From contig NZ_BONI01000052.1 in NCBI RefSeq assembly GCF_016862635.1, positions 1 to 64,000 of the forward strand: a stretch of DNA of 64,000 nt. The letters run 5' to 3'. Made by a program: the position numbers and the translations under genes. The notes below the pieces were generated by a model that worked only from the letters and a program-made list of their open reading frames with translations, searched no databases and was not told the origin of the DNA. Position 1 is the stretch's first letter; each line of letters opens with the position of its first letter. The DNA comes from Catellatospora coxensis (GTDB lineage Bacteria > Actinomycetota > Actinomycetes > Mycobacteriales > Micromonosporaceae). Positions 1 to 64,000 of this stretch are shown here, piece after piece.

Positions 1-2
1 GG

Positions 3-128
3 CGCGGCGGCCCGGTGCTGTCGGCACTGCGCACGGTGCACGGACACCCAGGCTTAGAGATCGCCAAAACGCTGATCTTCCTATCGGCATTTGCCCTGTA
101 CCGGGTTGACGTGGCACCGGGGCCGTAG
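3..128 (+). CDS. 3' end of an unidentified gene (partial)
   Basis: The open frame enters from the left edge and stops at TAG 126-128. The 41 visible residues end in ALYRVDVAPGP, and nearly every codon ends in G or C, as in real genes of this genome. An 11-bp perfect hairpin follows at 150-174. I do not recognise the product. By position it should belong to the integrative element upstream of its RepA-like gene. Too little is visible for a functional call. Confidence 0.45.
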   Translation, partial: RGGPVLSALRTVHGHPGLEIAKTLIFLSAFALYRVDVAPGP

Positions 129-149
129 ATCACGAAAACGGTGCCGCCG

Positions 150-174
150 AGGTGCCGCCACGGTGGCGGCACCT
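150..174 (+). terminator. hairpin after the partial gene
   Basis: Arms aggtgccgcca (150-160) and tggcggcacct (164-174) pair perfectly around a 3-base loop. There is no T-tract. It lies 22 bases after the stop of the partial gene, so a terminator is likely, but an operator for the downstream ATPase gene is possible. Confidence 0.4.
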
Positions 175-270
175 GGCCCGCCTGATGCCGCCACCAGACC
201 CGCTCAGACCCACACCGCCCGCCCTTCCGGACGCGGTCAACCGCGCCGAACTCACGAGAGGACCCGCACC

Positions 271-358
271 CGTGACACCGACACTCACCACGCACACGCA
301 GGGGGCTAAGGCGCTGCTGTGGGCAGCCTCCTCGCGTGGCAGAGGCACACCGTCATGA
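271..358 (+). CDS. possible short leader ORF coupled to the RepA-like gene
   Basis: A GTG-started 28-codon frame (MTPTLTTHTQGAKALLW...) ends in TGA that overlaps the ATG of the ATPase gene at 355 (ATGA arrangement). An AGAGG stretch lies 11 bases upstream. Translational coupling would explain the overlap. No family is recognised, and the frame is short enough to be chance. Confidence 0.22.
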
Positions 359-1428
359 CCGACCACGAATGGCCCGAGGGCACCACCGACCAGCGGCCCG
401 ACCCGCCAGCACCACTACGACGGGCCACACCGCTGGACTGGTCCACGTTCCTGGAACGCGAGCCCGCACCGGTGGACTTCCACGCCGGAAAGCTCATGGT
501 CCGGGGCCAACAGATCACCCTGGTCGGGGAAGGCAAGGCAGGAAAGAGCCTGTTCACCCTCGACTGGGCCTGCCACATGGCCTCCGGCGCGCCGTTCCTC
601 GGCGACCAGGCACGCGCGCCGGTGCGCGTGCTGTACATCGACATGGAAAACCCCGACGACGACATCCTGGAACGGCTGCTGGCCCTCGGCGCGACACCCG
701 AGACGCTGACCGACCTGGTCTACCTGTCGTTCCCGCTGTTCCGACCGCTCAACACCGCCGAGGGCGGCGCTGACCTGATGGCCGCTGTAGAGGAGTACCG
801 GCCCGATGTGGTCATCCTCGACACGATCTCCCGCATGATCACCGGCAAGGAGAACGACACCGAACCCTGGCTCGCGCTCTACCGCCACACGCTCATGCCG
901 CTCAAGGCACGCAAGATCTCATCCATCCGACTCGACCACTTCGGCAAGGACACCTCACGCGGGGCGCGCGGCAACTCCGCCAAGACACAGGACGTGGACG
1001 GGGTGTGGGAACTGCTCCCGGCCGAACGCGGCAGCAACCTGCTCCGCCTGACCCGCACGTTCACCCGCAGCGGCAAAGGGCACGGCGAACTGCTCATCCG
1101 CCGTCACGGCGAACTGCTGGCCGACGACCGTTGGAAACCGGGCGGCACCTGGCACGCCATCGCCGACGACAGCGACCGCCACACCTACGCCCCCGACCCG
1201 CTCGGAGGCTTCCGGCCCGCCGCACGCCGCGTCATGCGCCTACTGGCCACGACCGGCACGGGCATGACCGTCCAGCAGATCGGCGACGCCCTGGCCGACC
1301 AGCCGGACGGTCCCCTCCAGAAGAGGACCATCCAAGACGCTCTCAAGAGCCTGTCCGACGCGGGACTACTCGACGAGATCGACCCCCATCCCGGCAAGCC
1401 CACCGTGTGGGCTGTCAGCACCCTGTGA
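355..1428 (+). CDS. RepA/DnaB-like AAA-family ATPase of an integrative element
   Basis: A 357-residue protein with a RecA/DnaB-type ATPase core. Walker A is GEGKAGKS at residues 58-65, and the Walker B-like string is VVILDTIS. It resembles hexameric RepA-type replicative helicases of plasmids and mobile elements. The C-terminal 80 residues look like a winged-helix domain (MTVQQIGDALADQ...TIQDALKSLSDAGLLDEI). The ATG at 355 is chosen because AGAGG lies 9 bases upstream; an in-frame ATG at 319 would add 12 residues without a clear ribosome site. Immediately downstream is a 1.9-kb repeat-rich non-coding region that could be its origin. The role in replicating an excised element is inference; a DNA-repair or regulatory ATPase of the AAA_25 type is the alternative. 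Confidence 0.7.
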   Translation: MTDHEWPEGTTDQRPDPPAPLRRATPLDWSTFLEREPAPVDFHAGKLMVRGQQITLVGEGKAGKSLFTLDWACHMASGAPFLGDQARAPVRVLYIDMENPDDDILERLLALGATPETLTDLVYLSFPLFRPLNTAEGGADLMAAVEEYRPDVVILDTISRMITGKENDTEPWLALYRHTLMPLKARKISSIRLDHFGKDTSRGARGNSAKTQDVDGVWELLPAERGSNLLRLTRTFTRSGKGHGELLIRRHGELLADDRWKPGGTWHAIADDSDRHTYAPDPLGGFRPAARRVMRLLATTGTGMTVQQIGDALADQPDGPLQKRTIQDALKSLSDAGLLDEIDPHPGKPTVWAVSTL

Positions 1429-1439
1429 ACCCCTGATGA

Positions 1440-1640
1440 CCAGCGCGCATAGCGCGCACGCGCAACGCGTGCACGACCGTGCGCAAGGGTGCGCACGTGA
1501 TCTTGCCGGGCGCGCGTGCACGTGCGCACCGAAACCCCAGGTCAACCCACATATGGGGGTGCGCACGCACGGACGTGTCTCTAGTGGGACGGACGTGCGT
1601 GCGCACCCCGCGCAAGACCGCGCGCACGCGGCACGCCGGG
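1440..1640. repeat. GCGCAC/GTGCGC word block with a 15-bp inverted repeat
   Basis: About 200 bases directly after the ATPase gene are crowded with GCGCAC and GTGCGC hexamers in both orientations. A perfect inverted repeat joins ggggtgcgcacgcac (1556-1570) to gtgcgtgcgcacccc (1595-1609) around a 24-base loop. No coding frame with normal third-position bias runs through it. It is the first of several such word blocks up to position 3320. Confidence 0.7.
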
Positions 1641-1649
1641 CGCTCCGCC

Positions 1650-1740
1650 AGGGGCTAGGTCTAGCCCCTCCAGCCGATAGGCCTATCCCCTCCGCTAGCC
1701 CCACAACCTCCCGACAACCAGCGGCCTAGCTCTCTATCCC
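1650..1740. repeat. CTAG/GATAGGCCTATC palindrome block
   Basis: The near-palindrome ggggctaggtctagcccc (1651-1668) and the palindrome gataggcctatc (1676-1687) occur within 40 bases, followed by cgctagcccc and gcctagctc. The block is part of the non-coding repeat region between the ATPase and excisionase genes. Confidence 0.6.
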
Positions 1741-1798
1741 CGACCAGCAGCCAGCACCCAAAACCTGCCCAGCGGGCACCCCTCGACTCGCGCGCAGG

Positions 1799-1915
1799 GG
1801 CTAGAGCGCCGCTCTAGGTCTGCTCTAGCTCTAGAGCACCGACGCTCTAGAGCTAGAGAACGGTCTAGACCACCGACACCCCGTCTGGCCAGGGATCTAG
1901 AGGCTCTAGACACTC
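1799..1915. repeat. CTAGAGC/GCTCTAG word block
   Basis: GCTCTAG and CTAGAGC words alternate in direct and inverted orientation, for example gctctaggtctgctctag and gctctagagctagag. CTAG, a tetramer usually scarce in high-GC bacterial genomes, occurs ten times between 1801 and 1980. No gene is visible. Possible binding sites for an element-encoded protein. Confidence 0.65.
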
Positions 1916-2004
1916 TGCCGGCCGAGCACCGAAACCGGCCCACAGGCCACCGCGGGGACCCCGGCCCCGGCGCCCTAGACGCGGCGAGCCAGAGCAGTCC
2001 GACA

Positions 2005-2186
2005 GGTAGCACCAGCGGTAGCGGCACGGACGGAGGTAGCGGCAGCGCTACCCGTGCCGCTACCCGTAGAACCGCACAGGACCAGCGGCAACGCCGAAAG
2101 GTAGCGGGTAGCGGCACTTCGCCGCGCACCCCCGAAACAGCCCCACAGGCCGGTTTCAGGCACCGGACCGCCGCTACCCGCTACCG
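2005..2186. repeat. GGTAGCGG word block
   Basis: GGTAGCGG-type words occur at about 2005, 2017, 2035 and as a doublet at 2101-2115. Their inverse (CCGCTACC) lies at about 2045-2065 and 2171-2185. A conserved spacer (accagcggcaacgccgaaag) runs up to the doublet. The same architecture returns at 2470-2652 and 2655-2765 with the two bases after GGTA changed. Confidence 0.7.
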
Positions 2187-2325
2187 CCCGCGTAACCGTC
2201 CGGTCGTCCGCTCCAACCGTCCGCCCCAGCGCACGCGCGCACGTACGGGCGCATTCTCGGCAACCGTCCGCCCACCCGGCGGGCACCTGCCGCCACGCGC
2301 GGAACCCGACGACATGTCACCGCGT

Positions 2326-2435
2326 GTAATCGTCTCATCGTCTCATTCGTCTACTCGTCTACAGCCTCGCGCGCACGTACGGGCGGTTTCTGGCCCACTT
2401 TCCGCACGAGACGAGACGGATAGACGCTTACCGCC
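2326..2435. repeat. TCGTCT/AGACGA word block
   Basis: cgtctcatcgtctcattcgt and cgtctactcgtctac (2331-2362) are matched about 45 bases later by the inverse words acgagacgagacgg and tagacg (2406-2427). It is another non-coding word block with direct and inverted copies of a 6-bp core. Confidence 0.6.
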
Positions 2436-2472
2436 CGTCATCCGCGAGCCTCCGGTCACCCCGCGCCGGGCG

Positions 2473-2653
2473 GCGGTAACGGCACCGGTAACGGCCGATC
2501 ACCGGGTAACGGCGGCGTTACCCCTGCCGTTACCCGCCGCGCCGCTGGTGAGCAGCGGCAACGCCGGGAGGTAACGGGTAACGGCAACGCCGGACACCCC
2601 CGGGAACGGCCCCACAGCAGCCCTTCGGGCACCAGGTACGCCGTGCCGTTACC
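2473..2653. repeat. GGTAACGG word block
   Basis: GGTAACGG occurs repeatedly (about 2475, 2487, 2504, and a doublet at 2570-2584). The inverse CCGTTACC lies at about 2516-2535 and 2645-2653. The spacer agcagcggcaacgccgggag precedes the doublet, as in the GGTAGCGG block. Only the dinucleotide after GGTA differs between blocks (AC here, GC at 2005, GA at 2655), and it does so in every copy. Confidence 0.7.
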
Positions 2654-2654
2654 C

Positions 2655-2765
2655 GGTAGAGCCGCCGGTAGAGGCACCGACGCCGGTAGAGCTGCCTCTA
2701 CCCCCGCCTCTACCCCACAAACCGCCTGCCACCAGCGGCAACGCCGAAAGGTAGAGGTAGACCGT
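2655..2765. repeat. GGTAGAGG word block
   Basis: GGTAGAG words at about 2655, 2667 and 2685 face inverse CCTCTACC words at about 2695-2715. The conserved spacer (2731-2750) is followed by a ggtagaggtag doublet. The design matches the GGTAGCGG and GGTAACGG blocks with a third dinucleotide. Confidence 0.7.
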
Positions 2766-2785
2766 CCTCCGCGAGGAAACCCCTG

Positions 2786-2830
2786 CTGAAACAAATAGGG
2801 GGCTGGTGAGGGCAGCCCTATTTGTTTCAG
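2786..2830. repeat. AT-rich 15-bp hairpin
   Basis: Arms ctgaaacaaataggg (2786-2800) and ccctatttgtttcag (2816-2830) are perfectly complementary around a 15-base loop. The arms are unusually AT-rich for this genome. A half-copy (ctgaaacaa) recurs near 3285. It could be a single-strand origin, a nick site or a terminator; the sequence does not decide. Confidence 0.6.
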
Positions 2831-2884
2831 CCGTCTTGAACACCATCGAGCCGCCACGAGCCCGGACGGCCACCAGTCGGCGCG

Positions 2885-3060
2885 CTGCTAGCGATAGCAC
2901 CCCCCACCGCTAGCGCTAGCAGCCCAGCTAGCACCCCAACCGCCCGGCGACCAGCCCGGTAGCAGATAGCACCCCCGGCACCGACGAGCCCGGAAACGCC
3001 ACCACTGCCGCTCCCGGACCCCTGCGCGCCGCTCCTGCTAGCAGCAGCGCCAGCAGGGGA
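2885..3060. repeat. GCTAGC/GATAGCA word block
   Basis: GCTAGC palindromes (about 2886, 2909, 2915, 2926, 3037) are mixed with gatagcac and ggtagcagatagcacc. The block is non-coding and continues the series of palindromic-word blocks before the excisionase gene. Confidence 0.6.
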
Positions 3061-3212
3061 GGTGTCCCCGCGCCCGGCAGACAGTCAGGCGCTCGAATCC
3101 CCGCGCAGCGGGGGGGACACCTCCCGGACCAAGGGAGATGGCCCCCGCCTCCGGCGGGCTGACGAACCAGGCCGAGCACGCACCTCCCCGCGCAGCGGGG
3201 GGCCACCTCCAC
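3056..3212. repeat. two GC-rich hairpins with flanking GGTGTCCCC/GGGGACACC inverted repeat
   Basis: The hairpin core ccccgcgcagcgggg occurs twice (about 3099 and 3185). The inverted pair ggaggtgtcccc (from 3058) and ggggacacctcc (ending at 3123) flanks the first copy. The copies resemble type I-E CRISPR repeats in sequence but are too far apart and too few. Confidence 0.5.
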
Positions 3213-3233
3213 AACCCCAACCACCCATCAGCC

Positions 3234-3320
3234 GCCGCTAGACCTAGCGGCCCGACCCGCTAGACCTAGCGCTCGCGCTAGGACCTGAAACAACCGCTGG
3301 CCAGCGCTCTAGCTGTCTAG
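3234..3320. repeat. CTAGACCTAGCG word block
   Basis: cgctagacctagcgg (3236-3250) and cgctagacctagcgc (3258-3272) are two near-identical words. They are followed by cgctagg, ctctagctgtctagctctc and the imperfect dyad cgctggccagcg. This last block ends about 20 bases before the ribosome site of the excisionase gene, so the words may act as its operators. Confidence 0.6.
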
Positions 3321-3363
3321 CTCTCTCCGAAGACGATCACGAATCCGCCTCAGGAGGCATGTC

Positions 3364-3594
3364 ATGACCACCCCCGCTGTCCTCGCTAGACCAACCAGCC
3401 CGTTAGGAGTTGCCGCGCTGGAGAAGCGCAGCGTTCGACCCGCTGAGGCCGCCGAACTGCTCGGCATCTGCCGAGACACGGTGTACGTGCTCATGCGCGC
3501 CGGACGCCTCCGTTCCGTAAAAGCGGGCCGCGCCCGCCTGATCCCTGTAGCCGCAATCGAAGAGTTCCTGACCAGCGAAGAGGTAATGGCATGA
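3364..3594 (+). CDS. xis: excisionase-like MerR-type helix-turn-helix protein
   Basis: A 76-residue protein whose residues 24-70 (VRPAEAAELLGICRDTVYVLMRAGRLRSVKAGRARLIPVAAIEEFL) match the excisionase-type DNA-binding fold: HTH followed by a wing with RLIP. Such proteins bend DNA at attachment sites and steer the partner integrase toward excision. A strong AGGAGG lies 7 bases before the ATG. The stop overlaps the ATG of the integrase gene (ATGA), so the two are translationally coupled. The neighbouring palindromic words may regulate it; that is inference. Confidence 0.85.
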   Translation: MTTPAVLARPTSPLGVAALEKRSVRPAEAAELLGICRDTVYVLMRAGRLRSVKAGRARLIPVAAIEEFLTSEEVMA

Positions 3595-4751
3595 GTGGCA
3601 AGAGTCGCCGTGGGCACGGCGAAGGATCGGTGTACGAGTTCAAGCCCGGCTTGTGGGCCGCATCCGTGGACCTCGGATGGATCGACGGAAAGCGCCGCCG
3701 CAAGGTCGTCTACGCCCCGACCGAAGCTGAGGCCATCGTGAAGCGGGACGCGCTCCGCCGCGCTCTCACGCTCGGCGTGAACCTGGCCGCTCCTCCGCGC
3801 ACCATCAAGGAGTGGCTGACTGAGTGGTTGACCGAGAAGGAGCGCGACGGCTCCACCAAGCCAACGACGATCGCGCGCTACCGACAGGTCATCGACGGGC
3901 ACCTGATCCCGCAGCTCGGACGGATCAAGCTAGACAAGCTGTCGCCGCGCGACGTGCAACGCTTGGTCGCGCAGCTGCGGGACAAGATGGCCCCCGCATC
4001 GGTAATCAAGGTTCATGGCGTGCTGCGGGTTGCACTGGCTGACGCTCTCCGGCTCGACCTGGTGGAGCGCAACGTAGCGAAGGCTGCGAAGCTTCCGAGG
4101 CTCGGCCGAGTGGAGCGACGCGCGCTCACGCCGGCAGAGGCCCGGAAGCTTCTAACCGAGGTAGCGGGCGATCGGCTGGAAGCGTTCTTCGTGCTGGCGC
4201 TGACCACCGGCCTTCGTCGTGGTGAGCTGCTGGGGCTGCGCTGGATCGACGTGGAGACCGATGAGAAGGTGCTGTTCGTCCGGCAAACACTCCAGCGGGT
4301 CAACGGCCAGCTCTGCATCGTGTCGCCGAAGACGCACCGTTCGACGCGGCCGGTACCAATGGCGCGGTTCGCCTGTGAGGCCTTGATCCGGCACCGTGAG
4401 GTGCAAGACCGAGAAAAGGCGGCTACGGAGGAGCTGTGGCGAGAGTCCGGCCTGGTCTTCGCTAACACGCTCGGCGGACCGATGGAGCCGCGCAACGTGA
4501 ACCGCCGGTTCGAGCAGGCCCGCAAGGCTGCTGGGCTCGAATGGCTTCGCCTGCACGACCTTCGCCACGCGTTCGCCACGTTCCTGCTCCACGACGGCCA
4601 AGAGCTGCGGACGGTGATGGAACTGCTCGGCCACTCAACGATTCGGCTCACGGCCGACACCTACGGCCACGTTCTGCCCGCAAAGGCGCGTGATGCAGCG
4701 GACGGCATCGATCGAATCATGGGCGAAGACGGGGAGGCCGGGAAGCCGTAA
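3591..4751 (+). CDS. int: tyrosine recombinase integrase
   Basis: A 386-residue phage-type integrase. It has an N-terminal arm-binding region, a SAM-like core-binding domain (about residues 65-150) and a catalytic domain. Catalytic residues are visible: Arg in TGLRRGE (209/210), H322 and R325 in HDLRHAF, H348 in LGHS and the nucleophile Y358 in DTYGH. The gene points at the 3' end of tRNA-Ala(TGC), 81 bases beyond its stop, the usual layout of tRNA-integrating actinomycete elements. All catalytic residues are intact, so the enzyme should be functional. The other attachment site must lie left of this window. Confidence 0.93.
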   Translation: MSGKSRRGHGEGSVYEFKPGLWAASVDLGWIDGKRRRKVVYAPTEAEAIVKRDALRRALTLGVNLAAPPRTIKEWLTEWLTEKERDGSTKPTTIARYRQVIDGHLIPQLGRIKLDKLSPRDVQRLVAQLRDKMAPASVIKVHGVLRVALADALRLDLVERNVAKAAKLPRLGRVERRALTPAEARKLLTEVAGDRLEAFFVLALTTGLRRGELLGLRWIDVETDEKVLFVRQTLQRVNGQLCIVSPKTHRSTRPVPMARFACEALIRHREVQDREKAATEELWRESGLVFANTLGGPMEPRNVNRRFEQARKAAGLEWLRLHDLRHAFATFLLHDGQELRTVMELLGHSTIRLTADTYGHVLPAKARDAADGIDRIMGEDGEAGKP

Positions 4752-4757
4752 CACCTT

Positions 4758-4820
4758 GATCAAAAAGCCCTAGGCTTTACCGATGGCTTTATATGACCAT
4801 CGGTAAAGCCTAGTTTGATC
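4758..4820. terminator. long bidirectional hairpin between int and tRNA-Ala
   Basis: Arms ctaggctttaccgatgg (4770-4786) and ccatcggtaaagcctag (4797-4813) are a perfect 17-bp inverted repeat. A further 7 bp (gatcaaa/tttgatc) pairs beyond a 5-base bulge. It separates the converging integrase and tRNA-Ala transcripts. Its position between int and the attachment site also allows a role in integrase binding. Confidence 0.75.
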
Positions 4821-4831
4821 TATATTCCTGC

Positions 4832-4907
4832 TGGTGGAGCCTAGGAGAATCGAACTCCTAACCCCCGCCTTGCAAAGGCGGTGCTCTGCCAATTGAGCTA
4901 AGGCCCC
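4832..4907 (-). tRNA. tRNA-Ala (TGC)
   Basis: The cloverleaf folds on the minus strand. The acceptor pairs GGGGCCT with AGGCTCC, the anticodon loop reads CTTTGCAAG (TGC, alanine), the T-arm contains GTTCGATTC, and CCA is encoded (4832-4834). Its 3' end faces the integrase, so the T-arm/acceptor segment is the probable attachment core, restored by the inserted element. Confidence 0.95.
4835..4870. other. presumed attachment site (att) of the integrative element
   Basis: The 3' half of tRNA-Ala lies next to the int-terminator hairpin. Elements with this integrase type recombine within tRNA 3' ends and leave the tRNA intact. The exact core cannot be fixed because the second copy is outside the window; the limits given cover the T-arm and acceptor strand. 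Confidence 0.45.
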
Positions 4908-4933
4908 GAGGGGACGGGCGCGGCCCGTCTGAC

Positions 4934-5062
4934 TCAGCGGAGGTCGGGTGCGGTGGTGGCCTCGTGCCACAGTTCCCGCTCGTCGCTGGCCGCCTTGAGC
5001 TTCTTGGCGACCAGTGCGACCGCCACGCCGACTCCGGCGACGATCAGCAACTTCTTCCACAT
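4934..5062 (-). CDS. DLW-39 family small membrane protein
   Basis: A 42-residue frame lies between the two tRNA genes. It begins MWKKLLIVAGVGVAVALV, continues with a basic AKKLKA stretch, and ends ELWHEATTAPDLR. An N-terminal membrane helix followed by a short tail with an (D/E)LW-xEA motif is the pattern of the DLW-39 family, which in actinobacteria lies beside the DUF3566 gene and these tRNAs. The motif here is ELW rather than DLW. The function of the family is unknown. Location and length support the call more than any motif. Confidence 0.8.
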   Translation of the reverse strand: MWKKLLIVAGVGVAVALVAKKLKAASDERELWHEATTAPDLR

Positions 5063-5086
5063 GATGAGCACCTTAACGCTCGGGAG

Positions 5087-5160
5087 TGGGGCTAGCTGGA
5101 ATCGAACCAGCGACCTCAGAGTTATCAGCTCTGCGCTCTAACCGACTGAGCTATAGCCCC
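5087..5160 (-). tRNA. tRNA-Ile (GAT)
   Basis: Minus-strand cloverleaf: GGGGCTA pairs with TAGCCCC, the anticodon loop reads CTGATAA (GAT, isoleucine), and the T-arm has GGTTCGATTCC. CCA is not encoded. It lies upstream of DLW-39 and tRNA-Ala on the same strand. Confidence 0.95.
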
Positions 5161-5172
5161 GCGCGACAACGA

Positions 5173-5202
5173 ACCTTACCGCACCCGTCTCGGCTCTTCC
5201 AA
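5173..5202 (-). promoter_or_regulatory. probable promoter of tRNA-Ile
   Basis: On the minus strand TTGGAA (5197-5202) and TAAGGT (5173-5178) are 18 bases apart. The second hexamer ends 12 bases before the mature tRNA. They match sigma-70 type -35 and -10 patterns moderately. Confidence 0.45.
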
Positions 5203-5531
5203 ACCGGTATCCCCTTCCCGCGCGGCGTGTCTCGCCCAGCCGCCCCGCCGACCATTTCCCCCGCCTCACCCCAGGTGATGATCGCCGTTTCAGGGCAAAA
5301 CGCGCGGTCCGAACACAGATCTAGACCTCGACCGCCGATCATCGCAACGCGAGACCCGCCGAGCTGGGCGCGCGCAGACCGCTCGGCGACCGGCCTGCCA
5401 CCCGGCCGCTGCACGCGGATCACCCGGCTCAGCGGGCCAAGGCCCGTTTACGGCTCGGCCGGGCACGCAGCGGCCCCGGCCGGCCGGTGGCGGGGGCCTC
5501 GGCCGGCCGGGGCCGGAAGTGCGAGCGCGCG
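5203..5531. other. intergenic stretch with no visible gene
   Basis: Between the tRNA-Ile promoter and the DUF3566 terminator I see no frame with family similarity. The stretch is GC-rich with short CCGGCC-type runs near 5475-5515. Confidence 0.5.
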
Positions 5532-5568
5532 CCACAGCGGTCCGTGGGAGAGCCGCGGACCGCTGTGG
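5532..5568 (-). terminator. terminator hairpin after the DUF3566 gene
   Basis: Arms ccacagcggtccg (5532-5544) and cggaccgctgtgg (5556-5568) form a perfect 13-bp stem with an 11-base loop, 12 bases past the stop of the leftward DUF3566 gene. Confidence 0.7.
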
Positions 5569-5580
5569 TGTGGCGTGAGG

Positions 5581-6369
5581 TCAGTCGCGCTCGGCGAGCG
5601 TGATCTCGACGCCGCCGACCAGGTCGGCGCAGACGTTGTAGATGAACGCGCCCAGGGTCATCAGCGCGGTGAAGAGCACCACGTTGATCGCGCCCAGGAT
5701 GGCCGACGTCCCGATCACCGCGCTGGCGCTGATGCGGAAGTCGCCCGCGCTGCCGTTCGAGGCGAACAGGTCGGCCAGGGTCGTGTTCAGCGAGTTGAAC
5801 ACGCCCATCGCGTCCAGCGCCAGGTACAGCACCGAGGTGGCGACCACGATGACGACCAGGAGCACGAAGGACACGGCGAAGGAGAACTTCATCACCGACC
5901 ACGGGTCGATGCGCTTGATGCTCAGCCGGGCCCGGCGCGGGCCGCGCGAGGCGGCCGAGCCGGCACTGGTCCGGGCCGCACGCACGGCCTCGGTGACCCG
6001 CACCGCGCCGGCACTGGCGCTGTTGACCACCGAGCGCAGCGTCGAGGAGCCGGCCGCGGCTCGACCGGTGGCCGTCGCCGGCCGGTCGGAGGTCGCGATG
6101 GCGCCCGTGGGCTCCGAATCCGGGACGGGCATGCCCGCCGGCCGGGTGAAGGTGCCGGTGGTGGTGGTCGTGGCGGCAGCGGCGGTGCTGCCGGCCGGCT
6201 CGTCACCCCCGGTCGCGGACCGGGCCGGGGTCGGCTCGGACTGATCAGCGGGGACTGTCGCGCGGCCTACGGCCGCCCGGCCGGTCGACGAGGCGGCGTC
6301 GCCGCCGTCCTTCTCGACCGGACTCGCCGGAGCCCCCGCGGTCTCCGACATCGCCTGTGTCTCCGTCAT
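5581..6369 (-). CDS. DUF3566 domain membrane protein
   Basis: A 262-residue protein. The first 145 residues are a disordered Ala/Thr/Pro/Ser-rich tail. The DUF3566 domain follows: RLSIKRIDPWSVMKFSF, then two membrane helices (about 160-182 and 225-248) separated by a loop with MGVFNSLN and ending AFIYNVCADLVGGVEITLAERD. This family is found in actinobacteria directly downstream of gyrA; its role is unknown, though membrane-linked growth functions have been suggested. Its start is 3 bases beyond the gyrA stop, so the two are probably cotranscribed. The long low-complexity N-terminus varies widely between species. Confidence 0.9.
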   Translation of the reverse strand: MTETQAMSETAGAPASPVEKDGGDAASSTGRAAVGRATVPADQSEPTPARSATGGDEPAGSTAAAATTTTTGTFTRPAGMPVPDSEPTGAIATSDRPATATGRAAAGSSTLRSVVNSASAGAVRVTEAVRAARTSAGSAASRGPRRARLSIKRIDPWSVMKFSFAVSFVLLVVIVVATSVLYLALDAMGVFNSLNTTLADLFASNGSAGDFRISASAVIGTSAILGAINVVLFTALMTLGAFIYNVCADLVGGVEITLAERD

Positions 6370-6372
6370 GCA

Positions 6373-8865
6373 CTAGTCCTGTTCGTCCGGCTCATCGGCA
6401 TTGCGGGCAATGGCGACGAGGGTTACGCCTTCTGGGAGGTCCATCAGCTTGACACCCATTGTGTTCCGATCGCGCGTCCGCCGCACGGGCTTCACCGGAG
6501 TTCGGATAACTCCGCCGTTGCTCGTGATAGCGAAGAGCTCGTCTTCCGGGCTGATAACGACCGCACCCACCAGTCCGCCACGGCGTTCGGTGATCTTTGC
6601 GGTCAATACACCCTTTCCGCCCCGGCCCTGCACCGGGTACTCGTCGATCGGGGTGCGCTTGGCGTAGCCGCCGTTGGTCGCCACGAGGACGTCCATGCCG
6701 TCCCGGACCACCTCCATGGCCAGCAGCTCGTCGCCGTCGCCGAAGCGCATGCCGATGACACCCGACGTGGCGCGGCCCATGGGGCGCAGTGCCTCGTCGG
6801 TGGCGTTGAAGCGGATGGCCTGCGCCTGCTTGCTCACGAGCAGCAGGTCGTCCTCCGCGGCGATCAGGGCGGCGCCGACGAGCTCGTCGTCGTCGCGCAG
6901 GTTGATCGCGATGATGCCACCGCTGCGGTTGGAGTCGAACTCTGCCAGCGCGGTCTTCTTCACGAGACCGTTCTTCGTGGCCAGCACCAGGTACGGCGCG
7001 ACCTCGTAGTTCTGGATCTCGATGACCTGGGCGATCTGCTCGTCGGGCTGGAAGGCGAGCAGGTTCGCCACGTGCTGGCCCTTCGCGATGCGCGAGGCCT
7101 CGGGGAACTCGTACGCCTTGGCGCGGTAGACCCGGCCCTTGTTCGTGAAGAACAGGATCCAGTCGTGCGTGGAGCAGACGAAGAAGTGGCTGACGATGTC
7201 GTCCTGCCGCAGCGTCGCGCCGGAGACGCCCTTGCCGCCCCGCTTCTGCGAGCGGTACAGGTCAACCTTTGTCCGTTTGGCGTACCCGGTTCGGGTGATG
7301 GTCACCACGACGTCCTCGCGCGCGATGAGGTCCTCCATGGAGACCTCGCCGTCGAACGGGATGATCTTCGTGCGCCGGTCGTCGCCCCACTTGGCCACGA
7401 TCTCGCCGAGCTCGTCGGAGATGATCTTCCGCTGCCGCTCGGGCTTGGCCAGGATGTCCTTGAGGTCCGCGATCTCCAGCTCGATCTTGGCGAGCTCGTC
7501 GATGATCCGCTGACGCTCCAGCGCGGCCAGCCGGCGCAGCTGCATGTCGAGGATCGCGGTGGCCTGGATCTCGTCGACGTCGAGCAGCGCCATGAGGCCG
7601 GTCTTCGACTCCTCAGCGCTCGGCGAGCGGCGGATGAGGGCGATGACCTCGTCCAGCATGTCCAGCGCCTTGACCAGACCGCGCAGGATGTGGGCGCGCT
7701 CCTCGGCCTTGCGCAGGCGGAAGGCCGTCCGTCGCTGGATGACCTCCATCTGGTGGCTGACGTAGTACATCAGGAACTGGGCCAGGTTCAGCGTGCGCGG
7801 CACGCCGTCGACCAGCGCCAGCATGTTCGCGCCGAACGTCTCCTGCAGCTGGGTGTGCTTGTAGAGGTTGTTCAGCACCACCTTGGCCACGGCGTCGCGC
7901 TTGAGCACGAGCACCAGGCGCATACCGGTGCGGCCGGAGGACTCGTCGCGGATGTCGGCGATGCCGCCCAGCTTGCCCTCCTTGACGAGCTCGGCGACGC
8001 GCTCGGCGAGGTTGTCCGGGTTGACCTGGTACGGCAGCTCGGTGACGACGAGGCAGGCGCGCCCCTTCTTGTCCTCCTCGACCTCGACCACGGCCCGCAT
8101 GCGGATCGAGCCGCGACCGGTGCGGTACGCCTCCTCGATCGTGCTGGTGCCGACGATCAGACCCCGGGTCGGGAAGTCCGGGCCCTTGACGATGCCGATG
8201 GCGGCTTCGAGCACCTCGGCCTCGGTGGCCTCGGGGTTCGCCAGGCACCACTGCACGGCCTGGCCGATCTCGCGGAGGTTGTGCGGCGGGATCTTGGTGG
8301 CCATACCGACGGCGATGCCCTCGGAGCCGTTGACGAGCAGGTTCGGGAACCGGGCCGGCAGGATCGTCGGTTCCTGGTTACGACCGTCGTAGTTCGGGAT
8401 GAAGTCGACGGTGTCCTCGTCGATGTCGCGCAGCAGCTCCATCGCGAGCGGGAACAGCCGGCACTCGGTGTACCGCATGGCGGCGGCGGGGTCGTTGCCC
8501 GGCGAGCCGAAGTTGCCGTTGCCGTCGATCAGCGGGTAGCGCAGCGACCACGGCTGCGCCATGCGCACCAGCGAGTCGTAGATCGCGGTGTCGCCGTGCG
8601 GGTGGTAGTTACCCATCACCTCGCCGACGACGCGGGCGCACTTGAAGTAGCCGCGGTCGGGACGGAAGCCGCCGTCGTACATCGCGTACAGGATCTTGCG
8701 GTGCACGGGCTTGAGGCCGTCGCGCACGTCCGGCAGCGCCCGGCCGACGATGACGCTCATGGCGTAGTCGAGGTACGACCGCTGCATCTCCACCTCGAGC
8801 CCGACGGGCTCGATGCGGCCGTGCACGCCGACCTCTTCCGGCCGAGGGTCAGGAGTCTCGCTCAC
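6373..8865 (-). CDS. gyrA: DNA gyrase subunit A
   Basis: An 830-residue subunit that breaks and rejoins DNA in the A2B2 topoisomerase that introduces negative supercoils. Motifs seen: [24 protein letters not shown] near the N-terminus, the quinolone region [17 protein letters not shown] (residues 88-104; T93 and D97 align with E. coli S83 and D87), and catalytic Y132 in [10 protein letters not shown] GyrA box QKRGGKG opens the C-terminal beta-pinwheel. The start is GTG at 8865. There is no intein. It lies downstream of gyrB and upstream of the DUF3566 gene, as in other actinobacteria. The DnaA-box palindrome at 8905-8967 lies in its leader. Confidence 0.98.
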
Positions 8866-8904
8866 TGTCTAAAACTCTTTTCCTGCGTATGAAGCTGAGG
8901 AAGC

Positions 8905-8967
8905 TGTGGATAACGCTGTGGATCAGGGCCCGACCTGTGGATAAACAGTGTGTCTATCCACAGGTCG
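8905..8967. promoter_or_regulatory. DnaA-box cluster with 13-bp palindrome between gyrB and gyrA
   Basis: Consensus DnaA boxes (TTATCCACA read on the minus strand) lie at 8905-8913 and 8936-8944, and the near-box CTATCCACA lies at 8954-8962. The last two form a perfect inverted repeat, cgacctgtggata (8931-8943) with tatccacaggtcg (8955-8967). A weaker box is at 8917-8925. The site may bind DnaA to tune gyrA, or form a hairpin in the transcript; the sequence allows both. Confidence 0.6.
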
Positions 8968-9013
8968 GCAGGTTCCTGGCCTTAGATGCCCAAACTCGGA
9001 CATCCGTCCTGGC

Positions 9014-10972
<1,959 letters not shown>

Positions 10973-11421
10973 TCTCAATCCCTCCTCCGCCGCCGGAGCG
11001 ACGGGGACGACAACCAGTCCTGTCTCACCGCGTCCGCATACCCACGCACCGGGGACAGGCTTCGCCGGGCAGGCATACGCGGGACGGGGGTGACACACGG
11101 CGCGACACAGGGCGGACCTGCGGCGTACGGGACAACCCACCGGTGTCGCGTACACGGTCCACCCAGTGTTCTGCTCTCGGTCTCGATCCTACTGTGTCGT
11201 GCCGACATCTGCCGCACGCGGCACCCACAGAACGTCGTTTCGAGGCCCTCACAGCCCCGTAGCCGCCCGAAAGCCTCCGGTCGCAACTCCCCCCACGGAG
11301 GTGGCGCTCCTGAGGGCCGGTGGCGAGCGGGCCCAGAAGCACCGGTTCAGAGGGTCGCGCAATGTCCTCCGTATGCCGTAAGTTGCGCACGGCCTGGAAC
11401 TCAAGCGCTCGAGAGGCTGAC
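10973..11421. other. divergent intergenic region between gyrB and a hypothetical gene
   Basis: These 449 bases separate gyrB (leftward) from the next gene (rightward) and must carry the gyrB promoter. On the minus strand TAGGAT (11186-11191) is a possible -10 hexamer, without a convincing -35. No frame with coding bias or known family is visible. Confidence 0.5.
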
Positions 11422-11976
11422 ATGGGTCTGGACAACGTCGCGGTGCAGTGGCCGGCCACGGGCCGCTTCTACGACCCGGTGGCGCCCGCGGAATTCGTCG
11501 ACTTCGCCGAGCTGGCCGAACAGCCGAGCACCGCCGCGCCGACCGCCGCGCTCGCGGGTCACATCGCCCGCACCGGCACGGTCCGCGCCACGGCGTACAC
11601 CGAGGTCGTCGATCTGCTGCTCGGACTCAAGGGTGTGCTCTACGCCACCGAGGCCGCCGAGGAGGACGAGGACCCGGTCATCGACCCCGACGGCTGCGCC
11701 TGGATCGCGGGCGGCCTGGAGAAGTTCGTCGCGGGCCACGCACCGCACGGCGACACCGTCACGTTCGACAGCGTCGCCGCTGTGCTTCGCGCCGCACTGA
11801 CCGATTCCCGACTCCCCGAGCAGCAGCTGCGCTGGCTCGAAACGCGTCTCGACGCGCTGCGCGAGGAGACCGACGGGGACCCGCAGTGGAGTTTCCCGCT
11901 GTCGGAGTTCGGGGTGCTGGCCCAGTTCTACCGCCGCTGCGCCGACCGCGGCTTCGCCGTCTACGCCGAATCCTGA
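11422..11976 (+). CDS. hypothetical protein
   Basis: A 184-residue, acidic, apparently soluble protein beginning MGLDNVAVQWPATGRFYDPVAPAEFVDFAEL and ending RRCADRGFAVYAES. I recognise no family. No signal peptide, membrane helix or catalytic motif is visible. The ATG at 11422 is preceded by GAGAGG at a good distance; an in-frame ATG at 11320 would add 34 residues rich in Arg and Ser that look non-coding. Its 3' end overlaps the convergent TIMP-like gene by 16 bases, so the two messages share an antisense end. Confidence 0.75.
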   Translation: MGLDNVAVQWPATGRFYDPVAPAEFVDFAELAEQPSTAAPTAALAGHIARTGTVRATAYTEVVDLLLGLKGVLYATEAAEEDEDPVIDPDGCAWIAGGLEKFVAGHAPHGDTVTFDSVAAVLRAALTDSRLPEQQLRWLETRLDALREETDGDPQWSFPLSEFGVLAQFYRRCADRGFAVYAES

Positions 11977-12575
11977 CCGTCCGGGCGGGTCTCGTCCTGT
12001 CCCCCGGTCGCGGGGTCGGGGTTCGCCTGCCCGATGCCGGCGTCCGTGGGAGCGGACGCCGGTTGCGCCGAACGGCGGCGCAGCACCCACCAGAGCGCGA
12101 GCGCGGCGAGCAGTACCACGGCGCCGCCGCCGAGCAATGCGGCGACCGGCACGTCGCCCTCCAGCTCGACCTCGGGAGCCGCGCCGAGCAGTTGATTGCC
12201 GGAGCACAGGCTGGTCTGGCCCTCCCGGCTGTAGATCAGGTACCGGTTGCCCTCGACGAAGTCGAAACCGCAGCTCGGGCCTTCCATCGCGGTCCTGACC
12301 TCGACGTGACCCTGCGCGTCGCCTTTTCGCACCTGCTCGACGGTGAGCCGGGCGGTCATCAGGTCGCCGGACGACATGCTGAACACAGGCCGGTCGATGT
12401 CGACGACCACCCCGACGAACACGAGGTCGGCCCAGGCCGCATTCTCCACCGGATCGGGTTCGGCGCAGCTGCACGCGCACGCCGTCCCCGACGGCCCGAC
12501 GACCAGCACTGAGGTCAGCACCATCAGCGCCGCAAGATGTCCCCACAGTCTCCGCATGGCCTTCAGATGCCTCAT
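11961..12575 (-). CDS. exported TIMP/netrin-like membrane-anchored protein
   Basis: A 204-residue protein with an N-terminal signal sequence (LWGHLAALMVLTSVLVVGPSGTACA). The start of the mature protein, CACSCAEPDPVENAAWADLVFVGVVVDID, is the pattern of the bacterial NTR/TIMP-like OB-fold (CxC near the N-terminus followed by A-VFxGxV). More Cys residues occur in GPSCGFDF and TSLCSGNQ. A membrane helix (VAALLGGGAVVLLAALALWWVL) and an Arg-rich stop-transfer sequence precede a disordered tail. It is therefore probably displayed outside the cell and anchored by its C-terminus. In animals TIMPs inhibit metalloproteases; the bacterial role is unknown and I infer none. Confidence 0.7.
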   Translation of the reverse strand: MRHLKAMRRLWGHLAALMVLTSVLVVGPSGTACACSCAEPDPVENAAWADLVFVGVVVDIDRPVFSMSSGDLMTARLTVEQVRKGDAQGHVEVRTAMEGPSCGFDFVEGNRYLIYSREGQTSLCSGNQLLGAAPEVELEGDVPVAALLGGGAVVLLAALALWWVLRRRSAQPASAPTDAGIGQANPDPATGGQDETRPDGQDSA

Positions 12576-12785
12576 CCGTCATCGAGGTTCCGAAGATCCG
12601 CTCCGATGCACGGGCCGCCCCTCCGGCCGATCGACGCCCCCATGGCCCACCCGGGCCGCCGGCGGTCGCCCACGGCGACGATTCATGATCGCTGCTTGCG
12701 GTCCCCGGTCCCGATGTGCGGTCTGACCGCATCTCCTGACCGGCTGACCGGAAACAGCGATCATCGCCCGCGCCCCGACCGGGGA

Positions 12786-12837
12786 GCGTTAAGAAGGGCA
12801 CCTTCCTCTACGCATAGCGTTAAGAAGGTGCCCTTCC
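12786..12837. repeat. paired 21-bp repeat, direct and inverted
   Basis: Two 21-base units (12786-12806 and 12817-12837) begin with gcgttaagaagg and end with ttcc. The five bases between them differ (gcacc versus tgccc) in such a way that aagggcaccttc in the first pairs perfectly with gaaggtgccctt in the second. The pair is thus both a direct repeat and a 12-bp hairpin. It ends 17 bases from the stop of the leftward DUF721 gene and may terminate it. I recall similar gttaagaagg elements as dispersed repeats in Micromonosporaceae; this needs a search. Confidence 0.6.
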
Positions 12838-12854
12838 TTTGGTCCAAGGCGGGG

Positions 12855-13385
12855 TCAGCCGTAGGTGTCGCCGGGGCCGGTGCCGCGGACGCGTTTGCGG
12901 CCGTGGGACCAGGAGGGGGCGGCGGGGCCGTGGATGTGGAGTTTGGTGACGACGTTGTTGCCCACGGTGCCGGCGATGCGGGTGAGGATGGTCCGGGCGA
13001 GCAGGCGCAGCTGGGTCGCCCAGGCGGTGGATTCGGCCTCGACCGTCAGCTCGCCGTTCTCCAGTTTCACCGGGCGGCTGTGGGTGGCGATGTCCGGGCC
13101 CACGCACTTCTCCCACTCGCCGAACACGGTCGCCTCGGCCGTCGGACGCTGCCAGCCGCGCGACTTCATCAGCCGGGACAGCACGTCGCCGAGTTTCGCC
13201 GGGTCGCGCGGGTCAGGTCCGGGGCCGGAGTAGCCGCGTGGCCGGTAGCGGGCCGGACTCTCGCCCTTGGCCCGCGCCTCCGCCGCGGCCTGGTGGCGTG
13301 CCGCGCGCTTCTTGAGCGCCGCGTCGAGCGCGGCTCGGGCCAGCTCCGGACCGTTCTGCTCCGCGGGGGGTACGGCGTCAGCCAC
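12855..13385 (-). CDS. dciA: DUF721/DciA-like replication protein
   Basis: A 176-residue protein. The DUF721 core is [73 protein letters not shown] (about residues 67-145). DUF721 proteins next to recF and gyrB in actinobacteria are DciA homologues, which load or recruit the replicative helicase DnaB. The N-terminal 60 residues are basic and disordered. The frame overlaps the recF stop by 8 bases, so it belongs to the dnaN-gnd-recF operon. The role in helicase loading is carried over from the family. Confidence 0.88.
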
Positions 13386-14484
13386 GGCTCACCTCCCCAG
13401 GGGTCACGAAGTATCGGGCGCCGCGTAGCGCGGCGGGCACGTCGGCCTCGACCGCGCACGTGATGATCACCTGGGCGGCGTCGCCGATGAGCTGGGCCAG
13501 GCGCTCGCGGCGTCCGGTGTCCAGCTCGGCGAAGACGTCGTCGAGGATCAGGACGGGTTCGATGCCGTCGGCCCGCAGCAGGCTGTAGCCGGCCAGCCGG
13601 AGCGCGAGCGCGTATGACCAGGACTCGCCGTGGCTGGCGTAGCCCTTGACGGGCAGGTCGCCGAGGCGGAGCACCAGGTCGTCGCGGTGCGGGCCGGCCA
13701 GCGTGGTGCCCCGGGCGATCTCGTCGGCGCGGACCTCCGCCAGTGCGGCCAGCATCGCCTCCGGGGTCGGCTCGGGCACCGAGGCGCGATACTCCGCGAC
13801 CGCCTTGCCCACTCCGGCGCTGACCTGCTGGTAGGCGTCCTCCAGGTATGGCGCGAGCTGCTCGACCAGGGCGAGGCGGGCCCGCAGCAGCTGCGCGCCG
13901 TGCTCGGCGAGGTGGGTGTCCCACACCTCGAGGGTGCTCAGGTCGCCGCCGCGCGACCCGCCGACCTTGCGGCTCAGGTACGCGGTGCGCAGCAGGGCGT
14001 TGCGCTGCTTGAGCACCCGGTCGTAGTCGGCCCGCACCCCGGCGAACCGGGGCTGCCGGGCGGTGAGCAGGTCGTCGAGGTAACGCCGCCGCTGGTCGGG
14101 CTCGCCGCGCACCAGGGCCAGGTCCTCGGGCGCGAACAGCACCAGCCGCAGCGCGCCGAGGATGTCGCGAGGCCGCTTGGCCGGAGACCGGCCGAGCCGG
14201 GCCCGGTTGGCCTTGCCCGGCACGATCTCCAGCTCGACCAGCAGTTCGCGGCGCTCGTGCACGATCGCGCAGCGGATCACGCCGCTGCTCGCGCCGACCC
14301 GCACCAGCGGGGCGTCGGTGGAGACCCGGTGACTGGCCAGCGTGGCGATGTAGCCGAGCGCCTCGACCAGGTTGGTCTTGCCCACGCCGTTCGGGCCGAT
14401 CAGCACGTTCGGCCCCGGCTCGAGGTCGACGCCCACCCGTGGATACGAGCGGACGTCGACGAGTTCGAGCCTTCTGACGTACAA
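13378..14484 (-). CDS. recF: DNA replication and repair protein RecF
   Basis: A 368-residue SMC-like ATPase that helps load RecA at gaps. Walker A is GPNGVGKT (residues 30-37). The signature and Walker B region near the C-terminus reads [22 protein letters not shown] place the start at TTG 14484 because the product then begins [17 protein letters not shown], the usual RecF N-terminus; a GTG at 14514 would add ten residues that overlap gnd. The start is 2 bases past the gnd stop codon, so translation is coupled to gnd. The gene overlaps the downstream DUF721 gene. Confidence 0.95.
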
Positions 14485-14485
14485 C

Positions 14486-15361
14486 TCAGCCGGCCTGCTG
14501 CACGGCGTGCCCACCGAACTGGTTGCGCAGCGCCGCGATCGCCTTCATCGCCGGGGAGTCGTCCTGGCGGGACTCGAAGCGGGCGAACAGCGACGCGGAG
14601 ATGACGTGCATCGGCACGGCGAGGCGGATGGCCTCCTCGACGGTCCAGCGGCCCTCGCCGGTGTCGTCGGCGTAGCCCTTCAACTTCTCCAGGTGCTCGT
14701 CGTCGGTGAGGGCGAGGTCCATCAGGTCGAGCAGCCAGGACCGGATGACGGTGCCCTCGCGCCACGACCGGAACACACCCGGCACGTTGGTGACCAGCTC
14801 GGAGGCCTCCAGCAGCTCGAAGCCCTCGGCGTAGGCGTGCATCAGGCCGTACTCGATGCCGTTGTGCACCATCTTGGCGTAGTGGCCGGCGCCGACCGGG
14901 CCGGCGTGCACGAAGCCGAACTCGCCCGCCGGCTTGAGCGCGTCGAAGACCGGCATCATCCGGGCGACGTTCTCGTCGGAGCCGCCGACCATCAGGCCGT
15001 AGCCGTTGTCCTTGCCCCAGACGCCGCCGGACACGCCGACGTCCATGTAGCCGATGCCCCGCGTGCTCAGCCGCCCGGCCCGCGGGCCGTCCGAGGAGAA
15101 GCGCGAGTTGCCGCCGTCGATGATCAGGTCACCGGGGCTGAGCAGCGGGGCCAGCTCGTCGATGGTGGCCTCGGTGACGCCCGCGGGCACCATCACCCAC
15201 ACCGCGCGCGGCGCCGCCAGCTTGGCGACGAGGTCGGCCAGGTTCTCGGCGTCGGACAGGGCCGGGTTGCGGTCATATCCGACGACCTCGTGACCCGCCT
15301 CGCGCAGGCGGTCACGCATGTTGCCGCCCATCTTGCCGAGTCCGACCAGACCGAGCTGCAT
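14486..15361 (-). CDS. gnd: 6-phosphogluconate dehydrogenase, decarboxylating (short form)
   Basis: A 291-residue enzyme that oxidises 6-phosphogluconate to ribulose-5-phosphate and CO2 in the pentose phosphate pathway. The Rossmann start is [12 protein letters not shown]. Substrate-site motifs are [19 protein letters not shown] and [16 protein letters not shown], the last containing the catalytic Lys. Its length matches the short GndA/YqeC type, often NAD-dependent, rather than the 470-residue form. In actinobacteria this gene sits between dnaN and recF, as here. Coupling of a metabolic gene into the replication operon is conserved but unexplained. Confidence 0.95.
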
Positions 15362-15398
15362 GTCTTCCCCCTTGGTGCGTTGGAGCCTGGCCGCTGTG

Positions 15399-16547
15399 TC
15401 AGCGGCCCACCCTGATCGGCATGATCAGGTAGCGGAACCCGGGGATCACCGCACCGTCTGCGTCGGCGGGGGTGATGACCGCGGGCTTGAACGGGTCGTT
15501 GAACGAGAACACCGCGGTCGGCGCGCCGAGCGCGCCCAGGCCCTCGATGAGGTACTGCGGGTTGAACGCGATCGTCATCGACTCGCCGGTGAACGTGGCG
15601 TCCATCGCCTCGCTCGCGCGGGCCTCCTCGGTGCCGCCGGCCTCGACCACGAGACCATCCTCGCTGAAGCTCAGCCGCACGGGCGTGGCTTTCTCGGCCA
15701 CCAGCGAGACGCGCTTGACGACCTCGACGAGCGACGACACGGTGACCCGCGCCTCGGAGGCGTAGCTGGGCGCGAACAGCGAGCGCACCGGCGGGTACGA
15801 CTGGCCGTCGAGCAGGCGGCTGGTGGTCCGGCGGGAGCCGCCGACCTTCGAGCCGCCCAGGAAGCCGATCATGCCCTCGCCCTTGCCGCCGTCGGCGAGT
15901 GCGATGGTGACGTCGCCGCCGGTCGGGCCGAGCGTCTTGGCGGTGTCGGCCAGGGTGCGCGCCGGGACCAGCGCGTTGACGCTGATCTCCGGGTCGTCCG
16001 GCGTCCAGGAGATCTCCCGGATGGCGAGCCGGTAGCGGTCGGTGGCGAGCAGCGCCAGGGTGTCCCCGGACAGCTCCAGCCGCACGCCCGTCATCATCGG
16101 CAGCGTCTCGTCGCGCCCGGCCGCGATGGCGACCTGGGACACGGCCGAGGCGAACACCGCGGCGTCGACGCGGCCGGCGCTGGCGGGCAGCTCCGGCAGG
16201 GTCGGGTAGTCCTCGACCGGCATCGTCGGCAGGGTGAACCGGGCGCTGCCGCACACCAGCTCCAGGTGCGCGCCGACGGCGGCGATCTCCACCGGTTTGG
16301 CCGGCAGCGCCTTGGTGATCTCGGCGAGCAGGCGGCCGGAGACCAGGGTCGCGCCGTCCGCGTCGGCCTGCACCTCCACGTCCACCTGGTTGGAGACCTC
16401 GTAGTCGAAGCCGGAGACGTGCAGGCGGCCGTCGGCGACCCGCAGCATCACACCTGCCAGAACCGGCACCGAGGGCCGGCTCGGAAGGCTCTTGGCGGTC
16501 CAGGCCACGGCGTCGGCGAGCGCGTCGCGCTCTACCCGAAACTTCAT
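15399..16547 (-). CDS. dnaN: DNA polymerase III sliding clamp (beta subunit)
   Basis: A 382-residue clamp of three repeated domains. The N-terminus is MKFRVERDALADAVAWTAKSLPSRPSVPVLAGV, and the C-terminus ends FRYLIMPIRVGR, near the hydrophobic cleft used by clamp-binding motifs. AGGAGGG lies 8 bases before the ATG at 16547; an upstream ATG at 16568 lacks such a site. The dimeric ring tethers polymerase to DNA. It reads away from oriC and heads the dnaN-gnd-recF-DUF721 group. Confidence 0.97.
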   Translation of the reverse strand: MKFRVERDALADAVAWTAKSLPSRPSVPVLAGVMLRVADGRLHVSGFDYEVSNQVDVEVQADADGATLVSGRLLAEITKALPAKPVEIAAVGAHLELVCGSARFTLPTMPVEDYPTLPELPASAGRVDAAVFASAVSQVAIAAGRDETLPMMTGVRLELSGDTLALLATDRYRLAIREISWTPDDPEISVNALVPARTLADTAKTLGPTGGDVTIALADGGKGEGMIGFLGGSKVGGSRRTTSRLLDGQSYPPVRSLFAPSYASEARVTVSSLVEVVKRVSLVAEKATPVRLSFSEDGLVVEAGGTEEARASEAMDATFTGESMTIAFNPQYLIEGLGALGAPTAVFSFNDPFKPAVITPADADGAVIPGFRYLIMPIRVGR

Positions 16548-16599
16548 CTTCAGCCCTCCTGTGGTCACGTCGATGCTGCCAAGCTGACCACTGAAACCT

Positions 16600-17130
16600 T
16601 AGGACCCCCGAGCGATCTCCCCTCGGGGACCCCTGTGGATCGGCGGCGGCCGAGCATCCACAACTTCCCGAACCCCGATGATTTCTTGATTTCTCTCTTA
16701 GAGATAACTCCCGTCTTCATCATCGGTGCTGTGGAAACTGTGGATTAACGCCGTACTCCCAGGTCAGCCCGCATGTGGGGGTGTGGAGGAGCGGTGGACG
16801 GCCGGTGGATAACCCGCCGGTTTCTCCACAGCCGGAGCTTCGTCCACCGGTTGTCCACCGGCGTCCACAGGTTATCCACCGGCAATCCCCAGAGGTTCTC
16901 CCCAAACTGTGGACGCCGGGCATCCACGTCCTCCACAGCGATATCCACCGATCATGGCCCGCTGTCCACGGATCAAGGGCGCCGTCCACATGGGTGTCCA
17001 CACTCTTTCCACAGCAAGATTTTTGGGGGTTTCTCTGTCCACATCCGTCCACAGCGGATCCACAGCCAATCCACCGGGTTATCCACGGACTTATCCACGA
17101 CCGCTGTGGACAACGGGCAACCTTTCGCCG
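16600..17130. other. oriC: chromosomal replication origin oriC
   Basis: About 500 bases next to dnaN are packed with some twenty DnaA-box-like nonamers (TTRTCCACA and variants) in both orientations. Examples are TTATCCACC near 16872, TTATCCACG near 17079 and 17090, and a perfect TTGTCCACA read on the minus strand at 17105-17113. An AT-rich stretch (about 16677-16715) lies at the dnaN side and is the likely unwinding element. Box density and position identify it as oriC; many boxes are one or two bases off consensus, as is common in actinobacterial origins. Confidence 0.92.
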
Positions 17131-17194
17131 TCGCGGGCGACTTGTAGGGGGCGTACCCGGCTCCGGACACCCTCTACCCACAAGGCGGATCCCG

Positions 17195-17734
17195 ATGAGC
17201 GCATCGCGCGCCGAAGAGTTCGAGGCGTACGTGCGAGCGCGGACGCCGGCCCTGCTGCGGGCCGCCTACCTGCTGACCGGTGACCAGCATCTGGCCGAGG
17301 ACCTCGTCAACGACTCGCTGAGCCGCACCCACCAGGTCTGGCACCGGATCTGGGACGGCAACCCCGAGGCGTACACCCGAAAGATCATGTATCACCTGCA
17401 GATCTCGTGGTGGCGTCGCCGCAGGCGCACCCCGGAGCGGTTGACGGACCTCCCCCCGGAACCGGGCGACCACTCCCCCGCCCAGGCCGCCGTCGACGAG
17501 CACGCGCGCACCGTCACCCGGCTCGCGCTGCACGAGGCGCTCGCCCGGCTCGGCGCCCGCCAGCGCGCCGTCCTGGTGCTGCGCTACTTCGAGGACCTGA
17601 CCGAATCGCAGGTGGCCGACCTGCTCGGCATCACGGTCGGCACGGTCAAGTCGCAGTCCGCCAAGGCGCTGGCGCGGCTGCGCACCGACGCGCCCCACCT
17701 GCTCGACTCCCCCATCAGCGACAGGAAGCTGTGA
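17195..17734 (+). CDS. SigE-family ECF RNA polymerase sigma factor
   Basis: A 179-residue sigma factor. Region 2 is RAAYLLTGDQHLAEDLVNDSLSRTHQVWHRI, and region 4 is LGARQRAVLVLRYFEDLTESQVADLLGITVGTVKSQSAKALARLR. The LLTG-AEDLVQ style is that of the SigE family common in Streptomyces and Micromonosporaceae. AAGGCGGA precedes the ATG at 17195. Its stop overlaps the start of the next membrane protein gene (TGATG), suggesting coupled expression and that the partner modulates it. It lies between oriC and dnaA, reading toward dnaA, which is an unusual place. Confidence 0.9.
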   Translation: MSASRAEEFEAYVRARTPALLRAAYLLTGDQHLAEDLVNDSLSRTHQVWHRIWDGNPEAYTRKIMYHLQISWWRRRRRTPERLTDLPPEPGDHSPAQAAVDEHARTVTRLALHEALARLGARQRAVLVLRYFEDLTESQVADLLGITVGTVKSQSAKALARLRTDAPHLLDSPISDRKL

Positions 17735-18486
17735 TGAACGACTTCTTCCGCGCCCAGCTCGCCGAACTCGCGGCACAGGCGGCGCCCGTCGACCTCTATC
17801 CCCGGGTGCTCGCCACCTCCCGCCGCCGCGCGCGGCGCAGGGCGGTCGCCGTGGTGGCCGCGGTGGTGGCGCTGTCGGGCGGCTTCGCCGCCACCGCGGT
17901 GGTCGTCGGCAGGGCCGTGTCCCCGCCGGTGACCACGCCCTCCGGGTCGGCCGGCCCGGTCACGACCGTCCGGCCGTCGGCCGGGGTCAGCGACACCGCG
18001 CCGGTGACCGATGTTCGCAACGCGTCCTTCGAGGTGCCGGAGCTGGCGCTGTGCCCGGCGGGCCGCCGGACCTTCGTCGACGGTACGGAGCGCGACGGCC
18101 CGTACAACTTCCTGACCGTGACCGAGCTGTCCTCGCCCCTGCGCGCGGATCTCGACGGGGTGCCCGGAGACGAGCTGCTGGTGCTCGTCAGCTGCCGGAT
18201 CGAGGGGATCTTCACCCGTAAGCAGCTGCTGGCGCTGACCGTCGTCGACGGCACGCTCCGCCCGCTCGGGCTCGTGCTCGACGCGAAGACCTTCGGCTTC
18301 TTCCCGTGGGTCGATCCGGCGCAGGTGTCGGTGCGCGGGGACGTTGTCGTCGTGCGGATCGAGGGGTACGGCAACGACGACGGCGCGGAGCGCATCACCC
18401 CCGAGGAGCGGGGGTACGCGTACCGCGGGGGTGTCTTCGTCCAGGTGAGCGGTCCGACGGCGCGGCCGTCGCCGCTGCCGCGCTAG
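17734..18486 (+). CDS. hypothetical membrane-anchored protein coupled to the sigma factor
   Basis: A 250-residue protein. It has a short cytoplasmic N-terminus (MNDFFRAQLAELAAQ) and a basic RRRARRRA stretch. One membrane helix follows (about residues 37-60), and the rest is an extracytoplasmic domain with VPELALCPAGRRTF and DLDGVPGDELLVLVSC. The layout, a small cytosolic part plus a sensor-like outer domain coupled to a sigma gene, fits an anti-sigma or sensor partner, but no zinc-binding anti-sigma motif is visible. Its TAG stop overlaps the dnaA stop on the other strand within one CTAG (18483-18486). Confidence 0.75.
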   Translation: MNDFFRAQLAELAAQAAPVDLYPRVLATSRRRARRRAVAVVAAVVALSGGFAATAVVVGRAVSPPVTTPSGSAGPVTTVRPSAGVSDTAPVTDVRNASFEVPELALCPAGRRTFVDGTERDGPYNFLTVTELSSPLRADLDGVPGDELLVLVSCRIEGIFTRKQLLALTVVDGTLRPLGLVLDAKTFGFFPWVDPAQVSVRGDVVVVRIEGYGNDDGAERITPEERGYAYRGGVFVQVSGPTARPSPLPR

Positions 18487-20111
18487 ATCTGCTTGATGCG
18501 GTTGGTGAGTTCGGCGATCTGGTTGTAGAGGGATCGCCGCTCCGCCATCTGCTGCCGGATCTTGCGGTCGGCGTGCATGACCGTGGTGTGGTCACGTCCC
18601 CCGAACGCCTGTCCGATCCGGGGAAGGGACAGGTCGGTCAGCTCGCGGCACAGGTACATGGCCACCTGGCGCGCGTTGACCAGCACCCGCGAGCGCGAGT
18701 GGCCGCGCAGGTCCTCCAGGCTGACGCCGAAGTACTCCGAGGTCGACAGCATGATCTGGTCGGCGGTGATCTCGGGGGCCGCGTCGTCGGGGATGAAGTC
18801 GCGCAGCACCTCCTCCGCGATCGACAGCTTGACCTGCTCGCGGCTGAGGTTCGCGTACGCGGTGACCCGGATCAGCGCGCCCTCGAGCTCGCGGATCGAG
18901 TTCGACACCCGCGAGGCGATGAACTCCAGCACGTCGGCCGGCGCGTGCAGGCGCTCCTGCGCGGCCTTCTTCTGCAGGATCGCGATCCGGGTCTCCAGGT
19001 CCGGCGGCTGGATGTCGGCCAGCAGGCCCCACTCGAACCGGGTGCGCAGCCGGTCCTCCAGCGTCGACAGCGCCTTGGGCGAGCGGTCGGAGGTGATGAC
19101 GATCTGCTTGTTGGCGTTGTGCAGCGTGTTGAAGGTGTGGAAGAACTCCTCCTGCGTCCGGTCCCGCTTCTCCAGGAACTGGATGTCGTCGATCAGGAGG
19201 ATGTCCACGTCCCGGTAGCGCCGCTGGAACGCGCTGGCCTTGTCGTCGCGGATCGAGTTGATGAAGTCGTTGGTGAACTCCTCCGTCGACACGTACCGGA
19301 CGCTGCGGGCGTGGCCGAGTTCCTGGGCGTAGTGGCCGATCGCGTGGAGCAGGTGGGTCTTGCCCAGCCCGGAGCCGCCGTAGATGAACAGCGGGTTGTA
19401 CGCCTTTGCCGGGGACTCGGCGACGGCCACCGACGCGGCGTGCGCGAACCGGTTGGAGGAGCCGATGACGAACGTCTCGAACCGGTACTTCGGGTTCAGC
19501 TTGTTGCCGCCGGCGTCGCCCGCGGCCGAACCGGGGGTGGCGCCGGGACGGCGCTCGCGCTCCTCGCGTACCGCCGCGAGCGGGTGCGGCACGGCGCGGC
19601 TGTCCACCGGGCCGGTGCCCCGGCCGGGGCCGGAGTCGGACGGGCCGTCGCGGTCGGGTGTGCGCAGCACGGCGGCGCGCACCGGGGCGACCTCGGGATG
19701 CCGCGGGACCGGGACGGCGAACAGCGCGTCCTCACCGTCGGCGGCCGGCGCCACGATCGAGTGCTCGGCGGGCGGCGGGGTGTAGACGGGTGCGGTGTAC
19801 GCCACCGGGGCGTACTCGGTGGGCGGGGGCGGCGGGGGCGCGGGGCGGGCCGCGGACTCGTCCGGCGGACGCACCTTGACCGCCACCTGCACCGGCCGGC
19901 CCATGATCCGGGACAGCGTGTCGGTGATGGCGGTGCGCAGCTTCGTCTCGATGATGTCGCGGATGAACGCGTCCGGCACGCTCAGCAGCACGAGGTCGTC
20001 GACCACCGCGAGGGCCTGGGTGAGCCGGAGATAAGCGCGGTGCTGCGCCGAGACGATCTCGTCAGCGAGCTCGTCGGTGGCAGCCAGCCACACGGCATTG
20101 AGGTCGCTCAC
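18483..20111 (-). CDS. dnaA: chromosomal replication initiator DnaA
   Basis: A 542-residue initiator. Domain I covers about residues 1-80. A long Pro-rich linker (about 83-205) follows, typical of high-GC actinobacteria. Domain III is the AAA+ core with Walker A GGSGLGKTH (245-253) and Walker B LLIDDIQF (305-312). Domain IV carries the DNA-binding signature GGRDHTTVMHA (504-514). It binds the boxes in oriC and opens the AT-rich element. The protein starts at GTG 20111. The gene is separated from oriC by a two-gene sigma operon, and DnaA boxes upstream (20269-20494) suggest autoregulation. Confidence 0.98.
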   Translation of the reverse strand: MSDLNAVWLAATDELADEIVSAQHRAYLRLTQALAVVDDLVLLSVPDAFIRDIIETKLRTAITDTLSRIMGRPVQVAVKVRPPDESAARPAPPPPPPTEYAPVAYTAPVYTPPPAEHSIVAPAADGEDALFAVPVPRHPEVAPVRAAVLRTPDRDGPSDSGPGRGTGPVDSRAVPHPLAAVREERERRPGATPGSAAGDAGGNKLNPKYRFETFVIGSSNRFAHAASVAVAESPAKAYNPLFIYGGSGLGKTHLLHAIGHYAQELGHARSVRYVSTEEFTNDFINSIRDDKASAFQRRYRDVDILLIDDIQFLEKRDRTQEEFFHTFNTLHNANKQIVITSDRSPKALSTLEDRLRTRFEWGLLADIQPPDLETRIAILQKKAAQERLHAPADVLEFIASRVSNSIRELEGALIRVTAYANLSREQVKLSIAEEVLRDFIPDDAAPEITADQIMLSTSEYFGVSLEDLRGHSRSRVLVNARQVAMYLCRELTDLSLPRIGQAFGGRDHTTVMHADRKIRQQMAERRSLYNQIAELTNRIKQI

Positions 20112-20268
20112 CTGTCAGCCTCGTTCATGCGCTCGACCCTTCGATTCCGTGTAGCGGGGCTCGGTCTCGCACCGGGCTGCCCGTCAGCTCCCGCCCGACG
20201 GCTCCGATCAATGACGGTGTCATCACGGACCGTGGTTTTCCCCCGGGTTATCCCCCGAATCAACGAGG

Positions 20269-20494
20269 TTCTCCACAAGTTATCCACAGGCTGTGTGTCG
20301 ATCGGTATCCGGGGTCCGGCTGGTATGGGTCGCCCTATCCGGCGCACGAGCGCCTGCAACACGGCCCACCGTGCCGAACGAGCCACCTTATTGCCCGGTT
20401 TTGCGGTAACCGCCACAATTAACGGCCAGCCCCGTCAGCCAGGCACTCCGGCACGCTAACAGGGTTATCCACAGGCGTCCACCTGTTGTCCACA
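20269..20494. promoter_or_regulatory. DnaA-box field upstream of dnaA and rpmH
   Basis: Boxes include TTCTCCACA (20269-20277), TTATCCACA (20280-20288), TTATCCACA (20465-20473) and TTGTCCACA (20486-20494), plus weaker ones. Three match the E. coli/actinobacterial consensus exactly. They lie between the divergent dnaA and rpmH genes, so they may autoregulate dnaA or belong to an extended origin. Confidence 0.75.
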
Positions 20495-20778
20495 GCTTCA
20501 CTCTCGGTGAGTGTTGATAACGACACTGTGGGTTGCGGTGGGGGCGACGCTGTTGACACGGTGAGTGAGCTGCGAAGAGTTCTTGGCGGACATCGACGGC
20601 ACGTGTACCCTGGAGCGGTTGCTCCATCACCCTCTGCTAGGGTGTCGGTTGCGGCGTCCGCCCTGACTCAGACAAGATCGAGATTCTTCGTCCCGATCCT
20701 GCCGTCAACCGGGCGGTGCATCCGCGAAAAGCTAGAACTTCCCCGCTTGAGGGCGGGGCGATCCCCAGGAGACCTGAC
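20495..20778. other. rpmH upstream region
   Basis: These bases separate the DnaA-box field from rpmH and should hold the rpmH promoter and leader. I see no reliable promoter hexamers and no gene in it. Confidence 0.4.
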
Positions 20779-20916
20779 GTGAGCAAGCGCACGTACCAGC
20801 CGAACAACCGTCGGCGCGCGAAGACCCACGGCTTCCGGCTGCGTATGCGCACCCGCGCCGGGCGCGCGGTGCTGTCGGCCCGCCGGGGCAAGGGCCGCGC
20901 CCGCCTGGCGGTCTGA
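20779..20916 (+). CDS. rpmH: 50S ribosomal protein L34
   Basis: A 45-residue, very basic protein ([45 protein letters not shown]), complete and of normal length for L34 of the large ribosomal subunit. The GTG at 20779 follows CAGGAGA at a good distance; the frame is open further upstream but only this start gives an L34 N-terminus. It heads the rpmH-rnpA-yidD-yidC-jag-rsmG group and faces away from dnaA. Confidence 0.97.
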
Positions 20917-20935
20917 GACCCCGGACGGGCCTCGG

Positions 20936-21379
20936 ATGCTGCAGGCTGCGCACAGGTTGAGGCGAAGCGCTGACTTCGCCGCCGCCGTGCGGGCAGGCCG
21001 CCGAGCCGGTCGTGGCGCCGTGGTGGTGCACCTGACGGTGCCCGCAGCGGCCACCGAGCATGAAACGGCGTGGCAGGGAGCTGATCCCGGCCACGCCGTT
21101 GCCGTGTCCGGGCAGGTCTCACAGGCGGGGTTCGTGGTCTCCAAGGCGGTGGGGAACGCGGTGATCCGCAACACGGTGAAGCGCCGGCTGCGCCATCTGG
21201 CTGCCGAGCGGCTGGCGGGCCTGCCCGCCGGGGCCACCGTGGTGGTGCGAGCGCTGCCGCAGGCGGCGTCCGCGTCGTACGAACAACTGGGCCGGGACCT
21301 CGACGCCGCGCTCGCCGCGGCGCTCAAGCGCGACCCCGGCCAGGCATCGCGTCGCAGGTCGACCGGGGGGAAGTCATGA
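20936..21379 (+). CDS. rnpA: ribonuclease P protein component
   Basis: A 147-residue basic protein that assists the RNase P RNA in trimming tRNA 5' leaders. Family motifs are [20 protein letters not shown] near the N-terminus and the RNR signature [29 protein letters not shown]. The length is slightly above the usual 120 because of an insert between the two ([20 protein letters not shown]). Its stop overlaps the start of yidD by 4 bases. Confidence 0.95.
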
Positions 21380-21660
21380 CGCAGCCGTCGCGACCCACGA
21401 CACTCGCCGGGCGCGTGCTGGCCCTACCCATCATCGCGTACCGTCGTTGGGTGAGTCCGGGCCTGCCAGCCCGTTGCCGGTTCTACCCGTCCTGCAGCGC
21501 CTACGCGCTGGAGGCCATCGCGCAGCACGGCGCGGCGCGGGGGTTCTGGCTGACGGTCAAGCGGCTCGGTCGCTGCCATCCCTTTCACCCGGGCGGATAT
21601 GACCCAGTGCCACCCAACACCCGCCGCAGTACTGATGTGACTGGAGCAACACCCTCATGA
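21376..21660 (+). CDS. yidD: membrane protein insertion efficiency factor YidD
   Basis: A 94-residue protein with the full YidD pattern: [63 protein letters not shown], including the conserved Cys residues of CRFYPSCS and the [14 protein letters not shown] signature. YidD helps YidC insert membrane proteins. Start and stop overlap rnpA and yidC by 4 bases each, so the three are translationally coupled. Confidence 0.95.
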
Positions 21661-22532
21661 TGGACTGGATCTACACGATCGTCTCGAAGGTCCTGCTGCT
21701 ATGGCACAGCCTCTTCGACAAACTCTGGGGCGACGGCACCTGGCTCGCCACCAACTGGGACTGGGTCCTGGCGATCGTGTTCCTGGTGCTCACGGTGCGT
21801 GTGTTGCTGTTCCCGCTGTTCATCAAGCAGATCCGGTCGCAGCGGGCCATGCAGACCCTCCAGCCGCAGCTGAAGGCGCTGCAGGAGAAGCACAAGGGTG
21901 ACAAGGAGACGCTCCAGCGCGAGATGATGGAGCTCTACCGGCGGGAGAAGGCCAACCCGCTGATGGGCTGCCTTCCGCTGCTGATCCAGATGCCGATCTT
22001 CTTCGGCGTCTTCCACGTGATCAAGCGCCTCGGCACGGGCACCGTCGACGAGACCCTCTACGGCTGGACCGCCGCGCAGTTCCAGAGCGGCATGGCCGCC
22101 GACCTGTTCGGCGTGTCCATCGGTGCGACCTTCACCCAAGGCGGCGCGGCCGCGGTGCTCTGTGGCATCCTCGGCGTGGTCATGATCATCACGACCTACA
22201 TGACCAGCCGCCAGATGATCCTGAAGACCGGCTGGTCCGAGGACCCCACCCAGAAGATGATGCAGAAGCTGATGCTGTACGGCATCCCGGCGACGCTGAT
22301 CATCTCCGCGGTGGCCTTCCCGCTCGGTCTGATCATCTACTGGACCACGACGAACCTCTTCACGCTCGGCCAGCAGATGTGGGTCCTGAAGAAGTACCCG
22401 CCGCCGAAGATGGCCGGCGCCAAGGCGGAGCCGAAGGTCATCGACCCGGAGGTCGCCAAGGCGCTCGCGCCCAAGGTCGGCGCCAAGCCGGCCAACACCA
22501 AGCGTAAGACGGTGAAGAAGAACGTCGGCTGA
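21657..22532 (+). CDS. yidC: membrane protein insertase YidC
   Basis: A 291-residue Oxa1/YidC-type insertase with about five membrane helices. It lacks the large periplasmic domain of proteobacterial YidC, as expected for Gram-positive types. Seen: [33 protein letters not shown] (the Arg is in the hydrophilic groove), the cytoplasmic coiled-coil [45 protein letters not shown], and a Lys-rich C-terminal tail ([11 protein letters not shown]) that can contact ribosomes. A second ATG three bases on is an equally good start. It overlaps yidD. Confidence 0.96.
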
Positions 22533-22665
22533 CCTCAGCCATGATCGCCCTGCGATCGCGGCCCTGCCCGAAGCCGTCCTCCGCCTCGCCGCGGAGGACG
22601 CCGGGCGGCCGCCGGCGCGGGCGGCGGGCCGGCTGACTGCCACCCCCCACAGACCTGCTCGTGAT

Positions 22666-22704
22666 CCCCGTGTCGTGAGGCGCGGGGCCGATCACGGGGT
22701 TTTG
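22666..22704 (+). terminator. possible terminator between yidC and jag
   Basis: ccccgtg (22666-22672) pairs with cacgggg (22693-22699), followed by TTTT. The stem is 7 bp with a long loop, so termination is uncertain; a partial attenuator ahead of jag is possible. Confidence 0.35.
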
Positions 22705-22730
22705 ATCGGACCGAACACCCGGAGAAGAAC

Positions 22731-23336
22731 GTGACCGACCAGACAGAGCTGGACGACGTGGCAGTCGAAGACCTCGCCGAGACCGAGACCGTGAAGGGCG
22801 CGGCGGAGGCCGAAGAGGCCGAGGAGGCCGAGGAGGGCGCCGACGAGGCCGCCGCTCCCAAGCGCAAGGCCGCCAGCGACGCCGACCTGTTCCGGCAGAG
22901 CGAGATCGCGGCGGACTACATCGAGGGTCTGCTGGACATCCTGGACGCCGATGGCGACATCGACGAGCTGGTCTCCGGCGGCCGACCGGTGGTCGAGGTG
23001 GTCGGCAGCCGGCTGCAGTCCCTCGTCGGCCCGCGTGGGGCGACGCTGGAGGCCCTGCAGGAGCTGACCCGACTGGCGATCTTCAAGCAGACCGGCGAGC
23101 CGAGCCGCCTGCTGCTGGACGTCGGTGGCTACCGCGACCAGCGCCGCAAGGAGCTGGGTGCGCTGGCCAAGAACGCGGTGGAGAAGGTCAAGCAGCACGG
23201 CGAGGCCGTCAAGCTGGAGCCGATGTCCGCCTTCGAGCGCAAGTGCGTGCACGACGTGGTCAACGCCGCGGCGGGGGTGCAGAGCGAGTCCGAGGGCGTC
23301 GAGCCCAACCGCCGGATCGTGGTACGTCCGGCGTGA
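22731..23336 (+). CDS. jag: Jag/KhpB-family RNA-binding protein
   Basis: A 201-residue protein starting at GTG. The first 50 residues form an acidic Glu/Ala-rich tail. A KH-like domain follows ([37 protein letters not shown]), and then an R3H domain ([44 protein letters not shown]). This is the Jag/KhpB architecture of RNA-binding proteins linked to cell division and envelope growth. Its stop overlaps the GTG of rsmG (GTGA), so they are coupled. Confidence 0.93.
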
Positions 23337-24079
23337 GTCCCGACGACAAGACGGAGCCGGTCATCCCCGACGGGGTGACCGGCTCCGTGCTCTCCCCTGA
23401 CCTTCGCCCGGCGGCCGAGGCGCTGTTCGGCGACCGCCTCGACACCGCCGCGCGCTACGTCGACCTGCTGGCCACCGACGGCGTCGTGCGCGGCCTGATC
23501 GGCCCGCGTGAAGCTCCCCGGCTGTGGGAGCGCCACCTGCTGAACTGTGCCGCGGTGGCCGAGCTGATTTCCCCGTCCGCCACGGTCGTCGACGTGGGCT
23601 CCGGAGCGGGTCTGCCCGGTATCGTGCTCGCAGTGGCTAGACCGGATATTTCGGTCATTCTGGTTGAACCACTGGCACGTCGGACCTCCTTCCTGGAGGA
23701 GGCGGTGGCGGCTCTCGGCCTGACCGACCAGGTCACCGTGGTACGCGGCCGCGCGGAGGAGCAGATCGGCCGGCTCAGCGCGGACGTCGTCACCGCCCGC
23801 GCGGTGGCGCCCCTGGACCGGCTGGCGGGCTGGTGCCTGCCGCTGGCCTCGCCGGGAGGCCGCCTGCTGGCGCTCAAGGGAGTGTCGGCCACCGAGGAGA
23901 TCGCGGAGCACGGCGACGCCGTCGCCCGCCTCGGCGGCGGCCCGGCCGTGATCCACCAGTGCGGTGTCGGCCTGATCGACCCGCCCACCACCGTGGTGGA
24001 GATCGTCCGAGAGCGCGAGGTCGTGCCGAAGACTGCCAAGCCGACCCGGCGGGCAGGGCGCGGAGGACGCCGGCGCTGA
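23333..24079 (+). CDS. rsmG: 16S rRNA (guanine-N7) methyltransferase RsmG
   Basis: A 248-residue SAM-dependent methyltransferase that modifies 16S rRNA near G527. The SAM site is [21 protein letters not shown]. It is preceded by the substrate-side motif LWERHLLNC and followed by [15 protein letters not shown] and [13 protein letters not shown]. The GTG at 23333 overlaps the jag stop. A hairpin follows the stop. Loss of rsmG gives low-level streptomycin resistance in other actinobacteria (family knowledge). Confidence 0.95.
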
Positions 24080-24082
24080 GCG

Positions 24083-24112
24083 GTGCGCCCTCCGCTGACG
24101 GAGAGGGCGCAC
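24083..24112 (+). terminator. hairpin after rsmG
   Basis: gtgcgccctc (24083-24092) and gagggcgcac (24103-24112) form a perfect 10-bp stem four bases after the rsmG stop. No T-tract follows. Confidence 0.6.
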
Positions 24113-24599
24113 GACGATGGGTGTCCTACGAACCGACGGCGCCGGCATGTCGGCCTCGGCCGACCTGCCGCGCCCGCGCACCTATGCCGGCGCGTTCCCG
24201 GGTGCGGGGGCGGCCATCCGCTCGCCCCTGTCCGGCGCGGTGCTGGCGACAGGGACGCCGCCGGCTCGGCGGGTGATGCGTACAGCCCCCGTCGCGCCCG
24301 TAGCCGCGGGCTGGCCGGGCACCGCGCTCGCGCAGCGGCGGCTCGGATGTCGCATGTCACTGGTGCCGGGATTCTTGGTGTATGTCCAGCCAGAAGGCGG
24401 TCAGACGCGTGCCCGAGTGGAGGACGGTGGTAGCTTCCGTCGCCCGTCCGCCGTAGGCTGGCCGCGCGTCGATAATGTGGACCCGACTGTCGCGGGTGCG
24501 GTCACAGCACCGCCGGCAGAGACGCCAGCGCGCGCCGGACCGGCCGGCGCAGCCATCCGATCCGATGCGGGCAGGGATGACACGGTGCAGGAATACGGC
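24113..24599. other. parA upstream region
   Basis: Nearly 490 bases between the rsmG hairpin and the chosen parA start. The parA frame is open throughout, but the translated text lacks similarity and coding character. The parAB promoter is probably here. If parA starts further upstream, part of this would be coding. Confidence 0.45.
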
Positions 24600-25871
24600 A
24601 TGAGCCTCCCCCAGGGCTCTTACGGCGTTGTTTCACGTGAAACATCAACCCCGGCGCAGCGAGGCGCCGCCAACCCGGGCTCCGGTATGAGGCCGACCGT
24701 CGCGAACACGTACACGTCGAGCGCGGCAGGGTCATACCCGGCACCCAGTGGTCCGGCGAGCCCCGACGCGACCGGTTTCCGCGCGACGGCGTCGGTGCCG
24801 CCGCCGGGGAGCAGTGTGCCGCCCGCGGAGTTCTCCTCGGCTCCGCACGGCGCCACCGGCTACGTGCCGGTGTCCGCTCCCCCGGCCAACCGGCCGCCCT
24901 CGCCCCGCCCTCAACCCAGTTCTACGCATGTCGCAGGTGAGGATCAGAGTGCGACCGCGTACGGTGCTTCTGACGCGAACACGACAGCGTCCGGTAGTTC
25001 GGAGGACCCACCGTTGGCCATGGAAGCGATGCGCGCCGTACAGATTCTCAACCCGAGCGGTGAGGTGACCATGCCTCGCCCCACCCGGCAGCGCGTCATG
25101 TGCGTCGCCAACCAGAAGGGCGGCGTGGGCAAGACCACCACGACGGTGAACCTTGCAGTGGCCCTGGCCCTGCACGGCAACCGCGTGCTGGTGGTCGACC
25201 TCGACCCGCAGGGCAACGCCTCGACCGGACTCAACGTGCCGCACCACGCGGGCGTGCCGGACGTGTACGACTGTCTGATCGACCAGGTGCCGATGGAGGA
25301 GGTGGCGCAGGCGGTCGAGGGCATCCCGAACCTCTACTGCGTACCGGCCACCATCGACCTCGCCGGCGCCGAGATCGAGCTCGTCTCCGTGGTCGCCCGC
25401 GAGTCGCGGCTGGGCCGCGCGATCCAGGGCTTCCCGATGGAGTTCGACTACGTCTTCATCGACTGCCCGCCGTCGCTCGGCCTGCTGACGGTCAACGCGC
25501 TGTGCGCCGCGCAGGAGGTGCTCATCCCGATCCAGTGCGAGTACTACGCGCTGGAGGGCCTCAACCAGCTGCTGAACAACATCAACCTGGTGAAGGCCCA
25601 CCTCAACCCGAACCTGGACGTGTCCACCATCCTGCTGACCATGTACGACCGCCGTACCCGCCTGGCGGACGCGGTCGAGCAGGACGTGCGCAACCACTTC
25701 GGCGAGAAGGTGCTGACCTCGGTCATCCCCCGCAACGTGCGCGTATCCGAGGCACCGAGCTACGGCCAGTCGGTCATGACTTATGATCCCGGTTCGCGTG
25801 GAGCCACCAGTTACTTCGAGGCCGCGCAGGAGATCGCCGAGCGCGGCGCGAAGATCGGAGTTGCGGCATGA
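24600..25871 (+). CDS. parA: chromosome partitioning ATPase ParA
   Basis: A 423-residue ParA/Soj ATPase. The deviant Walker A is KGGVGKTT (residues 173-180), Walker B is YVFIDCPPSLG, and EYYALEGLNQL and VIPRNVRVSEAPS follow as in chromosomal ParAs. The first 160 residues are a disordered Pro/Ala/Ser-rich extension. The start is uncertain: ATG 24600 has AGGA 8 bases upstream, but the frame is open to 24117. A perfect parS lies at codons 10-15 of this frame. parB follows after 40 bases. Together they move origins apart by a ParB-stimulated ATPase gradient. Confidence 0.93.
   Translation: MSLPQGSYGVVSRETSTPAQRGAANPGSGMRPTVANTYTSSAAGSYPAPSGPASPDATGFRATASVPPPGSSVPPAEFSSAPHGATGYVPVSAPPANRPPSPRPQPSSTHVAGEDQSATAYGASDANTTASGSSEDPPLAMEAMRAVQILNPSGEVTMPRPTRQRVMCVANQKGGVGKTTTTVNLAVALALHGNRVLVVDLDPQGNASTGLNVPHHAGVPDVYDCLIDQVPMEEVAQAVEGIPNLYCVPATIDLAGAEIELVSVVARESRLGRAIQGFPMEFDYVFIDCPPSLGLLTVNALCAAQEVLIPIQCEYYALEGLNQLLNNINLVKAHLNPNLDVSTILLTMYDRRTRLADAVEQDVRNHFGEKVLTSVIPRNVRVSEAPSYGQSVMTYDPGSRGATSYFEAAQEIAERGAKIGVAA
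24629..24644. other. parS: parS site 1 (inside the parA frame)
   Basis: TGTTTCACGTGAAACA, a perfect 16-bp palindrome identical to the parS consensus bound by ParB. It lies near the 5' end of parA, so ParB loading there could also repress or shape parAB expression. Confidence 0.95.
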
Positions 25872-25911
25872 GCACGCGGAACAGCAGCACTGCGGAAGGT
25901 GAGGCAGCGGC

Positions 25912-26979
25912 ATGACCCCGCCCCCCGTACGTAAGGGAGGCCTCGGCCGGGGTCTCGGCGCGCTGATCCCGACGACTCCGGCGGCACCCGCGGCTCCCGT
26001 GCCGGCGGCACCCGCGCCGGTCCCGGCTTCGGTCCCGGCGCAGGCCACGCCTGTTGAGGTCGCGCCGGTCTCCGCTCCCCCGGCCGCCCCGGTCGCGGTG
26101 GAGACTCCGCAGGCCCCGCAGGCCGTGGAGATGCCTCCCCCGGCGCAGGTGATGGACCTGGCACCCGTGCCCGGCGCACGGTTCGCGGAGATCCCCGTCG
26201 GCTCGATCGTGCCCAACGCGAAGCAGCCCCGGCAGATCTTCGACGACGAAATGCTCGACGAGTTGAAGATCTCCATCCAGGAGGTCGGCTTCCTGCAGCC
26301 GATCGTCGTCCGCGAGCTCGGCCAGGACAAGTACGAACTGGTCATGGGCGAGCGGCGTTGGCGTGCCGCACAGGCCGTCGGCAAGGAGATGATCCCGGCG
26401 ATCGTGCGGGACACCCGCGATGACGCCATGCTGCGCGACGCCCTGCTCGAGAACATCCACAGGGCGCAGCTGAACCCGCTCGAAGAGGCGGCGGCATACC
26501 AGCAGCTGCTGGAGGAGTTCGGCGCCACCCACGACGAGCTGGCCAAGAAGATCGGGCGCAGCCGGCCCCAGATCTCCAACACCATCCGCCTGCTGAACCT
26601 GCCCCCGCAGGTGCAGAAGCGGGTGGCCGCCGGAGTGCTGTCCGCAGGCCACGCGCGGGCGCTGCTGAGCCTCGACCAGGCCGACGCCCAGGACAAGCTG
26701 GCGACGCGCATCGTCGCCGAAGGGCTGTCGGTGCGGGCCACCGAAGAACTGGTGATGCTGGCCAACGCGGAGAGCGATGCGAAGGAGCCCGCTGCCAAGC
26801 GGCGCGCCAAGCCGCACGCCCCGGCGTTGGTCGACCTGGCGGACCGGTTGTCGGACCGGTTCGACACCAAGGTGAAGGTGGACATCGGCCGGAGCAAGGG
26901 CAAGATCACGATAGAGTTCGCGACGGTCGACGACCTGGAGCGGATCGTCGGGATCATCGGCGTGGAGAACCAGGAATAG
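25912..26979 (+). CDS. parB: chromosome partitioning protein ParB
   Basis: A 355-residue CTP-dependent DNA clamp. The N-terminus has a ParA-contacting basic patch ([13 protein letters not shown]), then a Pro/Ala linker (about 20-85). The CTP-binding N-domain includes GERRWRA (146-152) and [15 protein letters not shown] helix-turn-helix that reads parS follows ([26 protein letters not shown]). The C-terminal dimerisation domain carries [29 protein letters not shown]. Seven parS sites in this window are its targets. A clear terminator follows. Confidence 0.97.
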
Positions 26980-26992
26980 ACTAGGTTGACGA

Positions 26993-27025
26993 AGCGGGCC
27001 GTCCGACGGGGCGGCCCGCTTTTTG
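26993..27025 (+). terminator. rho-independent terminator after parB
   Basis: agcgggccg (26993-27001) pairs with cggcccgct (27012-27020), directly followed by a T-tract (27020-27024). It closes the parAB operon. Confidence 0.85.
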
Positions 27026-27453
27026 TGCCTGCCTTCGGCTCAACCATCCGACTGACGCCTGGACGCACCGTGGATGGAGATGCAAATCGGGTTCGGCCAC
27101 GCTGATCCTTGACCGCTCCTCCTGATTCGGCATGCCGGACTGACCCCTGTCGGGGCACGTAGGTCAGCCTGCTGGCCCGGTCGGCTGGCCTGATTCGACC
27201 TCTGGGGTCGGGTCTGCGGGACTGAACCACTCGGCCAGCAATCAGGTCTCCGCATGAAGCCGGACAGAGGCACCGGCAGAGGGTTGGTGGTGCCGGCCTG
27301 GCGGGACGGTCGTGACGGACAGGTCTGCTGGGACGGGTCTGGATGACGACTCTGGTCGGGCGGGCGTGGCGGAAGAGTCTGGTCGGACGAGCGTCGTGGA
27401 CGGTCTGGCGGGCCGGGTCTGGTCGGCCCGACGTGGCTGCACGGTCTGACGGG

Positions 27454-27509
27454 ACAGAGCCGACGAGACAGAGCCGACGGGATGGAGTTGGCGGGATGGA
27501 GTTGGCGGA
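27454..27509. repeat. four tandem 14-bp imperfect repeats
   Basis: Units acagagccgacgag, acagagccgacggg, atggagttggcggg and atggagttggcgga follow one another without gaps. Related GGTCTGGTCGG and GGTCTGACGGG phrases crowd the preceding 150 bases. This minisatellite-like pattern supports non-coding DNA that grows by slippage. Confidence 0.75.
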
Positions 27510-28013
27510 CGAGATGGCGGCGCCTGTGGGAGTGGTCCTGTGGATGGGGTGCACCGCGCTCGTTGCCAGGACCTGTGGATCGAGCCCCGCGGCCGAAGGG
27601 GTGGACCAGTTGGATGGGCTTACGGCAGTGGGGCGCGCAGAAGTCGGGCACTCCGGGTCTGTCGAAGGCCCGGTGCGTGATGGGTTCGCCAGCGGTGGTT
27701 GCGGGTCAGGGTCTGGCGGATTGACTCGACGACGGTCCGGGCCTGCCTGGGCGGTGCGGGCCGAGGAAGCGCGTAGATTCCGGCCGCGCTGGCGAGGGCT
27801 TCGGGACCCGGTATGCCGTGTCGGTGCCTCTTGCGCTCGCAAGGCAGTGGCGTCTGCCATACCCATGTCATCCCGTGCCTGCGGTCCCGGGCGTACGGGT
27901 GTGGTTCAGGTTCACGGTGATCGCCCCGATCCAGACCAGGAGGGCCTGGAATTCGGAGCGAGGACATCGGAGCCGCCCTTGGGCCTGTGCGGTTCGCGGG
28001 TGTCCTTGGCAGC

Positions 28014-28059
28014 AGCGGTTCCTGCTCCACCTCGCCAGCGGCTCCTGCTCCACCTCGCC
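28014..28059. repeat. 23-bp tandem duplication
   Basis: Two adjacent 23-base units (28014-28036 and 28037-28059), beginning agcgg and ending ctccacctcgcc, differ at one base. It is a recent local duplication within the gene desert. Confidence 0.85.
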
Positions 28060-28520
28060 GTCGACGCGGCGGACCGCGGTCAGGCTGGCCGGCCGCGAGC
28101 TCCTGTACGAGCGCCAGGCGGGGAGCGTACGGGTGCGAGGCCGAGCGATTGGGTGTGGATGCGTGGGTGGGTTGCGTGGGCCGGGCCGGGGTGCCGGATT
28201 GCCGGTGCTGGCATAGAGCGGAGCCGGGTCCGCCAGTCGACAGATGCCGGACCAGCGGAACGGCGGACCAGTGGAATGGGCGGGTCGGGGTCCGATTCGG
28301 GGAGGCCCATGGCGGCGGCAAAAGCTCGGTGGATCGGCGCGTCGGCACACTTCGACCGCGGGCTCCGGTTCGTTGGCTAGGCAACCGTCGGTGGCCATAC
28401 GGAGGCCTGTGTCCGGGTCACGGCGTGAAGCGCGAGGGTGGGTCGGGCATCGGATGGCGTAGCCACCTGCAGCGTGTCGTTCAGTGCGCGGTCGGCATCG
28501 GCGTTGAGTCGAGGCGGTGA

Positions 28521-28536
28521 TGTTTCACGTGAAACC
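28521..28536. other. parS: parS site 2
   Basis: TGTTTCACGTGAAACC: the 14-bp core GTTTCACGTGAAAC is intact and one outer base deviates from the perfect palindrome. Confidence 0.93.
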
Positions 28537-29356
28537 AGAAGATCCTCTACTCGTGCGGCGGGCTTGGGGTGCGGGTTCACCCGAGCGCTGCAGGCAGGGT
28601 GGTGAGGTCGTGTTCGACACTCCCCCACCCGTGCTGCGTCGATCCACGGGTCAACTCGGAGCGGGTGGGCACAAGGGTCCTCGCAGGGCGCGGTAAGTAC
28701 AGAGTCGTCGCTGAGTCAGGTTGGCCCCCAGGCTTGTCGTCGGCGGACATGAGTCAAGCCGATCGCGACGTACCGACCCGCTCCCGACTCGCTCGCTCTA
28801 GTCGCACCGTCGGCCGTGTCAGCTAGGGACGATACCTCTGGCGCTTGGCCGGGAACTCGCGGCCGGTGCAAGGCGGGCGGCGAGCCCCGTCGTGTGATCG
28901 TGCTTCATGGGCGCGTGGTGGGTTGCCCTAACACGGGCCACGCCCCAGAGCCTCGTTCTCCGAGGTTCGGTCTCAGCGGCCCGTGTTCCCTCACGGGCTC
29001 TTGTCGGCGCTTTCGATGCGGCTTGCGCTCTTGGGCGTTGGAAGGCAGAACGGGTAGCGCGCGTCGACTCCAACGAAGCAGGCGACGACCGCCAGCCCTT
29101 CGGCGGGTGGTCGGGTGTCAGCCAGTGGCGGTGGCGCCTACTTTCTCCGAGCCTTTGGGAGGTCGTGGACTGCCGGGCTCCTTCACAGGCTTGCCCTTGC
29201 CCATGATGCGATGGGCCGTGGCGAGCGAGTGGAGTGCTCAAGCCAGACAGACTGCGTCCTTCGTGTCGACCCGGTCCTGAAGAACTTGGTGGGACACGAA
29301 GGTTCGGAGTCTGAGCCCTCTCAACCAATGAGGACGGGGTGCGCTCGCGATCTTCT

Positions 29357-29372
29357 GGTTTCACGTGAAACC
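29357..29372. other. parS: parS site 3
   Basis: GGTTTCACGTGAAACC: intact 14-bp core with symmetric G/C outer bases. Confidence 0.92.
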
Positions 29373-30888
29373 TTGCGATCGACGCCGGCGCTCGGTGCCA
29401 TGGTCGGAGCGCATGTTGGTCGAAGCCGGAGTTCCACGCGCGGCGGACAGTCCGAACGGCCATGGCTGGAGCACCCACGCCGGAGGACCGCCTGCCGGAT
29501 GGAGAAGCCGGCGAGAAGCGAGGCGAGGATCGCAGCCTCCATCGGGACCGTGTCTCGGAGCACTGGGCTCTCGTCGTGGGGCTTGGTACTTCCGATCCGT
29601 GGAGAGCGCTTCGGTGTACGGGCGCAGTGCGCCTGCGGGGCAGTTTGCTCTGCGCCAGACGTGACATTCGTGTCGACGCGCAGTGTTCGTTGATGCTTCG
29701 TCGTGAGGCCACGGTCCTGCCGTTCCGCCTGACCCGGTGCCGGCTGAGGGGTTCTGCGGAGTGGTTGTGCAGTGGACGGGCAAGTGCGGGCGCTGCGGGA
29801 AGGCAGGGCGCCGACAGCCATGGCGGTGACCTTCCCACTCGGCTGACAGCCCGTCGACTTCGGCGGTCATGAGGGAACCTGGGACGGCGGAGAGTTGGCG
29901 CGTGCCCACCCGATAGGTGGCGTTGTGCGGATCTGTGGTTGAGCGGGGAGCCGAGCGGGGCTGTCTTGGGTGGCGCCAGTTGGGAAGTCGCCGACGATCG
30001 GAGTTCGGGTCGGCCGCAGGCGACGGTCCGAACGCGCTCGACGCGTTGCGGCCGATGCTGTCGCTCGGTCGGCTGCGGAACTGGCTGCAGTACTAGAGGC
30101 CAGCGGCTTGACCAACTGGCGGCCAGCATCTGCCTGGACGCATCCCGGTGCAATCCGCGCCGACTGTTCGGTGATTTCGTGCGAGGAGTTCGCGCGCCGT
30201 GCCAGCCACGCGGCCCCGCTCCGTGAGGCAGAGGTATAGCCGCTAGCGGTCGGCGGATGGCGGCGGAGTACGCGTTGCAGAGTTTGCCGCAGGCGCAGAA
30301 TCGCGCGTTCCGGGCCGAGGCCCGTCGCGGGCAATTCTCCCCATGGTCTGCGTAACCGAGTGTTGCATCGGCCTAAGCCAAGGGCGTTGCGCCAGTGGCC
30401 CGAGCACTTGTCGGTCGAGTGGTACGCCAACCCGAGTGCGGGTGCGTTCACCGGGCAGCACTCGGCCGATGCAGCCGCGCGGGTCGGTCGTCGGTCTTCA
30501 CTCTGGGCGGGTATCCCCGGGCGACGGCAGGCCGCCGATCGCGACCAACGCTGGAGGGCAGGGTGCGTGCGCACGCGGCTGGGTTGAACTTGAATCTGGG
30601 ACGCTCGCGAGACGGACGATGCCCCCGGCTCTACACGGCATCGTGGCGCGGTTCCCTCGGCGGACGTCGAGGAGGAAGGCCACACGCTCCCCCGGTTGCG
30701 CGCGTCCGAAGGTGGGCGTCGGAGAGAACGGCATTCCGCCCGAGAACTACTCGCTGCGTCCGACGTGTGCGACGGGATCGCCCGCCAGCAACGAGGGTTG
30801 CCCGTGTGTCCGCGAACCGGCTAGTGGCGCACTCGGGCTGGACGGCGACCGCTGGCTCGGTTTGGCGCGACCCTGTGGGCGGGCGCAG

Positions 30889-30904
30889 TGTTTCACGTGA
30901 AACA
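30889..30904. other. parS: parS site 4
   Basis: TGTTTCACGTGAAACA: perfect consensus, and the dyad extends to 18 bp (30888-30905). Confidence 0.95.
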
Positions 30905-31226
30905 CGATGATCGCGTTCGCGGTTGCAGCCGTCTCTGTAGCGAATCGAATCAAGGTTCACCGGCGTGGTCGGCCAGCCCGAAAGGGCGCAGGTGTCTAAC
31001 AAGTGGCTCGCCCGTAGAACAACCGCTGGCCGCCCCAGTTCGTCTCCATCTCTGCCGGCCTGCTGGTCCGCGCCGGGCGGGCAGCACTTTGCGCCTGCGC
31101 GGAACGGCACGCCGCGAAGGGCTTCAGAGCATTGCAGCCCAGGACGGCACGTGCGGCCGTTGTCGCATTCAAGCGGAGTGCTGGCGCACGTGACTGACAA
31201 CTTGGCGAGTGCGCTTCTGCACGAGG

Positions 31227-31252
31227 GCTCGGAACGACAGCTCGGAACGACA
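31227..31252. repeat. 13-bp tandem duplication
   Basis: gctcggaacgaca occurs twice in direct succession (31227-31239, 31240-31252) and a third copy begins (gctcg). Another slippage product in the gene desert. Confidence 0.8.
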
Positions 31253-32915
31253 GCTCGCTAGGACAACTGGTGCCGCGTTGAGGTCGACCGGTGTGGCGCG
31301 CGGATGGCGACCGCGGTCGGAGTCGGAAGATTCGTTGCCATGGCGAAGGCGCGCTTGCTCCTCCACCCGAGACCGAAGCGCCCGCGCGTTCTCGGTTAGT
31401 GCGGTTCTCCCTCCTGGTTGCCGTCGTGCGACGCGCTAGCAAACTCCGCCCGGTTGAGGCGGATAACCGTGCTGGCGCGCCCCGGGCGGCGTATGGCTTG
31501 GGGACACGTTGCACACCTGTCGAAGCCGCTGTGTTTTCGCCGGCACGGCCGCAGCGCGCACATGAGCCAGACGACGTTTCCTGAACTGGCGCGGGGCGCA
31601 GGGGCACTAAGCAGTTCGGTACTGCAGGGATAGTGCGTGCAACTGGGCGATTCGTGGCTCGTGTGGTCGGCGTCCGGCGCATCAGTCCACCTGAACGTCC
31701 TGGCCGACAACTGCGACATCACCGAGTCAGGTCACCCGTCCTCGGGCCACCCGACACTCGACGTCGTGCGGTGGAGTCGTGCATCGCGCGACTGCGGACG
31801 TAGGTCTGTCTGTACGGGTTCCACTGCAGCCATGGCGCAGAACCGACTCGCACCAACATGACCCCTAACTGGAGGACCGCGGCGACCGGCATGACGTCTG
31901 GGAAGGCGGATCGTCATACGGCAGAGCACGCAGTCGAGGCCGGGGGCCAACGGCCGAACCCCGCAACGAAGTGTGGTGTGCCAACCCCGGGCTGGAGGCC
32001 GCCCGCACGAGCCGATCCCGTTTCCCTCCGAGTTGTGGGCCAGGAACTCATCCGCGATTCGCGCGAACCTCCGGAGGCTGGATTCGCCGCTAGTTCTGGT
32101 CGGCGTCGTTGTGTGGGCGGCGACTGGGAATCCCGCGTGCGGCCGACGACAGCGGGCGCGGCGAGCCCTCGGTCCGGACTGGCGATGGGTGCGCCGTGCC
32201 GGCTCGACCGAGCTGTGGCTGCTTGAGCAAACCGATGGGTTCGCACTTGATGGACTGAGGTTCATCGGACTCCGTCGGCCGGGAGTCCGTGGCACCAGCA
32301 GATGACGGCTCGTTCGGCGTGTGGCCCTGTCCACATGCAGCGGCAACTTCATGGGCACCTGATCCGCGCGCGGATTGGGTACTCGACGGGCGATTCTCTT
32401 CCGATCTGCGAAGGTGTCGCGCGATGTTGCGCGGGTGCGCCGTCGTAGCCGTGGACACGCCCCACGACGCGTCGGCGGCCGTGGTCTGGTCAACCGCCTG
32501 TTTGCGGCGGCGTCGGGCGGAAGTTCCTGTCGAGACGGCTACCGAATGTGCTGTCGTCGAGCGAACTGTCGGCCTCGCCGGTGCCGCCTCAGGGCGTTAC
32601 GGCAGAGCGGTTCGGGCAGAGCAGTTCAGGAACGGCGGGTTCGGGCCGGGCGGTTCGGGTCGGCGGGGCGCGACGCCGGCGTCGCCGGAGAGGACCTCAG
32701 CCATCACCTGTTGATACGCCCGCGATGAAACGGAGCTCACTGATTCGGTTGATGGGTCGCGGTCACGCCCGGCAGCGCCATCCGCCTTGTGCCGGTGCGC
32801 GGCTCGTTGTTCCCGGCCCGACGAACGCGTGCTGGACTCAGCGTTCCACGCGTCCATGTGCTTCAGCTGCTCGCGGCTCAGCAGTTCAGCGGCCCCGGCG
32901 TCCAGGGGAAGCCGA

Positions 32916-32939
32916 TGCCCCGATGCCCCGATGCCCCGA
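32916..32939. repeat. three tandem 8-bp repeats
   Basis: gatgcccc is repeated three times exactly, then decays into gaaggcccgaggcccc. Microsatellite-like, in the gene desert. Confidence 0.8.
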
Positions 32940-33597
32940 AGGCCCGAGGCCCCAGGGAGTCTCAGGGCAACTGAGGTGTTCGCAGAGCACATGACCGCGG
33001 GTAGACCCCTGGTAGTCCCGTGTGGCTCGCCGGTCCTGCTACTTCCGTCCCGCGGTTTCTGCGGTTCGGTGGCCGGCCTGGCGGACACTGCGGCCCCGCT
33101 TAGTTCGGCGCGGTCCTGGCGGCGGCGGCCCGGGTCTGCTGGTGCATGCAGCGGGACCAGCCGACGCGCTGTCCTGTGGACCCCGTGCGGACAAGACCGA
33201 GCCGCCGTGGAGTGGAACCCGGGCGGCAGACCTTCCCGATGAGCAGTACCCGTCGTGGCGGCGATCGCCAACCGCCGGCACGGCCGCTCAACGGGGTACA
33301 GGGGAACTCATAGACCGGTGGATGAGGCGGTGCCGCCAGTGCGGGGAGCGCCGCTGAACTCGGCTGCTTGTCGCTGGATTCGACGAGGTCCTCAAATCGA
33401 CCTCGAGGCCGTTGAACGAGCGGGACCCGGAGGTCCACGCGGTTGCAACTGACGCCAGCACCGGTGATCCGGGCCGTACCCGCAAGCACCCCGAGGCACG
33501 GTTGGACACGCTTCGGTTGCGGAGTGACGGGTTGTTCAGCCCAGCACCAGGCACACGGCGAAGGAAGGGATCTGGCGGACCGGTTTTCCCTGCACGC

Positions 33598-33613
33598 GGT
33601 TTCACGTGAAACC
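33598..33613. other. parS: parS site 5
   Basis: GGTTTCACGTGAAACC with intact 14-bp core. Confidence 0.92.
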
Positions 33614-34971
33614 ACGATGCCGGGTCAGCCGACGATAAGCCGCCAGGACCGCCGCCCGGCCACGGTCTGAACCGTTGCCGCCGTCCACGGTGCCCTGGCG
33701 GTCAGCCGACTGTGGGAACAAGCCGGCGACGGATGCCATGTCGCCCTCAGATGGACGCGCCTCAGCCAGCCCTCTACTCGCGCCAGGCCCGGTGAAGATC
33801 GGCTTGGTTCCGTTGCCGAGCCCATCCGACGAAGCGCCACGCCCCCTGCTCCCGCCGGACCCAGGACGTGACGAGCCGTGGAAGCCAGGTCCTGCGAGTG
33901 GATCCCGAGCACGAGATGCGTGGATAACGGCCCGACGATTTGGCCCACCGGCGCAGTGGTTGAAGCGGTGCCATGCAGCCCACGCCGGTGCCCAATCAGT
34001 TGTCAGTTGGTTCAACGAGCCCATGCAGAAGTCGAGGACAGCAGGTGCACCGGCAAGGCCTGCACCACCGCTCCGCAGACTTTGCTGGGCACCGCAACCC
34101 CGAGCCCAGGACGATGGGTCCAGTCACCCCGATCGCGAGCCATCCTTCCCGCGGCGGACCGCGCTGGTGCTGGACCCGGCCTGATGTCGGGCTTGGCGCG
34201 CCGCACTGGCCGCACAGATCTGGGGCGGCAGAACGATATGGAAGCGGAACAGATTTAAAGGGGTAGGCCGATGGCAGGCGAGTAGTCCGACCAGGCACCC
34301 CGCCTGGCTCCGGGCCCGCTCTCGCCATCCTTGCTATGCCAAACGCACCGTTGTCGGACACCTCGGCCACTCGGCGGTGGTATTCACGGTTCGCCGGTGT
34401 CCCGCCTTCGTCATGGGTCGCCAGCGGGCTTGGTCCAGACCGCTTGGGTCTGCCCAGCGGATCGGGCCGAGTGCGCCAGACAGTTCGTGGCCGACGGCTG
34501 GCGCATGGTTCGACCACCCTCGCCGCGTCTCGGCCTGCGGAACGGAAAGCCGGACCTGGCGGTGTACCCGAACCTGAGCCGGATGCCCAGGCCCACGTCC
34601 GGGATCTTGTGACCAGGCGAACCAGATCCGACCTGTCACCGGTCAAGCCGACTGAGCACGACCGGCGATCGTGGCGCACCGGCTGCGGCCTGAGCTTCCG
34701 GGGCGGACAGGCCGGCACCCTTCTCCGGCCTGTTGCTTGAGCGGCAGGGCATCCCCGTCCGGCAGCGTCGGCCAGGCGGCTTGCCCGCTGGGCCAGGTCC
34801 GTAGGGACAGCCGGTGGTCTGTACACAGGTCACCTGGGTTATCCACAACCCGCATGCCCAAGGTCAACGATCTCCACTGCCCCGCCGAAGTGCGAGGAAG
34901 GTCACGTATCCGCTGTCCACAGCCTTGGACTGTCCTCTTTCCACAGCCGGAGCCCGGTTATCCACAGGCCA

Positions 34972-34987
34972 TGTTTCACGTGAAACC
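34972..34987. other. parS: parS site 6
   Basis: TGTTTCACGTGAAACC, starting 5 bases after a perfect DnaA box (34958-34966). Confidence 0.93.
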
Positions 34988-35151
34988 ACCGCCACGAACC
35001 TGTCGAATCCGAGTGCTGCCAACGGGATCAGCACGTGAACAGACCTGCCGTCGCTCTGCGCACTCAGAAGGTGACGGGGGTAACGATGCCAGATTCCACA
35101 GGGAGGTCCCCGCCTATCCACAAAGTTATCCACAGGCACCCTGTGGGCTGT

Positions 35152-35167
35152 GGTTTCACGTGAAACC
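35152..35167. other. parS: parS site 7
   Basis: GGTTTCACGTGAAACC with intact core, starting 17 bases after a perfect DnaA box (35126-35134). Confidence 0.92.
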
Positions 35168-35228
35168 GGCCTTCGGGAATCCACAGCCGGGGGGAGACAG
35201 GACCGCCTGGCTGGGCTAGATTCTGCAG

Positions 35229-35834
35229 GTGGCCGATATCCCCATGCCCCTTCCCGGCTTCACTGCGTGGCCCTCATTCCCATTCGAGGGCGACTTCAAG
35301 ATCAAGCATCTTGACCCGCCGGTAGAGACCGAACCCGCCCGCAAGGGCGAGGACTCGGCCGACTGCACGGCGTGCACCGCACCCGATGACGCGTACATCT
35401 GGGTGAACGAGCGCTGGCGCGTACGCACCATGGACCGGCCCACGGGCCTGCCGATGGTGCTGATGCTGGAGCCTCGGTCCCACCTCGATCTGGGCGATCT
35501 GCCGAACCTGCTCGCCGCCGAACTCGGCGTCATGACGGTGCGGCTTGAGCGGGCCATCCGTTCACTGGACAACGTGGCCCGGGTCCACGTCTACCGGTGG
35601 GGTGACGGGGCCGCGCACCTCCACGTGTGGTTCATGGCTCGCCCGGTCGGGCAGCTGCAGCTGCGTGGCACGTTCCTGCCGCTGTGGGACGACATCCTGC
35701 CGCCGATCCCCGAGGATCAGTGGCGGGAGAGCCTGGCCCACGTCGCGGCGTGGTTGGCAGAGTTCGGCGGCACACCGCTGGCGCAGCCACCGCGCATCGA
35801 CTGGCAGGCGCCGGCGAAACTGACCGACTCCTGA
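35229..35834 (+). CDS. HIT-like domain protein
   Basis: A 201-residue protein. Near the middle HVYRWGDGAAHLHVWFMARP resembles the histidine-triad region of the HIT superfamily (HLHVW in place of HxHxH). Upstream are MVLMLEPRSHLDLGDL and a helix leading into it, the order seen in HIT-type nucleotide hydrolases and transferases. Two Cys (DCTACTA) near residue 45 could bind metal. The third His is Trp, so hydrolase activity is doubtful. The start is GTG 35229 or ATG 35244; neither has a strong ribosome site. It lies directly beside the DnaA-box/parS cluster. Confidence 0.7.
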   Translation: MADIPMPLPGFTAWPSFPFEGDFKIKHLDPPVETEPARKGEDSADCTACTAPDDAYIWVNERWRVRTMDRPTGLPMVLMLEPRSHLDLGDLPNLLAAELGVMTVRLERAIRSLDNVARVHVYRWGDGAAHLHVWFMARPVGQLQLRGTFLPLWDDILPPIPEDQWRESLAHVAAWLAEFGGTPLAQPPRIDWQAPAKLTDS

Positions 35835-35961
35835 CAGGCTCGGGCACCTCGCCGGCAGTCGCGCAGACCCGAGCGGTGAAGCCGGCAGCGGGATCCGCCG
35901 ACAGCCCGGCGATACCGAGTGACAACGGCGAGAGACAGACACCTCAAGCCAACGACATAAC

Positions 35962-36000
35962 GCGAAGCGCCCAGGTTCCCGAGGAACCTGGGCGCTTCGC
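35962..36000. terminator. bidirectional terminator, 18-bp perfect hairpin
   Basis: gcgaagcgcccaggttcc (35962-35979) pairs perfectly with ggaacctgggcgcttcgc (35983-36000) around a 3-base loop, between the convergent HIT-like and ligase genes. Confidence 0.85.
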
Positions 36001-36020
36001 CGTGCAGCTGTGCGTGCCGG

Positions 36021-37004
36021 TCAGCCGGCGGGGCGGGTGGCGGCCCGCATGACCAGGCGGGTGATCACCTCGCCGAGGTCGAGTCCGCCGGCCTGCACCG
36101 CCATCGGCAGCAGGGACGTCTCGGTCATGCCCGGTGAGACGTTGACCTCCAGGACCGTGCACTCCCCCGCCGGGGTCACGATCAGGTCGACGCGGGACAT
36201 GTCGCGCAGGCCCAGTGCCTGGTGTGCGGCCAGCGCCGTCTTGACCACCTGCGCGCTCGTCTCCGCCGACAACCGGGCCGGTGCGTGCCAGGTGGTGAGG
36301 CCGGCCGTGTAGCGGGCCGCGTAGTCGTACACGCCGTTGCTGGGCACGATCTCGACGGGCGGCAGCGCGAACGGACCCTCACCGAGGTCGAGGATGGACA
36401 CCGCCACGTCGACTCCCTCGACATAGCGCTCCACCAGGGCGGTCTGGTCGTACGCGAAGCACCCGACCATCGCGGCCGGCAGCGCGGAGGCGTCCCGGAC
36501 CACCGCGGCGCCCAGGCCGGACCCGCCCTGGGCGGGTTTGACCATCAGCGGCAGTCCGAGCCGGTCGACGATGCGCTCCAGCACGGCGACGGCACCGAGT
36601 TCGGAGAACCGGTCGTGCGGCAGGGCGACCCACTCGGGGGTGGGGATGCCGTACTCGACGAAGACCGCCTTCGCGGAGGGCTTGTCCCAGGCGAGCCGGG
36701 ACGAGCGCGCGTCGGGGCCGACGTAGGGCACGCCGCACAGGTCGAGCACCCCGCGCAGCGAGCCGTCCTCGCCGGTGGAGCCGTGCAGGGCGATGAACAC
36801 CGCGTCCGGCGGGTCGGACTTCAGTGCGGGTAGCAGGGCGATGTCGGCGTCGAGCATGTCCGCTTCGACGCCGACGGCGCGCAGGGCGTCCAGGACCCGG
36901 CGGCCGGAACGCAGTGAGACGTCACGTTCGTAGGACAGGCCGCCCGCCAGCACCAGGCAGCGGAGGTCGGCTCGGACGGCAGGCGAGGTGGACGGTGCGG
37001 TCAC
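36021..37004 (-). CDS. ddl: D-alanine--D-alanine ligase-like ATP-grasp protein
   Basis: A 327-residue ATP-grasp enzyme that should join two D-alanines for peptidoglycan precursors. Seen: LAGGLSYERDVSLRSG (N-domain), IALHGSTGEDGSLRGVLDLCGVPYVGP, LPLMVKPAQGGSGLGAAVV (ATP site), YDYAARYTAG (omega loop) and SRVDLIVTPAGECTVLEVNVSPGMTETSLLP (metal-binding end). The length matches Ddl. Because a second Ddl is often encoded near murF in actinobacteria, this may be a paralogue; the window cannot show it. It is followed (leftward) by a strong shared terminator. Confidence 0.9.
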   Translation of the reverse strand: MTAPSTSPAVRADLRCLVLAGGLSYERDVSLRSGRRVLDALRAVGVEADMLDADIALLPALKSDPPDAVFIALHGSTGEDGSLRGVLDLCGVPYVGPDARSSRLAWDKPSAKAVFVEYGIPTPEWVALPHDRFSELGAVAVLERIVDRLGLPLMVKPAQGGSGLGAAVVRDASALPAAMVGCFAYDQTALVERYVEGVDVAVSILDLGEGPFALPPVEIVPSNGVYDYAARYTAGLTTWHAPARLSAETSAQVVKTALAAHQALGLRDMSRVDLIVTPAGECTVLEVNVSPGMTETSLLPMAVQAGGLDLGEVITRLVMRAATRPAG

Positions 37005-37011
37005 CCTCGAA

Positions 37012-38337
37012 TCATGCCAAGTCGGGACCGGGTGCGTGCGCGCCGGGCCGCGGCAGCTCGGTCACCGCGTCCAGCGGCCCGGTGTCGCCGAACACGGCCC
37101 GCGTGGCCAGCTCCTGCTCGACCACGCCGGCGAGGCGGCGCACACCCTCCCGGATGCGCTCCGGCGGCGGGAACGAGAAGTTCAGCCGCAGGTGCTGCTG
37201 CCCGGTGCCGTCGGCGTAGAAGCCGGTGCCGGGCACGTACGCGACGCGCGCGGCGATGGCGCGGGGCACCATGGCCTTGGAGTTGAGACCGGCGGGCAGG
37301 GTCGCCCACACGAACAGGCCGCCCGCGGGGTGGGTCCAGGTGGTGCCCTCGGGCATCAGGTCGGACAGCGCGGTCAGCAGCGTGTCGCGGCGCTCGGCGT
37401 AGATCTGCTGGTACGTCTTGAGCTGCTGGCGCCAGGGCATGGTGGACAGGTAGGTGCTCACCACGGACTGGGCGAAGTTGCTCGGGCACAGGATGTTCGC
37501 CTCGGTGGCGATCACCAGCTTGTCGCGTACCGCATGGGGGGCGAGGATCCAGCCCACCCGCAGGCCCGGCGCGAAGGTCTTGGAGAACGTGCTCAGGTAG
37601 AAGACCCCGTCGCGGCGGCGGGCGCGCAGCGGCCGCGGCGCCTCACCCTCGAAACCGAGCCGGCCGTACGGGTCGTCCTCGATGACCAGCAGCCCGGCCC
37701 GCTCGCAGATGTCGAGGACCTGCTCGCGGCGCTCCTCGGACAGGGTCACGCCGGCCGGGTTCTGGTAGGTCGGGATCGTGTAGAGGAACTTGACGCGGCG
37801 GCCGAGCCGGCGCTGCTCCTCGATGGCGACCTCCAGCGCGGCCGGGATGAGGCCGTCGTGGTCCATCGGCACGTGCACGACCTGGGCCTGCGCCGCCTGG
37901 AAGACGCCGAGCGCGCCGACGTAGGTGGGGCCCTCGGCGAGCACGACGTCGCCGGGGTCGAGGAAGAGCCGGGCGATCAGGTCGAGGGCCTGCTGGCCGC
38001 CGATGGTGACGACGACGTCGTCGGGTGACGCGCCGACCGAGGCGTCGATGCCGACGTCGGCCATCAGCGCGCAGATCTGCTCGCGCAGCTCGGGCATGCC
38101 CTGGCCGAGGCCGTACTGCAGCGCGCTGGCGCCCTGCTTGGCGACGAGCTCGCCGATGACCTCTCCGACCGCGTCGAGCGGCAGCGCGGAGATGTATGGC
38201 ATACCCCCGGCGAGTGACACCACCTCGGGGCGGTTCGCCACGGCGAAGAGTGCTCGAATCTCCGAGGCGGTCATCCCGATGATGCGCTGCGCGTACCGAT
38301 CGGTGTAGTCGTCGAGCGTCGTGCCCGTCTCCGCCAC
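37012..38337 (-). CDS. PLP-dependent class I/II aminotransferase
   Basis: A 441-residue fold-type I aminotransferase of the MocR/LysN-like family. Seen: LAGGMPYISALPLDAV, ALQYGLGQGMPELREQI, IPTYQNPAGVTLSEERR, the Asp of VIEDDPYGRL, the PLP Lys of YLSTFSKTFAPGLRVGW, and the substrate Arg of LRLNFSF. The family includes 2-aminoadipate and aromatic aminotransferases; the substrate is not clear here. GTG 38337 is chosen for its GGGGAGGGA site; longer frames upstream look non-coding. The ddl gene begins 7 bases past its stop, so the two are probably one operon. Confidence 0.9.
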   Translation of the reverse strand: MAETGTTLDDYTDRYAQRIIGMTASEIRALFAVANRPEVVSLAGGMPYISALPLDAVGEVIGELVAKQGASALQYGLGQGMPELREQICALMADVGIDASVGASPDDVVVTIGGQQALDLIARLFLDPGDVVLAEGPTYVGALGVFQAAQAQVVHVPMDHDGLIPAALEVAIEEQRRLGRRVKFLYTIPTYQNPAGVTLSEERREQVLDICERAGLLVIEDDPYGRLGFEGEAPRPLRARRRDGVFYLSTFSKTFAPGLRVGWILAPHAVRDKLVIATEANILCPSNFAQSVVSTYLSTMPWRQQLKTYQQIYAERRDTLLTALSDLMPEGTTWTHPAGGLFVWATLPAGLNSKAMVPRAIAARVAYVPGTGFYADGTGQQHLRLNFSFPPPERIREGVRRLAGVVEQELATRAVFGDTGPLDAVTELPRPGAHAPGPDLA

Positions 38338-38539
38338 GGTCCCTCCCCGGCTGGACAAACAGTTGGTCATCGAATCGTACGCTGGGTCATGTGGGTCTTG
38401 AACCGACATTCGGTCGAATCCATCCAACGGGATAGGGTGCAGGAAGGCCGTAATCGGGCGTAAAGTCAATGGGTTGGCTCGGTGGCGGGCTAATTTTCGG
38501 CGCACGCGGCTCTGCCGCGGTAAGAGCACGGAGCTGCTC

Positions 38540-39211
38540 ATGTCACGCAGAGTGGTGAATCTGACGCTGGACACCCTGGAGGACCTGCCCAAGGGTTGTC
38601 GCAACTGCGTGTTCTGGGAGCTTGATCCCGTTTCCGGGGAGCGGGCGTGTGCCAACGGCGACCCGGGCTTGGAGAAGGAGGCGTGGGTCTCGCAGACCCT
38701 GCTGGAGTGGGGCTCCTGCGGCAAGATCGCATACGTCGACGGCATGCCCGCCGCGTTCGTGCTCTACGCCCCGCCGATGTACGTCCCCCGCGGCAACGCC
38801 TTCCCCACCTCGCCGGTCTCCCCCGACGCCGTCCAGCTGATGACCGCGCATGTGGTCGCCGCGTTCGCGGGTGGCGGGCTGGGTCGGGTGCTGATCCAGT
38901 CGGTGGCCCGCGACCTCACCAAGCGCGGCATCCGCGCCATCGAGGCGTTCGGTGACGCCAAGTTCGGCGAGCACTCCGACGACGAGGACACGAAGCAGTT
39001 CAGCTGCCTCGCCCCGGCCGACTTCTTCCTCGCCGTGGGCTTCAAGACGGTGCGCCCGCACCCGCGCTTCCCCCGGCTGCGTATGGAGCTGCGGACCGCG
39101 CTGTCGTGGAAGTCCGACGTGGAGTACGCGCTGGAGAAGTTGCTCGGCTCGATGAGCCCGGAGCTGCTGCGGCCCGGAGTGCGTCCGGCGGTGCGCAGCA
39201 CCACCAACTGA
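38540..39211 (+). CDS. GNAT family N-acetyltransferase
   Basis: A 223-residue protein. The acetyl-CoA site is seen in HVVAAFAGGGLGRVLIQSVARDLTKRGIRAIEAFGD, where the loop is GGGLGRVL rather than the standard RxxGxG/A. The N-terminus LPKGCRNCVFWELDP and GERACANGDPGLEKEAWVSQTLLEWGSCGKIAYVDGMPAAFVLYAPPMYVPR are typical of an actinobacterial GNAT group found beside parAB. Substrate unknown. It is divergent from the aminotransferase gene; the 200 bases between must hold both promoters. Confidence 0.85.
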   Translation: MSRRVVNLTLDTLEDLPKGCRNCVFWELDPVSGERACANGDPGLEKEAWVSQTLLEWGSCGKIAYVDGMPAAFVLYAPPMYVPRGNAFPTSPVSPDAVQLMTAHVVAAFAGGGLGRVLIQSVARDLTKRGIRAIEAFGDAKFGEHSDDEDTKQFSCLAPADFFLAVGFKTVRPHPRFPRLRMELRTALSWKSDVEYALEKLLGSMSPELLRPGVRPAVRSTTN

Positions 39212-39223
39212 CCGGCCGGCGCG

Positions 39224-40507
39224 TCACCGCGCGGTGGGCTCCGGCAGCCGTTGCCGGACCGCGAGTTCGGCACGGTCCGCAGCGGCCCGGCCGGAGGCCC
39301 AGCCCGCCGCGTTGGCCACCCGCGAGGTCCGGCTGACCCGGTGCGGGAACAGCTCCTCGAACGCGGCGTCCACGGCCTCGGAACGCGCGGCGAGCACGGG
39401 CACCAGGTCGGTGCCCGCGGACAGTTCCGCGTCGACCTCCTCGCGGACCTCGGTGAGTCGCTCGCCGATGCGCTGGGCGTACGCGCTGAGGAACGCCTGC
39501 CGGAACGAGCGCACGTCGTTGCGGCCGTACCGGTCGGCGCGTGGGTTCGCCACCGTCATCGCCTGCACGGCCTGCACCAGCAGCGAGGTGTAGAGCAGCT
39601 CCACGGCGTCCAGGTCGGGTTCGAAACCGACGACGGTGCTCAGCCCGAGGTCCTTGTAGTTCAGCGCGCGGCAGCGGTTGGCGTCGGCGACGACCTGCAG
39701 CAGCATCGCCTTGGGCCCCTCGTAGGGGTTGGCGATGACGATGCGCCGGGTGGCCGGTCCGTCGCCCGCCCCCGTCGCGGCGTCGATCAGCGCGTGGTCG
39801 ATGCTGTGCCGGGCCATCAGCTGCTGCGCCTTGGCGGTGAACGCCTCGGCCTCCTCCGGGAAGCCGGTGGACTCCGCTTTAGCCAGCAATGCCCTAATTC
39901 GGTCGAGCATGCGCTGGTCGGTGGATTTGCCCGTTCCCGAGCCGGTCCGACGCGGTGGGATGGGCGAACCGGGCGCGTGCCCGGCCGGCTCCATCGGCGG
40001 CAGTTCCTGGTAGAGCCAGCGCATGAGCTCGAACGCGCCGCCTAGCACCTTCTCCCGGACGAGCCCGTGCCGCTCGCCGAACTGGGCCAGCTGACCGGTG
40101 TCGCCTGTCCACCACACGGTCGCGTCGAGGGTGGCCAGCTCAGCCGACCAGCGCCCGTCGACGGTCGCCGGGTCGTGGACGCGCATCCGGCCGGCGATCA
40201 CATCGCACAGCAGCTGCGACATCCAGCCCGCGGCGGCCTTCGGGGCCCCGGCGCGGGCGGCGAAGCGGCGCAGCGCGTGGTCCAGCTCCACGGGCCGCCA
40301 GTGCCGGTCCCAGGCGTGCTGCACCGCCTGCTCCAGCGCGTACGACACGGCCGCGTCGACGGCCGCAGGGTCGAGGGTGCTGGCGTACACCTGGTCGGAG
40401 ACCGTGCGGCAGCGCCGGGGGTCACGCTGCAGCAGCGCGGCGGTGATCTCGGACAGCATCCGGTCGGCGTACCGGCGGGCCTCGCCGGAGGTGGGGGTGG
40501 TCGGCAC
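39224..40507 (-). CDS. DUF2786 domain protein
   Basis: A 427-residue protein. Residues of about 190-235 form the DUF2786 motif (DQRMLDRIRALLAKAESTGFPEEAEAFTAKAQQLMARHSID). A long C-terminal region with PYEGPKAMLLQVVADANRCRALN and an N-terminal half of unknown fold complete it. I set the start at GTG 40507, 8 bases past the cwlM stop codon's outer edge, giving a short overlap with cwlM; the frame is open far upstream only because it is antisense-free GC-rich sequence. Function unknown. Likely cotranscribed with cwlM. Confidence 0.8.
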   Translation of the reverse strand: MPTTPTSGEARRYADRMLSEITAALLQRDPRRCRTVSDQVYASTLDPAAVDAAVSYALEQAVQHAWDRHWRPVELDHALRRFAARAGAPKAAAGWMSQLLCDVIAGRMRVHDPATVDGRWSAELATLDATVWWTGDTGQLAQFGERHGLVREKVLGGAFELMRWLYQELPPMEPAGHAPGSPIPPRRTGSGTGKSTDQRMLDRIRALLAKAESTGFPEEAEAFTAKAQQLMARHSIDHALIDAATGAGDGPATRRIVIANPYEGPKAMLLQVVADANRCRALNYKDLGLSTVVGFEPDLDAVELLYTSLLVQAVQAMTVANPRADRYGRNDVRSFRQAFLSAYAQRIGERLTEVREEVDAELSAGTDLVPVLAARSEAVDAAFEELFPHRVSRTSRVANAAGWASGRAAADRAELAVRQRLPEPTAR

Positions 40508-40512
40508 GGGGA

Positions 40513-41667
40513 TCAGCTCGGCAGGGCCAGGCGCAGCGCGCTCACGTCGATGGTGCCGGTCTTCACGTCGATCTCGACCGGGTAGTACATGCGCTGCACG
40601 GCGGCGACGATCGCCTCCACCACGCGCTCGCGGAACATCGGGTCGATCAGCTGCGCGCGGTCCTTCGGGGAGGTCAGGTAACCGACGTCGACGCGTACCG
40701 CGGGCATGCGGGTGTAGCGCAGCAGTTCCCAGGTCTTGGCGTGGGTGTGGCAGTTGCGCAGCCCGGTGCGGGCTACGATCTCCCGCTGGACAAGGCCGGC
40801 CAGCCGCTCCCCCATCGTCGAGGTGACACCGTTCGAGGTGCCGTAGTGGTAGGTGGCGACCCCGTCGGCCTGCGGGTTGTGGTGGCCGTCGATGTGCAGC
40901 GAGATCAGCAGGTCGGCGGCGAGGTCGTTGGCCAGCTGCGCGCGGTCCAGGTCGCTGGGCGCCTCGATCGGCAGCGGGCCGCGGGTCAGGTGCACCCGCA
41001 TGCCGGCCGCGGCGAGCCGGCCCTCCAGCCGGGTGGCGAGGTCGTACGACAGGTCGGACTCGGTCCAGCGCAGCGGGCCGTCGGGCACCACCACGCCGGG
41101 GTCGGAGCCGCCGTGCCCCGGGTCGACGATGATCTGCCGCCCGACCAGGCTGGGCCCGGTCTGCCGGAAGGTCACCTCCTCGCGCAGCTTCAGCGGGGAG
41201 CCGCCGACCACCTTGCGCCCGAGCCGCCGCAGCATGTGCAGGGTCTGCGGGCCGCAGGTGCCGTCGGGGGTGAGGCCCATCTCGCGCTGGAACGCCGACA
41301 GGCCCCGCGCGGTACGCGGCCCGTACACGCCGTCGGTGCGGCCGACGTCGTAGCCCATCTCCAGCAGCCGCTCCTGCAGCTGGCGTACGTCGTCGCCGCG
41401 CAGCGGGTCGGAGACGCTGAAGTAGAGCGTGCGGGCGCCCAGGGTCCACCGCGCGGCGTCCAGGGCGCGCCACGTCTCCGCACCCACCTCGCCGTCCACG
41501 GACAGCCCACGGTCCTGCTGGAAAGCGCGGACGGCGCGCTCCACGGCCGGGTTGAAGTGGTCCGCCTCGGCCGGGTCGGCCGGGGCCTCCAGCAGCCCCA
41601 ACGCGACCAGGATCGACCTGATCTCGGTGACGGCCGGGCCGCGCTCACCGCGCTTGATGGCTCGCAC
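40513..41667 (-). CDS. cwlM: CwlM-type N-acetylmuramoyl-L-alanine amidase homologue
   Basis: A 384-residue protein with two peptidoglycan-binding domains (about residues 5-70 and 80-145) and an Amidase_3 domain. The metal site is visible: His in DPGHGGSDPG, Glu in RWTESDLSYDLA, and His in SLHIDGHH. The usual catalytic VExGF is VDVGYLTS here, so hydrolysis may be lost. Mycobacterial CwlM, which has the same layout and neighbours (trxA, trxB, sigM), is a cytoplasmic activator of MurA. No signal peptide is present, which fits that role. AGGAGG precedes GTG 41667. Confidence 0.9.
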   Translation of the reverse strand: MRAIKRGERGPAVTEIRSILVALGLLEAPADPAEADHFNPAVERAVRAFQQDRGLSVDGEVGAETWRALDAARWTLGARTLYFSVSDPLRGDDVRQLQERLLEMGYDVGRTDGVYGPRTARGLSAFQREMGLTPDGTCGPQTLHMLRRLGRKVVGGSPLKLREEVTFRQTGPSLVGRQIIVDPGHGGSDPGVVVPDGPLRWTESDLSYDLATRLEGRLAAAGMRVHLTRGPLPIEAPSDLDRAQLANDLAADLLISLHIDGHHNPQADGVATYHYGTSNGVTSTMGERLAGLVQREIVARTGLRNCHTHAKTWELLRYTRMPAVRVDVGYLTSPKDRAQLIDPMFRERVVEAIVAAVQRMYYPVEIDVKTGTIDVSALRLALPS

Positions 41668-41812
41668 AGCGGACCTCCTGGTAAACCTCACAAATGCCAC
41701 CGGAGCCTATCGCGCCGCGCGGGCCGGTAGGGATCTCGAACCTGTAGTCGTTCCGACGCGCCGCCCGGCCCGCCGGACCATGACCATGTTCCACGGTGCG
41801 CGGCCGGACAAA

Positions 41813-41850
41813 CCCGTGGGGCCCCGAGCCGCAGCTCGAAGCCCCACGGG
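41813..41850 (-). terminator. hairpin after trxA
   Basis: cccgtggggc (41813-41822) and gccccacggg (41841-41850) pair perfectly, 12 bases past the trxA stop on the minus strand. Confidence 0.7.
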
Positions 41851-41862
41851 GTTCGCGCAGAA

Positions 41863-42186
41863 TCAGAGCGCCGTCTCGATGAGCCGGAGGATGTCGCCCT
41901 TGGGCTTGGCGCCCGCGACCGACTGCACCGGCCGCCCGCCCTTGAACACGGTCAGGGTCGGCACCGACATGACGCGGTAGGCCCGCGCGGTCTCCGGGTT
42001 GGCGTCGATGTCCAGCTTGACGATGGTGACCTGGTCGGCCATCTCGCCGGCGATCTCCTCCAGCACGGGCGCCACCTTGCGGCACGGCTGGCACCACTCG
42101 GCCCAGAAGTCCACCAGCACCGGCTTGTCGGACTGCAGTACGTCACTGACGAACGTCGCGTCGGTGACCGCCTTCGCGGATCCCAT
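41863..42186 (-). CDS. trxA: thioredoxin
   Basis: A 107-residue thioredoxin that reduces protein disulfides with electrons from TrxB. The fold motifs LVDFWAEWC...KLDIDANPETARAYRVMSVPTLTVFKGG are complete, including the cis-proline. The active site is WCQPC instead of the usual WCGPC. The ATG at 42186 is chosen because TAGGAG lies 9 bases upstream; a GTG at 42195 would overlap that site. trxB lies 110 bases upstream. Confidence 0.95.
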   Translation of the reverse strand: MGSAKAVTDATFVSDVLQSDKPVLVDFWAEWCQPCRKVAPVLEEIAGEMADQVTIVKLDIDANPETARAYRVMSVPTLTVFKGGRPVQSVAGAKPKGDILRLIETAL

Positions 42187-42296
42187 TCGGGTCACTCCTA
42201 TCTCAGATCTTTCCGTCTGCTGTCCCGCACGACCGGCGTGGGCCAGACCGTGGTTTCACGCACTGGTGAGCGAGACTGTGTTGCCTGTTCTCGGCC

Positions 42297-43220
42297 CTAA
42301 TGAGCCAAGAACCGCTCCGCGTCCAACGCCGCGGTGCAGCCCGTGCCGGCTGCGGTGATGGCCTGACGGTAGGTGTGGTCGACCAGGTCGCCCGCGGCGA
42401 AGACACCCGGGATGTCGGTACGGGTGCTCGGCGCGTCGACCTTCACGTAACCCTCGTCGTCCAGCTCGACCTGGCCGCGGAACATGTCGCTGCGCGGGTC
42501 GTGGCCGATGGCGACGAACACGCCGGTCGCCGCGATCTCCCGGGACTCGCCGGTGATCACGTTGTGCACGCGGATGCCGGAGACCTTGCCGTCGGTGCCG
42601 AGTACCTCGTCGATCACGGTGTTCCACTCGACCGAGATCTTCTCGTTGGCCAGGGCGCGTTCCGCCATGATCTTGCTGGCGCGGAACTCGTCGCGGCGGT
42701 GGATGATCGTGACGTGCTCGGCGAAACGGGTGAGGAACGTCGCCTCCTCCATCGCCGAGTCGCCGCCGCCGACGACCACGATGCGCTGGCCCTTGAAGAA
42801 GAAGCCGTCACAGGTGGCGCAGGAGGACACGCCGTGGCCGAGCAGCTCCTGCTCGCCCGGCACGCCCAGCGGGCGCCAGGCCGAGCCGGTGGTGAGGATG
42901 ACCGCGCGGGCACGGTACTCCTGGTCGCCGACCCATACGCTCTTGACGTCGCCGGCCAGCTCGACGCGGGTGGCGTTGTCGGTGATGAACTCGGTGCCGA
43001 AGCGCTCGGCCTGCTTGCGCATCTGGTCCATCAGCTCGGGACCCATGACCCCGTCCGGGAAGCCGGGGAAGTTCTCCACCTCGGTGGTGGTCATCAGCGC
43101 TCCGCCTGACTCGACGCCCTCGATGAGCAGGGGCTTCAAGTTGGCCCGAGCAGCGTAGACGGCCGCGGTGTACCCGGCCGGACCCGAGCCGACAATGATC
43201 AGGTTTCGGACGTTCTCCAC
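42297..43220 (-). CDS. trxB: thioredoxin-disulfide reductase
   Basis: A 307-residue FAD enzyme that passes electrons from NADPH to thioredoxin. The FAD site is [20 protein letters not shown]. The redox pair is CATC in [13 protein letters not shown]. The NADPH site is [17 protein letters not shown] with HRRDEFRAS. The C-terminal FAD motif is [37 protein letters not shown] 43220 has GGGAG upstream and gives the normal length. It lies downstream of the sigM-anti-sigma pair, the conserved redox arrangement of actinobacteria. Confidence 0.97.
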
Positions 43221-43338
43221 GAGACGCGCTCCCTTGGGTCGACACGAACTGTTCGCGCCGTACTTGTCGCTGGCTGAAACGCCATCGTACGGAGCGGACA
43301 TTCCATTACGGCCCCAGCGGTGGGTCAGCTCACTGTGT

Positions 43339-44184
43339 CTAGTTGCGGGGCGTGCGGAACAGCTCGTCAGGACCCGGCTGGCCGCACTGCGGACCCGCCA
43401 CGAACCACCAGCCGCCGGTGGCCGTGTCGACCATCACGATGAGCGCGGGACGGCCCTCGAAGCGGGCGAAGTCGGCCCCGGCGATCGTGCCCGGCAGCAC
43501 CGTACGGATGGCCGCGAAGCAGCTCGTGAGCGCATCGCCGGAGCCGCTGAGGCGGCTCAGGTCGGTCGCCGCGGCCATCTCGCTGCCGTCGAACGTGCGT
43601 ACGGGCTCGGAGCTGGGCGCGGACTTCTGCGACATGCCGTTACCGCTGGTCAACGACTGGCGGCGGTAGTCGTTGCCGCTGGCGGTGACCGGGACGCCGC
43701 CGTCGGGCGCCACGGCGATCGCGGGAGCGTTCTCCGCGGTGCCGCTCGCCATGTCTTCCCGTGACGTGGTGAGCGGGCCGAGCGGCAGCACGATGCCCGC
43801 CAGCGCGAGCACGCCGGCGGCGACCGCGACCGGGGCGGCCCAGCGTCGCCAGCCGCGGCGGGCGGGGCGGGAGCCCGGGACGTCCCGGCTCAGCGTCCGC
43901 TCCCCCACCGCGGGGCGCGGCGGGACGGGCCGGGAGGCGGTGAACTCCGGGGAGGCCAGCAGGGCGTCGAAACGTGCGGCGATGTCGTCGGGCATCGGCT
44001 CCGGGGCCGCCCCGAGAGCCGTCAGGTCCGCGTCGACGAGGGCCAGCGCGGTCGTCAGGTCGGCGGCTGCGGAGCGCCACTCGGGGTCGTCGGCGACGAG
44101 CCGCGCGACTCGCTCGTGCTCCGGGGTGCCGTCCAGCGCACCGCCGACGTAGTCGGCCAGCAAGTCGAGATCAACTGCGCTCAT
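43339..44184 (-). CDS. membrane anti-sigma factor, RsmA-like
   Basis: A 281-residue protein coupled to sigM (ATGA overlap). The cytoplasmic part (about residues 1-118) begins [38 protein letters not shown], the usual anti-sigma domain opening. One membrane helix (about 122-142) leads to an outer domain ending [25 protein letters not shown]. No HxxxCxxC zinc motif is present. Gene order matches mycobacterial sigM-rsmA, so it is expected to hold SigM inactive at the membrane. The signal sensed is unknown. Confidence 0.85.
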
Positions 44185-44822
44185 CAGAGCCCCCCTCCCG
44201 GTGTGACGTCCTGTGCTCGTGTCCCTCCGACGTCAGGGGAGTCGCCGAGGTTGCGCAGGTGCCCCAACATCACAGCGAGCCGGGCCCGGCCCCGTGAGCA
44301 GCGGCTCTTGATGGTGCCCTCGGCCACTCCCATCAGCTGCGCGACCTCGGCCACCGAGTAGCCCTGCAGGTCCACCAGCACCAGGGCGGCGCGCTGGTCG
44401 TACGGCAGCTCGGCCAGCGCGGACCGGACCACCATCGCGGTGTCGTGGTCGGTGCTGGGTGCGGCCGGCTCGTTGCGGGCGGGGGCGTGCCGGTCGTCGT
44501 CGTCCGCGCCGGCCTGGCCGGGCAGCGGCACGGTCAGGTGCGCCTGGCGGCGGCGCAGCCGGTCGACGCAGGCGTTCACGACGATGCGGTGCAGCCAGGT
44601 GGTGACCGCCGCCTCGCCGCGGAAGCGGGCCGCGGCGCGGTGCGCCGACAGCATCGCCTCCTGCAACGCGTCGGCGGCGTCCTCGCGGTCGTTGGTGGTG
44701 CGCAGCGCGACCGCCCAGAGCCGGTCGCGGTGGCGGCGGAACAGCACCCCGAAGGCGTCGGGCTCGCCGGCGGCATGGGCCGCCAGCAGCTCCTCGTCCG
44801 TGCGGGGGTCCTGCCCGGTCAC
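44184..44822 (-). CDS. sigM: ECF RNA polymerase sigma factor SigM
   Basis: A 212-residue ECF sigma factor. Region 2 is GVLFRRHRDRLWAVALRTTNDREDAADALQEAMLSAHRAAARFRGEAAVTTWLHRIVVNACVDRLRRRQ, and region 4 is LPYDQRAALVLVDLQGYSVAEVAQLMGVAEGTIKSRCSRGRARLA. The start GTG overlaps the stop of the pseudokinase gene, and its stop overlaps the anti-sigma start, so the three are coupled. The context with trxB-trxA matches SigM of mycobacteria, a stress and envelope regulator. Confidence 0.93.
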   Translation of the reverse strand: MTGQDPRTDEELLAAHAAGEPDAFGVLFRRHRDRLWAVALRTTNDREDAADALQEAMLSAHRAAARFRGEAAVTTWLHRIVVNACVDRLRRRQAHLTVPLPGQAGADDDDRHAPARNEPAAPSTDHDTAMVVRSALAELPYDQRAALVLVDLQGYSVAEVAQLMGVAEGTIKSRCSRGRARLAVMLGHLRNLGDSPDVGGTRAQDVTPGGGL

Positions 44823-46342
44823 TGCACCTCTACCGCTATCTCCTGCACGCCGACACGGTAGGGGTAGTCCGACTCGTTGGGGTCACGCGGCAGATCGGTG
44901 ATCCAGACCAGCAGGTACTGGTACTGCGTGGAGGCGTCGGTGGAGAACACCATGGTGGTGCCCGAGTCCTTGCCGAAGGCCTGCGATCCGGCCACCTGCT
45001 GGTAGGTGTCGACGATGGTCTTGTCGCCGGCCCTCGAATCCGGTGCGGCGGCGGAGCCGCCCAGCAGCGTGGCCGAAGCGCCGGGTGCGGAGAGCTCGAG
45101 CGTGACGCTGGACACGACCTGCGGCTTGTCCAGCGTGATCAGGATGCCGATGCCCTTCTTGGCGGTGTTGCCGAAGTTCGACTTCGTGTACCCGGTCGTC
45201 TGCCACAGCGTCTTCGGGTTGCCGTCGACCATGTTCGAGGCTTGCTTCTCGTTGTCGCGGTCCTTGACCGGGGCGACGATGCGTACCTGATCGTTGCGCA
45301 GCTTGATCGCTTGCGGCTGGGGCGCGGGGGTGGCGCTGACCTCGACGGCGACGTTGGGCGACGGTGCCGTGGACGGCTCGGTCGCGTCGGCGTTGAGCGC
45401 CCGTACGGCGAGCACCAGGCCGGAGACGACCAGCGCCAGGGCGACGCCGCCGGCGACCATCAGGCGCGGGGTGGCAGCCCGTGGGGCCGGCTCGGGCGCG
45501 GCGGTCTCGTCGGCGAAGCGCAGGGTGCCGTTGCCGCCGAAGAGCAGCCGCTCGCCGGTGTCCAGGCGGGCCAGCTCGCCGGTGAGCACCTGCGCGGTGG
45601 GCAGGGCCAGCTTCGGGTCCAGCAGGTCCATGACGAGGTCGTCGAGGTAGGTCGGCACGCCGGCGCGCACGTTGCGGGGCGCGACCAGGCTGCCGGTGCT
45701 GTCGCGGCGCGCGTCGGGCAGCGCGGTGGCGCGGCCCGCCTCGGCCCGCGGCCAGTGGCCGGTGAGCATGAAGTAGGCCAGCGCGCCGAGGCTGCGTACG
45801 TCGGCCTCGTTGCTGGTCGTCGAGTCGACCCGGGCGTCGGCCAGCACGACCCGCCCGTCGGCGGCGACCAGGACCGTGCCGGGGTGCACGTTGCCGTGCG
45901 CCATGCCGCTGGCGTGCAGCGCGGACACCGCGTCGGCGACCGCGTGCAGCACGGAGGTGGTGCGCTCGGCGTCGAACGGGCCCTCCTCGGCGACCAGGTC
46001 GCGCAGCGCGGTGCCGTCGATCCACTCGCGGATGACGTAGGCCCGCTCGCCCTCGTCGATCGCGTCGTAGACGCCGATCAGGTTGCCGTGCACGACGCGG
46101 CTGGCGGTCACGGCGGCGGAGAGCATCTCCTCGGCGGAGGCCCCACCCGGCGTACGCAGCACCAGCGCGACCGGGCGGCGCAGCACGATGTCAACCCCGC
46201 GCCAGACCTGGCGGCCCGCGCTGTCGTCGTTGATGTGCTCCTCGAGGCGGTAGCGCTCGGCCAGCACATCGCCGACCGCAAGCTCGCCCAGAGCTCCGGC
46301 AGCGGACCCGGCCGCGCGTGGACCCTCGCCGACCTGGGTCAC
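44819..46342 (-). CDS. membrane pseudokinase with discoidin-like C-terminus
   Basis: A 507-residue protein. The kinase-like domain (about 30-260) lacks catalytic motifs: HGNVHPGTVLV replaces HRDxKPxN and DAR replaces DFG. A membrane helix follows (about 295-318). The outer domain is discoidin-like (IVAPVKDRDNEKQASNMVDGNPKTLWQTTGYT...FGNTAKKGIGILITLDKPQVVSSVTL). This matches the C-terminal half of the mycobacterial MurJ/MviN protein, encoded separately here. In mycobacteria that pseudokinase recruits FhaA to control MurJ. GTG 46342 is chosen for its AGGGAGG site 5 bases upstream. Confidence 0.88.
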   Translation of the reverse strand: MTQVGEGPRAAGSAAGALGELAVGDVLAERYRLEEHINDDSAGRQVWRGVDIVLRRPVALVLRTPGGASAEEMLSAAVTASRVVHGNLIGVYDAIDEGERAYVIREWIDGTALRDLVAEEGPFDAERTTSVLHAVADAVSALHASGMAHGNVHPGTVLVAADGRVVLADARVDSTTSNEADVRSLGALAYFMLTGHWPRAEAGRATALPDARRDSTGSLVAPRNVRAGVPTYLDDLVMDLLDPKLALPTAQVLTGELARLDTGERLLFGGNGTLRFADETAAPEPAPRAATPRLMVAGGVALALVVSGLVLAVRALNADATEPSTAPSPNVAVEVSATPAPQPQAIKLRNDQVRIVAPVKDRDNEKQASNMVDGNPKTLWQTTGYTKSNFGNTAKKGIGILITLDKPQVVSSVTLELSAPGASATLLGGSAAAPDSRAGDKTIVDTYQQVAGSQAFGKDSGTTMVFSTDASTQYQYLLVWITDLPRDPNESDYPYRVGVQEIAVEVQ

Positions 46343-46632
46343 CCCGTCCTCCCTCATCAAGCAGTCGCTCTCTATCAGCTCGGCGTGGCGTCGATCAGCC
46401 ATTCGGCGCGTGTCGAAGCCGTCGCATTGTTGTCCGCTATCTAGAGAGCCTAGGCGCTCCGCTCGGTTGCCGAGTGCGACCTTACAGCTATCCGACGAAT
46501 CGGCGCATCGGCAAGGGGCCGGTTCCGGGACTCGAACGTATATCAGTCGCCGGTTCGGATACTTCGTGCGCGTGACCCAGAATAGTTACGCTTCCTCCAT
46601 ATCGGGCAAATTATCTCAAGGGGACCTATCTC
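46343..46632. other. divergent promoter region, pseudokinase-sigM operon and HerA-like gene
   Basis: These 290 bases separate two divergent transcription units and must hold both promoters. I see no confident hexamers. AAGGGGA near the right end is the ribosome site of the HerA-like gene. Confidence 0.4.
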
Positions 46633-48150
46633 ATGGTGGACGCGGCGGCGACAAAGGCGGGCTACACCTTCGACGGCCCGGCGCTCGACCTGGGCGCGCT
46701 GGTCGGCGGCGGCGGCAAGGCCGACCCGGACTACCCGATCGGGGTCCCGCTGGCCATGCTCAACCGGCACGGCCTGGTGGCGGGCGCCACGGGCACCGGC
46801 AAGACCAAGACCCTGCAGGTGATGGCCGAGCAGCTGTCCGCGGCCGGGGTGCCGGTCTTCCTCGCCGACATCAAGGGCGACGTCAGCGGTATGGCCGCCC
46901 CGGCCGTGCCCGGCGAGCGCATCACCGAACGCATGGCCGAACTCGGCCAGCCCTGGACCCCGACGGCGTACCCCTGCGAGTTCCTCACCCTCGGCGGCAA
47001 GGGCGTCGGTGTGCCGGTGCGTGCCAGCATCACCGATTTCGGGCCCCTGCTGCTGGCCAAGGTCATGGACCTGACCGAGGTGCAGACGTCCTCGCTCAAC
47101 CTGGTCTTCCACTTCGCCGACGCGAAGGGCCTACCCCTCGTCGACGTCAAGGACCTGCGCGCGGTGATCCAGTACCTGGTCTCCGAGGAGGGCGCGGCCG
47201 AGCTGAAGGCGCTGGGCGGGCTGTCCAAGCAGACCGCCGGAGTGCTGCTGCGCGAGCTGATCTCGTTCAGCGACGCCGGAGCCGACGCGTTCTTCGGCGA
47301 ACCCGAGTTCGCCACCACGGACCTGCTCCGCAACGCCCCCGACGGGCGGGGCATGGTCACCATCCTGGAGCTGCCCGGGGTGGTCGCCCAGCCCGCGCTG
47401 TTCTCCTCGTTCCTGATGTGGCTGCTCGCGGACCTCTACCAGGAGCTGCCCGAGGTCGGCGACCCCGACAAGCCCAAGCTCGTGTTCTTCTTCGACGAGG
47501 CGCACCTGCTGTTCAAGGACGCCTCCAAGGCCTTCCTGGAGTCGATCACGCAGACGGTGCGGCTGATCCGGTCCAAGGGCGTCGGGGTCTTCTTCGTCAC
47601 GCAGACCCCCAAGGACGTGCACGCCGACGTGCTCGCCCAGTTGGGCAGCCGGGTCCAGCACGCGCTGCGGGCGTACACCCCCGACGACGCGAAGGCGCTG
47701 AAGGCGACGGTCTCCACGTTCCCGAAGTCGGGCTACGACCTGGAGGAGGTGCTGACCCAGCTCGGCACGGGCGAGGCGATCGTGACCGTGCTGAACGAGA
47801 AGGGCTCCCCGACCCCGGTCGCGTGGACCCGGCTGCGGGCGCCCCAGTCGCTGATGGCGGCCGTCGAGCCCGCCGTGATGGCGGCGCTGGTCGCCGGATC
47901 GCCGCTGGGCGCGAAGTACCACCAGCCGGTGGACCGCGAATCGGCGTACGAGATGCTGGCCGCCCGGCTCGCGCCGCCACCGGCCGCGCCCGTGCCGCCC
48001 CGGCAGGCACCCGCTCCCCCGCCCCCGGCCGAGCCGAACCTCGCCCAGCAGATCCTCGGCTCCAAGACCACCAAGCGCCTGCTCACCACGGCCGCTGCCG
48101 CAGCCGGCACCGCCATCATCCGCTCCATCTTCGGCACCCGCCGCCGCTGA
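46633..48150 (+). CDS. HerA/DUF853-like ATPase
   Basis: A 505-residue P-loop ATPase. Walker A is GATGTGKTKT (residues 51-60). ADIKGDVSGMA follows, and the Walker B-like region is LVFFFDEAHLLF. FVTQTPKDV and QHALRAYTPDDAKALKATV match the DUF853 family, relatives of the HerA helicase/translocase. The C-terminal 70 residues are Pro-rich and end in a basic tail. Bacterial HerA-like proteins work in DNA end processing or defence with a NurA partner; no NurA gene is adjacent, so the role is open. Confidence 0.88.
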   Translation: MVDAAATKAGYTFDGPALDLGALVGGGGKADPDYPIGVPLAMLNRHGLVAGATGTGKTKTLQVMAEQLSAAGVPVFLADIKGDVSGMAAPAVPGERITERMAELGQPWTPTAYPCEFLTLGGKGVGVPVRASITDFGPLLLAKVMDLTEVQTSSLNLVFHFADAKGLPLVDVKDLRAVIQYLVSEEGAAELKALGGLSKQTAGVLLRELISFSDAGADAFFGEPEFATTDLLRNAPDGRGMVTILELPGVVAQPALFSSFLMWLLADLYQELPEVGDPDKPKLVFFFDEAHLLFKDASKAFLESITQTVRLIRSKGVGVFFVTQTPKDVHADVLAQLGSRVQHALRAYTPDDAKALKATVSTFPKSGYDLEEVLTQLGTGEAIVTVLNEKGSPTPVAWTRLRAPQSLMAAVEPAVMAALVAGSPLGAKYHQPVDRESAYEMLAARLAPPPAAPVPPRQAPAPPPPAEPNLAQQILGSKTTKRLLTTAAAAAGTAIIRSIFGTRRR

Positions 48151-48186
48151 CGCCCGCCGCCTGCCGCGCGCACCGGCCGCGTTGCT

Positions 48187-48205
48187 GCGGTTTCTGGGAA
48201 ACCGC
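48187..48205. terminator. hairpin between convergent HerA-like gene and murJ
   Basis: gcggtttc (48187-48194) and gaaaccgc (48198-48205) pair around a 3-base loop, between two convergent genes. Confidence 0.55.
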
Positions 48206-48231
48206 GGCCTCGTGCGAGCTGGTGTGACGGG

Positions 48232-49968
48232 TCAGCGGCCGATCTTGCGGCGGACCATGCCGACGACGTCCTGAACCTCGCTCACCTTCAGGACGAGGGC
48301 GGCCGCGCCGTAGACGCCGCAGATCACGAGACCGCCCGCGACCAGGGTCACCCACGCGGTGAAGGAGCTGACCGAAGACTGGGTCGCCCCCATGAACAGC
48401 AGCTTGACCGTCCCGTAACCGGCCCCGGCGGCGACCAGCGCGGCCACCGCGACCTTGCCGAGGGTGATCGAGATCCGGCGCAGGCCGATCAGTCCGATCC
48501 TGCGCTTGAGCAGCGTGGCCGACAGGATCGCGGCGAAGACGTACGAGGCGGCGTTGCCGACCATCATGCCGACCGCGGTGGTGGCGGCCGCGAACGCGAC
48601 CCACCAGCCCAGCTGGATGGACAGCCGCAGCGTGATCACCGGCAGGTTGAGCAGCGCCGGGGTGCGGGTGTCCTGCATCGAGTAGTAGCTGAAGTTGAAC
48701 AGCTGGCTGATCGCGAACGGCAGCAGCGCGAGCCCGGCCATGGCGAGCACGGGCGCGGTCTCGATCGACGCGGTCCGGTCGACCTGGCCGCGCTCGAACA
48801 GCGCGATGGCGATCGGCAGGGCCAGCACCAGGTAGGTGACCGCGATCGGGGCCAGCACCACGGAGACCATGCGGATGCCGCGGCTCAGGTCGGCTGCGAT
48901 GTCCCCGGCCCGGCCGTCGGCCGCCGCGGCGCTCATCCGGGGCAGCAGCGCCGTGATGATCGAGACCGCCACGATGCCGTGCGCCATCATCATCAGCAGG
49001 AAGACGTTGTTGTAGATGATCGGGCCGGGGCCGTCGTCCTGGGTCCGGTTCAGCAGGTTGAACATGACCAGCAGCGCGAGCTGGTTGACGATGACGTAGC
49101 AGAACATCCAGCCGCCGACGCGGCCGAGGCTGCGCAGGCCGAGCTTGGCGAAGTCGAACCGCCAGCGCCAGCGGAAACCCACTCCGCGCAGCGCGGGCAT
49201 CAGCCCGATGGCCTGGACCACGATGCCGAGCAGCACGCCGCCGCCGAGCAGCAGGATCTGCCCCCGGGTGACCTCGGCGGCGTTCTTGACCGGGTCGCCG
49301 TGGTAGATCGTCAGGAAGACGACGCCGGTGCCGATCACCACGAGGTTGTTCAGAATCGGGGTCCACATGGGCGGGGCGAACCGCCCGCGGGTGTTCAGCA
49401 CCGCGCTGCACAGGCCGGTCAGGCCGTAGAAGAAGATCGTCGGCAGCATCAGGTACGACAGCGAGGTGATCAGGTCCTGGTAGGCCTGGGGGGTGCCGCT
49501 CGCGTACGCCAGGGCCAGCAGGGGCGCGCAGATCACGGCGAGCACCGTGGTGATGCCGAGCACGATCACGGTCAGCGTGAGCAGCCGCTGGGTGAAGGCC
49601 TGTCCCCGGTCGGCGTCGTTCTTGCGGGCGCGGACCAGCATCGGCACCAGCACGCTGGACAGGATGCCGCCCAGCAGCAGCTCGTAGATCATTCCCGGGA
49701 AGATCTGCGCGGTCGTGTACGCGTCGCCCAGGGCGTACGTGCCCACGGCGGCCACCATCACGGCCGTACGCAGGAAGCCCGTGCCCCGGCTGACCAGCGA
49801 GCCGACGGCCATCATGGCCGAGTTGCCCGCCGCGCCCCGGTGCTCGTCCTCGAACGAGGGCTCGGCCGCGACCTCGATCTCCTCGGCGGGCAGCGCCGTC
49901 CCCACCACGCGCGGGATGACGGTGGTGTGGTCCTCGTCGACCGGGGGCAGACGATCGGGGGCTGTCAT
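48232..49968 (-). CDS. murJ: lipid II flippase MurJ
   Basis: A 578-residue protein with about fourteen membrane helices that moves lipid II across the membrane for peptidoglycan synthesis. The MviN signature region is seen in NSAMMAVGSLVSRGTGFLRTAVMVAAVG and QIFPGMIYELLLGGILSSVLVPMLVRARK. The first 55 residues are an acidic cytoplasmic tail. Unlike the mycobacterial protein there is no pseudokinase extension; that part is a separate gene at 44819. ATG 49968 is chosen; another ATG at 49980 is nearly as good. pcnA is divergent. Confidence 0.94.
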   Translation of the reverse strand: MTAPDRLPPVDEDHTTVIPRVVGTALPAEEIEVAAEPSFEDEHRGAAGNSAMMAVGSLVSRGTGFLRTAVMVAAVGTYALGDAYTTAQIFPGMIYELLLGGILSSVLVPMLVRARKNDADRGQAFTQRLLTLTVIVLGITTVLAVICAPLLALAYASGTPQAYQDLITSLSYLMLPTIFFYGLTGLCSAVLNTRGRFAPPMWTPILNNLVVIGTGVVFLTIYHGDPVKNAAEVTRGQILLLGGGVLLGIVVQAIGLMPALRGVGFRWRWRFDFAKLGLRSLGRVGGWMFCYVIVNQLALLVMFNLLNRTQDDGPGPIIYNNVFLLMMMAHGIVAVSIITALLPRMSAAAADGRAGDIAADLSRGIRMVSVVLAPIAVTYLVLALPIAIALFERGQVDRTASIETAPVLAMAGLALLPFAISQLFNFSYYSMQDTRTPALLNLPVITLRLSIQLGWWVAFAAATTAVGMMVGNAASYVFAAILSATLLKRRIGLIGLRRISITLGKVAVAALVAAGAGYGTVKLLFMGATQSSVSSFTAWVTLVAGGLVICGVYGAAALVLKVSEVQDVVGMVRRKIGR

Positions 49969-50026
49969 GGGATGCACCATACCTGCGAACGGCCCTGGCC
50001 AGCCTCCCCAGTACGCTGGATGATCG

Positions 50027-51469
50027 ATGTCGCCCTCACCTGAACTCACCACCGTCCAGCGCAACGCCGTCACCGAGCTGTTGCGCGTCTCACCCGTCGC
50101 CGACGAACTGGGCCGCCGGTTCGCCAAGGCCGGGTTCGAGCTGCACCTCGTCGGCGGATCCGTGCGCGATGCGCTGCTCGGCCGCCTCGGCGACGATCTC
50201 GACTTCTGCACCGACGCCCGCCCCGAGGACACCCTCAAGATCGTGAAGGGCTGGGCCGAGGCGATCTGGGAGACCGGGCGCGAGTTCGGCACCATCGGGC
50301 TGCAGCGCGGCGGGCTCCGCCTGGAGATCACCACGTACCGGGCCGAGTCCTACGACGGGGTGAGCCGCAACCCGCAGGTCCAGTACGGCGACAACCTGCA
50401 CGACGACCTCGTGCGGCGCGACTTCACGGTCAACGCGATGGCGGTCAGCCTGCCCGGGCACGGGTTCGCCGACCCGTTCGGCGGCCTGGCCGACCTGGCG
50501 GCGCGGGTGATCCGCACCCCCGGCACCCCGGCCCAGTCGTTCGGCGACGACCCGCTGCGCATGCTGCGCGCCGCCCGGTTCGCCGCCCAGCTGCGCTTCG
50601 CCGTCGATCCGGCCGTGGTCACCGCCATGGAGCACATGGCCGCGGACCTGGACCGGATCACCGCCGAGCGCATCCGGGACGAGTTCTCCAAGCTGCTGTG
50701 CGGCGCCGACCCGGTCACCGGGCTGCGGCTGCTGGTCGACACCGGCCTGGCCGACCGCTTCCTGCCCGAGCTGGCCGGCCTCAAGCTGGAGATCGACGAG
50801 CACGCCCAGCACAAGGACGTGTACGAGCACACCCTCAAGGTGGTCAGCAACGCCGTCGGCTTCGACTCCGCCGACGGCGGCCCCGACCTGGTCCTGCGCC
50901 TGGCCGCGCTGCTGCACGACATCGGCAAGCCGGCCACCAAGGCGGTCGGCGGCGACGGGGGCGTCAGCTTCCACCACCACGAGATGGTCGGCGCGCGCAT
51001 GGCCAAGTCGCGGCTGAAGCTGCTCAAGTACCCCAAGGACGTGATCTCGCCGGTGGTCGCGCTGGTCGGACTGCACCTGCGCTTCTACGGATACGGCCGC
51101 GGCGAGTGGACCGACTCGGCGGTGCGCCGCTACGTCACCGACGCCGGGGACCAGCTCGCCCGCCTGCACAAGCTCACCCGCTCCGACTGCACCACCCGCA
51201 ACAAGCGCAAGGCCGCCCTGCTGGCCGCGGACTACGACGCGCTGGAAGTGCGCATCGCCCGTATCCAGGAGGAGGAGGACCTGGCCCGGGTCCGGCCGGA
51301 CCTCGACGGGAACGCGATCATGGAGCTGCTCGGCATCCCCGCCGGCCCGATCGTCGGCCGCGCCTGGAAGCACCTCAAGGAACTGCGCTTGGAACGCGGC
51401 CCCCTCGACCGCGACGAGGCCGAGGCCGAACTCCAGCGCTGGGCCCGCACCGAGGGCCTCATCCCCTGA
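50027..51469 (+). CDS. pcnA: CCA-adding tRNA nucleotidyltransferase
   Basis: A 480-residue enzyme that builds or repairs the CCA end of tRNAs. This matters here because tRNA-Ile(GAT) lacks an encoded CCA. The class II nucleotidyltransferase head is HLVGGSVRDALLGRLGDDLDFCTDARPEDT, with the metal Asp pair DLDF, then RRDFTVNAMAV, DPFGGLADL and DDPLRMLRAARFAAQL. An HD-type domain follows (LLHDIGKPATK, FHHHEMVGARM). In actinobacteria it usually neighbours murJ, as here. Confidence 0.95.
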   Translation: MSPSPELTTVQRNAVTELLRVSPVADELGRRFAKAGFELHLVGGSVRDALLGRLGDDLDFCTDARPEDTLKIVKGWAEAIWETGREFGTIGLQRGGLRLEITTYRAESYDGVSRNPQVQYGDNLHDDLVRRDFTVNAMAVSLPGHGFADPFGGLADLAARVIRTPGTPAQSFGDDPLRMLRAARFAAQLRFAVDPAVVTAMEHMAADLDRITAERIRDEFSKLLCGADPVTGLRLLVDTGLADRFLPELAGLKLEIDEHAQHKDVYEHTLKVVSNAVGFDSADGGPDLVLRLAALLHDIGKPATKAVGGDGGVSFHHHEMVGARMAKSRLKLLKYPKDVISPVVALVGLHLRFYGYGRGEWTDSAVRRYVTDAGDQLARLHKLTRSDCTTRNKRKAALLAADYDALEVRIARIQEEEDLARVRPDLDGNAIMELLGIPAGPIVGRAWKHLKELRLERGPLDRDEAEAELQRWARTEGLIP

Positions 51470-51483
51470 CCGTGGGGCTCCAA

Positions 51484-51558
51484 GATCGTCCGACTTGCCA
51501 GGCACCCGTGCGTATCTTGAGCGCGCTTTCGCCCACTTGCCTGGCAAGTCCAACGATC
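51484..51558. terminator. 21-bp imperfect inverted repeat between convergent genes
   Basis: The arm at 51484-51504 (gatcgtccgacttgccaggc plus a) pairs with 51538-51558 with two mismatches; the inner 12 bp (acttgccaggca/tgcctggcaagt) are perfect. The loop is 33 bases. It lies between the ends of pcnA and the MFS gene, so it may terminate both, but its size also fits a dispersed REP/MITE-like repeat. Confidence 0.6.
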
Positions 51559-52924
51559 ATGGACGCGTGGCGGCGTCCCGTGCGGCGCCGGCCGTCGCGA
51601 ACCAGTACCAGACCGCCAGGAGCACGAACGCCGTTGCGGTGATCACCAGGCCGAGCGCGGACTTGCCGTTCGGGGGCAGGGTCAGCGCCGCGGTGAACAG
51701 GCCCGTCACGAAGCACAGATTGAACGCGGTGTCGTTGACGCTGAAGATGCGGCCGCGGTACTCGTCGAGGCACTCGCGCTGGATGGTCGCGTCCACGATG
51801 ATCTTCATGCTCTGCGAGGCGACGTTCACCAGGAACACCGCGACCAGCAGCAGCGGCGCGATGAACGGCAGCCCGAAGACCAGCACCACCACGCCGACGG
51901 CGGCGACCACACCGCTCAGCCAGCGCCGGGCGTCCCACCAGCGCACCGCGAGCGGGGTGATCACGGCGGCAAGCGCCGCACCGGCCGCGCCCGAGAGCAC
52001 CACCAGCCCCAACTGCCCCATCGACGTCGCGGCACCGGACACCTGCGCGGCCCGGCTGCCGTTCTGCCCGAAGTAGCGGCTGTAGAGGAGCAGCACCGCG
52101 AGCGTGAGCACGCCGTAGAGGAAGCGGTAGGACGACTGCAGGATCATGATGCGCAGTGCCTTGCGCCGCTCCGCAAGGTGGCGTGCACCGCTGATCATGC
52201 CGCGAAACACCTGCACCACGGCCTCGCCGAGTCTCGTGGTGGGCCGCTCGTGTGCCAGCGGGCCCAGCTCGTCACGGCTGAACAGGCGCCGAGCGAGCAG
52301 TCCGGAGACCAGGTAACCGACGGCCGCGGTGGCCGCGATGGCGCCGTACCCGTGCCGGTCCGTGCCGACCACCCGCAGCGCGACCACGGACGCCGCGGTG
52401 AACAGGCCCACCGAGTAGCAGATCGTGCCGAGCGTGGAGGCCAGCGCGTTCGCCGGGACGAGCTTGCGCTCCTCCACCACGTGCGGCAGGGACGCCGACA
52501 GGCCGGCCAGGAAGAACCGGTTGATCGCGATGACGATGAGCGCGCAGACCGCGAACGCCAGGCCCTGCGCACCGGACCACAGCAGCGCCGCCGCGGGCAG
52601 CACCATCGCGGCGCGAGCCAGGTTGGCGGTGGACAGCGACGCCCGGCGGTCCCACCGGTCCAGCAGCACGCCGACGTACGGGCCGAGCAGCGAGTACGGC
52701 AGCAGCAGGATGGCGAAGCCGGCCGCGATGGCGACCGGGCTGGACTGCCGGTCGGGGTTGAACAGCAGCGACCCGGCCAGCCCGGCCTGGAACCAGCCGT
52801 CGGCGATCTGGCTGGTCAGCCTGACCCCGAGCAGCCGCCGGAACGGGGCCCCGGCCAGGATCGCGCGGGAGGTCGCGGCGACCTTCGGCGTCGGCACGGT
52901 GTTCGGCATCACGGGGTGCGGCAC
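51557..52924 (-). CDS. MFS transporter
   Basis: A 455-residue membrane protein with about twelve helices. The loop after helix 2 reads LGPYVGVLLDRWDRRASL, a major-facilitator signature (GxxxDRxxRR). The central loop is RLFSRDELGPLAHERPTTRLGEAVVQVFRGM, and QRECLDEYRGRIFSVNDTAFNLCFV lies before helix 11. The pattern is that of drug-efflux-type members common in actinobacteria; the substrate cannot be inferred. The start is GTG 52924, with AGGGTGG upstream. Confidence 0.88.
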   Translation of the reverse strand: MPHPVMPNTVPTPKVAATSRAILAGAPFRRLLGVRLTSQIADGWFQAGLAGSLLFNPDRQSSPVAIAAGFAILLLPYSLLGPYVGVLLDRWDRRASLSTANLARAAMVLPAAALLWSGAQGLAFAVCALIVIAINRFFLAGLSASLPHVVEERKLVPANALASTLGTICYSVGLFTAASVVALRVVGTDRHGYGAIAATAAVGYLVSGLLARRLFSRDELGPLAHERPTTRLGEAVVQVFRGMISGARHLAERRKALRIMILQSSYRFLYGVLTLAVLLLYSRYFGQNGSRAAQVSGAATSMGQLGLVVLSGAAGAALAAVITPLAVRWWDARRWLSGVVAAVGVVVLVFGLPFIAPLLLVAVFLVNVASQSMKIIVDATIQRECLDEYRGRIFSVNDTAFNLCFVTGLFTAALTLPPNGKSALGLVITATAFVLLAVWYWFATAGAARDAATRP

Positions 52925-52962
52925 GTCACCACCCTACGTGGCGCGGGGGGTCCGTACATGAA

Positions 52963-53006
52963 CGCTGCGGGCGTTCCGGTCATCCACGACCGGAACGCCC
53001 GCAGCG
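52963..53006 (-). terminator. 19-bp perfect hairpin downstream of the flotillin gene
   Basis: cgctgcgggcgttccggtc (52963-52981) pairs perfectly with gaccggaacgcccgcagcg (52988-53006). It is the second of two look-alike hairpins after the flotillin stop. Confidence 0.75.
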
Positions 53007-53023
53007 GTGATGCGTCTCGCGAA

Positions 53024-53060
53024 CGCGGCGGGCGTCCCGGTCACCGGAACACCCGCCGCG
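53024..53060 (-). terminator. 18-bp hairpin just after the flotillin stop
   Basis: cgcggcgggcgtcccggt (53024-53041) pairs with accggaacacccgccgcg (53043-53060) with two mismatches. The sequence closely resembles the next hairpin at 52963, so a tandem duplication is likely. Confidence 0.7.
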
Positions 53061-53066
53061 GATGGA

Positions 53067-54545
53067 TCACTCCTTGGTGTTCGTCGCGCCGGTCACCCGG
53101 GCGAGCAGCGCCGGCAGGTCGATACCGGTCAGGTCGTTGCCCAGCTGCAGGCCCTGGGCCACGTTCGTGGCCACGGACTTGGTCAGCGAGCTCGCGCCGT
53201 CGGTGGAGATGACGGTCATCTTGTCGATCGCGCCCATCGGGGCGGACGCCGCGGCGACGACCTGCGGCAGCACCTTGACCAGCAGGTCGAGCACGGCGGC
53301 CTCGCCGTACTGGGCGAACGCCTCAGCCTTGAGGCGCATCGCCTCGGCCTCGGACTGGCCCTTGGCCAGGATGGCGGCCGCCTCGGCGGTGCCTTCGCGC
53401 TCGACCGCGTCGGCGATGGCGGTACGCCGCCGCTGCTCGGCCTCACCCTCCTTGGCGCCCTCGATCGCGTTCGCCTCGGCGAGCGCGGCGCGGCGGGCCC
53501 GCTCGCCCTCACCGGTCAGGCGGGACTGCTCGGCGTTGGCCTGCGCGGCGGCGATGGTCGCCTGGCGGGCCGCGTCGGCGGCGAGCACCCGGGCGTTGCG
53601 GTCGGCCTCGGCCTCCTGCTCGACCTTGTACCGCGCCGCGTCGGCGGGCTTGCGCACCTCGGTGTCGAGCTGGCGCTGCTTGAGCTCGGCGTTCTGCTCG
53701 GCTACCTTGCGCTGCTCGGCGATGATCACCTGCTGGCGCTCGGCCTCGGCCAGCGGACCGGCCGCGGCGGAGACGGCCTTGGCGGCGTCGATCTCGGCCT
53801 GGATGCCGGCCTGCTTGAGGGCCAGGTTGCGCTGCGCCTCGGCGATGGACTCCTCGGACTTGAGCCGGGCCTGCTCGGCCTCCTGGCGGGCGTTGGCCTC
53901 GGCGATGGCCGCGTCCTTGAGCACCCGGGCGGCCTCGGGGCGGCCCAGGTCCTGCAGGTAGGAGCCCTCGGCGAGGATGTCCTGCAGCTGGAACGTGTCG
54001 AGCACCAGGCCCTGGTTCGTCATCGAGTGCTCCGCCTCCTCCGCGACGGCGGAGGCGAAGGCGGCCCGGTCCCGGATGATCTCCTCGATCGTCAGCCGGC
54101 CCACGATGGAGCGCAGCGCACCGGCCAGCACCTCGCGGGTGAACTCCTCGATCTCGGACTGCTGGTGCAGGAAGCGCTGGGCGGCCGCGCGGATGGCGTC
54201 CTCGGTGCCGCCGACCTTCACGATCGCGACGCCCTGCAGGTTGGCCCGGATGCCCTGCTTGCTGACCGCGCCGGTGATCTCGACGTGGATGCGGCGGCTC
54301 GACAGGTCGAGGACCTGCAGCTTCTGCACGACCGGCAGCACGAACACCGAGGCGCCCATGACGACCTTCTGACCCGACAGGTCGGTGGAGCGCGCGCCGT
54401 CGGCGGTTTCGGTGACCCGGCCCTTGCGGCCGGTCACGATGAAGGCCTCGTTCGGGCCGGCCACCTTGATCCGGGACAGCACGAAGAGGATGAGCAGGAG
54501 CACGAGCAGCACGCCGCCCGCGATCGCAATGGTGAGGGCTGTCAT
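53067..54545 (-). CDS. flotillin-like SPFH protein
   Basis: A 492-residue protein. An N-terminal membrane anchor (about 5-24) is followed by the SPFH/band-7 domain (VAGPNEAFIVTGRKGRVTET...FTREVLAGALRSIVGRLTIEEIIRDRAAF). A long coiled-coil rich in EA repeats (about 215-400) and a C-terminal domain (AVLDLLVKVLPQVVAAASAPMGAIDKMTVIS) complete it. Flotillins gather membrane microdomains and usually work with an NfeD partner. The NfeD-like gene lies upstream in the same direction but a TnpB insertion now separates them. AAGG precedes the ATG. Two hairpins follow. Confidence 0.93.
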   Translation of the reverse strand: MTALTIAIAGGVLLVLLLILFVLSRIKVAGPNEAFIVTGRKGRVTETADGARSTDLSGQKVVMGASVFVLPVVQKLQVLDLSSRRIHVEITGAVSKQGIRANLQGVAIVKVGGTEDAIRAAAQRFLHQQSEIEEFTREVLAGALRSIVGRLTIEEIIRDRAAFASAVAEEAEHSMTNQGLVLDTFQLQDILAEGSYLQDLGRPEAARVLKDAAIAEANARQEAEQARLKSEESIAEAQRNLALKQAGIQAEIDAAKAVSAAAGPLAEAERQQVIIAEQRKVAEQNAELKQRQLDTEVRKPADAARYKVEQEAEADRNARVLAADAARQATIAAAQANAEQSRLTGEGERARRAALAEANAIEGAKEGEAEQRRRTAIADAVEREGTAEAAAILAKGQSEAEAMRLKAEAFAQYGEAAVLDLLVKVLPQVVAAASAPMGAIDKMTVISTDGASSLTKSVATNVAQGLQLGNDLTGIDLPALLARVTGATNTKE

Positions 54546-54665
54546 TCAGAACCTTTCGAAGAAACCCTTGGTCTTAGCCGTGGGTAGGGAGTGGAACCTC
54601 TGTAGAACAGGTCTGGGATAGGCGATTCACCGTGAGAGCGGATGGTCTCCACAGCTTCGGCATAT

Positions 54666-55874
54666 ATGGTGATCGACGTGTTCGAGACAGTGCGCTACAC
54701 CTACCGCCTGCGGCCCGGCCGTACCGCAGAGGCAGCGCTGCTCGACGAGTGGGGCCGCTGCCGGTGGCTGTGGAACGAGGCCGTCCACCAGCAGCGGACC
54801 GGCCGCAAGCCGACATTCGGCACACTGTCGAAGATGCTGACCGAGGCCCGGAGCCGTAACGCCTGGCTGCGCGCCGGTTCCCAGGTCGCCCAGCAGCAGA
54901 GCCTGCGTACCTATGCCATCGCCCTGGATCATTCGTTCAAGGTCAAAGGCCGGGGCCGGCCGAAGGTCAAGCGCCTCAAGGACGCGCCGGCGAGCCTGGA
55001 ATACACCACCCGGGGCTTTCGGATCAAGGCCGGGGTCCTGTGCCTTCCCGGCAAGGTCACCGTTCCGGTCGTCTGGTCCAGGGAACTGCCGTCCGAGCCG
55101 ACCAGCGTTCGCGTCTACCGGGACAACCTCGGCCACTGGTACGCCTCGTTCGTGGTCCGCCGTGCCCGTGCCGACACACCCGAAGCGGATCTGCCTGCCA
55201 TCGGCGTGGACTGGGGCGTGAAGACCACCGCCACGACCACCGACCCCGCCTTCGACCTGCCACACCTCGGGCACCGCAAGCGCTGCGCCGCCGAACGTGG
55301 CAAGGCCCAGCGCAAAATGGCGCGCCGTCGCCCGCCGAAGGGGCAGCCCCCGTCGAAGGGTTACCTGAGCGCGAAGCGGCTGGCCGCCCGGATCGAGAAG
55401 AAAGCCGCCCGGCAGAACACCCACGACGCCCGCGTCTGGGCCAAGAGCATCACCGACCATCACGCCCTGATCGCCGTCGAGGACTTCAAGCCGAAGTTCC
55501 TGGCCAAAACCCGGATGGCCCGAAAGGCGGCCGACGCCGCGATCGGCGCATGCAAACGGGAACTGATCGACCGTGGTACGCGGGCGGGCCGGAAGGTGGT
55601 GCTGGTGCCGCCCGCCTACACCACGATGACCTGCTCCGAGTGCGGCGCGAGAGCCAACCTCCGCCTCGGATTGGGTGTCCGCATCTTCGAATGCGCGGCC
55701 TGCGGGTACACCGCCGACCGCGATCTCAACGCCGCGAGGACGATCCTCGCCACGGCTGAACGCAACCGTGCCGGTGCCGACGACATCAGACATACGATCG
55801 CCTCCTTCCGGGACGGTGGATCGGATGCGGTCCGAGCTGGGAATCCCCCGAATTCATCCGTGGGGAGCCGTTAA
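54666..55874 (+). CDS. tnpB: IS200/IS605-type TnpB RNA-guided nuclease (no TnpA nearby)
   Basis: A 402-residue TnpB. The RuvC residues are intact: D182 in GVDWGVKTT, E272 in IAVEDFKPKF and D353 in DRDLNAAR. The zinc ribbon has C323, C326, C343 and C346 (CSECG...CAACG). TnpB cuts DNA with a guide RNA made from its own 3' end and helps IS200/605 elements persist. No tyrosine transposase TnpA is adjacent, so this is a solo copy. It lies opposite to, and between, the NfeD-like and flotillin genes. The C-terminal codons run into the probable element end. ATG 54666 starts the conserved region; an ATG at 54642 is possible. Confidence 0.92.
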   Translation: MVIDVFETVRYTYRLRPGRTAEAALLDEWGRCRWLWNEAVHQQRTGRKPTFGTLSKMLTEARSRNAWLRAGSQVAQQQSLRTYAIALDHSFKVKGRGRPKVKRLKDAPASLEYTTRGFRIKAGVLCLPGKVTVPVVWSRELPSEPTSVRVYRDNLGHWYASFVVRRARADTPEADLPAIGVDWGVKTTATTTDPAFDLPHLGHRKRCAAERGKAQRKMARRRPPKGQPPSKGYLSAKRLAARIEKKAARQNTHDARVWAKSITDHHALIAVEDFKPKFLAKTRMARKAADAAIGACKRELIDRGTRAGRKVVLVPPAYTTMTCSECGARANLRLGLGVRIFECAACGYTADRDLNAARTILATAERNRAGADDIRHTIASFRDGGSDAVRAGNPPNSSVGSR

Positions 55875-55885
55875 TGCCTTCCTTC
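55750..55885 (+). ncRNA. probable guide (omega) RNA region and right end of the TnpB element
   Basis: In this family the guide RNA scaffold overlaps the 3' end of tnpB and ends at the element's right boundary. Here the last codons carry gaatcccccgaattc and ccgtggggagccgttaatgc, a Pro/Gly-coding GC-rich tail common to actinobacterial copies. The boundary probably lies near 55873; the bases after it (from about 55875) would be the guide. The limits are estimates. Confidence 0.4.
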
Positions 55886-55900
55886 TGCCAAGGAGAGGAG

Positions 55901-56404
55901 CTACTGCTCCGGGACTTCTTGCACGATCACGCTGGTGTCGCTGACGGCGGACGTGACGACGACCTTGGTTCCCAGCGGCACGGGGCGCTCGGCGCGGGCG
56001 GACAGCTTCACGGGCTGCCCGCCGATGCGCACGCGGACCTCGCCGAAGCCGCCGGCAGGGATGGGGGTGACCACCACACCCCGGGTGCCGACCAGGTCGG
56101 CGCGGGTCGGGGTGGCGTCCGTCCGCATGTTCGACATGCGTTTTACCAGGTAGCTGGCCAGTAGGGCCAGGGGTATCGCGGCGACTATCGCGATGAACAC
56201 CACCGCGGCGATGCCCAGGGCGTCGCCGGTGAGCTCGTTCACGACGGCGGCGCTGAAGCCGAAGCCGCCGATCAGTGACGCGACGAGTTCCGTGGAGACG
56301 AAACCGTCGCCGAGGTCGAGGAGGTCACCACCGAGGACGGCGACCGCCGCGATGACGATGCCGAGTGCCCCGATGATCAGAAAGACCAGTGTCGCCGTAC
56401 CCAC
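55901..56404 (-). CDS. NfeD-like membrane protein
   Basis: A protein of 167 residues if started at GTG 56404, or 177 from TTG 56434. It has an N-terminal membrane region of three to four helices (LVFLIIGALGIVIAAVAVLGGDLLDLG...GIAAVVFIAIVAAIPLALLASYLV). A C-terminal OB-fold follows (LVGTRGVVVTPIPAGGFGEVRVRIGGQPVKLSARAERPVPLGTKVVVTSAVSDTSVIVQEV). This short NfeD1b form lacks the protease domain and partners flotillins. The flotillin gene lies downstream on the same strand, separated by the TnpB insertion. Confidence 0.85.
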   Translation of the reverse strand: MGTATLVFLIIGALGIVIAAVAVLGGDLLDLGDGFVSTELVASLIGGFGFSAAVVNELTGDALGIAAVVFIAIVAAIPLALLASYLVKRMSNMRTDATPTRADLVGTRGVVVTPIPAGGFGEVRVRIGGQPVKLSARAERPVPLGTKVVVTSAVSDTSVIVQEVPEQ

Positions 56405-56443
56405 GCCGGGAACCGTAGCGACCTCGGGCAACAACCGGATCGG

Positions 56444-56941
56444 TCACTCGGCCACCCAGCTGAGGACCTTGAAGGCACCGATGCCGGCCAGCACCAGGGC
56501 GAGGCCGATGACCAGGAAGGTGAACAGGCACGGCACCACCACGCCGCGCTTCTTCGTGGGCGCCCGATACGACCCGGCCCATTGCGTCGGCTTGCCCGAG
56601 CGCTCCGCCTCGTCGGCGAGCTGCACCAGGCGCTGGGTCGCGGTCGCGGACAGGTGCACGGTGTCGCCCTGGAAGTGCAGCAGCCGCAATCGCTGCCACG
56701 GATCGGGGTTGGCCTTGGCGAACGCCGTCAGCTCGGCGTCGCGCACCTCGTCGGTGAGAAAGCCCCACCGGCCGGCCTCCACCGGATTACCGGTCTGCCG
56801 GTAGATGGAGGACAGTAGTGCGCGGATCTCGACGTCGTCGGGAAGGACGGCCAGCAGGGTCCGTAGACGCTGCACAGCCAGATGGGTATGCCCGGCCGCG
56901 AGATCGGCGCGCACCCGGGCGAGTACGTCCGCCTTTGCCAC
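56444..56941 (-). CDS. DUF6584-like TPR-type membrane protein, copy 1
   Basis: A 165-residue protein. The N-terminal helical part (AKADVLARVRADLAAGHTHLAVQRLRTLLAVLPDDVEIRALLSSIYRQTGNPVEAGRWGFLT) resembles a TPR pair and ends in the EAGRW(G/S)(F/Y)L motif shared with the next gene. One C-terminal membrane helix (VVVPCLFTFLVIGLALVLAGIGAF) anchors it. GTG 56941 has AAGGA upstream and aligns with the start of the paralogue at 57492. Function unknown. Possibly part of the NfeD operon. Confidence 0.75.
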   Translation of the reverse strand: MAKADVLARVRADLAAGHTHLAVQRLRTLLAVLPDDVEIRALLSSIYRQTGNPVEAGRWGFLTDEVRDAELTAFAKANPDPWQRLRLLHFQGDTVHLSATATQRLVQLADEAERSGKPTQWAGSYRAPTKKRGVVVPCLFTFLVIGLALVLAGIGAFKVLSWVAE

Positions 56942-57024
56942 GCCCTGATCCTTATGGACCGGTGGCATGTCACGCCAGGGGCAATTATAACGGCCGGGTC
57001 ACAGATCAATACCGAGGTTCGGCG

Positions 57025-57492
57025 CTAGAAGATCCAGTCCAGCGCGGTCCGGGCACCGATGACCACCAATGTGGACAGTGCCACCAGTGCCGCGACGGCG
57101 GCCGAGGTCTGCAGACGGGATCCTCGGCGGGGGTTCGGCTTCGGCGACTGTGCCGAAGCGGCGGCGGCCAGCAGCGGTGCCAGCCGTACGCGGGAGATGT
57201 CGGTCGGCGCGGGTGCGCCGGTCGGCCAGCGGAGTGCGTCGAGGCGACGGTGTGCCGGGTAGCGGGCCTCGAATGCCTCGAGTTCCTCGGGTTCGGCGAT
57301 GTCGTCCAGGTATGACCAGCGGCCGGCCTCGACGGCGTTGCCGGTGGCCCGGTAGATCGCGGCGAGCCTGCGCCGCAGATCCAGGTCGGTGGGATGCGCG
57401 GCGACCAGGCTGTGCATGCGCTGGATCGCCGGGTAGGTATGGCCACGTGACAGGTCCGTGGTCACCCGATCCATCAGATCTGACTTACCCAT
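57025..57492 (-). CDS. DUF6584-like TPR-type membrane protein, copy 2
   Basis: A 155-residue paralogue of the preceding protein. MGKSDLMDRVTTDLSRGHTYPAIQRMHSLVAAHPTDLDLRRRLAAIYRATGNAVEAGRWSYLDD aligns with copy 1 throughout, and a C-terminal helix (AAVAALVALSTLVVIGARTALDWIF) anchors it. ATG 57492 is preceded by GGGG; a longer start at 57528 adds 12 residues. The tandem copies have diverged most in the linker before the helix. Function unknown. Confidence 0.75.
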   Translation of the reverse strand: MGKSDLMDRVTTDLSRGHTYPAIQRMHSLVAAHPTDLDLRRRLAAIYRATGNAVEAGRWSYLDDIAEPEELEAFEARYPAHRRLDALRWPTGAPAPTDISRVRLAPLLAAAASAQSPKPNPRRGSRLQTSAAVAALVALSTLVVIGARTALDWIF

Positions 57493-57645
57493 GTCCCCAC
57501 TATGCATATCAGCGGGCCGAGGGTCCATACACCGAGCGTGCCGTAAAGCTGCGCGTCAGCGGCCTATTAGTACAGACGATGGCCTATCTACCGCGTGACG
57601 TACGTCAATTTCCGCAGTAGACAGGCCATGATCAGATGAATGAGT

Positions 57646-57676
57646 GGGCCCGCTCACACTTTTCAAGAGCGGGCCC
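57646..57676 (-). terminator. terminator after inositol-3-phosphate synthase
   Basis: gggcccgct (57646-57654) and agcgggccc (57668-57676) form a 9-bp stem 13 bases past the stop codon on the minus strand. Confidence 0.7.
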
Positions 57677-57688
57677 GAAATAAACGAT

Positions 57689-58762
57689 TTACACCGTGCC
57701 CTTGATGAAGTTCTCGACCGACTCGTGGGCGTCGTGGTCGTTGTACTGCACCGGCGGCGACTTCATGAAGTAGCTTGAAGCGGACAGCACCGGGCCACCG
57801 ATCTTGCGGTCCAGCGCGATCTTCGCGGCCCGCACCGCGTCGATGATGACGCCGGCCGAGTTCGGCGAGTCCCACACCTCGAGCTTGAGCTCGGCGTTGA
57901 GCGGGGTGTCACCGAACGAGCGGCCCTCCAGGCGGATGTAGGCCCACTTGCGGTCGTCGAGCCACGGCACGTGGTCCGACGGGCCGATGTGCACATCGCT
58001 CTTGGACATCTCGTGCGGGATCTGGGACGTCACCGACTGGGTCTTCGAGATCTTCTTGGAGATCAGGCGGTTGCGCTCCAGCATGTTCATGAAGTCCATG
58101 TTGCCGCCGAAGTTGAGCTGGTACGTGCGCAGCAGCTCCACGCCGCGGTCCTCGAACAGCTTCGCCAGGGCGCGGTGCACGATGGTGGCGCCGACCTGGC
58201 TCTTGATGTCGTCGCCGACGATCGGCAGGCCCGCGTCCTCGAACTTCTTGGCCCACGCCGGGTCGGAGGCGATGAAGACCGGCAGCGCGTTCACGAAGGC
58301 GCAGCCCGCGTCGATCGCCGCCTGGGCGTAGAACTTGGCCGCCTGCTCCGAACCGACCGGCAGGTAGCAGACCACCACGTCGACCTGGGCGTCCTTGAGG
58401 ACCTTGACCACGTCGGCCGGGGTCTCGTCGGACTCCTCGACCATCTCGCGGTAGTACTGGCCCAGGCCGTCCATGGTCGGGCCGCGGTGCACGGTGATGC
58501 CGGTGGGCGCCACGTCGCACAGCTTGATGGTGTTGTTCTCGCTGGCCACGATGGCCTCGGCGAGGTCACGGCCGACCTTCTTGGCGTCGACGTCGAACGC
58601 GGCGACGAACTCGACGTCGCGGACGTGGTAGCCGCCGAAGTCGACGTGCATCAGGCCGGGAACACGTTCGGACGGATCGGCGTCCCGGTAGTACTCCACG
58701 CCCTGGACCAGGGACGAGGCGCAGTTACCGACACCGACGATGGCAACGCGGACGGAGCCCAT
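57689..58762 (-). CDS. ino1: inositol-3-phosphate synthase
   Basis: A 357-residue NAD-dependent enzyme that converts glucose-6-phosphate to myo-inositol-3-phosphate, the entry to phosphatidylinositol and mycothiol in actinobacteria. Seen: [22 protein letters not shown] (NAD site), [53 protein letters not shown] and KSPPVQYND near the end. ATG 58762 follows GGAGGCAGGAG; the frame extends upstream without similarity. The PadR regulator gene ends 57 bases upstream and both read leftward, so they are one operon. Confidence 0.96.
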
Positions 58763-58818
58763 AGCTCCTGCCTCCTTCTTCTCTTCAGGCGGGCAGCCGG
58801 TCGGCCGCGCCGCCCAAC

Positions 58819-59472
58819 TCACTCGGCGGAGTCGTCAGGGCCCGGTCGGGCCGTGAGCGGTCGTGCGGAATCTGTGGTGCGCGGGCTCGGTCGGAGCTCG
58901 CCCTCGGCCCCGCGCGGCGGCGGGGTGCGGCCGGAGCGCTCGTTCGCGATGAGCTCCTCCAGCCAGCGGACCTCGCGGTCCGCGGCATCCAGGCCATGGC
59001 GCTGCAGCTCCAGGGTGTACGCGTCGAGCCGTTCCGCGGCCCGGGCGAGCACCTCCCGGAAGCCCTCCCGGCGCTCCTCCACCTTGCGGCGGCGGCCCTC
59101 CAGGATGCGCAGGCGGATGTCGACGTCGGTGCGGGAGAAGAAGGCGAAGTGCACGCCGAACGCGGCGTCCTCGTATGCCTCCGGCCCCACCTGCGCCAGC
59201 AGGTCCTGGAACCGCTCCTTGCCCTCGGCCGTGATCTTGTAGACCACCCTGCCCCGGCGACTGGTCAGCGGCGGTACGTCGGCGTCGCCGGCGGGGGTCT
59301 CCCCGGCCTCGGTGATCCAGCCGGCGGTTTGCAGCCGTCGCAGTGTGGGGTAGAGAGAGCCGTAGCTGATCGCCGCGCGGATCGCGCCCAGCTTGGTGCT
59401 GAGCTGCTTGCGCAGCTCGTAGCCATGCATCGGGGACTCATGCAGCAGGCCGAGGATGGCCAGGTCGAGCAT
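58819..59472 (-). CDS. PadR family transcriptional regulator
   Basis: A 217-residue regulator. The winged helix of the PadR family is [53 protein letters not shown], with a wing [16 protein letters not shown]. The C-terminal helical domain mediates dimerisation, and a disordered tail follows. ATG 59472 has AGAGGGG 9 bases upstream; a GTG at 59481 sits too close to it. The neighbouring perfect dyad at 59519-59541 is the likely operator. It probably controls itself and ino1. Confidence 0.93.
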
Positions 59473-59518
59473 GTCGGCCACCCCCTCTGATCGGTCTCGC
59501 GGTCTGGGTCTTCGTGCG

Positions 59519-59541
59519 CGATGTATCGCGCCGATACATCG
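59519..59541. promoter_or_regulatory. probable PadR operator
   Basis: cgatgtatcg (59519-59528) and cgatacatcg (59532-59541) form a perfect 10-bp dyad around CGC, with ATGT and ACAT ends as in PadR operators. It lies 47 bases upstream of the padR start, in the region shared with the divergent DUF5318 gene. Confidence 0.7.
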
Positions 59542-59687
59542 TTACGTTAGAACGGCGTGACGGGTCGAGGCAATACAACGGTGCTGATGATCACCGGAGC
59601 GGATGATCATTGAGCGCTCGGCTTGGTGCTGGTCACGCTGTGTGACGGCGGTCGCGGCGCGCCGAACGAGGGGTTACCCTGCTTTTC

Positions 59688-60155
59688 ATGCGCGCGCAGC
59701 AACGGGTCTCTGCGTCGCCTCGTGCCGCCCAGCGGCGAGGCGACGGATTCGTTGACTATTCCCTCCAGCGGCGAGCTCTGCTGCGTGAGGTGTACGCGGG
59801 AAGGGTGGGCACGTCAGAGGTGTGCGATGCCTCGCCCTACCTGAAGAGCGCGGCTCGTTTCCACGGCGAGGCCACCGAGAACCGGTGCCCCATCTGCCGC
59901 CGCGAGTTCGTGATCAACGTGCACTACATCTACGGCGATCAGCTCAAGAACTCCGCGGGTCAGGCGCGCTCCCGCGCCGAGCTCGCGGTGCTGGCCGACA
60001 CGCTCGGTGAGTTTCAGGTCTACGTGGTCGAGGTGTGCCGCGGCTGTGACTGGAACCACCTCGTGGAGCAGTACCTCCTGGGACGCGCCCACAGGACAGC
60101 CCCCCAGCTGTCAGCGGCTGCCGCCACCGCCCCATCCCCGACCGGAACGGTGTGA
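59688..60155 (+). CDS. DUF5318 family protein
   Basis: A 155-residue protein. The conserved part is DYSLQRRALLREVYAGRVGTSEVCDASPYLKSAARFHGEATENRCPICRREFVINVHYIYGDQLKNSAGQARSRAELAVLADTLGEFQVYVVEVCRGCDWNHLVEQYLLG. CPIC and CRGC could form a zinc site. DUF5318 genes in actinobacteria precede a class A PBP gene, as here with a 3-base gap, so a role in wall synthesis or its control is plausible but unproven. Confidence 0.88.
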   Translation: MRAQQRVSASPRAAQRRGDGFVDYSLQRRALLREVYAGRVGTSEVCDASPYLKSAARFHGEATENRCPICRREFVINVHYIYGDQLKNSAGQARSRAELAVLADTLGEFQVYVVEVCRGCDWNHLVEQYLLGRAHRTAPQLSAAAATAPSPTGTV

Positions 60156-60158
60156 CAG

Positions 60159-63083
60159 ATGACTTCGTACGGCGACCCTCACGCCGGCAACGGGTATGAC
60201 GACGAGCAATATCGTCAGTCATACCCGGCCCCCGTGCAGAATTCGGGCCGCGCCTCGGTGCCATCCGACGACTACGGCTACGACTACTCGTCGAGCAACC
60301 AGGCGGACCACGGGCAGTACTCCGCCAACGGCGGATACGGCCAGGGCGGCGGCTACGGCAGCGCGGACCAGAACGGCTACGACCAGGGCTACGGCCAGGC
60401 CCCGGTGAACCCCCCGATCAGCCCGGCTGCCGGGCGCGCGACGGTCGGCGCCTCCGCCGGGCGGGCGAGCGTCGGCGGTGCGGCCGGGCGGGCGAGCGTC
60501 GGCGCTCCCGCCGGGCGGGCGACCGTCGGCGGCCGGGCCAGCGTGCGCCCCGCGGGCCTCGACATGGAGGACGGCGAGCAGCCGGCCGGCAAGGGCAAGG
60601 GTGCCAAAGCCGGTAAAGGCGGCAAGTCCGGCAAGAAGAAACGTAACAAGCTCACCATCGCGCTCGCCTCGGTGGCAGTGCTGATCATGCTCGCCGGCGG
60701 CGGGATGATCGCGTTCACCTCGTTCCTGAGCGGCGTGCCCGAACCGGGCGAGTTCAAGACGCAGGAGAACACCCTGATCTTCGCCTCCGACGGCAAGACG
60801 CAGGTCGCGCAGCTCGGCACGGAGAACCGTCGCATCGTCGACATGAAGGTGCTCGACAAGAAGATCAAGGACACCCTGATCGCGGGCGAGGACCAGGAGT
60901 TCTACAACCACGACGGCATCGACCTGTGGGGTATCGCGCGTGCCGCGTGGAACAACCTCACCGGCGGCGCCACCCAGGGCGCCTCGACGATCACCCAGCA
61001 GTACGCGCGTGCCGCGGCGCAGGACCTCGAGGTCAGCTACGCCCGTAAGCTGCGCGAGGCGGTCTGGGCGCGGGAGCTGGAGCAGGAGTACTCGAAGGAC
61101 GAGATCCTCGGCTTCTACGTCAACACCGCCTACTTCGGCCGCGGGGCGACCGGCGTGGGCGCGGCGGCCAAGGCGTACTTCGGTCCCGGTGTCGACGCGG
61201 AGAAGCTGACCATCGCCCAGGCGGCGCTGCTCGGCGCGGTGCTGAAGCAGCCCGAGCCGCAGTGCGGCGACGTGGAGCTCAAGGACTGCCAGTACAAGGG
61301 CTACGACCCGCAGAACGACGAGGCCGCCGCCAAGGACCGCTGGAACTATGTGCTCAACAGCGTGGTGAAGATGAACACGCTGACCCAGGCCGAGGTGGAT
61401 CAGGTCAAGGCTGAGGGCTTCCCGAAGACGGTCGCGTTCACGCCCGGCGGCAAGAACAACGCCACCTGGGGCATCAAGGGCACCAGCTACGGGCCGATGA
61501 TCAATTACATCAAGAAGGAGATGGAGACTCCGGAGGTCAAGAAGGCGCTGGAGGCCATCGGCATCACCGACTGGAAGAACGGTGGTCTCAAGATCACCCT
61601 CACCATCGACCCCAAGGCGCAGGCGGAACTGGAGAAGCGGCTCCGCCGGGAATACGTGGTCATCGAGGTCTGCAAGGACAAGAAGAACAAGGTCGTCCCC
61701 TTCACCATCGCCGAGGACGGGAAGACGAGGCTGGGCAAGGACGGCAAGCCGCTGGCGGTGGATCTGAAGACGTCCGACCCGAAGAAGATCACCTGCGGAC
61801 CCCAGGTCGACAAGGAGACCACTCCGAAGACCTCGATGCTGAACAGGTACCCCAAGAACGTCACCGCGGCCGCCGTGGCGATCAACCCGCAGACCGGAGC
61901 GGTGCTCTCCTACTACGGCGGCATGGACGGCACCACGTACGACAAGGCCGGCAAGAACGGCGAGGGCGGTCCGTTCGTCGGCGGCGGGCACTCCCCCGCG
62001 TCTTCGTTCAAGATCTACACGCTGGCCGCGGCGGTCCAGGCGGGCGTGTCGGTGGAATCGCACTGGGATCCGACCCCCTTCAAGCCGAAGGGCTCCAAGA
62101 CGGAGATCCGCAACGCGGGACGCGACGGCGCCGACGCGGGCTGCCACACGAACTGCACCCTCAAGCTGATGGCGCAGAAGTCGTACAACGTGCCCTTCTA
62201 CAAGGTCACCGAGAAGATCGGCCCGGCAGCGGTGCTCGACATGGCGGCCAAGGCCGGCGTCAGCATGATCTGGGACGACGGAAACAAGGCGTACGACCTC
62301 ACCAAGAAGAAGGGGAGCGAGGTTCCGCTCGGCCCCCACGTCGGCTTCGGCCAGTACCCGATCACCGTGCTGGACCACGCCTCGGGCATCGCCACCTTCG
62401 CGGCGAACGGCATCTACAACAAGCCGCACTTCGTCGCCAAGGTCGAGCGCAAGATGACCGAGGACGGCAAGAGCGTGTGGAAGCCGGTCCCCGGCACCGG
62501 CCCGAAGATCAAGGGCAAGCAGACCATCGACCCGAAGGTCGTCGGCGAGGTCAACGCCGTGCTGAAGAACTACAGCGGCACGAGGCTGAGCAACCGCGAC
62601 TCGATCTCCAAGTCGGGCACCTGGCAGGCCGGCAACCAGTGGGCCGGGCAGAACTCCAGCGCCTGGTACGTCGGCTACACGCCGCAGATCGCGACCGCGG
62701 TCTGGGTCGGCAACTACGTGAACGAGTCCGAGCCGATCAAGGATCCCGGTGGTGGCAAGATCGGCAGTGGTGACCTGCCGAAGGACATCTGGACCGGGTT
62801 CATGAACAAGGCCAACGAGCTGCTCAAGTTCGGCCCCAAGCCGATCGAGCAGGGCTGCGGCGGCTGCATCGGCGACCAGGACGCCGGCGACGGCAAGGAG
62901 ACCACGCCGACCCCGGACCCGGGCGCCTGCTTCCTCAACCCGAACCAGCCGGGCTGCGAGAACCAGCCGGGCGGACCGGGCGGACCGGGCGGTCCTGGCA
63001 ACAACCCGAACCCCTCGCCCACGCCGTCGGGCACCGGGGGTGGTGGGATCTGCATCCCGAAACCAGGCAAACCTTGTCCATGA
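60159..63083 (+). CDS. ponA: bifunctional class A penicillin-binding protein
   Basis: A 974-residue enzyme that polymerises and cross-links peptidoglycan outside the membrane. A Gly/Tyr-rich cytoplasmic tail includes four GRA(T/S)VG(A/G) repeats (about 92-127). A Lys-rich stretch, one membrane helix (164-189) and the GT51 domain with E244 in EDQEFYNHDG and QGASTITQQ (273-281) follow. The transpeptidase motifs are S615-SFK (SxxK), S675-YN (SxN) and K818-SGT, where KTG is KSG. The C-terminus has a Pro/Gly tail and Cys pairs. It follows DUF5318 with a 3-base gap. Confidence 0.95.
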   Translation: MTSYGDPHAGNGYDDEQYRQSYPAPVQNSGRASVPSDDYGYDYSSSNQADHGQYSANGGYGQGGGYGSADQNGYDQGYGQAPVNPPISPAAGRATVGASAGRASVGGAAGRASVGAPAGRATVGGRASVRPAGLDMEDGEQPAGKGKGAKAGKGGKSGKKKRNKLTIALASVAVLIMLAGGGMIAFTSFLSGVPEPGEFKTQENTLIFASDGKTQVAQLGTENRRIVDMKVLDKKIKDTLIAGEDQEFYNHDGIDLWGIARAAWNNLTGGATQGASTITQQYARAAAQDLEVSYARKLREAVWARELEQEYSKDEILGFYVNTAYFGRGATGVGAAAKAYFGPGVDAEKLTIAQAALLGAVLKQPEPQCGDVELKDCQYKGYDPQNDEAAAKDRWNYVLNSVVKMNTLTQAEVDQVKAEGFPKTVAFTPGGKNNATWGIKGTSYGPMINYIKKEMETPEVKKALEAIGITDWKNGGLKITLTIDPKAQAELEKRLRREYVVIEVCKDKKNKVVPFTIAEDGKTRLGKDGKPLAVDLKTSDPKKITCGPQVDKETTPKTSMLNRYPKNVTAAAVAINPQTGAVLSYYGGMDGTTYDKAGKNGEGGPFVGGGHSPASSFKIYTLAAAVQAGVSVESHWDPTPFKPKGSKTEIRNAGRDGADAGCHTNCTLKLMAQKSYNVPFYKVTEKIGPAAVLDMAAKAGVSMIWDDGNKAYDLTKKKGSEVPLGPHVGFGQYPITVLDHASGIATFAANGIYNKPHFVAKVERKMTEDGKSVWKPVPGTGPKIKGKQTIDPKVVGEVNAVLKNYSGTRLSNRDSISKSGTWQAGNQWAGQNSSAWYVGYTPQIATAVWVGNYVNESEPIKDPGGGKIGSGDLPKDIWTGFMNKANELLKFGPKPIEQGCGGCIGDQDAGDGKETTPTPDPGACFLNPNQPGCENQPGGPGGPGGPGNNPNPSPTPSGTGGGGICIPKPGKPCP

Positions 63084-63094
63084 CAGCCGATTGA

Positions 63095-63129
63095 CGAAGA
63101 GGGGCCCCTGCGGGGGTCCCTCTTCGTTT
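63095..63129 (+). terminator. terminator after ponA
   Basis: cgaagaggggcccc (63095-63108) pairs with ggggtccctcttcg (63113-63126) with one G-T pair, followed by TTT. Confidence 0.8.
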
Positions 63130-63187
63130 CCAGGCGGTACGCGGGGCTTGCTGCACTTCCCAGAATTCTGAGGCAGGATGTCGGGCT

Positions 63188-64000
63188 ATGAGTGATGTTC
63201 GTGAGCACGTGGTGTCGCCCGCCAGGGAGGACGGCTTCGTCCGGGGCCTGGCCGAGGCCATCGGCGGACCGCGTGGTGAGCATGCCGTGCCCGAGACGCC
63301 GTCGCGCGGCGGGCGGTTCTGGACGGCCGCGCGGATCGTGCTCGCGCTCACCTGCCTGACCCTGGCGCTGCACTGGGTCCAGAAATCGCCCTGCCGGGAC
63401 GGGGCCTGGGCCGACTACAAGCAGTACACCCACTTCTGCTACACCGACGTGCTCGCGCTGTACTACGCCGAGCACCTCAACGAGGGCGCGGTGCCCTACG
63501 TCGACTACCCGGTGGAGTACCCGGTGCTGACCGGCGCGTTCATGGGCGCGCTGGGCCTGCCGATCCACGCGCTCGGCGAGAAGAACAGCGCGATCCCGCA
63601 GGCGACGCTGTTCTACGACACCAACGCGTTCGTGCTCAGCCTGTTCGCCATCGCCTCGGTCGCCATGATCCTGTCGCTGCGACGGCGCAGACCCTGGGAC
63701 GCGGCGCTGTTCGCGCTGTCCCCGGTGCTGCTGGTCACCGCGACGGTCAACTGGGACCTGCTGGCCATCGTGCTGGCGGTGGCCGGGATATGGCTGTGGG
63801 CGAAGAAGTATCCGGTCGCGGCGGGGGTGATGCTCGGCCTCGGTATGGCGGCCAAACTCTGGCCGGCCTTCCTGTTCCTGCCCATCCTGATCGTCGCCGT
63901 GCGCTCGCGGCAGTACGCGGCGCTGGTCAACTCGGTCGCGGCGGGCGTGATCGCCTGGCTGGCGGTGAACGTGCCGGTCATGCTGATCAACTTTGAGAAC
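63188..64000 (+). CDS. GT87-type (DUF2029) mannosyltransferase-like membrane protein, truncated by the window end
   Basis: The first 271 residues run off the right edge. A cytoplasmic start (MSDVREHVVSPAREDGF) leads to a first helix (AARIVLALTCLTLALHWV). A loop with YTHFCYTDVLALYYAEHLNEGAVPYVDYPVEYPVLTGAFM is typical of polyprenyl-phosphate-mannose-dependent GT87 enzymes, whose catalytic Asp lies in this outer loop. Further helices with TVNWDLLAIVLAVAGIWLWAKK and GLGMAAKLWPAFLFLPIL follow. In actinobacteria such genes follow ponA. Acceptor unknown. Confidence 0.82.
   Translation, partial: MSDVREHVVSPAREDGFVRGLAEAIGGPRGEHAVPETPSRGGRFWTAARIVLALTCLTLALHWVQKSPCRDGAWADYKQYTHFCYTDVLALYYAEHLNEGAVPYVDYPVEYPVLTGAFMGALGLPIHALGEKNSAIPQATLFYDTNAFVLSLFAIASVAMILSLRRRRPWDAALFALSPVLLVTATVNWDLLAIVLAVAGIWLWAKKYPVAAGVMLGLGMAAKLWPAFLFLPILIVAVRSRQYAALVNSVAAGVIAWLAVNVPVMLINFEN

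What the first reader, a model, noticed from the sequence alone, without database searches (positions are those of the whole stretch)
26980..35228. An 8.2-kb gene desert after parB that carries a parS array
Between parB and the HIT-like gene I can support no coding sequence, although this genome elsewhere leaves gaps of only tens to hundreds of bases. Frames on both strands overlap each other, lack family motifs and lack normal third-position bias. Six parS sites lie in it (28521, 29357, 30889, 33598, 34972, 35152), with a seventh in parA. Short tandem repeats suggest DNA maintained for structure and not protein. ParB loading at parS is established; that this stretch is a dedicated centromere kept free of transcription is inference.
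Basis: partly seen in the sequence, partly recalled or inferred. Interest (0 to 1): 0.82.

Follow-up and report, generated by a model that had tools for sequence, protein, structure and literature searches.

The report
Gene-free, fast-changing bacterial centromere region
Next to its chromosome-segregation genes this soil bacterium keeps about 8,000 letters of DNA with no recognisable genes and six identical docking sites for the segregation protein ParB; in related species most of the DNA between the sites has changed while the sites have not, which suggests an enlarged, purpose-built bacterial centromere.

Summary
The 8,249 bp between parB and the HIT-like gene show 0 coding-like bases (44,438 of 55,751 elsewhere in the window). 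They carry six perfect parS; a seventh lies in parA. The genome has eight.

The desert is a genus trait (Catellatospora): 6.9-8.4 kb with six parS in 9 of 9 linked genomes. Between two close species it is 72.6% identical with 125 indels (last 450 bp left out), against 91.2% at fourfold sites and 95.9% in other non-coding-like DNA. Outside the last 450 bp, the only 12-mers shared by six genomes lie in parS and its edges. Ten deserts hold 60 parS, all perfect, with no further copy up to 3 mismatches. A hairpin follows parB in 9 of 9. The last ~400 bp, with two parS and three DnaA boxes, is conserved.

Best reading: an enlarged ParABS centromere in which the parS sites, and perhaps freedom from transcription, matter. 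That the spacer itself is selected is inference: total length is not significantly constrained (P = 0.16), and there were no RNA-seq or ChIP-seq data.

The parts
24630..24643 (.). parS 0, perfect, inside the open frame upstream of the ParA ATPase domain (reads ...VSRET...)
24117..25871 (+). parA: ATPase domain from about codon 326; the true start is uncertain (long N-terminal open frame)
   Evidence: (NF041546, 112.7 bits, below its cut-off of 180)
25912..26979 (+). parB
   Evidence: TIGR00180, 198.6 bits, cut-off 58.45
26991..27022 (+). terminator-like hairpin with T-run directly after parB; a hairpin is present at this place in 9 of 9 genomes (window included); in the 7 aligned, two pairs change on both sides
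   Evidence: not listed by the pattern scan
26980..35228 (.). gene-free, fast-diverging spacer carrying six parS
27902..28171 (-). decayed gene fragment, 71.5% identical to part of a coding-like ORF on contig C59 of the same genome; holds a 23-bp direct duplication
28522..28535 (.). parS 1; GATC five bases downstream
29358..29371 (.). parS 2; GATC five bases away on both sides
30890..30903 (.). parS 3; the longest conserved core (TGTTTCACGTGAAACACGATGATCG, 30889-30913, in 6 of 6 subclade genomes); GATC five bases downstream
33599..33612 (.). parS 4
34973..34986 (.). parS 5
35153..35166 (.). parS 6; 179-180 bp after parS 5 in 10 of 10 genomes, its first base 75-77 bp before the HIT-like gene
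34821..35228 (.). conserved block upstream of the HIT-like gene: parS 5 and 6 plus TTATCCACA at 34839, 34958 and 35126
35229..35834 (+).

Best explanation
The stretch is the chromosome's main centromere: an enlarged intergenic ParABS loading zone. Shown: six perfect parS sites sit in DNA that is non-coding by every test made, with one more in parA and one on another contig; the sites, their order and their number are conserved across the genus while the DNA between them diverges faster than synonymous sites; a terminator-like hairpin follows parB, and the next gene is read outward. Inferred: ParB dimers load at each parS, close with CTP and slide over the neighbouring DNA; several loaders, mostly 0.3-2.9 kb apart, fill the 7-8 kb with clamps, and the absence of transcribing polymerase keeps them from being stripped or stalled. 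ParA and SMC then act on this one ParB-dense domain. In this view the spacer's letters do not matter. What matters is that it holds loading sites, is not transcribed and does not encode anything.
For: Six exact parS in all ten deserts examined; 60 of 60 perfect, with no further copy up to 3 mismatches (at 4 mismatches there are 10 more, as many as in shuffled DNA). 6 of this genome's 8 exact parS are here. Coding-like bases 0 of 8,249; of ten Catellatospora deserts eight give 0 and two give 285 and 378. Indels are mostly 1-2 bases (94 of 126). Outside the last 450 bp, the only 12-mers shared by six genomes lie in parS and its edges. The window and L102 deserts are hardly more alike than shuffled DNA (0.474 against 0.456). 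Hairpin after parB. Across 47 family loci the gap length rises with the number of exact parS (Spearman 0.88; not corrected for relatedness, and 17 of the 47 were picked mainly for large gaps). 10 of the 11 other genomes with a gap over 5 kb have at most 264 coding-like bases in it, by a codon model trained on this window. Literature: ParB slides from parS, is stopped by a firmly bound roadblock on stretched DNA and can bypass it on slack DNA (PMC9242446, passages read).
Against: Many related genera do with 0.2-3 kb gaps and 1-5 parS. ParB can pass roadblocks by recruitment in trans, and ChIP-seq elsewhere shows no strong change of ParB occupancy near genes (PMC9242446). Total length is not significantly constrained (P = 0.16). 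One large-gap genome (locus L114) does hold coding-like DNA among its 12 parS: 2,970 of 5,805 bases. The promoter scan is uninformative (0 found, 0.5 expected), and the terminator scan found no excess (3 against 4.2 expected) and did not list the parB hairpin. No expression or ChIP data.
Confidence: 0.6

Rival explanations
1. The spacer is passive. ParB and SMC occupancy, or selection against transcription next to parS, makes the site useless for genes; neutral DNA accumulates there by slippage and capture of gene fragments, and only the six parS are selected. Nothing requires 8 kb.
For: Divergence to near saturation between the sites; short tandem arrays that come and go; a decayed gene fragment at 27902-28171; no significant constraint on total length; large spread of gap size across the family.
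Against: All nine linked genomes of the genus keep 6.9-8.4 kb although deletion is generally held to remove useless bacterial DNA (recalled); the parS number is fixed at six in the genus and rises with gap length across the family.
Confidence: 0.3
2. A graveyard of pseudogenes or a decayed mobile element inserted after parB.
For: One gene fragment and two weaker short similarities to other places in the genome.
Against: No Pfam match in nine desert ORFs and one negligible PHROGs match in ten; no plasmid or phage similarity over 27020-34800; a gap of like size and parS content at the same place in the whole genus; the closest pairs by HIT gene also have the most alike deserts (L102/L103, L109/L110); no decayed parS copies.
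Confidence: 0.05
3. Unrecognised fast-evolving small proteins or a long non-coding RNA.
For: The codon scan can miss odd proteins: it misses the parA N-terminal frame.
Against: Indels are not in threes (16 of 126), no shared words but parS outside the last 450 bp, no Rfam match, low GC3 in every ORF.
Confidence: 0.05

Closest known systems
oriC-proximal parS cluster of Corynebacterium glutamicum (PMC7083940; passages read)
   Same: Actinobacterial ParABS; a cluster of ten parS near oriC, nine of them in intergenic regions, with ParB and SMC recruitment
   Different: There the sites are spread over 35 kb, one within a coding sequence; here six sit in one gene-free 8.2-kb gap
Streptomyces coelicolor parS cluster (Jakimowicz et al. 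2002; title seen in reference lists only; details recalled)
   Same: Filamentous actinobacterium; many parS around oriC and parAB
   Different: As recalled, about 20 sites over hundreds of kb in ordinary intergenic gaps; no gene-free block recalled
parB-HIT intergenic region of Micromonospora, Paractinoplanes and other Micromonosporaceae
   Same: Same position, parS inside, DnaA boxes next to the HIT-like gene in most
   Different: Mostly 0.2-3 kb with 1-5 parS; some genera reach 4-8 kb, whether independently or by common descent was not tested
D78 DnaA-box cluster of S. coelicolor (recalled; one paper search listed none on it)
   Same: DnaA boxes outside oriC near the origin
   Different: Here the boxes are interleaved with two parS in one conserved 400-bp block; binding not tested
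Regional centromeres of eukaryotes (analogy only, recalled)
   Same: Fast-changing, gene-poor DNA that keeps its segregation role
   Different: Here the positions are set by a fixed DNA word, parS, and no histone is involved

Membership tests
Chromosomal ParABS segregation system | ParB/Spo0J family protein beside the sites | tested here: met
   TIGR00180 198.6 bits, above cut-off 58.45
Chromosomal ParABS segregation system | ParA Walker ATPase gene upstream of parB | tested here: met
   ParA-type domain from codon 326 (NF041546 112.7 bits, E 1.6e-32, but below that model's curated cut-off of 180); KGGVGKT motif visible in the translation
Chromosomal ParABS segregation system | parS palindromes near oriC, more than chance | tested here: met
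   7 perfect in 64 kb, 0.04 expected at up to 2 mismatches; nearness to oriC inferred from gene order
Chromosomal ParABS segregation system | ParB binds and spreads from these sites | not testable with these tools
   needs ChIP-seq
Dedicated gene-free centromere | No coding sequence between the sites | tested here: met
Dedicated gene-free centromere | Sites conserved while the surroundings are not | tested here: met
Dedicated gene-free centromere | Insulated from transcription | tested here: inconclusive
   Hairpin after parB in 9 of 9 and HIT-like gene directed outward; pattern scans uninformative; no expression data
Dedicated gene-free centromere | Size itself under selection | tested here: inconclusive
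   6.9-8.4 kb in 9 of 9, but permutation P = 0.16
Decayed mobile element | Element genes or database relatives | tested here: not met
   one decayed gene fragment only
DnaA titration site (D78/datA type) | Cluster of DnaA boxes outside oriC | tested here: met
   TTATCCACA at 34839, 34958, 35126, three of the seven TTWTCCACA in the window; 42 of 47 family loci have at least one TTRTCCACA in the last 500 bp of the gap, or in the whole gap where it is shorter
DnaA titration site (D78/datA type) | High-affinity DnaA binding that lowers initiation | not testable with these tools
   needs binding and deletion experiments

The most novel reading that the evidence does not exclude
A bacterial 'regional centromere': a gene-free, transcription-insulated domain defined by number and spacing of ParB loaders and not by spacer sequence, whose spacer diverges faster than any other DNA compared here because ParB/SMC occupancy so near the origin changes repair or replication there. 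Its inner parS sites carry a second signal strongly enriched in this genus, GATC at a fixed five bases from parS, which a Dam-like methylase could use to mark newly replicated centromeres.
Probability: 0.15. Interest if true: 0.85.

Novelty: new variant of a known kind. Interest (0 to 1): 0.62.

Why it matters
How ParB spreads over many kilobases on DNA crowded with genes is a puzzle (raised in PMC9242446, passages). Here evolution has made a natural test: one genus with a 7-8-kb gene-free array, other genera of the family with versions as short as 0.2-0.3 kb. Shortening the spacer, or putting a transcribed gene in it, asks directly whether freedom from transcription helps a bacterial centromere. 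In the closest pair the spacer's divergence is about 3.6 times that at fourfold sites and 8 times that of other non-coding-like DNA (Jukes-Cantor); this is a measurable bacterial parallel to fast-evolving eukaryotic centromeres. In the listings shown by eight paper searches of the open-licence library I saw no description of such a region; subscription papers are mostly not held.

Tried and rejected
Rejected: hidden genes (low GC3, indels not in threes, no families); mobile element; assembly artefact (present in assemblies of 1, 2 and 4 contigs: G007, G008, G003); recent import of foreign DNA (no sharp breaks inside the desert in the closest pair, and likeness of deserts follows that of the genes); tandem repeats as the structural principle (like arrays only among close relatives).

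Led nowhere: sigma-70 promoter scan (0 found, 0.5 expected) and terminator scan (3 found, 4.2 expected; it did not list the parB hairpin); substitution spectrum (only 420 usable sites); length permutation (P = 0.16); a 2007 survey of parS sites was not held.

Against the GATC idea: single cases of GATC at +5 occur in other actinobacteria (2 of 147 flanks) and at 6 of 107 sites in 17 unnamed relatives; GATC is somewhat over-represented in all ten deserts (3.6-6.2 per kb, 2.8-3.2 expected); G005 has no D12 methylase match, yet its desert (L109) has GATC at 2 of 4 inner sites.

The hairpin covariation used 7 of 9 sequences; the leaders of L109 and L110 were left out. In one search, 1 of 17 control stretches was dropped because its flanks were not both found; that script used a slightly looser coding threshold. 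L108 (G002) and G009 are split over contigs: L108 entered the parS and coding counts, G009 did not.
Full report
WHERE IT IS. The window lies in a Micromonosporaceae genome (G000, contig 52, 9.35 Mb in 222 contigs). The nearest named parB relatives listed are Catellatospora paridis (93%) and C. methionotrophica (91%), so I call the genus Catellatospora. On the right come yidC, jag (below its cut-off), rsmG/gidB, parA and parB, then the desert and the HIT-like gene at 35229. That this is the origin region follows from this gene order (recalled knowledge); dnaA and dnaN were not tested by a call.

THE OBSERVATION. Seven perfect parS lie in the window, six of them in the desert. The genome has eight in all; the eighth is on contig 15. 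No ORF in the desert looks like a gene: of 41 ORFs of 100 aa or more wholly inside, the highest GC3 is 0.77, whereas the 41 gene-like ORFs outside have 0.87 to 0.99 (their filter asks for more than 0.85). A codon-usage scan gives 0 of 8,249 coding-like bases, against 44,438 of 55,751 elsewhere. The scan is not complete: it misses the N-terminal parA frame. Pfam found nothing in nine desert ORFs and the HIT-like protein, PHROGs one negligible match in ten desert ORFs, Rfam nothing in the desert, and DNA searches of plasmids and phages nothing for 27020-34800.

A GENUS TRAIT. In the nine genomes (window included) where parB and the HIT-like gene are on one contig, the gap is 6.9 to 8.4 kb. Each holds exactly six parS, the last two 179-180 bp apart and 75-77 bp before the HIT-like gene. 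A tenth genome, cut by a contig end, also shows six; an eleventh (G009) is split and was not assessed. Counting up to 3 mismatches, the ten deserts hold 60 sites, all perfect; at 4 mismatches there are 70, the surplus being that of shuffled DNA (5-14). The other spacings vary from 257 to 2,909 bp.

SITES KEPT, SPACER LOST. L102 (C. paridis) and L103 are close: fourfold sites of six genes are 91.2% identical (789 of 865). Their desert without the last 450 bp is 72.6% identical with 125 indels. In the whole desert 94 of 126 indels are 1-2 bases and 16 of 126 are multiples of three. Non-coding-like stretches elsewhere (16 of 17 usable, 7,195 aligned bases within about 80 kb) are 95.9% identical with 1.8 indels per kb. 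In Jukes-Cantor terms this is 0.341 against 0.094 and 0.042. Fourfold sites may be held back by codon bias, and the other stretches include regulatory DNA and missed coding, so this does not prove a raised mutation rate. Between the window and L102 the desert is hardly more alike than shuffled DNA (0.474 against 0.456), and between the window and L104 likewise (0.449 against 0.442). Leaving out the last 450 bp, the only 12-mers shared by six genomes lie in the four inner parS and their edges. The last 450 bp are conserved (92.7% between L102 and L103, 82.2% between the window and L102).

EDGES. A GC-rich hairpin with a more or less T-rich tail follows parB in 9 of 9 deserts (-29 to -36 kcal/mol for the first 60 bases), in most starting about 12-18 bases after the stop codon. 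In the seven sequences aligned (L109 and L110 left out), 95.7% of cells pair and two pairs change on both sides; 2 of 500 shuffles reach the covariation score. The pattern scan did not list this hairpin. At the other end is a block with parS 5 and 6 and three TTATCCACA, upstream of a gene read outward. In 42 of 47 family loci the last 500 bp of the gap, or the whole gap if shorter, hold at least one TTRTCCACA.

THE FAMILY. In 132 of 148 placed genomes parB and the HIT-like gene are linked; the median gap (match end to match start) is 1,260 bp, and 20 exceed 5 kb: nine Catellatospora and eleven others. Of those eleven, ten have at most 264 coding-like bases in the gap; one (L114) has 2,970 of 5,805 (codon model trained on this window). 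Gap length and number of exact parS rise together over 47 loci (Spearman 0.88), without correction for relatedness, and with 17 loci chosen mainly for large gaps. Gap sequence in other genera also diverges faster than fourfold sites between the closest pairs at hand (for example 0.464 with fourfold identity 0.762, and 0.636 with 0.830).

A SECOND SIGNAL. GATC stands exactly five bases from parS at 28 of 40 inner sites; it is the most frequent of all tetramer-offset pairs (14 of 20 in five divergent genomes). It is absent at that offset in 314 flanks of other named Micromonosporaceae loci, but occurs at 6 of 107 sites in 17 unnamed relatives and in 2 of 147 flanks of other actinobacteria. I noticed it by eye before testing it, and GATC is somewhat over-represented in the deserts as a whole. 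A D12-type adenine methylase family match occurs in 10 of 11 genus genomes, weak in two; its target is unknown, and the genome without it (G005) still has GATC at 2 of 4 inner sites.

MECHANISM. The anatomy fits an enlarged ParB loading zone. From papers: ParB slides from parS, is blocked by a firmly bound roadblock on stretched DNA and can bypass it on slack DNA; ChIP-seq in other species shows no strong change near genes (PMC9242446, passages). In C. glutamicum nine of ten parS are intergenic, within 35 kb (PMC7083940, passages). Here six sites are packed into one gene-free gap. That the gap is kept free of transcription, and that this helps ParB, is inference. The main rival is that the spacer is passive.

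VERDICT. The centromere reading is well supported for the parS sites and open for the spacer.

Noticed in passing
window 34821-35228: DnaA boxes and two parS interleaved in one conserved block upstream of the HIT-like gene; boxes there are common in the family: a possible link between initiation control and segregation.
   Followed up: partly
parS 1-4 of ten Catellatospora deserts: GATC exactly five bases from parS at 28 of 40 inner sites, 0 of 314 flanks in other named Micromonosporaceae loci, 6 of 107 sites in unnamed relatives.
   Followed up: partly
G000:C17:33421-34011: A D12-type adenine methylase match, found in 10 of 11 genus genomes (weak in two); could relate to the GATC beside parS.
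   Followed up: partly
deserts L102-L106, L109, L110: Long 7- and 8-bp tandem arrays (up to 68 copies, several perfect), some ending right at parS; nearly absent in the window.
   Followed up: partly
window 27902-28171: Decayed fragment of a coding-like ORF on contig C59 of the same genome; the ORF's protein has no NCBIfam match.
   Followed up: partly
window 35229-35834: HIT-like gene: matched in 149 of 150 family genomes, yet no Pfam or NCBIfam match.
   Followed up: no
window 24117-25091: Long open frame before the ParA ATPase domain in the window and 9 of 9 relatives, with parS read as VSRET inside it in the window.
   Followed up: partly
G000:C15:121685: The eighth parS, on another contig, after a T-rich stretch, with GATC at +2.
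   Followed up: no
G035: A family member with 47 exact parS in its genome, 12 of them in a 5.8-kb parB-HIT gap that does contain coding-like DNA.
   Followed up: no
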